DNA of 37,523 nucleotides from an uncultured Bacteroidia bacterium. GTDB taxonomy: Bacteria > Bacteroidota > Bacteroidia > Bacteroidales > F082. Made by a program: the position numbers and the translations under genes. Below are positions 1 through 37,523 of the stretch, piece after piece. Each line of letters opens with the position of its first letter. The stretch's first letter is position 1. The stretch lies in assembly GCA_902802535.1 (NCBI GenBank), contig CADCML010000017.1, positions 1-37,523 of the forward strand. Reading direction: 5' to 3'. Below the pieces are notes generated by a model. That model searched no databases and was not told where the DNA came from. It saw only the letters and a list, made by a program, of their open reading frames with translations.

Positions 1-234
1 CACAATGCCTCAACAAGAACAGATCCGCCCACTATTGGAGGACTGAACACTCGCGCATCCGCGTACGCGCAAAGGGTGACGCATTGTCAAAGTCAGGAAT
101 ATGCCTAATGCAAGAGAAAAGTGAAGAAAGAGTGTGAGAAGAGCAAAGAAAAATGTCATCACTTGCACTTCTCAATATTCGTCGTTGTAGCTCAGAATGG
201 ATGAAAGACATGTCTTTCTAAACTCCAAACAACC
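1..234. other. Left-edge region with no confident gene
   Basis: No gene can be assigned with confidence. Two weak possibilities overlap. On the plus strand a frame open from the edge ends at a TGA at 44-46 and could be the last residues of a truncated gene. On the minus strand 159 to 10 encodes 49 residues: a hydrophobic stretch of about 24 residues followed by a short Cys-containing basic tail, a possible small membrane peptide. A perfect 16-bp palindrome, GAAAGACATGTCTTTC, lies at 203-218 just downstream of the TPM gene, but it has no T tract and is not a clear terminator. Confidence 0.2.
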
Positions 235-1800
235 CTACCATCTCCCAGAATATCCCCCGCCGCCACTACGGCCACCTCCGAATGACCCACCAAACGAACG
301 ACTCGAGGAATGGCTCGAATAGCTCCTGCCGCTTGAGGAGCTGGAAGAGCCACCACTGGAATAAGAGGTGTAATGCACCAACTTGGCAATCACCACCGAC
401 TTCGTCAGGATGTCGCCGCAATGCTGGCAGACGTAGGTTTTGAGTTTTTCGCCGTCTTGGGTATAGTTGGCCTCCTTGATGGTCTCGGTTTTCGTCAGTT
501 TCGAGGTGTACGCACCGCATTTCGCGCAGGTGAGGAACTTCTCATACTGGCTTCCGTGCTCACGAATCACAATCTCATGGCCGTTGGCGCAACAGTAAGG
601 CGTGAATTTCAAAGCCTGCAATTGGTTTTCCATGGCATGGATTTCGGGCAAGGCGAAACGGCCATCCTTCTTCAGCTCTGCATGGCATTTAGGACATTGG
701 AAATCATGGCTTTGCTCCATCCTTTTCTTGAAAACGAGTCGGTAAAAACAGCCCAACCACGGTGCCGTCCATGTGGCAATCTTGGTGCCTGGATTGTTCA
801 ACGCCTTCTCGTACACCGACTTCGGACGGATGGACTGACTCGCCAATTGGTCGGCCATCTTCAGGGCACGATGGTTCTGGCGGTAACAAATCCACGTGAG
901 GTACAAAAACAAGGTGACAATGGATACCCAATTGTAGTAGCTCGTTTCCTTGAGGTCGGGGAAAACGACTATCACGACAGCGATGACGAGGAACAAAATC
1001 ACGAAAGCGGACAGGCCTATCAACATACCGCCGAGACAGCCCTTGCCTTCCCAAGGCGAGCCCGACCAAGTGGTCTTGAAACCATTGATATAGGTGGCTC
1101 CAGCCTCCTCTGACGAACGGTAAATATCTGAAACAGCACTTTTTCTGTTATTTCGTTTGTACAACCAATAAGCGAGGCCGGCAAAAGGCAACGTAAATAG
1201 AATCATGGCAAACAACAGGAAAATGATGTTGAAATCATCGTCAAGCTCGACACCGGAATCATTGTCGTCACTTGGCAAAGTGGTGACCAGACCTAAGGGA
1301 ATCGTGCCACCGTAAACACTCACAATTTCGCCCACACCGGCACAAAGTCCTCCCTCGTAGTCGCCGGCGCGGAAATAGGGCACGATGGTGTTGGTGAAAA
1401 TGCGTTCACAGCGGGCATCTGTCAAAGTTTCTTCGGCACCATAACCTGTCTCAAACTCCAAGGCGTGCTGGTCTTCAACGAAGAGCAGCAGCACTCCGTT
1501 GTTGGTTTCGGCATCGCCAATGCCCCAATTGTTAAGTAGTTGTGTGACAAAACGTTTGGGTTCAGCGTCGCCGATGGAGCCTAAAGTCACCACAAAGACA
1601 TCGGCCTGCTCGCGGATGGCGCACAAAGCCGTGTTGATGTTCATCTCCGCGCTGTCGGAGAGGTAGTCGTCGGGGTCGGAAACGTGGATTCCGTCGCTTT
1701 CGAGTCGGGTGTTGGGCACGGTCTGCACAGTCCAGATATGCTGTGCAGAAACACTTAAAACATTGATAACCAACAATATCAACAAAGTAAACCTTTTCAT
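235..1800 (-). CDS. TPM-domain (YgcG-like) membrane protein with zinc ribbons and Ser/Gly-rich tail
   Basis: A 521-residue protein. I chose the ATG at 1800 because a signal peptide (MKRFTLLILL..., ending near residue 20) starts there; the frame is open further upstream but without a better start. A TPM domain follows at about residues 25-165, with the family-typical Pro-Asn and Asp-Pro-Asp-Asp-Tyr-Leu-Ser signature near its start. There is a transmembrane helix near residues 195-215, a second hydrophobic region near 260-305, and then Cys-x-x-Cys pairs typical of zinc ribbons. The tail is Ser-rich then Gly-rich, as in YgcG-type proteins. TPM domains of this class are membrane-anchored outside the cytoplasm; a phosphatase role is known for some relatives, but none is shown here. 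It is transcribed away from the TPR operon from an overlapping divergent promoter. Confidence 0.85.
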   Translation of the reverse strand: MKRFTLLILLVINVLSVSAQHIWTVQTVPNTRLESDGIHVSDPDDYLSDSAEMNINTALCAIREQADVFVVTLGSIGDAEPKRFVTQLLNNWGIGDAETNNGVLLLFVEDQHALEFETGYGAEETLTDARCERIFTNTIVPYFRAGDYEGGLCAGVGEIVSVYGGTIPLGLVTTLPSDDNDSGVELDDDFNIIFLLFAMILFTLPFAGLAYWLYKRNNRKSAVSDIYRSSEEAGATYINGFKTTWSGSPWEGKGCLGGMLIGLSAFVILFLVIAVVIVVFPDLKETSYYNWVSIVTLFLYLTWICYRQNHRALKMADQLASQSIRPKSVYEKALNNPGTKIATWTAPWLGCFYRLVFKKRMEQSHDFQCPKCHAELKKDGRFALPEIHAMENQLQALKFTPYCCANGHEIVIREHGSQYEKFLTCAKCGAYTSKLTKTETIKEANYTQDGEKLKTYVCQHCGDILTKSVVIAKLVHYTSYSSGGSSSSSSGRSYSSHSSSRSFGGSFGGGRSGGGGYSGRW

Positions 1801-1823
1801 GTTTTGCGATTGTTTTTGACCCA

Positions 1824-1852
1824 CAAAGATACAAAATTGCGGCATGTTTCAA
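1824..1852 (-). promoter_or_regulatory. Bacteroidota-type promoter for the TPM gene
   Basis: Read on the minus strand, TATCTTTG at 1831-1824 fits the TAnnTTTG -7 consensus, and TTG at 1852-1850 lies 18 bases upstream as a -33 element. The inferred start site is about 17 bases from the ATG at 1800. It overlaps the promoter of the opposite gene. Confidence 0.55.
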
Positions 1853-1867
1853 TTTTTACTATTTTTG
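1837..1867 (+). promoter_or_regulatory. Bacteroidota-type promoter for the TPR-export-aroE-rlmD operon
   Basis: TTG at 1837-1839 and TATTTTTG at 1860-1867 are separated by 20 bases, matching the Bacteroidota -33/-7 arrangement. The ATG follows at 1893 after a purine-rich AAGGAAAA stretch. Confidence 0.6.
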
Positions 1868-1892
1868 CAGAAAATTTCAGACAAGGAAAAAC

Positions 1893-3347
1893 ATGTTTGA
1901 GGACGAAGATTTTGAGGATTATTTTGAGGAAGAACAAGACCGAAAGGCGGCCGTCGAGAAGTATGAGTCCATGCTGGAGGCGCACAATTCGGTCTATTTC
2001 GACAGTGAGGAATTTGAATACATCATCGACCATTACACGCAACACAACCAGCTGAAACGCTCGCGACAGGCCGTGGAGATGGCAATGGCCCAGCATCCCG
2101 AAAGCAATATGCTGAAAATCAAGTATGCACGGCAGTATCTTTTGGAAAACGATGCCCAACGCGCCTTCGACATCATGCAGCACGTGGAACGCGACGACGA
2201 CGATGACCCCGACTATTTCCTCACCCTCGGTTCGTGCCTTGCCGTCTTGGGCAAGTCGAAGGAAGCCTTAGAGAACTATTTCAGCGCCCTGCCCTATTTC
2301 GACGAGGACGAAAAATTTGATCTTTACAACGCCATCGCCTACGAATACCAACGCCTGAAAAAATTCGACCTCGCCTTGGAGTTTTACAACAAAGCCCTGC
2401 CTTTCGCGGAAGACGTCGACACCCTTTACCACGAAATCCGCTGCTGCTACCTCAGCGCAGGCCGCAAGGAGGAAGCCCTTGACTATTTCCAGAACCTCAT
2501 CGACGAAGACCCGTACAACAGCAAGGCCTGGACCAACATCGGCGACGTGTACCGCATGATGGGACAATACGAGGAATCCATCGACCCTTATGAATATGCC
2601 CTCAGCATCGACCCCGAAGACCTTTGGGCAAACATGCATTTGGCAGACATCTATTACGATTTAGGCCGCTACAAGGAAGCCATCGACACCCTCGAAGAAG
2701 CCCTGCGCAACGGTGTGGAAACCTCCATGATTCACACCACCATCGGCGACTGTTACTACCGGCTCAACGACATCCAAACGGCTGAGGTCCACTTCAAAAA
2801 GGCTATCGAAATCAATCCTATGGCCAGCGGAGGCTATGCCGGTCTGGGCTACGTGTGCAGCGACCTCGGCAACAGCCGCAAGGCCATCAAATACTTCGAG
2901 AAAGCCTGTCAATTGGAGCCGTGGGAAACCGACCACCTCTATTCCATCGCTACTGACTACATGAAGCTCAAGGAATACGACAAGGCGATGGAACAGCTGC
3001 GCAAAATACAGGAAATGACGCCCTGCGACGCCGATGCCTACTACTACATCGCCGACCTATACGGACAACAGGACAAAATCGACGAGGCCATCAACACCAT
3101 CAAGTTCGGGCTGCTGCAAACCGACAACGACTCGGCCTTGCTATACCTGTTGGCCTACGCCTATTTCGTCAAAGGCCTACGCCCGCAAGCCCTCGAAGCC
3201 CTCGACCAAGCCTTGGACGCCGACTTCGACGTGTGGCCCGACTTCTTAGAATACGACAGGGAACTGTTAGCCAACGACAACGACATCCTCGAACTCATCG
3301 AACAACACAAGCAAAAACAACAAGCCACCAATACTGGCAACGAATAG
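1893..3347 (+). CDS. Tetratricopeptide-repeat protein
   Basis: A 484-residue protein without signal peptide or membrane segment, so probably cytoplasmic. After an acidic amino-terminal stretch rich in Glu and Asp, nearly the whole length consists of 34-residue TPR units with the usual pattern (small residues at positions 8 and 20, Tyr at 11, Pro near 32). Clear units read AWTNIGDVYRMMGQYEESID and LWANMHLADIYYDLGRYKEA. About ten units form a superhelical protein-interaction scaffold; no enzymatic domain is visible. It is the first gene of an operon, 6 bp before the membrane protein gene. Its partner cannot be predicted from sequence. Confidence 0.9.
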   Translation: MFEDEDFEDYFEEEQDRKAAVEKYESMLEAHNSVYFDSEEFEYIIDHYTQHNQLKRSRQAVEMAMAQHPESNMLKIKYARQYLLENDAQRAFDIMQHVERDDDDDPDYFLTLGSCLAVLGKSKEALENYFSALPYFDEDEKFDLYNAIAYEYQRLKKFDLALEFYNKALPFAEDVDTLYHEIRCCYLSAGRKEEALDYFQNLIDEDPYNSKAWTNIGDVYRMMGQYEESIDPYEYALSIDPEDLWANMHLADIYYDLGRYKEAIDTLEEALRNGVETSMIHTTIGDCYYRLNDIQTAEVHFKKAIEINPMASGGYAGLGYVCSDLGNSRKAIKYFEKACQLEPWETDHLYSIATDYMKLKEYDKAMEQLRKIQEMTPCDADAYYYIADLYGQQDKIDEAINTIKFGLLQTDNDSALLYLLAYAYFVKGLRPQALEALDQALDADFDVWPDFLEYDRELLANDNDILELIEQHKQKQQATNTGNE

Positions 3348-3353
3348 TCACGC

Positions 3354-3848
3354 ATGAAAAACTACCTTTACATTTTCCTCATCGCCATGGTGCCGCTCAT
3401 CGAGTTGCGCGGCGCACTGCCCGTGGCCTACGGCATCCATGCCGCCAACCCCGATTTCAGCCTCCTCTGGAGCTACATCATCATCGCCATCGGCAACATG
3501 CTGCCCGTGCCCTTCATCTATTTCTTCGCCCGCAAGGTGCTGGATTGGGGCAAAGACAGCAAAATACGTATTTTCAGCAGGTTCTGCCACTGGTGCCTCG
3601 AAAAAGGCGAGAAAGGTGGCGAGAAGCTGCAAGCCAAGGCGGGTCGCGGACTGTATTGGGCTTTGCTGCTCTTCGTCGGCATACCCTTGCCTGGCACTGG
3701 CGCCTGGACTGGCACCCTCGCTGCCAGCTTCTTGGACATGGATTTCAAGAAAAGCGTGCTCGCCGTCGTTGGAGGCGTGGTGCTTGCAAGCATAATTGTT
3801 GGCGTAATTTGCACGTTAGGATTTGGGGCGATTTTCGGGATTGGATAA
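3354..3848 (+). CDS. Small multidrug-export-type integral membrane protein (COG2426-like)
   Basis: A 164-residue hydrophobic protein with about four membrane segments. The amino-terminal signature is IPLIELRGALP-like (seen as MVPLIELRGALPVAYGI), and a Gly/Pro-rich motif GIPLPGTGAWTGTLAAS sits near residues 108-124. Both are characteristic of the family named 'small multi-drug export protein'. The family name is historical; transport of drugs is not established for most members, so the substrate is unknown. The gene starts 6 bp after the TPR gene and ends 9 bp before aroE, consistent with one transcript. Confidence 0.8.
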   Translation: MKNYLYIFLIAMVPLIELRGALPVAYGIHAANPDFSLLWSYIIIAIGNMLPVPFIYFFARKVLDWGKDSKIRIFSRFCHWCLEKGEKGGEKLQAKAGRGLYWALLLFVGIPLPGTGAWTGTLAASFLDMDFKKSVLAVVGGVVLASIIVGVICTLGFGAIFGIG

Positions 3849-3857
3849 GTATAAGTT

Positions 3858-4595
3858 ATGAAACGCTACGGACTCATAGGACACCCGCTAAAACATTCCT
3901 ATTCAAGGGATTTCTTCACGGGAAAATTCGAATACGAAGGCTTGGATTGCCGCTACCAGAACTTCGACCTCAAGACGATTGAGGAGCTCCATGAGGTGCT
4001 GGAACGCTATCCCGACCTCTGTGGCTTCAATGTGACCATTCCTTACAAGGAAGCCATCATTCCCTTACTCGATGAGATTGACACCGTCGCCAAAGAAGTC
4101 GGTGCGGTCAATGTGGTGAAGATAACGGACGGCAAGCTAAAAGGCTACAACACAGATGTCTACGGGTTTACCCTACTGCTTGAAAGAGCCCTCAAAAGTC
4201 GGGAAATCGGCCATGCCTTGGTGTTGGGCACAGGCGGTGCATCGAAAGCGGTGCAATACGTTTTGAAGCAAAAAGGCATCCCCTTCGCCACCGTCAGCCG
4301 CAGCGCGGAAAAGGGCAATCATACCTACGATACCCTGACCGACGACATCCTGCGGCAGAGCCACCTTATTATTAATGCGACCCCGTTGGGCATGTTCCCG
4401 CAAATCGACAACTTCCCCGACCTCCACTATCAGGCGCTGAGCAAAAACCACATCCTCATCGACTTGATTTACAACCCGAAAGAAACCGCTTTCATGGAAC
4501 TGGGCAAGACTTGGGGCGCAAAGGTGTATAACGGAATGCAAATGTTTGAGGAACAGGCGAAAAAAACTTGGGAGTTATGGCAAGAAACAAAGTAA
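3858..4595 (+). CDS. aroE: Shikimate dehydrogenase
   Basis: A 245-residue enzyme that reduces 3-dehydroshikimate to shikimate with NADPH in aromatic amino acid biosynthesis (cytoplasm). Substrate-binding Ser14 and Ser16 lie in HSYSRDFF. The catalytic pair is Lys64 (in NVTIPYKEA) and Asp100 (in GYNTDVYGF); Asn85 is also present. The nucleotide-binding loop GTGGAS is at residues 124-129. Length is slightly short but within the family's range (about 245-290), as in other Bacteroidota. The next gene, rlmD, starts inside its 3' end (19 bp overlap). The next pathway enzyme, aroK, is at 11971-12477 in a different operon. Confidence 0.95.
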   Translation: MKRYGLIGHPLKHSYSRDFFTGKFEYEGLDCRYQNFDLKTIEELHEVLERYPDLCGFNVTIPYKEAIIPLLDEIDTVAKEVGAVNVVKITDGKLKGYNTDVYGFTLLLERALKSREIGHALVLGTGGASKAVQYVLKQKGIPFATVSRSAEKGNHTYDTLTDDILRQSHLIINATPLGMFPQIDNFPDLHYQALSKNHILIDLIYNPKETAFMELGKTWGAKVYNGMQMFEEQAKKTWELWQETK

Positions 4596-6013
4596 AACGA
4601 GTACCCGAATATTTGGAGGACGTGGAAATCATCGACGCTGGCTCGGAAGGCATGTCGGTGGCCAAGCCTGAAGGGCGCGTGGTCTTCATTCCTTTTGGTG
4701 TTCCTGGCGACGTGGTCGACATCGAGGTGTATAAACGCAAGAAGAACTACTTTGAAGGCAAGATATTGAATTTCAAGCGAATGTCTGACAAGCGCACTAA
4801 ACCCGTTTGCCAGCATTTCGGGCTCTGCGGCGGCTGCAAGTGGCAACACATGGCCTACGAATGGCAGACCTACTACAAGCAGAAACAGGTGAAGGACAAC
4901 TTCGACCGCATCGGGAAAATCGAATACCCCGAAATCAGGCCGATCTTGGGCTGCGAGAAACAATTTGCCTACCGCAACAAATTAGAATACACCTTCTCGA
5001 ATCGCAAGTGGCTCACTGACGGTGCCCCTACAGGCACGCATAACGAAGACGACTGCAAAGGCCTCGGCTTCCACCTGCCCCAACTCTTCGACCGTGTGGT
5101 GGACATCGAGCAATGCCACCTACAGGCCGATCCGTCGAACGCCATCCGTCTGTTTGTCAGGCGGTTCACGATGGAGCGAGGACTGCCCTACTACAACTTC
5201 CGCGCCCACGAAGGTCTGATGCGCAACCTCGTCATCCGCTGCAACTCGAAGGGCGAGTTTATGGTCATCGTCGTCATCGGCGAGGAGAACGACATAGTGC
5301 GTCACGAGCTGATGCCCGCTTTGGAGATGGCTTTCCCTCAAATCGTTTCGTTGCTGCTCGTCATCAACCCAAAGCTCAACGACATCATCAACGACTTGCC
5401 GTTTGAATGCCTGAAAGGCGAGCCTTACCTCATCGAAACGATGGCTTCGCCACGTCCCGGCCACGACGACCTGAAGTTTCGCATCGGTCCGGTGTCATTT
5501 TTCCAAACCAATGTGTATCAAGCGGAAAGGCTCTACAAAGCCGCCTTCGACCTCGCCAATGTGCAAGGTGACGAGCTAATGTACGACCTTTACACCGGCA
5601 CAGGCACTATCGCGCAATATTTCTCGCGTTTCGTGAAGAAAGTCGTGGGCATTGAATACGTGGAGGCCGCCATCGCCGATGCCAAGATGAACGCAGAAAT
5701 CAACGGCATCACCAACTGCAAGTTCTACGCCGGCGACATGGCCAAAGTCTTCACCGACGACTTCATCGCCACCAACGGCAGCCCCGACCTCATCGTCACC
5801 GACCCGCCGCGTGCGGGCATGGCCGAGAAAGTGGTCGAGCAACTATTGAAGATTCGAGCTAAGAAAATCGTCTACGTCAGCTGCAACCCCGCCACACAGG
5901 CCCGTGACTTGCAATTATTAGATTCTGCTTACAAGGTCATGGCGGTGCAGCCTGTCGATATGTTCCCGCATACACAGCATGTGGAGAACGTAACATTGTT
6001 AGAGTTAAAATGA
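4577..6013 (+). CDS. rlmD: 23S rRNA (uracil-5-)-methyltransferase, RlmD/RumA family
   Basis: A 478-residue SAM-dependent RNA methyltransferase. I chose the ATG at 4577 over an upstream in-frame TTG because GGGAG lies just before it; the gene overlaps aroE by 19 bp. An amino-terminal TRAM RNA-binding domain covers about residues 12-68. It is followed by a 4Fe-4S cysteine cluster, Cys78, Cys84 and Cys87 (CGGCKW) plus a later Cys in DIEQCHL. The SAM-binding motif is YDLYTGTGTIAQYFS and the catalytic cysteine is in YVSCNPATQARDL. The Fe-S cluster places it with RlmD/RumA, which makes m5U1939 in 23S rRNA, but in this phylum the exact target uridine is inferred. It is the last gene of the operon; its stop codon is part of the terminator stem. 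Confidence 0.9.
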   Translation: MARNKVKRVPEYLEDVEIIDAGSEGMSVAKPEGRVVFIPFGVPGDVVDIEVYKRKKNYFEGKILNFKRMSDKRTKPVCQHFGLCGGCKWQHMAYEWQTYYKQKQVKDNFDRIGKIEYPEIRPILGCEKQFAYRNKLEYTFSNRKWLTDGAPTGTHNEDDCKGLGFHLPQLFDRVVDIEQCHLQADPSNAIRLFVRRFTMERGLPYYNFRAHEGLMRNLVIRCNSKGEFMVIVVIGEENDIVRHELMPALEMAFPQIVSLLLVINPKLNDIINDLPFECLKGEPYLIETMASPRPGHDDLKFRIGPVSFFQTNVYQAERLYKAAFDLANVQGDELMYDLYTGTGTIAQYFSRFVKKVVGIEYVEAAIADAKMNAEINGITNCKFYAGDMAKVFTDDFIATNGSPDLIVTDPPRAGMAEKVVEQLLKIRAKKIVYVSCNPATQARDLQLLDSAYKVMAVQPVDMFPHTQHVENVTLLELK

Positions 6014-6038
6014 AAAAAGCGCCAAATGGCGCTTTTTT
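6013..6038. terminator. Symmetric bidirectional terminator
   Basis: Six A, then GCGCC, loop AAAT, GGCGC, then six T: a perfect inverted repeat that acts as an intrinsic terminator in both directions. Its first base is the last base of the rlmD stop codon and its last base belongs to the stop codon of the convergent peptidase gene. Confidence 0.9.
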
Positions 6039-7858
6039 CATTTCACGACAACACTCCTGGTCACCACACCCTTCGAGGTAACAATTTGTAGTGTGTATAG
6101 CCCTGATTTATAATTCCCAACAGAAAGCACGAACTGGTCGTCGGTCATTTCCTTCGTCTCGACCAACTGTCCCATCGCATTGTAAACGGAAACTCTTTGC
6201 AGACCATTCGCGACGATATTCAACTGGCTTTCAGCGGGATTCGGGTAAACGAAAGCCTTATCCGCATTCATCTCATTGATGCCAGTAGGCTGTCCCTCTC
6301 CAATCAAGGTCTCGGAAGGAGCCTCGCAACCATCACTATACACAGCCATGATGTAATACTCCGCTTGGGCGCCCTCGGTAATGGTATCCGTATAATTATG
6401 GACATCGTTTTCCAATGTGGCAATCAAGGCATTATCACGATACACTTCGAAATGCTGGAGCTCGCCCGTCGAGCCTTCTTCCGGAGCATCCCAGTACAAA
6501 AACAGCCATGACATATCTTTCCAAATCGGATATTCAATGGTGAAACCCGTCACTGGATTGCAATACACCTGAGGCGTCTCACCCACAGGATTGGCAATCT
6601 CCGCAAGGCAAGCAATGTTCATCTGGCAGTATTGCTGCGACATCTCGAAACTGTTCACGCTCATGCCGATAAGATCGTTGACCGTATGGATGTAGGGGCT
6701 GTAGTTCTGGTAGTCCTCAAAAGGATAAATGCCCATGTAACCGTGGTTGTTGAACGAAGTGTGGTCGCTGTCGCCCTCGTTGAAGTTAACGTGACGGATG
6801 GGCAACTCGGGATAATACACCTCACCGACATTCATGTAATACGTGCCGATGGGCTCCACCGAATTCGGATAGATGCAGTCGATGTGGATTTGGTCGCCGT
6901 AGAGGTAGCCGTTCATGTCGTTGTTGAAGTAGCCGATGATGTCCATGCCTTCCTGCTGGCAACGCGAGGCGTAGGCTTCGCTGCCGTACAGACCCATCTC
7001 CTCACAGCCGTAAGCGCAATAGACAATGCTGTACTCAAACTCATATTGGGTCAAAATCCTCGCGCTCTCCAACACGCTGGCCACGCCCGTGGCGTTGTCG
7101 TCGGCACCAGGAGCCAGACCGCCGCCAAAAGCATCCCAAGAGAAGGAGTCGAAGTGGCTGCCACACACCACGTAAGTATCAGGATAGAGCGTACCGCGCT
7201 GGATACCAATGACATTGGGCGCAGCCTGTCCACTACCCAACCAAGTGTTGGCATAGAAAGGCTGTTGTTCCACTTCAAGCCCCAAGGCTTGCATACGGCC
7301 CGCAATCCAATCCGAAGCGGCAAAAGCGTTGTCGGAATTCCACAAACGCTGGCCGTAGTCCTGCAAGTGCTGCACGGTGGCTTCCAATGAGTCCATATTT
7401 ACTTGGTCGAGCATCACGCGGATGGTGGGGTTCACCTCGGTTACGACAGGAAAATCGCGGCTGAGGCGAGGCAAACGGGCCTCCTTGTTGAAAATAGCCA
7501 CTGCGCCATCGTTCTTGTAAGGCGTTGCACTACCTTTAAATATCACATAATCATTTGTTTGCAGCATGGCTTCTTTTCCTACGAGATAGACCTGCTGCTC
7601 CGTTTTCGGGCAATACACCAAGGTATAGACCTCGTTGCCGTCAAAAGCCTGACGGTCAATGAGGATCATTGTATTGGCATCGAAATTCGTCGCTGTGGCG
7701 AACACCTCGGAATTGTTGTAGTAATGCACCGTCAAGTTAGGGTCGTTGAAGATTTTTTCCAACTCTGAACGGTTTGAGTAAGAGATTCTTACAAGGTCTT
7801 TGGCCATCATCGCCGACGACAGCATCAAAGCGAGCAATAAAATGCAAATCCTTTTCAT
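6038..7858 (-). CDS. Secreted M28-family zinc aminopeptidase with T9SS sorting tail
   Basis: A 606-residue exported metallopeptidase. A signal peptide covers residues 1-19 and a pro-region follows to about 175. The M28 catalytic domain spans roughly 176-430. Its two-zinc ligands are all recognisable: His235 (CGSHFDS), bridging Asp253 (PGADDNATG), Glu287 with catalytic Glu286 (GCEEMGLYGS), Asp314 (FNNDMNG) and His391 (YIHTVNDLIG). A fibronectin-III-like domain follows at about 445-530. The carboxy-terminal domain, beginning at AFVYPNPAESQLNI and ending in VVVK, matches type IX secretion sorting domains, so the enzyme is probably exported through the outer membrane and released or anchored there. 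It would remove amino-terminal residues from extracellular peptides. It stands alone, with its own promoter and the shared terminator. Confidence 0.92.
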   Translation of the reverse strand: MKRICILLLALMLSSAMMAKDLVRISYSNRSELEKIFNDPNLTVHYYNNSEVFATATNFDANTMILIDRQAFDGNEVYTLVYCPKTEQQVYLVGKEAMLQTNDYVIFKGSATPYKNDGAVAIFNKEARLPRLSRDFPVVTEVNPTIRVMLDQVNMDSLEATVQHLQDYGQRLWNSDNAFAASDWIAGRMQALGLEVEQQPFYANTWLGSGQAAPNVIGIQRGTLYPDTYVVCGSHFDSFSWDAFGGGLAPGADDNATGVASVLESARILTQYEFEYSIVYCAYGCEEMGLYGSEAYASRCQQEGMDIIGYFNNDMNGYLYGDQIHIDCIYPNSVEPIGTYYMNVGEVYYPELPIRHVNFNEGDSDHTSFNNHGYMGIYPFEDYQNYSPYIHTVNDLIGMSVNSFEMSQQYCQMNIACLAEIANPVGETPQVYCNPVTGFTIEYPIWKDMSWLFLYWDAPEEGSTGELQHFEVYRDNALIATLENDVHNYTDTITEGAQAEYYIMAVYSDGCEAPSETLIGEGQPTGINEMNADKAFVYPNPAESQLNIVANGLQRVSVYNAMGQLVETKEMTDDQFVLSVGNYKSGLYTLQIVTSKGVVTRSVVVK

Positions 7859-7892
7859 GACATATAGTTTTAGTTAATATTAATTTCGGTGA

Positions 7893-7900
7893 CAAAAATA
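7893..7900 (-). promoter_or_regulatory. -7 promoter box for the M28 peptidase
   Basis: TATTTTTG on the minus strand fits TAnnTTTG, 35 bases upstream of the ATG. No good -33 element is seen at the right distance, so the call rests on the -7 box alone. Confidence 0.4.
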
Positions 7901-8012
7901 GGCAATAAATAACATACGCATGAGATTTTTTGTCCTTATTTTGAAAAAAACATCCACCGATTCCCATTGCCCTATTATGCGTTTTGGCAATTCAATGTTA
8001 AGGTTTTTGTGT

Positions 8013-8180
8013 GTAGGGGCGCACCCGCGTGTGCGCCCTATTGCCCATAACGACGAACGCATTATTGAGGGCGGACACGTTTATAACAAAGGCGGACACG
8101 TTTATAACAAAGGCGGACACGTTCATAACAAAGGCGGACACGTTTTATAACAAGGGCGGACACATGGGTCCGCCCCTACA
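8013..8180. repeat. REP-like array 1: palindrome, four 21-22 bp units, palindrome
   Basis: Begins with a 28-bp palindrome at 8013-8040 (arms GGGGCGCAC / GTGCGCCC). After a 28-bp spacer come four tandem units of GGCGGACACGTTTATAACAA type starting at 8070, 8091, 8112 and 8133. It closes with a second palindrome (GGGCGGACACATGGGTCCGC..., 8154-8180). Each unit repeats the left half of the closing palindrome plus an A/T-rich linker. Together with array 2 it fills the 645-bp gap between the peptidase and nuclease genes; the remaining sequence (7861-8012, 8181-8260) shows nothing else recognisable. Confidence 0.9.
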
Positions 8181-8260
8181 ACACCCCGAATCCAAACATT
8201 CGCCAATTCCATATATGCACCATGGCGATTTGGTATTGGGTTTTATTGACGGATTGCACG

Positions 8261-8493
8261 GTAGGGGCGCACCCGCGTGTGCGCCCTATTGCCCATAACG
8301 ACGAACGCATTATTGAGGGCGGACACGTTTATAACAAAGGCGGACACGTTCATAACAAAGGCGGACACGTTTTATAACAAGGGCGGACACGTTTTATAAC
8401 AAGGGCGGACACGTTTTATAACAAGGGCGGACACGTTTATAACAAGGGCGGACACGTTTATAACAAGGGCGGACACATGGGTCCGCCCCTACA
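8261..8493. repeat. REP-like array 2: palindrome, seven 21-22 bp units, palindrome
   Basis: Starts with the same palindrome (8261-8288) and the same 28-bp spacer as array 1. Seven tandem units follow, starting at 8318, 8339, 8360, 8382, 8404, 8426 and 8447, and the closing palindrome is at 8467-8493. The units differ only in one T (GTTTATAA or GTTTTATAA), one C and an A/G before the next unit. The end touches the hairpin at the stop codon of the DUF262 gene. There are no unique spacers between units, so it is not a CRISPR array. Confidence 0.9.
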
Positions 8494-8517
8494 AGGAAAT
8501 CGTTTACCGATTTCCTT
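8493..8517. terminator. Hairpin spanning the stop codon of the DUF262-HNH gene
   Basis: A perfect 10-bp stem, AAGGAAATCG at 8493-8502 with CGATTTCCTT at 8508-8517, and a 5-base loop that contains most of the minus-strand stop codon. The T tract after it is very short, so its terminator activity is uncertain. The REP-like array begins directly next to it. Confidence 0.45.
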
Positions 8518-9676
8518 TTGCCCGATTGTGCGTCTTGCATAACATCTGGCAATTTGAAATGTCCGTTTCGCCGCCTTTGCTCCAGGCCGTCACGTGGTCG
8601 GCATCCATTTCGGTTAATTTCCAAATGCGGGTACGGTTGGCATCGTGGCCGATGGCGCAATACGGACAATTGGAAATGCCTTCCGCCTCGGCGGCCTCGG
8701 TTTGCTTTGCGTAAACGGCCTTTTTCGTTGGCTCGTCGAACACGCGGACATTCAACAGGCGCGGTTCCTGACAGTCGCCCAAAATGTATTCGAAAATGCC
8801 TTTCTTCTCCTTGACATAGAAACTTTCGTACAACTCACGCACCTTTGTGGCTACGGCCTCAGGGTTGTAGGCATTCTTGTGGTATTTCTCATACAACTCG
8901 CCCCATTTCAGGCCACACATCTCCCTTTCGGGCGCGATGTCGAAAACAGAAGTAATCCAATCAATTACAGAAGTAAAATATGCTTTCATCTCTTGGATGT
9001 TGTCGTCGTAACGGTGGGCTGACATGTATTCCTCCGTATGGCCGCGGCTCACCCAATCCAATGCAGCGGCAAGGAAGTCCTGCCGCTTGGCTGTGCCTGA
9101 AATGAAGCAACTCCATTTGTTGATGTTGGTGTTGTTGGAATTGCTGAATTCCTCCTTGGCCTTAGTCACAAAGGGGCCAGAATATACGGCGTTAAGCGTT
9201 TCTTGCACATTGAGCGGGATGCCCACAATATTGATGGTGCGAAACCAGTCCTTGATTTCCTTTTCCGTGCCTTCACAAACGTAAATCAACAGCTTGGTGT
9301 TCAGGAACTTCTCTTGCTCGTCCTTGTTTAATGCGGTGAAGTACCAAGGTTTGCCATCGGTGTCTATCCACGCAAATTTCTCGGTAATGAAGCGACCTAA
9401 AGAGGTGATGCGTTGCTGACCGTCTAAGACTTCGTATCGATCCTCGCCTACTTTCGAGAAATAGATAAGCCCAAGCGGATAGCCGTTGCGCACGGATTGA
9501 ATCACATCCACTTCTTTCTTGCCTCCGTTTTCGGCATAAAGATAATGGCGCTGAAACTCAGGCTGGATGGTCAGCCGCCCCGAAAGACCGTAAAGGCCTT
9601 TCCCTTCATATTCGTTATACTGGAAGCCTTTGCAGATGTCGCCGATGGTCCAGTCTTGATAAAGTGTTGCTTTCAT
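8504..9676 (-). CDS. DUF262 and HNH nuclease domain protein (GmrSD-like), putative restriction endonuclease
   Basis: A 390-residue protein. The amino-terminal DUF262 domain (about 10-220) contains the signature LDGQQR at residues 84-89 (nucleotide-binding/hydrolysis motif of DndB/GmrS-type domains). The carboxy terminus holds a zinc-supported HNH nuclease: Cys-Pro-Tyr-Cys near residue 333, then [12 protein letters not shown] with His361, Asn375 in SNCQMLC, and His383 in KTHNRAK. DUF262 plus HNH is the architecture of GmrSD-type modification-dependent nucleases. Here its ATG overlaps the stop of an adenine methyltransferase gene by 4 bp (ATGA), so the two are translationally coupled. This suggests the methyltransferase protects DNA against this nuclease. 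The restriction role is inference; the domains are seen directly. Confidence 0.85.
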
Positions 9677-10743
9677 GGTTGTTGTTTTTTGCGGATTGCT
9701 AATCTTTTGTATTTATCCACTCCGTTTATTGTGGCCGTAGCAAAATCCCACGGTCCATCTTTCCCATGGTTAAAAACGCCAATTATTTCAAATTGCTCAG
9801 GACAATATTTATCCAGAAAAGAGATAGGAACTCCCATAACACCTTCATAATCACTAGGAATGGCATCTGTAAATGGAACTTCTATGGCATCATAATTATC
9901 ATACTTCTGATAACCGTTAACACGAATTTCCAAATGTTTGCTATATCGAAGATTGTCTTTCATTGTCATCAATTGCAAAGGTTCATGGCGACGACCTATT
10001 TCAATATTTGTATACCAACGAACACCAGGGACTCTGATTAATCCTTCGCGATAATCATGAGAATTAAAATAGCTAAGTGTTGTATTAATCTCATATGGCG
10101 TTTCAAAATAACCAGCACCTCGAACAAAAGGATTATCCGTCCATATCTTGTTTTCTTTAATAAGAGGGAAAACCTCTTTGTATGTATTAGCATTGATATT
10201 ACCAATTATTGCAAACTGCTTTCCCGCTCCCATTATCCAATTCAAGAAGTCTCTAAATAAACTAAAAGGAGGGTTAGTCACAATAATATCCGCTTCATCG
10301 CGCAGTTTACATACCTCCTTACTGCGAAAGTCTCCATCGCCTTCGAGATAATGCCATTCTAAGTCATCAATGTCAATGCGTCCGTTTTGGTTGGTGTCGC
10401 GGGTAAGCTCGAAAATTTTTCCTTTGATACGGGTCTTGTTTGCGTCAAACCAAGGTGATTCTGTCTCAAAGAGCGTGGGTTGGTAGTCCTTGTATTTCTT
10501 GCTCTCCACGGCATACGAGGTGCTGATGAGCCGCTTCAGCCCTAAACGCTCGAAATTCTGTGCGAAGAATCGAGTGAAATTGCTCCATTCAGGATCGTCA
10601 CAAGGCAACAGCACCGTCTTGTCACGAAACGTGTCAGGATCGTACTCCAGAAAGGCGTTCATTTCTTTCTGTATATCCGAATACTGAGTGTAGAACTCGT
10701 CGTTCTTCGCTGTCTTGGCATCAGTCAATTTAGTATTTGCCAT
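9673..10743 (-). CDS. EcoRI-family adenine-specific DNA methyltransferase
   Basis: A 356-residue protein. The amino terminus ([20 protein letters not shown]) and the segment [10 protein letters not shown] at 47-56 are hallmarks of the EcoRI-methylase family. The catalytic motif is NPPF at 157-160 in [11 protein letters not shown], typical of N6-adenine methyltransferases. An EF-hand-like loop (Asp116, Asn118, Asn120, Asp124, Asp127) precedes it. It is the first gene of a two-gene operon with the DUF262-HNH nuclease and has a long structured leader. No ribosome binding site is visible before its ATG, and the leader's outer stem ends 13 bases upstream. The target site cannot be deduced; EcoRI specificity (GAATTC) should not be assumed. 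Confidence 0.88.
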
Positions 10744-10755
10744 ACGCTTTGCATT

Positions 10756-11002
10756 TGTGCGTATTGCTTATCTTCGGATTGCAGGAACTCTCAGAAAACC
10801 AAAAAGCATGGAACGCTCTTTTTTCCATGCTCTAAGGTCCTGAGAATCACCTGCAATCACGGATAAGTCACGTCCATGCAAAACGCACAGACGCTTGCGA
10901 CTTATTCGTGTGATTGCTTCTTTTGAATTTCTCAGGTTCTAGAGCATTCCGAATAACAGCAAACGCTAGTTAAAACGAGCTCGGATTTCTCCCCGAACTC
11001 GC
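10756..11002 (-). promoter_or_regulatory. Structured leader with mutually exclusive hairpins upstream of the methyltransferase
   Basis: The middle arm (10823-10889) can pair with the downstream arm (10756-10813) through TTCCATGC/GCATGGAA, CTGAGA/TCTCAG, CCTGCAATC/GATTGCAGG, GATAAG/CTTATC and GCAAAACGCACA/TGTGCGTATTGC. The same middle arm can instead pair with the upstream arm (10899-10947) through ATGCTCTA/TAGAGCAT, CCTGAGA/TCTCAGG, GCAATCAC/GTGATTGC and ATAAGTC/GACTTAT. A further hairpin lies at 10976-11002. The two pairings compete, as in attenuators and riboswitches, and the second one reaches to 13 bases before the start codon. The base pairing is seen directly; a regulatory role is inferred. 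Repeated operators or a decayed mobile element are alternatives. Confidence 0.45.
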
Positions 11003-11004
11003 TG

Positions 11005-11012
11005 CAAATATA
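11005..11012 (-). promoter_or_regulatory. -7 promoter box for the restriction-modification operon
   Basis: TATATTTG on the minus strand fits TAnnTTTG. Transcription would start near 10998 and give a leader of about 255 bases containing the alternative hairpins. There is no convincing -33 element at 19-21 bases. Confidence 0.45.
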
Positions 11013-11052
11013 CAAAAAAGGGTTCAATGCCATAGTGCCTTGGTATTTTTCT

Positions 11053-11060
11053 TATTTTTG
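11053..11060 (+). promoter_or_regulatory. -7 promoter box for the RAYT gene
   Basis: TATTTTTG fits TAnnTTTG, 25 bases before the ATG at 11085. The -33 element is not recognisable. Confidence 0.4.
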
Positions 11061-11084
11061 TCACGAAAAACCAACGAATATCCC

Positions 11085-11789
11085 ATGTCCCATTATAACC
11101 CAGAAATCCATCATCGCCGTTCCATTCGCCTGAAAGGTTATGATTACGCCTCGGAAGGTTTGTATTTCGTCACCATTTGCACGCAGAACCGCGAATGTTT
11201 GTTCGGCGAAATCAAAAACGACGAAATGGTATTGAACGATGCAGGTCGCATGGTGGAAAAATGGTATCGCAAGACGCAAGAAAAATTCCCCGACATCATT
11301 TGCCATGAAATGGTGATTATGCCCAATCATTTCCATTGCATTTGGGAAAACGTGGGGGCGTCCGTAGGGGCGGACCCATGTGTCCGCCCTGACCCATGTG
11401 TCCGCCCTGACCCATGTGTCCGCCCTGTTGAACCAAACAACAAACCTATTGTTGGTAATAACAATTGTGTTGTTGATGAGGAGGCACACGCGAATGAGGG
11501 CGCACACGCGGGTGCGCCCCTACGGATGGACGATACGGATTTGGGTGAACATACAGGTTCGCCATTGTCGGCGGTGGTGCGATGGTTCAAAACCATGTCC
11601 ACCAACGAATACATCCGTGGGGTGAAACAATTGGGGTGGCCGCCATTTGACCGAAAATTGTGGCAACGCAATTATTACGAACACATCATCCGCGACGATG
11701 AATCATTGCAAAACATATCGTATTACATAATCAACAACGCCGCCCATTGGCAGGAAGACCAATTCTACCAACCGCCAAAAACGGTATGA
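11085..11789 (+). CDS. REP-associated tyrosine transposase (RAYT, IS200/Y1-like)
   Basis: A 234-residue protein; the ATG at 11085 gives the normal family start (MSHYNPEIHHRRSIRLKGYD). The HUH motif is His82-Phe-His84 in VIMPNHFHCIW. The carboxy-terminal block LWQRNYYEHIIRDDESL, typical of RAYTs, carries the candidate catalytic tyrosines 197-198. RAYTs nick single-stranded DNA at REP palindromes and are domesticated or slow-moving relatives of IS200 transposases. Residues about 91-160, between the HUH strand and the SPLSAVVRWFK helix, are an insertion translated from palindromic repeats, including three copies of Asp-Pro-Cys-Val-Arg-Pro. The frame stays open, so the protein is probably intact. 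Palindromes of the same type lie on both sides of the neighbouring restriction-modification operon. Confidence 0.9.
   Translation: MSHYNPEIHHRRSIRLKGYDYASEGLYFVTICTQNRECLFGEIKNDEMVLNDAGRMVEKWYRKTQEKFPDIICHEMVIMPNHFHCIWENVGASVGADPCVRPDPCVRPDPCVRPVEPNNKPIVGNNNCVVDEEAHANEGAHAGAPLRMDDTDLGEHTGSPLSAVVRWFKTMSTNEYIRGVKQLGWPPFDRKLWQRNYYEHIIRDDESLQNISYYIINNAAHWQEDQFYQPPKTV
11364..11426 (+). repeat. REP-like palindrome plus two extra 18-bp half-units inside the RAYT reading frame
   Basis: A palindrome at 11364-11390 (arms GGGGCGGAC / GTCCGCCC) is followed by two further exact copies of the 18-mer GACCCATGTGTCCGCCCT (11391-11408, 11409-11426). Eighteen bases keep the frame, so each copy encodes Asp-Pro-Cys-Val-Arg-Pro (residues 97-114). 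Confidence 0.95.
11498..11523 (+). repeat. REP-like palindrome (GCAC variant) inside the RAYT gene
   Basis: GGGCGCACACGCGGGTGCGC... with arms GGGCGCAC / GTGCGCCC, translated as Gly-Ala-His-Ala-Gly-Ala-Pro. A degenerate half-copy (GAGGCACACGCGAAT) lies just upstream at about 11481-11495. Confidence 0.85.
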
Positions 11790-11843
11790 TTTCTCCTTCG
11801 ATAGTACGTTGGCCAAGGTGATGACGTTGAATGTTGTTTTGGT

Positions 11844-11871
11844 GTAGGGGCGGATCCATGGGTCCGCCCTA
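11844..11871. repeat. REP-like palindrome (GGAT variant) between RAYT and aroK
   Basis: Arms GGGGCGGA / TCCGCCC around ATCCATGGG. It lies 55 bp after the RAYT stop codon, in the convergent gap with aroK, and may serve as a terminator-like hairpin. Confidence 0.88.
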
Positions 11872-11939
11872 TTGGTAAAACATCCATCCAATTCACCTTA
11901 ACAAATGATATATCATTGATAACGAATGATGTATCTATA

Positions 11940-11967
11940 TAGGGCGCACACGTGGGTGCGCCCCTAC
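11940..11967. repeat. REP-like palindrome (GCAC variant) abutting the aroK 3' end
   Basis: TAGGGCGCAC ... GTGCGCCCCTA, ending 3 bp from the aroK stop. A perfect A/T palindrome, AATGATATATCATT, lies at 11904-11917 between this unit and the previous one. Confidence 0.88.
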
Positions 11968-11970
11968 AAT

Positions 11971-12477
11971 TTAATGATTTTCAATCAACCCCATCAACCC
12001 CTCCAAATCAAAATCCTCGGACTTCACCGTGATTTTGGCTTGCTCGTAGTAGGGCAAACGGGACGTGTAATGCTGGCTCACGAATTCCAAAAGCTCCTCC
12101 TCCGACTTGCCACGGGCTAAGGGACGCTTGTGCCTCGAATGGAGCACGCGATCGACGGCGGCTGCGGGACTGATGCGCATGAAGACGGTCAGACCGTGCT
12201 GGTTCATCCATTCCATGTTGTCGAAATAGCAGGCCGTGCCGCCACCCGTGGAAATCACCGTGTTTTCAAGGTGTTCCGTGGCTTTCAGCACCTCCGATTC
12301 CAATTTGCGGTAAAGCGGCTCGTCGTATTTTTGGAAAAAATCGTCGACGGAAATGCGGTATTTTTCCTCAAACAAGGCATCCGTGTCGGCCACCTCCCAA
12401 CCGAGGCGGTTGGCCAAGCGTTTGGCGGCGGTAGTTTTGCCCGCACCCATGTAGCCGACGAGATAGATTCGATTCAA
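11971..12477 (-). CDS. aroK: Shikimate kinase
   Basis: A 168-residue kinase that phosphorylates shikimate at O3 with ATP in the aromatic pathway. The Walker A loop is GYMGAGKTT (Gly8-Thr16). Shikimate is bound by Asp33 in DTDALF, Arg57 in YRKLESEVL and the Gly-Gly-Gly at 78-80 (STGGG). The lid arginine is in HKRPLARG. The start codon is TTG at 12477: no ATG precedes the family-typical MNRIYLVGYMG-like start, and an in-frame TAA lies just upstream. It is the last gene of the lipoprotein-radical SAM operon, 25 bp after the enzyme's stop. That position looks like simple co-transcription rather than a shared pathway. Confidence 0.95.
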   Translation of the reverse strand: MNRIYLVGYMGAGKTTAAKRLANRLGWEVADTDALFEEKYRISVDDFFQKYDEPLYRKLESEVLKATEHLENTVISTGGGTACYFDNMEWMNQHGLTVFMRISPAAAVDRVLHSRHKRPLARGKSEEELLEFVSQHYTSRLPYYEQAKITVKSEDFDLEGLMGLIENH

Positions 12478-12502
12478 AATTTAAAATTCAAAGATTTAAA
12501 AT

Positions 12503-13588
12503 TCAATATTCTTTAGTTTCTGCAATCATTTGATATTGACATAATTGCAATTTACCGTTGCCGTCGCGGAGGTGCATTCCGTTGCCTTGGCAATAACGCC
12601 ACATCTTGCAATTTGAGCATTGGTCGGTTTTCATCCAACGGCGGTTACGGTAGACTTGGAACTTGTTCTGCCAAACCTCCCAAAAACTGTCCTTGTAGAT
12701 GTTGCCCTGATGGTAGTCGCTGCGGATGCTGAGGCAGCCCGAAATGGAGCCGTCGGCCAATACCGAGGCAATGTTGATGCCAGCGCTACACGAATAATAA
12801 TGGTTGCGCACCTCGCCCTCGTACTTGCCGAGGAAACCGTCGCAGCCATAGTCGGCGCGAATCTTGCCTTGCAAACGTGTGTCTTTGATAAACTCCATCA
12901 TTTCAACGAATTGCTCGTTGGAAAGGCGCAAGTCGGGGTCGTTGGCGGCGCGTCCCGAAGGAAACACTGTGAACAATCGCCAACGGCGGATGCCCAAAGA
13001 AATCAGGAAATCGCGGAACTGCGGCAGATACTTGATAGTGCGTTGGTTGACACAAGTAATGACATCCCAAGTAAGGCTCGGGTGTTGCTTCATGGCTTCC
13101 ACAGCGCGCAACACGTTCTTGTAACTCATGGGGTTACCACGCATCCAGTTGTGGTCTTCCTCGAAGCCATCGAAACTAACCGCCAACGACTTCAGACCCG
13201 CCCTGACAAACTCATCGAGTTTCTCAGCGGAAAGCAGCATACCGTTACAGACCATGCCCCAAATGAAACCACGCTTAGTGATTTCCTCGCCGCAATGCGC
13301 CAAGTCATTGCGCATGGTGGGTTCGCCGCCCGTGGTAATAACCATCACCTTGGCGGGGTCTTGATGGGCACGCACCTCGTCAAGCACCTTGGCAAAATCC
13401 TCGAAAGGCATGTCGTCTTTTTCGGAGAGCATACGGCAATCGGAGCCACAATGACGGCAATTGAGATTGCAGCGCAGGGTGCATTCCCAGAAAAGTTGGT
13501 GAAGCTCGTGCTCCTCGATGCGCTGTTGCAGCACCTGATGATTGAGTTCGAACATTACTTTTTTATAGAAGCCGAGGCGGTCACTCAT
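12503..13588 (-). CDS. Radical SAM/SPASM enzyme of the rSAM-lipoprotein system
   Basis: A 361-residue radical SAM enzyme. The SAM-cleaving cluster motif is Cys40-x3-Cys44-x2-Cys47 in LFWECTLRCNLNCRHCGSDC, with the SAM-binding TTGGEPTM segment following. A SPASM domain with extra Fe-S cysteines fills the carboxy terminus: CSAGINIASVLADG..GCLSI, then CSNCKMWRYC and a last Cys. SPASM enzymes usually modify peptides or proteins. The LFWECTLRCNLNCRHCGSDC region matches what I recall of the TIGR04133 family ('radical SAM enzyme, rSAM/lipoprotein system'), encoded next to lipoproteins with a YG[T/S/A]P motif. Its ATG overlaps the stop of the upstream lipoprotein gene (ATGA). The substrates are therefore probably the two lipoproteins; the chemistry is unknown. 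Confidence 0.9.
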   Translation of the reverse strand: MSDRLGFYKKVMFELNHQVLQQRIEEHELHQLFWECTLRCNLNCRHCGSDCRMLSEKDDMPFEDFAKVLDEVRAHQDPAKVMVITTGGEPTMRNDLAHCGEEITKRGFIWGMVCNGMLLSAEKLDEFVRAGLKSLAVSFDGFEEDHNWMRGNPMSYKNVLRAVEAMKQHPSLTWDVITCVNQRTIKYLPQFRDFLISLGIRRWRLFTVFPSGRAANDPDLRLSNEQFVEMMEFIKDTRLQGKIRADYGCDGFLGKYEGEVRNHYYSCSAGINIASVLADGSISGCLSIRSDYHQGNIYKDSFWEVWQNKFQVYRNRRWMKTDQCSNCKMWRYCQGNGMHLRDGNGKLQLCQYQMIAETKEY

Positions 13589-13953
13589 TTTCCAGATTTT
13601 TCAGTTGATGTTGGAATGGTTGGACTGCCATATAAAATAGGAATAGGCCGCTCCCAAAGGATGGAATCTATTTCCATCCATTTCCTCAACGAAACCGTGT
13701 CTTCAACACCATCCAACTTTCTGTTTATCATAAAAAGATCATAATAACAAGATGACTTTTCTCTCAACAAGTCATAATCAACCGAATCAACTTTCATCTC
13801 CTCAAGTTGATTAATTCTCTCAATGAGAGCTTGCCGTTTTTTGGTCAGTTGCCGTATTTGTGAGCGTGTCAAACCGTTTTGCATCGTGCAGGCGGCAAGA
13901 AACGCCAGTCCTGTCAAGGTGCAAATCCAAACCGAACGAACCAACTTTTTCAT
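13585..13953 (-). CDS. Small YGSP-containing lipoprotein, putative radical SAM substrate (short form)
   Basis: A 122-residue lipoprotein. The signal sequence MKKLVRSVWICTLTGLAFLA is followed by a lipobox ending at Cys22 (LAAC). A short predicted coiled coil (about 30-55, RQLTKKRQALIERINQLEEM) comes next, and a single Tyr-Gly-Ser-Pro motif at residues 108-111 sits near the end. Its signal sequence is nearly identical to that of the next lipoprotein, so the pair arose by duplication. It resembles in layout the TIGR04134-type lipoproteins paired with the adjacent radical SAM family, although it is shorter and lacks the carboxypeptidase-regulatory-like domain often seen there. It is coupled by ATGA overlap to the enzyme gene. 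Function unknown. Confidence 0.8.
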   Translation of the reverse strand: MKKLVRSVWICTLTGLAFLAACTMQNGLTRSQIRQLTKKRQALIERINQLEEMKVDSVDYDLLREKSSCYYDLFMINRKLDGVEDTVSLRKWMEIDSILWERPIPILYGSPTIPTSTEKSGK

Positions 13954-13961
13954 AGCCCTAA

Positions 13962-14480
13962 TTAACGATCAGGAACCGGTGCGCCATACAGTGTTTCCGT
14001 AGCACCATTGTTAATCTTTCCGCTTTTAGGCGAATCCAAGTCTTTCATCTCCTTGCGGATAGCCTGAATTTCATCCCTCATGCGCTGGGTTTCGCGGCCA
14101 TATTCCTCGATGATTTCGGGCGAGCCGTAAACACAGGCTCCCTCACGCCGTTGCAAGGCGGCCTGAAGCTCGGCAATGCGTTCCTGCAAGGCCACACGCC
14201 GGGCACTCTTCTCCAAATCCACATCTTCGCCCAACTTGGCATTGATGGAATCGAGCTGACTTCTAAGGCGATAGGTATTCAACGCATAATTGGCAATGAC
14301 TTCGGGCGAACCGTAAACGGCAGCACCTTCACGCGCCGCCAAAATCCCCTGGATGGAATCACGTTCCATGACGAGTTGCTTCTTCTCAGCCTTCGAAAGA
14401 CCTTTCGTGCTACAGCAGGCGGCCAAGAAAGCCAGTCCCGACAAGGCACTGATCCAAACCGTTCGAACTACTTTTTTCAT
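13962..14480 (-). CDS. YG[S/A]P-repeat lipoprotein, putative radical SAM substrate (long form)
   Basis: A 172-residue lipoprotein with signal sequence MKKVVRTVWISALSGLAFLA and lipobox cysteine 22. The mature part contains two copies of a unit of about 60 residues: a charged helix, then REGA-(A/C)-VYGSPE-(V/I)-I, then a helix with Tyr/Thr and Arg-rich heptads. A third motif, LYGAP, stands four residues before the end. The motifs are at residues 56-59, 118-121 and 165-168. The helices between them look like coiled coil. It is first in the operon, 8 bp before the second lipoprotein gene, and has its own -7 box. The repeated motif suggests several modification or binding sites on one protein. Confidence 0.82.
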   Translation of the reverse strand: MKKVVRTVWISALSGLAFLAACCSTKGLSKAEKKQLVMERDSIQGILAAREGAAVYGSPEVIANYALNTYRLRSQLDSINAKLGEDVDLEKSARRVALQERIAELQAALQRREGACVYGSPEIIEEYGRETQRMRDEIQAIRKEMKDLDSPKSGKINNGATETLYGAPVPDR

Positions 14481-14503
14481 AGCTATGCAATGTTATAACG
14501 CTG

Positions 14504-14511
14504 CAAAGATA
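14504..14511 (-). promoter_or_regulatory. -7 promoter box for the lipoprotein-radical SAM-aroK operon
   Basis: TATCTTTG on the minus strand fits TAnnTTTG, 24 bases upstream of the ATG at 14480. The -33 region is only T-rich. Confidence 0.5.
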
Positions 14512-14538
14512 ATAAAAAAACCGGAAAACGACGAAAAG

Positions 14539-14572
14539 TTATCAACACGGCATGTTGAAAAGTTGTTGAAAA
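14539..14572. other. Cluster of three TNTCAACA (DnaA-box-like) 9-mers
   Basis: TTATCAACA at 14539-14547 (plus) and TTTTCAACA on the minus strand at 14561-14553 and 14572-14564. They lie in the 207-bp gap between divergent genes, followed by a strongly A/T-rich tract at about 14639-14685. The first differs from TTATNCACA at one position, the others at two. They may be chance A/T-rich words or binding sites of an unknown regulator. Confidence 0.25.
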
Positions 14573-14611
14573 CTTATAGAGTCACAATGCCTTCCGTCAA
14601 GCACAAATACC

Positions 14612-14619
14612 TAATTTTG
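14612..14619 (+). promoter_or_regulatory. -7 promoter box for the large modular protein
   Basis: TAATTTTG fits TAnnTTTG. The leader of about 60 bases to the ATG at 14688 is A/T-rich. No -33 element is evident. Confidence 0.4.
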
Positions 14620-14687
14620 ACCATTTGATGAATCCATTACCCATTTTGAATTAAATCATTAAATATCAAATAATTAAATTTACCACA

Positions 14688-17600
14688 ATGAAAAAAAGAT
14701 TCACTTTACTCATCACGGCCTTCATGCTGCTGATGACAAGTCCAATTTGGGGACAGACCAAAGCAGAAGTAGTTGCCTACACCTTAGACGGAACCATAAC
14801 AGGAGGTTCTGCCGGTTATGCAATTGAAAGTGAGATTACACAAAACGAAATCACATGGATGGTGATGGGCAACACCACGATGAATCCATGGCGTATCGGA
14901 GGCAAGAGTCTCACGGACGAAAACCGCCCTGTTTACTCAACAGACCCAATCAGCGACGACATCACCAAGATTGTCGTCACCCACGGCACGGCTACCAACG
15001 TCACCGTTAACTCCATGACTCTTATTGTTTCGGCCAACTCCGATTTCAGCGACCCGACAAGCACCATTTTAGGAGACTTTGCCGAAAGCTCGACGACGAC
15101 ATTCCTGAGACCTTCGGCAACCGACTGGACGGACATGTATTACAAAATCATTTACAATGTGACCATTACCTCCTCCAGCAACAAATTCATACAATTCATC
15201 AGTGCAGAGTTTTACAAGGAAGACGGCAGTGCCCCGCAACTCACCGTGGACACCCCGACCTTCGACCCTGCCACTGGCACTTATTATGAAACCCAACAAG
15301 TGAGCATCAGCTGCGCTACGGAAGGCGCCACCATCCGCTACACCGACGACGACAGCGAACCTACCGAAAGCAGCACACTTTACAGCACACCCATCGAAGT
15401 GTCGACGAACACGACCCTGAAAGCCAAGGCCTTCAAGAGTGGCTACACCGAAAGCAACACGGCCACGGCCACCTATACCATCCCCGCCCTCATCACCATC
15501 GCCGAGGCAAGGGCTTTGGCCAACAACGAATATGCTTTGGTGCAAGGTGTGGTGACCTTCATCGACGGCAGGAACGTATACGTCCAAGATGCCACAGGCG
15601 GCCTCGACCTCTATCTCAACGCGAGCGCTTCGGGCCTCGCCTTGGGCGACCAAGTGAGAGCATACGGCAAGAAGACGGTCTACAACGGCCTCGTCGAACT
15701 CACAGGCATCAACCAGAACAGCAGCGCCTTCAGCATCATCTCGTCGGGCAACCCACTGCCCGTGGCCACCAAAACCATCGCCGAAATCCTTGAAGGCGGT
15801 GCCGATGCCCTGCAATGCACCCGCGTGAAGATTGAGAGCGCCACCATCGGTGTCATCAACACCGGCGGTAACACCCCGCTGACGCAAAACGGAAGCAGCA
15901 TCAACATTTACAAAGTTCCGGCACTCACCGGCATTGAAGAAGGCGACGAAGTGGACGTCATCGGCGTGGTGGGTTACTTCAACTCGGCCCAAATCCGTGT
16001 GGCCATAGCCGACGATGTCGTGTTGAGCGAGACTCCCGTCATCCCCGACCCGACCTTGACCGTCTCGGCAAGCGAACTCAGTGATTTTCGCTACACTTAC
16101 GGCAATGGTCCCTCGGCAGTGAAGAACTTCACCGTTTCGGGTTCCGACCTCACGAGTGCCGTCACCCTTACTGCACCTACGAACTACGAGCTGAGCCTCA
16201 GCCCCGACAACGGCTATTTCGACAGCGACGAACTTTCGCCCGTCAGTGGCACCCTCGCTGAAACTACCATTTATGTCAGGCTGAAAGCTGGATTGGCCGT
16301 GGGCAACTATACAGGTAACATCACCATAGTTTCGGGCACACTCAGCTACACGGTCGCCCTAAGCGGCATGGTCGATGCCATGCCCGTGGCCGCCACCCCG
16401 ACCTTTACCCCTGACGCTGGCACTTATCTCACGTCGGTGAATGTCACCATCAGTTGTGAGACTGAAGGTGCCGCCATCCATTACACTTTAGACGGCAGCA
16501 CCCCGACCGAAACAAGTCCCACCTACAGCACACCCATCACGGTGAGCACCACGACAACCATCAAGGCCATCTCCGTTGTTTCGGGCTACGAAAACAGCTC
16601 AGTCGCCGAGGCCCTCTACACCATCAATGAACCTATGACCATCGCCGAGGCCCGCGTCTTGGCCAACAACCAATACGCCTGCGTGGAAGGCACCGTGACC
16701 TACATCACGGGCCGCAACGTCTACATTCAAGATGCCACGGGCGGCATCGACCTCTACCTCAACAGCAACACCGTGCCGTCGGCCCTCGCCATGGGCGACA
16801 ACGTGCGTGCCTATGGCAAAAAGACCATTTACAACGGCCTCGTCGAGCTGACAGGTATCAACGGCAACGATGCCAATGTGTTCACCATCATTTCATCGGG
16901 CAACACGTTGCCTTTGGCCGTTCAGACCATCGCCGACATCAACAGCGACTACAGCAGCAGCAACCTGTTGCAGGCCACCCGCGTCAAGATTGAGAACGCC
17001 GTCATTGGAGCCATCAACCCGAGCGGCAACACCGTCATCACCCAAAACGGCAGCAGCCTCAACGTCTACCAAATTCCTACCGTCGAAGGCATGGTGCAAG
17101 GCGACTGGGTGACCATCACTGGCATCATCGGCTGCCACAACGCGCCGCAACTCCTTGTGGCCTCCGCCAACGATGTGGAATTCAGCCACCGTCCTGTCCT
17201 GACCGCCAACCCGACCTCGCTCAGTGGGTTTACCTACGAGTTTGAGGATGGCGGTCCGTCCGACATCCAAAGCTTCGTCTTGGCTGGTACCCAGCTCATC
17301 GGCGACGTGGCCATCTACCCCACAGAGAGTTTCGAGGTGTCGACCTTTGGAGGCACAAGCTTCATTGCCGAGAATCCAGCCATGGTTTTCATCCCCTCCT
17401 CTGGCCACTTCTTCGACATCGCCATCTATGCTCGCCTGAAAGCTGGTCTTGAAGTCGGAACCTACAACGAACAAATCGCCATTGTTTCCGAGGGCGCCGA
17501 CACCTTATATGTCAACGTTTCGGGCACCGTCACGGGTGACACTCCCACGCCTCCCGACCCGCCCACTCCGCCTACGCCTGGCGATGGCAATTACATCCGC

Positions 17601-20600
17601 GTGAACGATTTGAGCAGCCTCACCGAAGGTGCCTACGTCGTGTTTGCCGCACGTTTTGATGAAAACGCCGCCGACTATTACGCCATGAGCAATGCCTCTT
17701 CGGGCAAGCCCACGGGTGTGTTCTTTACCTCTGCCACCGCCAATGACAACGAAGTCCTGCCCGCCTCCATCGTTGACGAAGAAAGCAGCTATTATTGGAT
17801 TGTCGGCGTGACGGCCAACGGCTACACCTTCACCAATGCAGACGGTGAGTTGATTGGCTACACAAACGGCACCAACTTTGCCACGGGCGGCGACAACACC
17901 GAATGGAGCATCGCCATCGAAACCGCTGGTGATAACGCCATGGTGCCTGGATATACCGGCTTCTATATCACCAACTTCAACACTCCAGCCAGAGGTTTCT
18001 CCTTGAACAACCAACACAATTACGGTGCCTATGCTGTTTCCAACAACAATAATAGCGGTTACAACTTCTACCTCGACCTCTTCGTGAAGACCGAAGGCGT
18101 TGTGCCACCCACTCCGACCGTGGCCACGCCTACCTTCACGCCCGATGGAGGCACCTATTATGAAGAGCAGACCGTGAGCATCGCCTGTGCGACCGACGGT
18201 GCCACCATTTATTACAGCACGGTTTCAGAAAACGGCCCATGGACTGCCTACACCGAGGCCATCACCGTCGACGAGAGCATGACGATTTGGGCCTACGCCA
18301 CAAAGGAAGGCTACAACGACAGCCCCGTTGCCGAGGCCAACTACACCATCCAACTCGGTGTGGTCACCATCTTCAACCAAGACTGGGAAGGCGATATGAA
18401 CGGCTGGACCTTCGTCAATGTGGCAGGTGAAGCCGAATGGAACGTTGCCACTTACCAAGGCAACCATTATGCCTACGCCAATGGCCACAACCAAGGCGCC
18501 AACATCGACTGGTGCATTTCGCCCGCCTTCAACCTCGATGCCTATGACAACCCGATTTTGAGCTTCCGTACGGCGAAGAACTTTACTGGCAACGACCTTG
18601 AAGTCTTCTTCTCCAACAACTACGACGGCACCAACCCGAACAACGCCATTTGGACTTCATTGACATGTGCCCTCTCCACAGGTGGCTGGAACTGGGTTGA
18701 ATCAGGCGACATTGACCTGAGCAGCTTCAGCGGCACCAACTGCTACATCGGCTTCATGTACACCTGCAACGAAACCGAAGCCGCAGGTTGGGAGGTAGAC
18801 GACATCTTGCTCGTTGGCCAAACTTCGGAGCCTGTCCTCACGGTAACGCCTCTGACTTTGACAGGTTTCACTTACGTCGAAGGCAACGGCCCGTCGGATG
18901 AGCAGTCGTTCGTCATCACAGGCATGAACTTGACAGAACCTGTGATTATTGCCAACTCCGCAGGCACTCTTTTCGAGACTTCGCTCACCTCTGGTGACGA
19001 CTTCGTGCACGAGCCAAACATAACGCTTTACAACAACTTTGATCAAACCATTTATGTGAGAATGGCCGCAGGTCTGCCTGCTGGCTCATATTCTGCAGCA
19101 CTCGTCGTCGAATCAGAGCTTGACGACATCAGTATTTCATTGAGCGGCACCGTCGCTGCACCGCCTGTCCCTGGCGACGATTACATCCGCATCAGCGATG
19201 TCAGCCAACTTGCTGCTGGCAACCGCGTCATCCTCGCTGCCCGTTACGACGAAACGGCCAACGCATACGTCGCCATGCAGAACACCCTGACCAGCGGCAA
19301 GCTTGCCACAACCGAGTTCACCAGCGCGATGAACGGCACCGATGAAATCATTCCGTCAGAAATCCTCTCCACCGAGGACGACTATTACTGGACAGTCGGC
19401 ATCACCGCTGACGGCTACACCTTCACCAATGCCAGCGGCGATGTGATTGGCTACAACTCCAGCACCAATTTCAACATGAACGGAGAGAAGACCGATTGGA
19501 ACGTCACGGCAAGCGTTTCAGAAGAAAGTGCCATGGTTCCCAATTATTACGGTTTCAACATCATCAATGTCAATACCGACAACCGCGCCTTTGCGCTTAA
19601 CGCGAACCATGTCTGTGGCGCATACCACACACAAAACATGGCAGGTGCCGACTACAACTTCTTCCTCGACATCTTCATGCAAGGCGAAGGCGGAACATGC
19701 ACCGTGGCTGCCCCGACCTTCAACCCCGCTGGAGGCACCTACTATGAACCACAGGAGGTCACCATCAGCTGCACTACAGAAGGCGCGACCATCTGGTACA
19801 GCCTCATTTCCTGGAATGGTCCTTGGACCCCATACACAGAAGCCATCACAGTTGAAGAGTTTGCCTCCATCTGGGCATACGCCTCGAAGGAAGGCTGCAA
19901 CGACAGCCCCGTTGTCAATGCGGATTACATCATCCAAAACGACCTTACCATCATCTTCTGGCAAGAATGGGAAGACGATTGGGATCCATGGCACGGCTGG
20001 ACTGAACGCTGCACAATGGGCGACTCACTCTGGCGCGTCGCTTCATACGGTGGCAACCATTATGCTTACGCCAACGGCTACAACCATCCTCAAACCATTG
20101 ACTGGCTCATCTCGCCCGCCTTCGACTTGGATAGCTACGAGGATGTAGTGCTGACCTTTAATACTGCCAAAAACTACAACGGTCCCGACCTCGAAGTGTT
20201 CTTCTCCAATGATTACGACGGCGAAAATCCTGATGATGCCACTTGGATTTCATTGCCTTGCGAACTCTCTGAAGGTGGTTGGAACTGGGTCGCATCGGGC
20301 GACATCAGCCTTGACGAATTCAGCGGCTCGAACTGCTACATTGGCTTCAGATACACCAGTGACGAAGACGCAGCAGGTTGGGAGGTTGACGACATCAAAC
20401 TTGCCTCTGGAAGCACTTCGCCCACCCCAACTCTCATTGCCACACCTAATTACCTTGGTGACTTCAGTTATGTGGTGGGTCATGGCCCGTCAGAATCACA
20501 GAGTTACGTCTTATCAGGTGTCAACCTTTTTGACGAAGGCTATATCCACATAGTTTCTTGCTCATGGTACGAGATTTCTTTGGATAATGAAACGTTTACA

Positions 20601-21836
20601 GAAGTGCTTGAATTCCCCTGCACCGACCTACCTGCGACCGTCTATGTCCGTATGATGGAAGGCCTGGCCCCAAATACATACGATGGAGTTTACATTGCCA
20701 ATATGTACGGTTACGAAAACGACTATGCAAATGTGGCCGTCAATGTGTCTGGCATTGTCCACTACGAAAACGAGCCTGTGATTGACGCCTTTATGCCTCT
20801 GTATATCCAAGGCAACAACGGCTCGAACAACAACCGTGTACCTGTGGCTACGGCAGTGTATTTTGAAAACCTTGAACCCAACACTACCTATCGCTACACC
20901 AACCAATTCGTTGATGAAAACGACGGCCCCGAAACTGCTGGTGCCGGCAACGTGATTTATGCCAACCTTGAAGGCTTCTATCGCAGCACCAGTCCCAGCC
21001 TCTCGACCGAAGGCGGCTATGGCGAGTTCACTTCCGACGAAAACGGCGAGGCTTTCGCTTGGTTCATCAACGAGCCTACTGCCAACGCCCGATTCACGCC
21101 CGGCAACCACGTCTATCTCCGCATTCGCATCAATGACGGTCAAAACGGCACAACTGTTGCCCATACCTTCACCACTGAAGATTATGCCACCGTGCTCAAC
21201 TTCGGCACCGAAAACGACGAATACAGTGGATCGGCTTTCTACGCCAAGAGCGTGGAGGCAGCCATGACCTTTGCTATGCTGTTCTCAAGCGACGACGATT
21301 GGCGGCCTACCTATTCCACCACCATCGAAACCACGGGGGTGGACTATGGCAACATCAACCAATATGCTGACTTCTACAAGGAGGAAGTGGCGGGCAACGA
21401 CGGCTGGTTTGGCGGCATCGTGCCCAACGACAACGAGAACGGCATCAACATCATTTGGATCCTCGATATGGAGAGTTACGTCATCAACGACTACTACACC
21501 GAAAATGGCGAGTGGCATCCCGAGGCCAACACCGTCAACCCGACCAACGGCTTGGACGAACCCATCTTTATTGACCTCACCTACGATGGCGTTGACGAAC
21601 AAGAAGTGGAAGCCAAGGTAAAGGTTTGGAATGCCGACCACGAATTCATCATCGAGAACGGTGACAACAGCCATTACACAATGACGGTTTACAGCATCCT
21701 CGGCCAGCCGATGATGCAACAGCAAATCAACGCCGGCAGCACCGAGCGCATCAGCCACAGCCTCGCCACGGGTGTCTACATCATCAATTTGCAAAACAAC
21801 CAGAACAGCGTTTCTGTGAAAGTTATTGTTAGGTAA
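14688..21836 (+). CDS. Large modular secreted surface protein with T9SS sorting domain
   Basis: A 2382-residue protein with a signal peptide (to about residue 22, ending PIWGQ). After a unique amino-terminal domain (about 25-185) come two copies of [chitobiase C-terminal-like domain, OB-like domain with YVQDATGG, Ig-like domain] at about 185-565 and 565-948. A Pro/Thr linker follows. Then come two copies of [YIR(V/I)xD domain, chitobiase C-terminal-like domain, cleaved-adhesin-like domain with WEVDDI, Ig-like domain] at about 968-1493 and 1497-2025. A unique region (2025-2320) precedes a carboxy-terminal type IX sorting domain (VYSILGQPMMQQ ... VIVR). No catalytic motif is visible. Adhesins, proteases and glycan-binding proteins of Bacteroidota use these modules, so an adhesive or binding role at the cell surface is the best guess. 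It is monocistronic, with its own terminator. Confidence 0.9.
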   Translation: MKKRFTLLITAFMLLMTSPIWGQTKAEVVAYTLDGTITGGSAGYAIESEITQNEITWMVMGNTTMNPWRIGGKSLTDENRPVYSTDPISDDITKIVVTHGTATNVTVNSMTLIVSANSDFSDPTSTILGDFAESSTTTFLRPSATDWTDMYYKIIYNVTITSSSNKFIQFISAEFYKEDGSAPQLTVDTPTFDPATGTYYETQQVSISCATEGATIRYTDDDSEPTESSTLYSTPIEVSTNTTLKAKAFKSGYTESNTATATYTIPALITIAEARALANNEYALVQGVVTFIDGRNVYVQDATGGLDLYLNASASGLALGDQVRAYGKKTVYNGLVELTGINQNSSAFSIISSGNPLPVATKTIAEILEGGADALQCTRVKIESATIGVINTGGNTPLTQNGSSINIYKVPALTGIEEGDEVDVIGVVGYFNSAQIRVAIADDVVLSETPVIPDPTLTVSASELSDFRYTYGNGPSAVKNFTVSGSDLTSAVTLTAPTNYELSLSPDNGYFDSDELSPVSGTLAETTIYVRLKAGLAVGNYTGNITIVSGTLSYTVALSGMVDAMPVAATPTFTPDAGTYLTSVNVTISCETEGAAIHYTLDGSTPTETSPTYSTPITVSTTTTIKAISVVSGYENSSVAEALYTINEPMTIAEARVLANNQYACVEGTVTYITGRNVYIQDATGGIDLYLNSNTVPSALAMGDNVRAYGKKTIYNGLVELTGINGNDANVFTIISSGNTLPLAVQTIADINSDYSSSNLLQATRVKIENAVIGAINPSGNTVITQNGSSLNVYQIPTVEGMVQGDWVTITGIIGCHNAPQLLVASANDVEFSHRPVLTANPTSLSGFTYEFEDGGPSDIQSFVLAGTQLIGDVAIYPTESFEVSTFGGTSFIAENPAMVFIPSSGHFFDIAIYARLKAGLEVGTYNEQIAIVSEGADTLYVNVSGTVTGDTPTPPDPPTPPTPGDGNYIRVNDLSSLTEGAYVVFAARFDENAADYYAMSNASSGKPTGVFFTSATANDNEVLPASIVDEESSYYWIVGVTANGYTFTNADGELIGYTNGTNFATGGDNTEWSIAIETAGDNAMVPGYTGFYITNFNTPARGFSLNNQHNYGAYAVSNNNNSGYNFYLDLFVKTEGVVPPTPTVATPTFTPDGGTYYEEQTVSIACATDGATIYYSTVSENGPWTAYTEAITVDESMTIWAYATKEGYNDSPVAEANYTIQLGVVTIFNQDWEGDMNGWTFVNVAGEAEWNVATYQGNHYAYANGHNQGANIDWCISPAFNLDAYDNPILSFRTAKNFTGNDLEVFFSNNYDGTNPNNAIWTSLTCALSTGGWNWVESGDIDLSSFSGTNCYIGFMYTCNETEAAGWEVDDILLVGQTSEPVLTVTPLTLTGFTYVEGNGPSDEQSFVITGMNLTEPVIIANSAGTLFETSLTSGDDFVHEPNITLYNNFDQTIYVRMAAGLPAGSYSAALVVESELDDISISLSGTVAAPPVPGDDYIRISDVSQLAAGNRVILAARYDETANAYVAMQNTLTSGKLATTEFTSAMNGTDEIIPSEILSTEDDYYWTVGITADGYTFTNASGDVIGYNSSTNFNMNGEKTDWNVTASVSEESAMVPNYYGFNIINVNTDNRAFALNANHVCGAYHTQNMAGADYNFFLDIFMQGEGGTCTVAAPTFNPAGGTYYEPQEVTISCTTEGATIWYSLISWNGPWTPYTEAITVEEFASIWAYASKEGCNDSPVVNADYIIQNDLTIIFWQEWEDDWDPWHGWTERCTMGDSLWRVASYGGNHYAYANGYNHPQTIDWLISPAFDLDSYEDVVLTFNTAKNYNGPDLEVFFSNDYDGENPDDATWISLPCELSEGGWNWVASGDISLDEFSGSNCYIGFRYTSDEDAAGWEVDDIKLASGSTSPTPTLIATPNYLGDFSYVVGHGPSESQSYVLSGVNLFDEGYIHIVSCSWYEISLDNETFTEVLEFPCTDLPATVYVRMMEGLAPNTYDGVYIANMYGYENDYANVAVNVSGIVHYENEPVIDAFMPLYIQGNNGSNNNRVPVATAVYFENLEPNTTYRYTNQFVDENDGPETAGAGNVIYANLEGFYRSTSPSLSTEGGYGEFTSDENGEAFAWFINEPTANARFTPGNHVYLRIRINDGQNGTTVAHTFTTEDYATVLNFGTENDEYSGSAFYAKSVEAAMTFAMLFSSDDDWRPTYSTTIETTGVDYGNINQYADFYKEEVAGNDGWFGGIVPNDNENGINIIWILDMESYVINDYYTENGEWHPEANTVNPTNGLDEPIFIDLTYDGVDEQEVEAKVKVWNADHEFIIENGDNSHYTMTVYSILGQPMMQQQINAGSTERISHSLATGVYIINLQNNQNSVSVKVIVR
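15240..17530 (+). repeat. Internal tandem duplication of a three-domain module, about 1.14 kb each
   Basis: Copies at about 15240-16380 and 16380-17530. Matching landmarks include the TPTF(D/T)P start, the ITIAEARALANN / MTIAEARVLANN segment, (V/I)YVQDATGG / VYIQDATGG, and the YGKKT(V/I)YNGLVELTGI segment. Boundaries are approximate. Confidence 0.8.
17590..20760 (+). repeat. Internal tandem duplication of a four-domain module, about 1.58 kb each
   Basis: Copies at about 17590-19165 and 19175-20760. Shared landmarks: YIR(V/I)(N/S)D(L/V)SxL, YTFTNA(D/S)G, SPAF(N/D)LD, DLEVFFSN(N/D)YDG and AAGWEVDDI. The second copy is more diverged at its end. Confidence 0.8.
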
Positions 21837-21861
21837 GTAATTCTCCCTTCGGGGAAAACGG

Positions 21862-21897
21862 AAAAGTCCGGGAGTCGGTTTGGCTCTCGGACTTTTT
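21862..21897 (+). terminator. Intrinsic terminator of the large modular gene
   Basis: A 13-bp stem, AAAAGTCCGGGAG with CTCTCGGACTTTT (one G-U pair), 9-base loop, ending in T5. It lies 26 bp after the stop codon and may also stop the convergent barrel gene. A smaller UUCG-loop hairpin (TTCTCCC TTCG GGGAA) precedes it at about 21841-21857. Confidence 0.85.
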
Positions 21898-21916
21898 CTT
21901 TACAGCAATTTGATTA

Positions 21917-22612
21917 TTAGAGTTTTATCTCAAATCCAATGCTCCTGAATTTATCGGTTGTAATTCCCGGCTTGTACTCAGGCAAGAGGTTGGTGAAGAC
22001 GCGCACTCCGTGGATGATGCCCAAATGCTGTGTGTTGAAACTCAATCCGAGTTCCATTTTCCATGGATTGAAAAGCGGACGGGCATTGCTACCCACCCAG
22101 GCGAAAGAACTGTTTTGGTTACTTACCCAAATTTGCCCACCAAGAAGATACCCGCAGTAATAGTCCAAAGAAACACTTTCTGTGCCTCGCTTGCCGAGAT
22201 ACCAGTTCAAATCAACCGAGACGCCAAGATAATTGCTGAAGAGTCTATTCTGCTGAATAGGCACTTGACCGTCAATTACTTCCAAGCTTCCGTCCTCAAA
22301 TTTCAACTGATGCACCATATCCTGCAAGTTTAAATTGTACAACAGGCCCGCAGACAATCCCCAATGCTCGCTAAACTTGAACAAGGTGGTCAGTCCCAAA
22401 TTCGCCGACAGGGTATGCTTTGACTTGAACGGGCTGTTGAAATCCACGGGATCAGCACCACGCCTGAAGCCAACCGAGGCACCAAAGGCAAGAAATTCGC
22501 CCCAAATTTTATAGCGTTCCGTAGTGACCGGTTCGCCATCGACCATCTTGGTCTTGATGATTTTTGGACACTTCGCAGTTGTTCCGCCAACTTTTGCATG
22601 TAAGGCTGCCAT
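21917..22612 (-). CDS. Outer-membrane beta-barrel (porin-family) protein, possibly truncated at its start
   Basis: The 231-residue frame is mostly alternating hydrophobic/polar strands with aromatic girdles (RYKIWGEFLAFGASVGFRRG, FSEHWGLSAGLLYNLNLQ, GVSVDLNWYLG, KMELGLSFNTQHLG) and ends in an acceptable barrel terminus (SIGFEIKL). This is typical of small PorT-like barrels in Bacteroidota. No signal peptide precedes the strands; the start MAALHAKVGGTTAKC is polar and atypical. The frame cannot extend upstream past a TAA at 22639-22637. The gene may therefore be a 5'-truncated or frameshifted remnant; see the overlapping fragment at 22573-22647. Confidence 0.6.
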   Translation of the reverse strand: MAALHAKVGGTTAKCPKIIKTKMVDGEPVTTERYKIWGEFLAFGASVGFRRGADPVDFNSPFKSKHTLSANLGLTTLFKFSEHWGLSAGLLYNLNLQDMVHQLKFEDGSLEVIDGQVPIQQNRLFSNYLGVSVDLNWYLGKRGTESVSLDYYCGYLLGGQIWVSNQNSSFAWVGSNARPLFNPWKMELGLSFNTQHLGIIHGVRVFTNLLPEYKPGITTDKFRSIGFEIKL

Positions 22613-22647
22613 TGCAGCACCCGATTCCTGAATTCCTTATCGGTCAT
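22573..22647 (-). pseudogene. Amino-terminal fragment, sigma-factor-like, out of frame with the barrel gene
   Basis: From the ATG at 22647, 64 bp after the DUF58 stop, the frame reads MTDKEFRNRVLQWQPYMQKL and then loses protein character within about 25 residues, where the barrel frame becomes plausible. The opening is reminiscent of the first helix of ECF sigma factors, but too short for certainty. Explanations are a deletion fusing two genes, a frameshift, or a chance reading frame. Confidence 0.3.
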
Positions 22648-22656
22648 TTTCCGCTT

Positions 22657-22681
22657 CTTTCTACTTGATAATCGTAGAAAG
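22657..22681. other. 8-bp stem hairpin between DUF58 and barrel genes
   Basis: CTTTCTAC at 22657-22664 pairs perfectly with GTAGAAAG at 22674-22681, with a 9-base loop. There is no T tract, so it is not a standard terminator; it could be an mRNA processing or stability element. Confidence 0.35.
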
Positions 22682-22711
22682 TCGGGAAATCTTACACTTT
22701 ATTGGAAAAAA

Positions 22712-23647
22712 TTAATGCAATTTCGTCCGCTTAATCAAATAACTTGTCAGCACCTGATTATAGTCCTTATTAATATCGGCCTCTACATAGTCGATTTGGT
22801 ATTGGTAACAATGGCGCAATAGGGCTTCTTTGCGCTCAGTCATAATCTTTTTGTAGGTTTCCTGAACCTCTATGGGGTTGAGTTTCAGCGTGTCGCCCGT
22901 TTCCAAATCGACGAAACGGTACGGGCGATTCTCGAAGTCTAAGTTTTGCTCCAAATCGCTATCAAACACGTGGAACAAAATGACTTCGTGCTTGTTGTAT
23001 TTCAAATGCTCCAAGGCCTCAAACATTGGCTTGTAGTCTTCGAGGCCGTCGAGCATGTCGGTAAAAATCACCACGAGGCTGCGGCGGTGCGTCATTTCAG
23101 CAATTTGGTGCAGACATTGCGGCGTTGAGGTGGTTTTTCGGTTGTTTTTGTCGTAATCGTCAATCAGTTTCTCCAGTTCACTATAAATAAGTTTGTTGTG
23201 AACCACTGACGACTTGGCTGGCTCATGGAAAGTGATGGTTTCGTCGAACAAGTCCAAGCCTACGGCATCGCGTTGGCGGCGCATCAGTTCCATCAGCGAG
23301 GCGGCGGCATACACCGAGAAAAACAACTTGTTAGGATGCTCAAAGTCAATCTTTTGCCTCACGGGAAAGCACATGCTTGAACTTTGGTCGATGACGAGTT
23401 GGCAGCGCAGGTTGGTTTCCTCCTCGTAGCGTTTCACGAAGAGTTTCTCCGTGCGGCCATACAGTTTCCAGTCGATATGACGGATGGGTTCGCCCGTGTT
23501 GTAGAGGCGATGTTCGGCAAACTCAACGGAAAAACCGTGGAAGGGACTCTTGTGTAAACCTGTGATGAATCCCTCCACGATTTGACGTGCCAAAAACTCA
23601 AGGCTGCCGAACTGCGTCAGCCGGTTCCTATCGATTGAAAAGTCCAA
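22712..23647 (-). CDS. DUF58 / von Willebrand A-like domain protein
   Basis: A 311-residue cytoplasmic protein of the DUF58 family. The family signature is EPIRHIDWKLYGRTEKLFVKRYEEE at about 53-77, followed by a VWA-like fold with a MIDAS-type Asp-x-Ser-x-Ser (DQSSSM) near residue 91 and a Thr/Asp segment (VVIFTDMLDGLED). Such proteins are usually encoded with MoxR-type AAA ATPases and Bat proteins and are thought to assist assembly or folding of partners; no MoxR gene is in the window. The start is TTG at 23647: no ATG exists in frame between the upstream stop and the conserved domain. It lies 115 bp after trxA on the same strand. Confidence 0.85.
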   Translation of the reverse strand: MDFSIDRNRLTQFGSLEFLARQIVEGFITGLHKSPFHGFSVEFAEHRLYNTGEPIRHIDWKLYGRTEKLFVKRYEEETNLRCQLVIDQSSSMCFPVRQKIDFEHPNKLFFSVYAAASLMELMRRQRDAVGLDLFDETITFHEPAKSSVVHNKLIYSELEKLIDDYDKNNRKTTSTPQCLHQIAEMTHRRSLVVIFTDMLDGLEDYKPMFEALEHLKYNKHEVILFHVFDSDLEQNLDFENRPYRFVDLETGDTLKLNPIEVQETYKKIMTERKEALLRHCYQYQIDYVEADINKDYNQVLTSYLIKRTKLH

Positions 23648-23704
23648 GATTGTTGAACTGTTGAATTGTTGATTGTTTAATTGTTAACGATGACTTATTA
23701 CAAT

Positions 23705-23745
23705 GACTATGACCACTTTAACTAAAAGGGAAAGCGGTCATAGTC
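23705..23745. other. Inverted repeat between trxA and DUF58
   Basis: GACTATGACCaCTTT at 23705-23719 pairs with AAAGcGGTCATAGTC at 23731-23745 (14 of 15 positions). Two more copies of the TATGAC word follow toward 23765. The minus-strand T content after it is low, so termination is uncertain. Confidence 0.4.
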
Positions 23746-23762
23746 ATAGTCAGTGGTCATAG

Positions 23763-24083
23763 TCAGAACAGCTTCTCTAATTTCTCCACAAAGACCTTCT
23801 TCGGGGCTGCGCCGACGTTCTTGTCGACGGGCTGGCCACCTTTGAAGAAAAGTACGGTGGGAATGTTCATGATGCCGAACTTGGCGGCGGTGCCGGGGCA
23901 TTCCTCGACGTCGCACTTCACGGCGATTACCTTGCCTTCGTATTCTTCCGAGAGTTCCTCGATGATGGGTTCAACCTTCTTGCAGGGGCCACACCAAGTG
24001 GCGCCAAAGTCCACCATTACAGGGAGTTCCGATTTCAGGACGACTTCTTCAAAACGGTCGTCAGTCATTTGAATTACTGCCAT
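23763..24083 (-). CDS. trxA: Thioredoxin
   Basis: A 106-residue cytoplasmic thioredoxin, normal length for the family. The active site is Trp30-Cys31-Gly-Pro-Cys34 in FGATWCGPCKKVEP, with the cis-proline region NIPTVLFFKGG at about 73-83. It reduces protein disulfides with electrons from thioredoxin reductase. There is no signal peptide. A full -33/-7 promoter lies inside the 3' end of the preceding PIN gene, so trxA is transcribed independently of the toxin-antitoxin pair, although same-strand read-through is possible. Confidence 0.96.
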   Translation of the reverse strand: MAVIQMTDDRFEEVVLKSELPVMVDFGATWCGPCKKVEPIIEELSEEYEGKVIAVKCDVEECPGTAAKFGIMNIPTVLFFKGGQPVDKNVGAAPKKVFVEKLEKLF

Positions 24084-24111
24084 AGTTTTAATTTGTTAAG
24101 TTTGTATTCTT

Positions 24112-24543
24112 TTAATTTTGAGATTGCAAAAGTAATAAAAAATCCCGAACTGTCAAAATTCTACAAAAACCAACCCTTTTCATTTCTAACAAATCATCAT
24201 CTCCAGTGAGCAAAAACTCCGCTTTAGAAGCCATCGCCAACTCCAACAGATAATCGTCTTTGGGATCTCTACAGCGAGCCGGAATCTCTTTTAATTCAAC
24301 AGCATCTGAAATCCCCCTCAAAAACTCCAAAAACGCTTCTACTTCATTCAGGTTAAAATAACGGGAAAACTTTGGCCTATTGGCAACTATGCGAATCTCT
24401 TCGATTAGAGATTGCGAAACAACAATCGTAAACAGAGGAGAAACAAGTATTTCCCTCAGTTCAACAGACCTTTTCCCAATAAGCAAACTGATGAAAAGAT
24501 TCGTGTCAATAACAATCCTAATTGGCTTGCTTGCTTGCTTCAT
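24112..24543 (-). CDS. PIN-domain toxin (putative type II toxin-antitoxin RNase)
   Basis: A 143-residue PIN domain. I chose the ATG at 24543 because AGGAAAG lies 6 bases before it and the product then begins MKQASKPIRIVIDTNLF, usual for the family; a longer frame begins at 24576. The acidic metal-binding residues are present: Asp in VIDTNLF, Glu in the SLIEEI helix, Asp in RDPKDDYLLELA and Asp in LTGDDDLL. PIN toxins are Mg-dependent ribonucleases. The upstream gene overlaps it by 26 bp, as expected for an antitoxin-toxin operon. Confidence 0.85.
   Translation of the reverse strand: MKQASKPIRIVIDTNLFISLLIGKRSVELREILVSPLFTIVVSQSLIEEIRIVANRPKFSRYFNLNEVEAFLEFLRGISDAVELKEIPARCRDPKDDYLLELAMASKAEFLLTGDDDLLEMKRVGFCRILTVRDFLLLLQSQN
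24127..24158 (-). promoter_or_regulatory. Promoter for trxA inside the PIN gene
   Basis: TTTTG at 24158-24154 and TACTTTTG at 24134-24127 are separated by 19 bases, an excellent match to the Bacteroidota -33/-7 arrangement. The inferred start site is about 35 bases before the trxA ATG. Confidence 0.6.
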
Positions 24544-24793
24544 ACATTTCTTTCCTAACTGCCTTACATTCATCAATTATTTCTTGTTCAGAAATATCAG
24601 CAACCGCCTCTGTACGAACTGCTTTCAGCAATTGATCAAGTTGTTTTGCACGCTTTTCGGATACACTAATCTCGTTCTCTGTCGAAGGTTCTTCCACAAC
24701 CTCAGTCGTACTAAACCCCCATCCCATCGAGCGTAGCATTTGCATAAACCAACCTTCTTGCATCGCAGGCACATGAACCGTCATAGTAGTCAT
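24518..24793 (-). CDS. Putative antitoxin partner of the PIN toxin
   Basis: A 91-residue acidic protein just upstream of and overlapping the PIN gene. The carboxy-terminal half is helical and charged, ending ISEQEIIDECKAVRKEMYE, the sort of tail that wraps PIN toxins. The amino terminus (MTTMTVHVPAMQEGWFMQML) may form the DNA-binding or dimerisation part. I do not recognise a named family; the antitoxin call rests on size, position, overlap and tail. A second ATG lies three codons in (24784). Confidence 0.65.
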   Translation of the reverse strand: MTTMTVHVPAMQEGWFMQMLRSMGWGFSTTEVVEEPSTENEISVSEKRAKQLDQLLKAVRTEAVADISEQEIIDECKAVRKEMYEASKQAN

Positions 24794-24813
24794 AATTCCA
24801 TGATTTTATGCTG

Positions 24814-24821
24814 CAAAAATA
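24814..24821 (-). promoter_or_regulatory. -7 promoter box for the toxin-antitoxin pair
   Basis: TATTTTTG on the minus strand, 20 bases before the ATG at 24793. A TTGG 16 bases further upstream is a weak -33 candidate that reaches into the dnaE stop codon. Confidence 0.45.
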
Positions 24822-24841
24822 ACAATTTTTTCCTAAACCAA

Positions 24842-27800
24842 TCATCTTAAATCAAATTCCACGAAGTCCACAAAAGGCTTCTTTTCGAGCAAAGGCAGCA
24901 CCTCCTGAGCATTAATCGCGCCTTTTACAGGGGTCATGTTGCAGGACTTTTTGCCTAACGGATCGACAAGATGAATTTTATAGTTCTGTTTTCCAACATT
25001 TTGCTTTATCATCTTAACAAATTCCTCCATCTCGGTCTGGCTCATTTCAGCCACATTGAGCGTAAGGTAAACCGTCTTTGAAGTGCTTTCCAACAGCGAA
25101 TCCAGCAAACGGACTTCGGTGAAACGCACCTCAAGCGTCGAAGGAGCCGCGTTGGGGTCTTGACCGGGTCGCGGGAAGGGTCTGTCCAAAGTGCCGTAAA
25201 GCATCACAAACGAGTTGACTGTCAACAAGTTTTTGCAGTTCAGGTAGTTCTCCTTGAACAAGGCAAACTGCAACGCGCCGCTTTGGTCTTCGATGGTGAA
25301 ACGCCCGTAGGGATTGCCATTTTTGGCCGTAAACTCCTCAGCGCGTGTGATTTGTCCGCCAAGACGCACCGCTCTTCTGAGGTTTTTCTCCACATCGTTC
25401 ATGGCGTTTTTCAGGCCTTCCACGTCACAATTGGCGAAATATTTCAGCGGCAGGTGATAAACCTCCATCGGGTGCGAGGAAATATAGAAGCCCAAAGCCT
25501 CCTTCTCCATCTCCAACTCCTTCATCTTTGACCACGGCTCACAATCGGGCAGGGGGATATTGAAGGATTCCTCAGCCCCACTCTCGTCGCCAAATCCGAA
25601 CAAATCCATCTGTGCCGAGTTCTTACGCTCGTTGAACGAGGCCACCATGCGCATGGCCTTTTCGGAGAACGGCGAAGATTCGTTGGGCGCAATGTTGAAC
25701 AGCATAGCGCGATGAAAGCCCTTGAAACTATCGAAGCAACCCGCCATGCCCATGCTCTCCAATGCCCTGACATTGAAACTCTTATCCGCTATGCGCAACA
25801 AGAAATCGCCAAAGTCCTTGAACTTGCCATTGGCTTCGCGCTCGGCCACAATACCAGCCACTGCCGCCTCACCCACATTCTTGATGCCGCCCATGCCGTA
25901 ACGGATTTCACCTTTCTCGTTGACTGAAAACGTGTATTCCGACTCATTCACATCGGGGCCTAACACCGCGATTTTCATGCGTTTGCACTCCTCGGTCATG
26001 AAGTTCACCTTCTTGATGTCGCCCAATTCGTTGTTGAGCACCGCCGCCATGAATTCTGCCGGATAGTGTGCCTTCAGATAGGCCGTCTGGTACGACACCC
26101 ACGAATAGCAGGCCGCGTGCGACTTGTTGAAAGCATACGAAGCGAACTTTTTCCACTCCTCCCAAATCTTTTCGAGACGTTTTTTCACCTCGGCTTCGGG
26201 CAGATTTTCGGTCTGGGTCAGTTTGGCCACACCTTGTTTCATGAACTTTTCGTACAGTTCCTCCATCTTGGCCAACTGCTTCTTACCCATTGCCTTACGC
26301 AGCGTATCGGACTCGCCTCTCGTGAAATCGGCCAACTCGCGCGAGAGCAACATCACCTGCTCCTGATAGACGCAAATGCCGTAGGTGTCCTTCAGGTACT
26401 TCTCCATGCAGTCGAAGTCGTACTTGATTTCCTGACGGCCTTGCTTGCGAGCAATGAAATCAGGAATGTTGTCCATCGGGCCGGGGCGATAAAGGGCATT
26501 CATTGCGATGATGTCGCCGATGACGGAAGGCTGCAACTCGCGCAGGTATTTCTGCATTCCGGGCGATTCAAACTGGAACGTGCCAATGGTGTTACCCGCC
26601 GAGTACAGTTTGTAAGTTTCCTCGTCGTCAATCGGGATGTGGTCGATGTCGATTTCGATGCCGCGCGTTTTCTTGATGTTGCGCAACGCATCCTTTATTA
26701 ATGTAAGCGTCTTCAGGCCCAAAAAGTCCATCTTGATCAAGCCGACGGTTTCAATGACATGGCCATCGTATTGAGTCACAACGACTTTATTCTTAGTGAG
26801 TTTATCTTCAACCGTGGCTACTGGCGCGACATTCGTCAGGTCATCGGCACCGATAATCACGCCGCAAGCATGGATACCGATTTGCCGGTTGGTGTCCTCC
26901 AATTCCTCGGCGTAGGTCAGCATCGAGGAGATATTCTCGTCCTTGCCCGTCAGCAGTTCGTGCAGTTCAGGGATGTATTTGTAACAATTCTTCAGGTTGA
27001 CCTTGGGCATCTTCTTGGGCAGTGTGCCTTCCACGGCCTTCACCGCCGCCTCGTCGAAGTTGCGGTCAGGGATAAAGCCTTTGATTTTGTTCACCTCGGG
27101 CAGTGGCACCTTCTGCACACGACCCACATCGGCGATGGCCGATTTGGCCGCCATCGTGCCGTAGGTAATGATGTGCGCAACCTTTTCCTTACCGTATTTC
27201 TTTGTTACCCAGTCTAATACACGCTCACGGCCATCGTCATCGAAGTCCACGTCAATATCAGGCAGCGAGATACGGTCGGGGTTGAGGAAACGTTCAAACA
27301 GCAAGTCATATTTTAGCGGATCCAAGTCTGTGATTTTCAAGCAATAGGCCACCACCGAACCAGCCGCAGAACCACGTCCCGGCCCGACCGAAACACCCAA
27401 TTCTTCACGCGCCGCACGAATATAGTCGCTCACGATAAGGAAGTAGCCCGGGAAACCCATCGTTTTCATCACGTGCAACTCAAACTTGATGCGCTCGATT
27501 TGCTCCTCGGTGAGGTTCTCGCCATAACGCTCTTTTGCACCATCCCAAGTCAGTTTGGCCAAATAATCCGCTTCGAGTTTGATACGGTAAAGTCTATTGT
27601 AACCGCCCAGTTTCTTGACCTTTTTCTCGGCCTCCTCTTGCGACATGACGACATTGCCGTGCTCATCGCGGGTGAACTCGTTGAAAAGGTCTTCTTCAGT
27701 GAATTTTTGGCGGTATTGTTCCTCCGTGCCGAAGTCCTCAGGAATGGGGAAAATCGGCATAATCGGATCGGAATCAATACTGTAGGTCTCAACTTTATCG

Positions 27801-29464
27801 ACAATCTCCTGAGTGTTTTCCAAAGCAAAAGGCACATCGGAAAAAATGCGGCCCATCTCCTCTGGCGTCTTCAACCATTCCTGTTTAGTGTAGTGCATCC
27901 TTGTTGGGTCGTCGAGGTCCTTGCCCGTGCTGAGGCATATCAGGCGGTCATGCGCCTCGCCGTGTTCTTCTTCCACAAAGTGCACATCATTGGTCGCGAT
28001 GACCTTCACATCGTATTTTTTCGCCAACTCCAAAAGGATTTTGTTCACCTCCTTTTGTCGTTCGTAAACTTCGGTGTCGCCGCCAGGCTTATCAGTCTTA
28101 TGTCGCTGGATTTCAAGATAATAATCCTTCCCAAAAAGGTTCTTGAACCACTGTATTGTTTCCTCTGCACCTTTAAGGTCGCCGTTCATGATTTTTTGCG
28201 GCACCTCGCCCGCGAGACAGGCCGAACTGCAAATCACACCCTCATGGTATTGCTCCAAAAGGCTGTGGTCAATGCGCGGATTATAATAGAAACCCTCCGT
28301 GTAGGCGATGGAACTCAGTTTGCAAAGGCTATGGTAGCCCACCTTGTTCTTGGCCAACAAAATCAGGTGCCAGCCACGGTCTTGGCGACCGTCGCGCTTG
28401 GCGATATTGACTGGCGCACAATAAGTTTCAATACCAAAAATCGGCTTGAATATCTGCCCGTTCAGTTTGTCGATTTCGGCTTGCGCGGCGGCTTTCTCCT
28501 CCTCGGTGGCGTCCTCCTTATTTAATATGGCCTTCTGCTCTTTGATAGCATCCTTCACCTTGCCGTTTTCCTTGTTCACTGTGTCAGCAAAGTCCTTGAT
28601 ACCGAACATGTTGCCATGGTCGGTAAGGGCGAGGCTATACATGCCGTATTTCTTACACTTGGCCACCAAATCCGGCACCTTCGACATGCCGTCGAGCATG
28701 GAATAATGTGAGTGGACGTGCAAGTGCGTGAAATGCTTCGGTACATAGTCGCCAATTTCGCGTACATCTTCGGTTTCTTCTTCATCAACGATAGGCTCAA
28801 AAGTAATGCCTGCGGGTTGAATCATCTCGGGGTTGGCTACTTTGAAGTCGTCAATAAACTGCGCATCAACAGCCAAATCGTTGGCATCCAATATACCACG
28901 ACGCACCAGTTCAAGAAACACTCGAGCCGTGGCCTCCACATCGGCGGCGGCATTATGGGCGTCACCGAATTTCTCGCCAAAGAGGATTTGGTGGAACTCT
29001 TCCAAGCGCGGCAGCTTGAACTTGCCGCCCTTACAGCCAGGCAGTTGGCAAAACTCGGCAGTTTTCTCGGTACAAGTATCCACCTTTTGCCAGTTGGGCA
29101 GTGGGTTCTCGCCTTTCTTGCGCAAAAACTCGCAGCCAAGGATACAGAGGTCGAAATCAATGTTATGCCCCACAAGACGTGTCGCTTTCGACGCCGACTG
29201 TAGGAAGATGTCGAGCACTTCATCGAGTGGTTTGCCGTGTTCGGTAGCGTATTTGGTGGAGATATGGTGCACCATCTTGGCGTCGATGGGAATCTCAAAG
29301 CCTTCAGGCTGAACGATATAATTGTGCGCCTCAACGAAGCGACCTTTGTCGTCGTGGACTTGCCAAGCCAGTTGCACCATGCGCGGCCAGTTATCGAAAT
29401 CCGTCAGCGGCGCATTGTAGTTTTTAGGAAGACCGGTGGTCTCGGTATCGAAGATTAGAAACAT
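24842..29464 (-). CDS. dnaE: DNA polymerase III alpha subunit with fused proofreading exonuclease
   Basis: A 1540-residue replicative polymerase. I chose the ATG at 29464 because it begins MFLIFDTETTG, the exonuclease start. Residues 1-190 form a DnaQ-like DEDDh 3'-5' exonuclease with Asp6, Glu8, Asp105, His170 and Asp175. A PHP domain begins near 246 with HLHVHSHYS and LTDHGNMFG, its metal ligands apparently intact. The polymerase core contains GPGRGSAAGS and the catalytic aspartates in PDIDVDFDDDGRE (about 735-745), followed by the fingers with ALYRPGPMDNIPDF. A beta-clamp motif QMDLF is near 1285 and an OB fold (GQITRAEEF) near 1360. This fusion occurs in other Bacteroidota, as I recall; E. 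coli DnaE (1160 residues) lacks the exonuclease. Confidence 0.96.
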   Translation of the reverse strand: MFLIFDTETTGLPKNYNAPLTDFDNWPRMVQLAWQVHDDKGRFVEAHNYIVQPEGFEIPIDAKMVHHISTKYATEHGKPLDEVLDIFLQSASKATRLVGHNIDFDLCILGCEFLRKKGENPLPNWQKVDTCTEKTAEFCQLPGCKGGKFKLPRLEEFHQILFGEKFGDAHNAAADVEATARVFLELVRRGILDANDLAVDAQFIDDFKVANPEMIQPAGITFEPIVDEEETEDVREIGDYVPKHFTHLHVHSHYSMLDGMSKVPDLVAKCKKYGMYSLALTDHGNMFGIKDFADTVNKENGKVKDAIKEQKAILNKEDATEEEKAAAQAEIDKLNGQIFKPIFGIETYCAPVNIAKRDGRQDRGWHLILLAKNKVGYHSLCKLSSIAYTEGFYYNPRIDHSLLEQYHEGVICSSACLAGEVPQKIMNGDLKGAEETIQWFKNLFGKDYYLEIQRHKTDKPGGDTEVYERQKEVNKILLELAKKYDVKVIATNDVHFVEEEHGEAHDRLICLSTGKDLDDPTRMHYTKQEWLKTPEEMGRIFSDVPFALENTQEIVDKVETYSIDSDPIMPIFPIPEDFGTEEQYRQKFTEEDLFNEFTRDEHGNVVMSQEEAEKKVKKLGGYNRLYRIKLEADYLAKLTWDGAKERYGENLTEEQIERIKFELHVMKTMGFPGYFLIVSDYIRAAREELGVSVGPGRGSAAGSVVAYCLKITDLDPLKYDLLFERFLNPDRISLPDIDVDFDDDGRERVLDWVTKKYGKEKVAHIITYGTMAAKSAIADVGRVQKVPLPEVNKIKGFIPDRNFDEAAVKAVEGTLPKKMPKVNLKNCYKYIPELHELLTGKDENISSMLTYAEELEDTNRQIGIHACGVIIGADDLTNVAPVATVEDKLTKNKVVVTQYDGHVIETVGLIKMDFLGLKTLTLIKDALRNIKKTRGIEIDIDHIPIDDEETYKLYSAGNTIGTFQFESPGMQKYLRELQPSVIGDIIAMNALYRPGPMDNIPDFIARKQGRQEIKYDFDCMEKYLKDTYGICVYQEQVMLLSRELADFTRGESDTLRKAMGKKQLAKMEELYEKFMKQGVAKLTQTENLPEAEVKKRLEKIWEEWKKFASYAFNKSHAACYSWVSYQTAYLKAHYPAEFMAAVLNNELGDIKKVNFMTEECKRMKIAVLGPDVNESEYTFSVNEKGEIRYGMGGIKNVGEAAVAGIVAEREANGKFKDFGDFLLRIADKSFNVRALESMGMAGCFDSFKGFHRAMLFNIAPNESSPFSEKAMRMVASFNERKNSAQMDLFGFGDESGAEESFNIPLPDCEPWSKMKELEMEKEALGFYISSHPMEVYHLPLKYFANCDVEGLKNAMNDVEKNLRRAVRLGGQITRAEEFTAKNGNPYGRFTIEDQSGALQFALFKENYLNCKNLLTVNSFVMLYGTLDRPFPRPGQDPNAAPSTLEVRFTEVRLLDSLLESTSKTVYLTLNVAEMSQTEMEEFVKMIKQNVGKQNYKIHLVDPLGKKSCNMTPVKGAINAQEVLPLLEKKPFVDFVEFDLR

Positions 29465-29567
29465 ATTTTTCTGTTGTCGGTTGTTCTGTTGAAAAAGACA
29501 CAACAATTGCGTCTCTCCTTATAAATCATTGATAATCAAAACGGGATTTCCATCTGATTTCAGCCTT

Positions 29568-29575
29568 CAAAGATA
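29568..29575 (-). promoter_or_regulatory. -7 promoter box for dnaE
   Basis: TATCTTTG on the minus strand, giving a leader of about 95 bases before the ATG at 29464. The rest of the 218-bp gap (29507-29724) shows nothing else recognisable, and there is no clear terminator for the helicase gene. Confidence 0.45.
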
Positions 29576-29724
29576 GGAATTTTTCGGGAATGAGGAAAGA
29601 CTTGGGGAAGAAAATTCTACATCCAGTCCACCACTCCTGTCCGAATGTCGTAAAATGCTAGCTATGGCGTGAAGTCAATAGTTGGATAGCAGTTTTCTGA
29701 AGTTCGATAGAAAAAGATTGTATT

Positions 29725-32700
29725 TCAGTTGTCTACCACCTCAATCCCCTCCTCAGAAAGATACACCAAATACCCCCGAACCTCCTTGTCAGTCATGCTC
29801 TTGATGGCTGATATATAGTCGTTTAGTTGCTTGTTATGCTTCGGGTCTTTTTTGCCTGTCTTGTAATCAAGGAGATAGATCATATCGGGAAGCTCGGCAA
29901 GACGGTCCAGACGAAGGACTTTGCCTTGGTGGAGGATTTCACACTCTGTTTTCACTTTAGCTGAAGGCGCAAAGGCAGAACTAATCAATGGATGGGAAGC
30001 CATCTGATTGAACTTATCGCGAATCCAGTCGGCGGCTTCTGGGTCGATGGTGCTGTCGGAAAGATAAGGTCTTAGCACTTTCTCCACTTCATCAGCAGAA
30101 CGAATTTTAGCCAAAACCTGATGTACCAAATCGCCCCATTCGCGCGGCAACAAACGCTCACTTTCTGGGTGCCAAAGTGAAGTCGGGTCAGGGTCGACAT
30201 TGATTTTCTGGAACCAATCCACCGAAACCGAATCCGTTAAGGCAACAGACTCGTTTTCAATGGCTTTCTCTTTCAGATTCCTGAAATTCGGGTTGCCGAA
30301 ACGATAGATTGAAACTTCATCATCCTGCACTTGATGGTCGCCTTTTCCGGCAAGAAAATCCCTTAACAAGTTTGGCTTGTCGGCCTTGCCTTGCTGGGCA
30401 ATGATGTACAGGCGTTGCACGGCACGCGTGAAGGCTACATAAAGCAGGTTGAGATTGTCCAAACGGTTGCTTTCTTTCTCTTTTTCAATCCTTTGCACAG
30501 CCAAATCGCCCATACTTTCAGCGGCCTTATCCATCTTGAACAGCACCTTTTCCAAGTTGGGTATCGGGTCGAAGCCCAAGTCTTCAGGGCGGAGCCATTC
30601 CTCGGCGGACTTGCTGCGGTTCAATTTCTCATCCAGGTCAATGATGGCCTCGGGATAGATGACCACGGGAAACTCCAAGCCCTTCGACTTATGTATTGTC
30701 ATGATTTTCACCGCATTGCCGCTTACCGACATCACCGCAAGCTTGTCTTGCTTTGTATCCCAATAGGTAAGGAAGTCGGCAACACCCTCTTTTATGCCCG
30801 ATTGTGACTTGAAGACCTCCTCCATGAAATAGTTCAAAAAGGCATCGCGGATGGTGTCGAGATGGAAGATGCGCAACAAATTGGCGCAAAGATCATAGAG
30901 GCAAGTCGCTTTCGACAAGACCTCGCGCAACAACCCCGACCCGTCAATGCCCATTACCGATTCAATAGCCACTTCTCCTTTCACGACGGCCTTCACTTGG
31001 TCAAACACGGAGGTTATATCGCCATCAAAATCAGACATTTGTATCAATTTCCAGTAATAGAGCAGATTGGCAACATTCGTTTCATTACTGTCGTCCATCA
31101 AATAACGTAGGGCACACACCATCAATTGAACTTTATCAGACGATTTCAGCAAAATCGAGACTTGGGAAATGACAGGTATGCCTTTGTCGTTCAAATAATT
31201 GGCCATCTCAGAGCCGTAATCCGACTTGCGCGAAAGCAAAGTGATGTCCGAATATTGGTAACCTTGTTTCTCGGTCAATTCACGGATGATGGTCTCTACC
31301 CTTTCAAAACAGTAATCAGGTTGGTTTTCAGTATCATAAAGTTCAACTTGCACCAAACCTTCATCACTTTTGGACTTCTTCTGGAAAATGCTCACGCCCT
31401 CATCTGTGCCCGGTTTCTCCGCCACATACACCTTTTGCGATTCGGGCGACAAGTTGCGGTAGGCATACTCAAAAAAGGAATTGTTAAAGTCCACCACTTG
31501 GGCAAACGAGCGGTAGTTGGTGTCAAGATTCGTAAAAGCGAAATTGTCCATCAAATTCTGCTCAAACTGGCGGAAAGCCGCCTCGCGTTCGTCCTTGGGC
31601 AGAGCATAAATTTCAGGCAGGTTCACGATTTGCTCCACCTCGCCGCTGCGGAAACGATAGATGGACTGCTTGCCGTCGCCCACTACCATGCTCATCTGTC
31701 CAGCAGCCAAACCGTTGTCAATCAGCGGCAAAAGGTTTTGCCATTGCAGCACCGAAGTGTCTTGGAACTCGTCGACAAATACATGATGGAAATGCTCGCC
31801 AATGCGCTCATACACAAAAGGCACCGAAAAATCGCCCATCACCGCGTTGAGCAGCTTGTTGAACTCCGAAATGTGCACCACTTCCTCATTTTCGGCCAGT
31901 CGTGCAAACTCTGCGCGAATCTGAACACGAAGGGCATAAAGATAAAGCAAGTCGCGCTGCGACCTGTAAAACAAAAACTTACCCAATTCCTTCGCATAAA
32001 AGGCATCCAAAGCCTCAAGAATAGGCAACAAAGCGGTGTTTATGGCCTCGATTTGCGCCTTACCCATCTGTTTCTCAGCCTCTTTCGAGAAGCAATTCCG
32101 TTTTTCCAACACAGTTTTGAAACGGCTACCAGGCTGCTCAAAAACACGGTGCTCCAGTTTCCTGACGAAGGACACAAAACCGTTTTTCCCATAGGAATAC
32201 AGCTCGTCCCTAAGCCCGTATCGGGCCTCAATCGCCTTGAAATCATCCAAATACGTTTTCAATTCCTGCTCGAACCGTCGCATTTTGCCATTCAGGAAAT
32301 CGAGCGTTTCTTTGTATTGGCTTGCATTTTGAATGTTGTTGCTCTCGTCCTTCTGGTAGGCTTTTTCGGTCATCAGTTTCGTGACAAAATCGGACAGCTG
32401 GGCTTCGATGGAGGTGAAACGCTGGTTATCGAACTGGTTGTTGCTGAAATCAATGAGCAACCGCGTCAGATAATCGTCTTTATCGCTGATTCTCAGTCCG
32501 ATATTCTCAGTAATCGTTTCCGCCACCTCATCCGTATCGATGCTGACCGTGTATTGGCTCGGCAGGCCCAAATCGTGGGCGAAACTGCGCGACAGTTTCT
32601 GGACGAATGCATCAATAGTGCTGACACAGAAACTGCTGTAGTCGTGCATGATACAAGTCATCAGGCTTTGGGCGTTGCGTTTCAGTTGCTCGCCGCTGAT

Positions 32701-32961
32701 GGCCAATTCCTGCATCAAAACGGCTTCCATCGTATTGGGTTTAACCTCCTTGCTATCAATAATTTCACTAAGTGCAGACATGATTTTGGCCTTCATTTCG
32801 TTGGCAGCGGCGTTGGTGAAGGTAATGGCAAGAATTTGGCGGAAATTGGCCACAGACCTTTCATTCGCAAGGCAAAGTTTCAGGTATTCCTTGATGAGCG
32901 TAAAGGTCTTTCCAGAACCAGCCGAGGCCTGGAAAACTCTGAAATTGGCGGATGTTCCCAT
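29725..32961 (-). CDS. UvrD/AddA-like helicase-nuclease (RecB family)
   Basis: A 1078-residue superfamily 1 helicase with a carboxy-terminal nuclease. Helicase motifs in order: Walker A ASAGSGKTFTL (Lys18), AITFTNAAANEMK, Walker B VDEFQDTSVLQW (about 395), GDGKQSIYRFRSGE, TNYRS, TIHKSKGLEFPVV and LYVAFTRAVQRLYI. A PD-(D/E)XK nuclease core, LRLDRLAELPD then LLDYKTGKKD (about 1015-1035), ends the protein. This is the AddA/RecB arrangement for processing double-strand breaks. The AddB-type partner is not in the window. It starts 5 bp after the tamB stop codon and is probably co-transcribed with it. Confidence 0.9.
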   Translation of the reverse strand: MGTSANFRVFQASAGSGKTFTLIKEYLKLCLANERSVANFRQILAITFTNAAANEMKAKIMSALSEIIDSKEVKPNTMEAVLMQELAISGEQLKRNAQSLMTCIMHDYSSFCVSTIDAFVQKLSRSFAHDLGLPSQYTVSIDTDEVAETITENIGLRISDKDDYLTRLLIDFSNNQFDNQRFTSIEAQLSDFVTKLMTEKAYQKDESNNIQNASQYKETLDFLNGKMRRFEQELKTYLDDFKAIEARYGLRDELYSYGKNGFVSFVRKLEHRVFEQPGSRFKTVLEKRNCFSKEAEKQMGKAQIEAINTALLPILEALDAFYAKELGKFLFYRSQRDLLYLYALRVQIRAEFARLAENEEVVHISEFNKLLNAVMGDFSVPFVYERIGEHFHHVFVDEFQDTSVLQWQNLLPLIDNGLAAGQMSMVVGDGKQSIYRFRSGEVEQIVNLPEIYALPKDEREAAFRQFEQNLMDNFAFTNLDTNYRSFAQVVDFNNSFFEYAYRNLSPESQKVYVAEKPGTDEGVSIFQKKSKSDEGLVQVELYDTENQPDYCFERVETIIRELTEKQGYQYSDITLLSRKSDYGSEMANYLNDKGIPVISQVSILLKSSDKVQLMVCALRYLMDDSNETNVANLLYYWKLIQMSDFDGDITSVFDQVKAVVKGEVAIESVMGIDGSGLLREVLSKATCLYDLCANLLRIFHLDTIRDAFLNYFMEEVFKSQSGIKEGVADFLTYWDTKQDKLAVMSVSGNAVKIMTIHKSKGLEFPVVIYPEAIIDLDEKLNRSKSAEEWLRPEDLGFDPIPNLEKVLFKMDKAAESMGDLAVQRIEKEKESNRLDNLNLLYVAFTRAVQRLYIIAQQGKADKPNLLRDFLAGKGDHQVQDDEVSIYRFGNPNFRNLKEKAIENESVALTDSVSVDWFQKINVDPDPTSLWHPESERLLPREWGDLVHQVLAKIRSADEVEKVLRPYLSDSTIDPEAADWIRDKFNQMASHPLISSAFAPSAKVKTECEILHQGKVLRLDRLAELPDMIYLLDYKTGKKDPKHNKQLNDYISAIKSMTDKEVRGYLVYLSEEGIEVVDN

Positions 32962-32966
32962 GTCTT

Positions 32967-35900
32967 TCAGTTGTTAGTCTGTTTTTTCGGCGCAATAAGC
33001 GGCTGGCGGGTATTGGGCACTGATTTCTTTTTGAACAAGTCGCGGAACCGCCGGAACGACTTGCTATAGGAAAGACCCAAGCCTTGTGTATAGGGTGCCC
33101 GTCGGTCGATGGCGAAGCTGTTGAAATTGCTGTTGTAGTTGGAATGGTTATAGAAATGGCCTTGCAGTCGGCCATCCTTACTCAACTTGTAGTAGAGGTC
33201 AAACTCGCCCACGATATTGGAGGCGTTGCTGGCATTGTTGCTCGACATCAAGCCCAGATTGGTCTCAATGGTCAGCCGGTTTTCGAACAGCTCTGTGCGC
33301 AGTGCCAATTGGTACTCGTCGTAGGAATTGGCCGAACCCGACTGGTAACGTAGCCCCACATTCGTGTGACTGGTGACGTCTAACTGCATGGCGGTGCCGA
33401 GAACATTGGAGAGACTCATCCCACCACCACCTCCGCCGACGTCAGCGAACGAGCCAAGCACCAGCAACGACAAGACTTGCGACTCCATTATCGAATGGTT
33501 GGTCGTATCGATGAGCGAAAACACCGTCTGCGTGATGTCTTCAGAAGCATTCGGCAAGTTCATGCCGAAAGTGATGGACGGGTTGAGCAACGCGCCGTTC
33601 AGATGAATCAAACATTCCACATTGACATTGTTGTTCGCAGTGGTGTCGACTTGAACGCCCAACCCCGAAATAGGTGCCTTAAGGGAATAGGCACCCGTTG
33701 CATTGATGCGTCCATCCGTCGGGCTTCCCGACCATGAAATGGTGCCACCGTTCTTCAGGGTGAAATTGCGCGTCAAGAGGTTCATCAACGTGAGTTGGAA
33801 CCGTCCCGAAGCGATGGTGTAATTGCCGAACATCGAGAGAGCCTCGGCGGTAGCAGTGTTCAGTTTAATGTTGCCCGAACCTTTGGCATCGATGGTACCA
33901 ATGTTACCCGGAAGCATGATTTTCAGTGTGGCATCATCCGTGGCATCCACATCAAGGCTGATGGCGAAATTGCCCTTCTTCTTCACCTCCACCTCCACAG
34001 GAATCTCCTCTTCCTCGGTCTCAATTTCAGGCTCGATGAAGACGATGAAGTCGTTGTCCTTCACCCGAGCCGTCTTATTAAGCGGAATGGTGAGGGACGT
34101 ACCCTTTCGCGTCCTAGCCCTGATGCCCAAATGAATGTCATTAACAGGACCTTTGATGTCGACCAAACCGTAAGTGACCACCGAGCCGTAGAACGAGTCG
34201 TTGTCCTTGCTGCCCGTGGCCATGGCAAGGAAGTCGCGGGGATGGAGCTTCAAGTCCAAGTAAAAGTCTTTCAGGTAATTGTGTCGTATCTCGCCTTCCA
34301 CAAGGGCTATGTTACCGAGCGTGTCTGTCAGCATCATGTCCTCAAACTTGATGGATTTGTTGTCGATCAATATGGTGGGACTGAAGGTGTAGAACGTGTT
34401 GAGATAGCCGACTTTGCAGCCGCCATCGTCGATGTGGATGCGTCCGTTGATGTCAGGTTGCTTCAACGAGCCCTTGATGTCAACCGATCCATTGCCGTAG
34501 CCCTGAAGCCTTGTAATGAAACTCGCGACCAAAGGCGTGAGGACATTCAGGCGCAGCGAATCCATGGAAGCAGTGAAATCGAGGTTGTCGGTGTCGCGTG
34601 CCGTATAATAGGAACCTGTCAGGTCCAGCATACGTTTATTATCGTTGAACATTTCTACATCCACGTCAATCGACTTTTTCTCATTGTCCCACGCGCTCTC
34701 GATGACGACGTCACCCATCGGGTCGCCATTCAGCCCAAGCTTGTCGATAACAAGGTCGGCCAGCACCATAGGCGCGGTTTTCAGGTTACTCAACAAGGCA
34801 TCGCCTGAGATGAAACCGTCGGCATCGAAGCTTATGCGCTCAAACATTAAATCAAAATTGGAAACATCGAAGCTGCGCAACTGAACGGAAAGAGTATCGT
34901 CGGGGTTCATAGGCAAATAACCGTCAACCCGCAGCGACTGGTTGTTGTGACTGAATTGGAGGTTGGAGAGGGTAACGCGACCCGCGTTGAAATCGACGAA
35001 ATTGTTGGGCGACATGTTCCACAGCGAGTCGTTGACAACAAGGTCGAACTTGCCAACATTGATGATGCCGCCGGTTTCGTGCGGACGATAAGTGCCTTCA
35101 ATCATGGCTTTGTTATGGTCTTCCTCATCCTCGTCGTCCCACGCGATGCGGGTGGCAATGGTGTCGTTGGCCATTTTTGCGGAGAGAAGGAAGTTGTTGA
35201 CACCTATCCTCATCGTATCGGTCGGCGATATGCGTGTGTAGGCCACATCGTCGATCGTCAAGATGCCGAAAAGGGCGCTACGCGTATTGAAGTTCTTCAT
35301 TTCAAAATTGCTGATGGTGACATCGCCAATTTGCACTTGCTTGCTTCTTGTCGTCAAGTTGAGTTGACGAGTGCGCGAAGTGAAAGTTCCGTTCAATGAA
35401 GTGTTCTTGGCAATTTTCAGCGAAGGCATGAAGAGTCGACTGAGTGTCTTGGTGTCCTTCAGGATGAGGCTGACGATGAAGTCTTGGTCGACATCGTGGT
35501 CGAGCTTATACTCTTGGAAATCATCCCTTTTGGATTGCCATTGGGGGAAATGGACGAAATAGTCGCCAAATTCATTGAAAACGGGCACCAGGCTGGCGAA
35601 ATTCATCTGGCCGGCCATCTCGAAATTGAAGAAGTCACAGTCAATGTCGATGCGGCGCATCATCAAGTTATCGTTGAGGATGGAAGCATCAAATCTATCC
35701 ATTTTATAGGTGCCACGGCTGTCGCGATAAACAGTGTTGTCAATATGGAGCGAACCTTCAAGGTCGTCAAGATCGAAGCCCGTCAGGTTGGCCACGATAT
35801 GGGTGCCGATTTCCGAAATGCTGTCTTTCTTCATCAGTTTGAGGGCACTCAAGTTGGCATGACTGATGGCCGCCTCAAAGTCGAGTTTGGGGTATTTCTT

Positions 35901-37412
35901 GTCCCTAAAGTCGATGAGGCCGTTGAAGTGGAGGTCAAGGTCTTTGTCGTTAACCGTGAAGATACCGTTGAACCTATTATCTCGCATCTCGCCGTTGAGC
36001 ACAATCTCGTCGATTGAGTTGCCAAAAAGTTCGGCACGATAAACGTTGCCGTCCATCGACAAGTCGATGCTGCCTTTTTGGGGGATTTTGGCCACAAAAG
36101 CGGTGTTGAGGTCGAGATGGCCTAAAATCCTCTCAGCGTGGGCGATAGCGCCAACATTTACCCCGTCGGCATTGATGTCGCCCGAAAAGATGTTGGTGCC
36201 CTTGGCATCCCGATTACGTGAAACGTTGAGGTCGACGTTACCCGCATTTGACAGCAGATGTACTCGCGACTCGAAGTCCATGTAGGAACCTCGGAAGCTA
36301 ACCGTACCCCGAGCCACGCCCATAGGCTCCAGCGACTTAGGCATCGGTATAGTTTGGGTCTTCGAGGGGATATAGAAATCCACCAAGTCATCGTATGTGG
36401 TACGCAACCTCTTGATACTCAATGTATGGTATCCATCATAAAAGTTAAGCGGATGCATGGATATGCTACCCTCTATGCTCGACATCTTGCCAAACGAGGT
36501 CTTAAAGTCGTCGACACGGAAATGCTCAATCGGGCCAGAGAAACGGCCTTCAAACGTCAGGCGGTTGGGCATTTTGTACATCACGGAGGTGAAGAAACCG
36601 ATGTCGGACAACATGATATCCATCGGACGAATCGTGGCGTCAAAGGTCACTTTGTTGACGAAATCCTTGAAAGCCGAAACGTCGTCATACAACATGTGCA
36701 GGTCCATGTCAAACTGGCTGTTATTGGTCTCCATTTTCATCCCGTCAAGGTAAATGCCGCTTGAACAGAAGACCACATCGGCACCAAAATGCTTCAGTTC
36801 CAATCCGCTCAGTTCCTTGGCAGAAAGCGACATAATCTGGGTATGGATGGAGTCGCCAAACATATAGAAATCCTTGATTTTCAGATTGATGGTATCCAAG
36901 GCAATGTGGGCATAGTCCATCAGATGGTTTTCCGTCTTTTCAGGCTGGTCTTTGTTTTGGTTCCAAAACACGAAATCGAGATCCTTCACGGTAATCCTGT
37001 CCACTATGATACAAATCGGGGCGCGTTCAGGTTTCTCAATGGTGTCGTTGTTGGCAAAGGCTTCGGCCAAAAAAGCGAAATTGAACTTGCTTTCGCCCTC
37101 ATACATCACCAAATTAGCCTTCGTATCGCGCAGCTCCACCGATTCCAAATGGATGCAACCGTTCAGCAAATCACTGATGTTGAGCCTAGTACGTAGCGAA
37201 CCAACATTAGCCAAATCGTTCTCTCGCATGTCTTTGGCAACTACATTATCCAAAAACACGGTGAAATCGGGAGTAATCAACAATCGTCCCACTTTGATGT
37301 CGCCGCCAGTTTTTTCTGACAGGAAACCACCTGCAAAACGAGCAGTAAACTTCTGGAACACAGGGTCTTGAATGGCAATAAAAAGACTTGTGATGATGCC
37401 CAGCACCACCAT
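32967..37412 (-). CDS. tamB: TamB-like translocation and assembly module protein
   Basis: At least 1481 residues: an amino-terminal membrane anchor, a very long beta-helical groove typical of AsmA/TamB proteins, and a carboxy-terminal DUF490 domain (about residues 1050-1400, containing GNIGTIDAKGSGNIKL and GTISWSGSPTDGRINATGAY). Such proteins bridge the envelope and help insert outer-membrane barrels or carry lipids. The ATG at 37412 cuts the anchor helix in half. The frame stays open upstream and reads KKKIIHSILVIIMVVLG, a proper anchor. GGAGG lies 6-9 bases before two ATT codons (37454-37452, 37451-37449). The true start is therefore probably non-ATG near 37451, or there is a sequence error in the 8-A run. 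The end overlaps neither neighbour; the helicase follows after 5 bp. Confidence 0.9.
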   Translation of the reverse strand: MVVLGIITSLFIAIQDPVFQKFTARFAGGFLSEKTGGDIKVGRLLITPDFTVFLDNVVAKDMRENDLANVGSLRTRLNISDLLNGCIHLESVELRDTKANLVMYEGESKFNFAFLAEAFANNDTIEKPERAPICIIVDRITVKDLDFVFWNQNKDQPEKTENHLMDYAHIALDTINLKIKDFYMFGDSIHTQIMSLSAKELSGLELKHFGADVVFCSSGIYLDGMKMETNNSQFDMDLHMLYDDVSAFKDFVNKVTFDATIRPMDIMLSDIGFFTSVMYKMPNRLTFEGRFSGPIEHFRVDDFKTSFGKMSSIEGSISMHPLNFYDGYHTLSIKRLRTTYDDLVDFYIPSKTQTIPMPKSLEPMGVARGTVSFRGSYMDFESRVHLLSNAGNVDLNVSRNRDAKGTNIFSGDINADGVNVGAIAHAERILGHLDLNTAFVAKIPQKGSIDLSMDGNVYRAELFGNSIDEIVLNGEMRDNRFNGIFTVNDKDLDLHFNGLIDFRDKKYPKLDFEAAISHANLSALKLMKKDSISEIGTHIVANLTGFDLDDLEGSLHIDNTVYRDSRGTYKMDRFDASILNDNLMMRRIDIDCDFFNFEMAGQMNFASLVPVFNEFGDYFVHFPQWQSKRDDFQEYKLDHDVDQDFIVSLILKDTKTLSRLFMPSLKIAKNTSLNGTFTSRTRQLNLTTRSKQVQIGDVTISNFEMKNFNTRSALFGILTIDDVAYTRISPTDTMRIGVNNFLLSAKMANDTIATRIAWDDEDEEDHNKAMIEGTYRPHETGGIINVGKFDLVVNDSLWNMSPNNFVDFNAGRVTLSNLQFSHNNQSLRVDGYLPMNPDDTLSVQLRSFDVSNFDLMFERISFDADGFISGDALLSNLKTAPMVLADLVIDKLGLNGDPMGDVVIESAWDNEKKSIDVDVEMFNDNKRMLDLTGSYYTARDTDNLDFTASMDSLRLNVLTPLVASFITRLQGYGNGSVDIKGSLKQPDINGRIHIDDGGCKVGYLNTFYTFSPTILIDNKSIKFEDMMLTDTLGNIALVEGEIRHNYLKDFYLDLKLHPRDFLAMATGSKDNDSFYGSVVTYGLVDIKGPVNDIHLGIRARTRKGTSLTIPLNKTARVKDNDFIVFIEPEIETEEEEIPVEVEVKKKGNFAISLDVDATDDATLKIMLPGNIGTIDAKGSGNIKLNTATAEALSMFGNYTIASGRFQLTLMNLLTRNFTLKNGGTISWSGSPTDGRINATGAYSLKAPISGLGVQVDTTANNNVNVECLIHLNGALLNPSITFGMNLPNASEDITQTVFSLIDTTNHSIMESQVLSLLVLGSFADVGGGGGGMSLSNVLGTAMQLDVTSHTNVGLRYQSGSANSYDEYQLALRTELFENRLTIETNLGLMSSNNASNASNIVGEFDLYYKLSKDGRLQGHFYNHSNYNSNFNSFAIDRRAPYTQGLGLSYSKSFRRFRDLFKKKSVPNTRQPLIAPKKQTNN

Positions 37413-37450
37413 AATAATAACCAGAATGCTATGGATAATCTTTTTTTTAA

Positions 37451-37458
37451 TAATTTTG
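37451..37458 (+). promoter_or_regulatory. -7 promoter box for tsaD
   Basis: TAATTTTG fits TAnnTTTG, 19 bases before the ATG at 37478. It overlaps the likely translation start of the divergent tamB. No -33 element is recognised. Confidence 0.4.
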
Positions 37459-37477
37459 ACCCTCCAAATTGAGACCC

Positions 37478-37523
37478 ATGAACGAATACATTTTAGGCAT
37501 CGAATCTTCGTGCGACGACACCT
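37478..37523 (+). CDS. tsaD: tRNA N6-threonylcarbamoyltransferase TsaD (5' end only)
   Basis: Only the first 15 codons are in the window: MNEYILGIESSCDDT. This matches the highly conserved start of TsaD (Kae1/Qri7 family; G-I-E-(S/T)-S-C-D-(D/E)-T), which transfers the threonylcarbamoyl group to A37 of ANN-decoding tRNAs. The frame runs off the right edge. It is divergent from tamB, an arrangement I recall from other Bacteroidota. Confidence 0.88.
   Translation, partial: MNEYILGIESSCDDT

Follow-up and report, generated by a model that had tools for sequence, protein, structure and literature searches.

We found that a minus-strand operon in the window, the 37,523-nucleotide stretch of Bacteroidales DNA analysed here, encodes two lipoproteins and a radical SAM/SPASM enzyme of family TIGR04133, and that the lipoproteins carry a motif, YGxP, that recurs beside this enzyme family. 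Our leading reading, to which we give a probability of about 0.4, is that the enzyme modifies both lipoproteins by backbone splicing at YGxP, leaving an alpha-ketoamide. The open reading frame list and the sequence place the genes in tandem in the order lipoprotein 1 (13962..14480; 172 residues), lipoprotein 2 (13585..13953; 122 residues) and enzyme (12503..13588; 361 residues), with the stop of lipoprotein 2 and the start of the enzyme overlapping as ATGA (13585..13588), which confirms the layout given in a preliminary description of this DNA. The signal sequences, called near-identical there, are more fairly termed similar (17 of the first 22 residues agree), and the lipoboxes are indeed identical, both reading LAAC (14415..14426 in lipoprotein 1 and 13888..13899 in lipoprotein 2, minus strand). 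Lipoprotein 1 carries YGSP at Y56–P59 (14304..14315) and Y118–P121 (14118..14129) and YGAP at Y165–P168 (13977..13988); lipoprotein 2 carries a single YGSP near its C terminus (Y108–P111; 13621..13632), all on the minus strand. In the structure model of lipoprotein 1, the first site falls in a loop (51–58) between helices 30–50 and 59–82, the second in a loop (113–120) between helices 89–112 and 121–149, and the third in a low-confidence C-terminal tail. Both proteins are predicted substrates; the module of lipoprotein 1 is conserved, and its predicted fold is helix-loop-helix. Among open segments of at least 60 residues elsewhere in the window, YGxP occurs in only two places, each on the strand opposite a longer reading frame. 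Bacteroidetes −7 elements have the consensus TAnnTTTG, and a possible promoter element of this type, TATCTTTG, lies upstream of lipoprotein 1 (14504..14511, minus strand). A terminator scan of positions 11800–14800 found none, and an Rfam scan of 10700–15000 gave no match.

The assignment of the enzyme to TIGR04133 and SPASM was borne out by profile scores above the cut-offs: 552.5 bits against TIGR04133 (cut-off 425), 81.8 bits against Pfam Radical_SAM (PF04055) and 35.1 bits against Pfam SPASM (cut-off 21.5). Its CX3CX2C radical SAM cluster (C40, C44 and C47) is invariant in 81 of 81 TIGR04133 members, and the family has additional invariant cysteines at C51, C179 and C249. A full SPASM motif comprises seven cysteines. 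TIGR04133 has six of them (C267, C285, C324, C327, C333 and C350), with Gly337 at the CX3C position, a substitution kept in at least 90% of the 81 members. The protein is a predicted maturase, and its structure model has a pLDDT of 91.8. No RRE domain was seen in it. Other profiles gave lower scores, namely TIGR04053 (123.6 bits), AhbD (115.4) and NirJ2 (114.3), and the nearest PDB sequences were BlsE (78 bits), SkfB (72) and PqqE (59).

The preliminary description had also proposed TIGR04134 as the family of the lipoproteins, and this half of the pair fell away: neither lipoprotein matched TIGR04134 (cut-off 39.8) at E ≤ 1, so that of the profile matches expected for the three proteins only those of the enzyme stood. 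The window's genome (85% complete) and three other sampled genomes of its genus likewise gave no match to TIGR04134. TIGR04133 and TIGR04134 are NCBIfam hypothetical equivalogs, on which a full-text search by family name and description found no paper in the literature collection searched. The operon resembles this pair in its enzyme, TIGR04133 by score, and in its order of YGxP lipoprotein then enzyme; it differs in that its lipoproteins are of a coiled-coil type with one to three YGxP per protein and are not TIGR04134. That it is simply an ordinary TIGR04133/TIGR04134 pair is therefore scarcely credible: the enzyme exceeds its family cut-off, as that reading expects, but the reading is already contradicted for the lipoproteins here and by all four sampled genomes of the genus. 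The window clade is instead predicted to have a substrate type of its own, modelled as helical hairpins whose loops carry YGSP.

The motif was a usual companion of the enzyme. Two partly overlapping sets of TIGR04133 loci were scored for sense-strand YGxP up to 1 kb from the enzyme. The motif was present at 73/83 and 67/78 scorable loci, counting upstream and downstream together and leaving out four loci whose flank was short and motif-free; this count supersedes an upstream-only one (68/81 and 55/76). The antisense control gave 11/83 and 10/78, and sense-strand 2-kb windows further off gave 10/75, 11/69, 6/64 and 14/66, so that control windows overall held YGxP in 9–21% of cases. Homologues regularly encoded without such a lipoprotein, named in the preliminary description as evidence against its proposal, were for the most part not what we found, YGxP being missing within 1 kb at 10/83 and 11/78 loci. 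The looser pattern YGx(1-2)P was absent from 7/83 and 4/80 loci, its background also being higher. Some loci had no YG neighbour at all, and the outlier loci L083–L085 (223–247 bits) were without YGxP. Because the motif recurs beside TIGR04133 above controls and in more than one kind of carrier, YGxP is, on sequence grounds, the leading candidate for the site of modification, and its recurrence in relatives suggests that the enzyme probably rewrites it. The view of the preliminary description that both lipoproteins are substrates likewise remains the best reading of the sequences, because the enzyme belongs to TIGR04133 and YGxP proteins, mostly lipoproteins, are the usual neighbours of this family.

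We then asked what kinds of protein carry the motif. Among 170 carriers (up to 450 residues, with a signal-like start and YGxP), 113 matched (E ≤ 1e-3) a profile built from TIGR04134-like neighbours; the other 57, which include the window type, did not. The idea that the carriers are wholly unrelated to each other was rejected on this count, and because most are TIGR04134-like, the recurrence of YGxP could partly reflect shared descent. Single-linkage clustering of the 57 other carriers chained 45 of them together and was not clean. In the window's order, 70 of 295 sampled genomes had a TIGR04133 homologue at E ≤ 1e-50, and 38 of the 39 genomes in this sample with TIGR04134 over its cut-off also held TIGR04133. 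TIGR04134 was over its cut-off in 7 of 15 genomes seemingly without an upstream partner, with YGxP in six of the seven (L273 was undecided). Five of these six copies are probably downstream neighbours of the enzyme, because an enzyme-like frame lies on the same loci; the sixth (L277) had none on its stretch. In 14 genomes seemingly without an upstream partner, unlinked A/G/S/T-C-Y-G-x-P sites were below the reversed control in 13 (the exception, G691, had 2 versus 0), and the 30 of 52 such unlinked places that were fetched yielded only one short lipobox-like frame (L256, 20 residues).

These distributions bear on whether YGxP instead stays unmodified in exported proteins, serving structure, sorting or binding, with the enzyme acting on something else. 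YGxP often directly follows the lipobox cysteine or a probable signal peptidase site, which is where sorting signals are located; the majority of carriers resemble TIGR04134, and some enzyme loci have no YGxP. Yet the motif tracks TIGR04133 across helical-hairpin loops, tails and proteins without a lipobox, as some TIGR04133 partners are. In the one genome with TIGR04134 and no TIGR04133 match, moreover, the TIGR04134 copy reads YGAIE, without the proline, although 4 of the 11 copies read in all have no YGxP and some of these are in genomes holding the enzyme. We consider an unmodified motif improbable.

The preliminary description had written the motif as YG[S/T/A]P; its recurrence held and its restriction did not, since 13 residues were seen at x among 227 distinct motifs (T 62, S 51, V 34, P 26, A 13, C 10, G 8, M 6, F 5, I 5, R 3, N 3 and Q 1). 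In a three-residue cyclophane of the triceptide type, a ring carbon of Tyr would be bonded to the beta-carbon of the third residue of Y-G-x. Aromatic residues are targets of such radical SAM/SPASM chemistry, and x is mostly T, S or V, all with a beta-carbon. In the window the third residue has a beta-carbon at every site (S, S, A and S), but among the 227 motifs of relatives x is glycine, which has none, in 8 (one, at L058, is probably a chance neighbour) and proline in 26. A cyclophane leaves the kept G and P unexplained, and we judge this product very improbable. In the window clade the residue before the motif, X, carries more information than any position other than Y, G and P; motifs selected there on Y, G and P only had V 43, L 11 and I 4 among 58 distinct cases; a second collection from this clade had V 42, L 14, I 5 and Y 1 among 62, and outside the clade X is mostly E, M, C or K. 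Some other reaction of Tyr, Gly or Pro, such as cross-linking of Tyr to Pro or Gly, or the epimerisation or dehydrogenation of Gly, is possible, if doubtful: no sequence feature indicates one, and the precedent of YGxP beside a PlpX-family enzyme favours splicing.

Under the splicing reading, the enzyme would act in the cytoplasm on unfolded pre-lipoproteins and recognise X-Tyr-Gly-x-Pro directly, with the tyrosine perhaps being cut from the protein backbone (tyramine excision, −135.07 Da per site). The modified proteins would then undergo Sec export and lipidation, and would fold so that the tips of the helical hairpins carry the modified segments. Radical SAM action ahead of export had been described as unusual, which overstates the case: anaerobic sulfatase maturases act in the cytoplasm on sulfatases that are later exported. 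An alpha-ketoamide is an electrophile and could trap serine or cysteine proteases, and X may be the residue facing the protease pocket. A broader proposal, which we hold to be rather unlikely, is that Bacteroidales make membrane-tethered protein arrays with backbones spliced at YGxP, one alpha-ketoamide per hairpin tip in the window-type lipoproteins, in which the clade-specific X sets the protease trapped or some other binding. If true, backbone splicing would extend from secreted peptides to envelope proteins, and where the motif reads C-Y-G-x-P, the residue spliced would be the very cysteine that is lipidated. The named TIGR04133 relatives are largely from gut and rumen, and if splicing is right, backbone-edited proteins would be ordinary in the envelope of common gut bacteria. 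TIGR04133 now has a precise, testable candidate site, X-Y-G-x-P; the mass change predicted for it is likewise precise, and single-site homologues roughly 90 residues long offer a minimal candidate substrate.

Among known systems, the sulfatase maturase anSMEcpe (4K36) is set apart by its substrates: anSMEs recognise C/S-x-P-x-R, which is absent from the sequences of both lipoproteins. anSMEs also have all seven SPASM cysteines. The GDL-motif peptide maturases (TIGR03913, with DUF1843 peptides) are closer, having an enzyme close to PlpX and small neighbours with YG near the N terminus in six of nine copies at four loci (PYGV, AYGA, LYGV, PYGA or PYGP, as in PYGVAIREAI, PYGAGIREA and PYGPAMVEA); these peptides differ in having no Pro at +3 and no signal peptide that we could see, and some copies have no YG there. 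A search of 72,556 plasmid records with the window enzyme matched ten at E ≤ 1e-20, of which three were TIGR04133-type copies (46–54% identity; one record unannotated) and seven were PlpX/GDL-like, exactly the other records matched by a TIGR04103-like query; one TIGR04133 copy lies on a Treponema plasmid. A phage search gave two matches, at 24% identity. In seven PlpX/GDL-like proteins scanned, TIGR04133 ranked third in four (L138, L140, L144 and Agathobacter) and fourth, behind AhbD or TIGR04053, in three (L086, Nostoc and Azospirillum). A G-Y/F-x-G/S..E/D...R/K signature before the first auxiliary-cluster cysteine was present in all 81 close TIGR04133 members, in 10 of 17 PlpX/GDL-like rows (missing from the other 7) and in neither of two outgroup rows; 9 members of a sample of 24 from TIGR04133 lacked it. 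The L086 and Agathobacter enzymes each share with TIGR04133 two of its three extra cysteines, which is suggestive only. The tree does not decide the kinship of TIGR04133 and PlpX/GDL, because a branch of 1.68 separates their rows and the two outgroup rows are distant. Downstream of the TIGR04103-like L086 enzyme lies a protein with a six-fold KYGYP repeat, again no more than suggestive; Chlorobi-like loci of the same type with LLYGEPP and YGRPEH were rejected as sources of substrates, as these were not clear genes.

The PlpX splicease (TIGR04103, IPR026482), which works with PlpY on Nif11/NHLP precursors, offers a chemical precedent, with clear differences. The window enzyme scores 115.2 bits against TIGR04103 (cut-off 725), tied with haem-synthase families; PlpY is an RRE protein, whereas the reading frames of the operon include no PlpY-like RRE gene, the genome having one unlinked PqqD-like gene elsewhere; and the substrates here are exported lipoproteins with signal peptides rather than leader-core peptides. 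PlpXY acts on X-Y-G without needing a RiPP leader. The engineered tag that works in FtsZ holds GYGLPI (2 of 16 constructs were accepted, both of that kind), and FtsZ tags containing LYGLPI failed to gain acceptance by the enzyme; the published X-Y-G rule does not include a strict Pro at +3. A Nostoc TIGR04103 enzyme (853 bits) adjoins a Nif11 precursor whose C terminus reads ALYGLPPELF; YG is missing from two further precursors next to this enzyme. The window system resembles PlpX in its SPASM enzyme, in the possibility of several sites per substrate, in the YGxP seen in both the engineered tag and the Nostoc precursor, and in the X-Y-G core itself, present in the neighbouring substrates at three sites in lipoprotein 1 and one in lipoprotein 2.

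The preliminary description had placed two tandem lipoprotein genes and a radical SAM/SPASM gene, joined by an ATGA overlap, at 12503-14480, and this layout was borne out on the minus strand. Lipoprotein 1 (172 amino acids, 13962-14480), the first gene of the operon, lies 8 bases from lipoprotein 2 (122 amino acids, 13585-13953), which shares the ATGA with the third gene, encoding the enzyme (361 amino acids, 12503-13588). The two signal regions are identical at 17 of 22 positions and both end in LAAC. Lipoprotein 1 contains three Tyr-Gly-x-Pro (YGxP) sites (YGSP, YGSP and YGAP) and lipoprotein 2 a single YGSP; the only other YGxP motifs in the window are in 2 frames, each antisense to a longer frame. 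The downstream neighbour of the operon is a shikimate kinase gene, and no Rfam family matched within 10700-15000. Upstream and divergent, 14688-21836 encodes a 2382-residue protein in which four repeats of the chitobiase C-terminal type are accompanied by a weak match, below threshold, to a type IX secretion tail. We also observed at 8504-10743 an EcoRI-type adenine methyltransferase (PF13651, 403 bits) followed, with a 4-base overlap, by a GmrSD_N and HNH protein, which together resemble a compact restriction-modification pair. REP-like 27-nt palindromic repeats at 11361-11970 (GTAGGGGCGGACCCATGTGTCCGCCCT and relatives; 6 direct copies and several inverted pairs) lie within and just past an IS200-like (Y1_Tnp) transposase ORF, giving an in-frame DPCVRP repeat there.

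The proposed TIGR04133/TIGR04134 pair holds for the enzyme but fails for the lipoproteins, because of the profile results for the operon and for genomes of the genus. The enzyme, which has Radical_SAM and SPASM domains, scored 552.5 bits against TIGR04133 (cut-off 425), whereas the TIGR04134 profile matched neither lipoprotein. Searches of both lipoproteins against NCBIfam and Pfam yielded nothing over any cut-off. TIGR04133 is present in the window's genome (85% complete) and in three other sampled genomes of its genus, none of which had a TIGR04134 match. TIGR04133 is a known enzyme family, and the predicted substrates of the window clade (defined below) are of a type that falls outside the NCBIfam model TIGR04134. 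A literature search with the two family names and descriptive phrases returned no paper; the splicease predictions of Scott et al. 2022 were outside its reach.

Among 295 sampled genomes from the window's order, TIGR04133 homologues were present in 70 (E ≤ 1e-50) and exceeded the cut-off in 61; TIGR04134 exceeded its cut-off in 39. Comparison of the two tables revealed that 38 of these 39 were also TIGR04133-positive, and the copy in the sole exception (genome G227) reads AQYGAIE, not YGxP. When 11 TIGR04134 copies on contigs apart from the enzyme were read, 7 kept YGxP; the 4 without it were the G227 copy, those at loci L151 and L155, and one of the pair at L152. Scanning the species genomes of GTDB confirmed at least 571 relatives. 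We used the best 80 of these, which carried titles such as Bacteroidales, Bacteroidia, Alistipes, Prevotella, Parabacteroides, Phocaeicola, Paludibacter and similar, and 21 of the 80 (L162-L182, 67-95% identity) constitute the window clade. On a Treponema saccharophilum plasmid (L293:3607-5083), a TIGR04133 enzyme is encoded beside a TIGR04134 lipoprotein with C-YGMP; it adjoins L071, from the window's order, in the tree (support 100/100) and was likely transferred between phyla.

All three frames of the enzyme's sense strand were scored for YGxP up to 1 kb from the enzyme, at two sets of loci that share species: set A (the window and 84 loci of the order sample, 85 in all) and set B (the best 80 GTDB loci). 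Four loci with a short flank and no motif seen were dropped (L079 and L111 from set A, L196 and L238 from set B). The motif was present at 73/83 loci in set A and 67/78 in set B, or 73/85 and 67/80 if dropped loci are taken as misses. Antisense to the same regions it occurred in 11/83 and 10/78, and in distant sense 2-kb windows, 1.5-3.5 kb off, in 10/75 and 11/69 (set A) and 6/64 and 14/66 (set B). A looser YGx(1-2)P matched 76/83 and 76/80, in part through variants like AC-YGPAP, and its antisense background was also higher (19/83 and 22/80). These counts, with their controls, support YGxP as the predicted target motif of the TIGR04133 enzyme.

Window-clade lipoproteins have 89 to 240 residues and 1-3 YGxP sites each, in a repeated module of approximate form R-E-G-A-C/A-V-Y-G-S-P-E-I/V-I. 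In 58 distinct motifs, selected on Y, G and P alone and not on the residue before Tyr, that residue was V in 43, L in 11 and I in 4; at 3.28 bits, it is exceeded only by the Y, G and P positions. A second collection gave V 42, L 14, I 5 and Y 1 of 62 in the window clade; elsewhere (n = 165) the residues included E 53, M 37, C 27 and K 19. Structure prediction for lipoprotein 1 from 19 sequences (mean pLDDT 77, pTM 0.57) gave helices at 30-50, 59-82, 89-112 and 121-149. Its two YGSP sites fall in predicted loops (51-58 and 113-120), with Pro opening the next helix, and YGAP is in the low-confidence tail. Surface export in Bacteroidetes follows acidic residues right after the lipobox Cys; the residues there are non-acidic in both lipoproteins, which may therefore face the periplasm.

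The carriers of YGxP comprised TIGR04134 carboxypeptidase-regulatory-like lipoproteins (for example, EYGTPYAD), lipoproteins with the motif directly after the lipobox Cys (FQAC-YGTP, AC-YGVP), lipoproteins of ~50-107 residues with KYGxP, secreted proteins with the motif after a probable signal peptidase site (AQYGAP), window-clade coiled-coil lipoproteins, and proteins with no lipobox. A profile built on 12 TIGR04134-like neighbours matched 113 of 170 carriers (≤450 aa, signal-like start) at E ≤ 1e-3, leaving 57 without a match, so the carriers are in part related to each other. The residue after YG, in 227 distinct motifs from signal-bearing neighbours at 142/165 loci, was T 62, S 51, V 34, P 26, A 13, C 10, G 8, M 6, F 5, I 5, R 3, N 3 and Q 1; the filter admits a few unrelated proteins, probably including that at L058, one of the 8 with Gly. 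The carriers with no lipobox include small proteins with two YGGP just 3' of the TIGR04133 enzyme at three Bacteroides-titled loci (L227:5061-5567, L230:5019-5501 and L231:2240-2698), which are possible non-lipoprotein substrates. Another, in the window clade (L173:2367-2606), is a short protein encoded between lipoprotein and enzyme, with a membrane segment and two YGPP.

A parallel to these sites is found in the PlpX spliceases (TIGR04103), which excise tyramine to leave an alpha-ketoamide. A Nostoc plasmid encodes a true family member (853 bits, cut-off 725) adjoining a Nif11 precursor that ends ALYGLPPELF, which places YGxP beside a PlpX-family enzyme. A 71-aa gene follows with an ATGA overlap and, from its position, would be the partner PlpY, as expected; the two other precursors on this stretch have no YG. 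A plasmid-wide search with the window enzyme returned 10 records at E ≤ 1e-20, 3 of them TIGR04133-type; the other 7, whose annotations read "nif11 maturase 3", "GDL maturase" or simply radical SAM, were exactly the other records matched by a TIGR04103-like query. In a profile scan of seven PlpX/GDL-like proteins, TIGR04133 ranked third in 4, after TIGR04103 and TIGR03913, and fourth in 3, compared with 16th in a NirJ2-like and 19th in a mycofactocin-like protein. Against this kinship, the window enzyme has nearly the same score against TIGR04053, TIGR04103, AhbD and NirJ2, and in trees rooted on two distant rows a branch of 1.68-1.71 separates TIGR04133 from the PlpX/GDL rows. In a published splicease tag test, LYGLPI and GYGVVFP tags were not accepted. 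Given the Nostoc, plasmid and rank support on one side and the near-equal scores and long branch on the other, we tentatively put YGxP backbone splicing by the TIGR04133 enzyme at a probability of about 0.42, and consider another Tyr/Gly/Pro chemistry at these sites somewhat less likely. At L086:4016-6144, a TIGR04103-like enzyme is followed by a 216-aa frame that carries KYGYP six times, in five cases as KYGYPC, and looks like a multi-core precursor.

Together, the analysis provides a clade substrate type beyond the NCBIfam model, a target motif supported by counts and a specific chemical proposal for TIGR04133. On a Tropicibacter plasmid (L296:3674-7365), a PlpX/GDL-like radical SAM gene is followed by trypsin-like and M23 peptidase genes, neighbours that may bear on a possible link between this enzyme group and proteases. 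Splicing of the lipoproteins, if it occurs, would leave alpha-ketoamides at hairpin tips; PMC10373908 attributes protease inhibition to the beta-residues that spliceases make.
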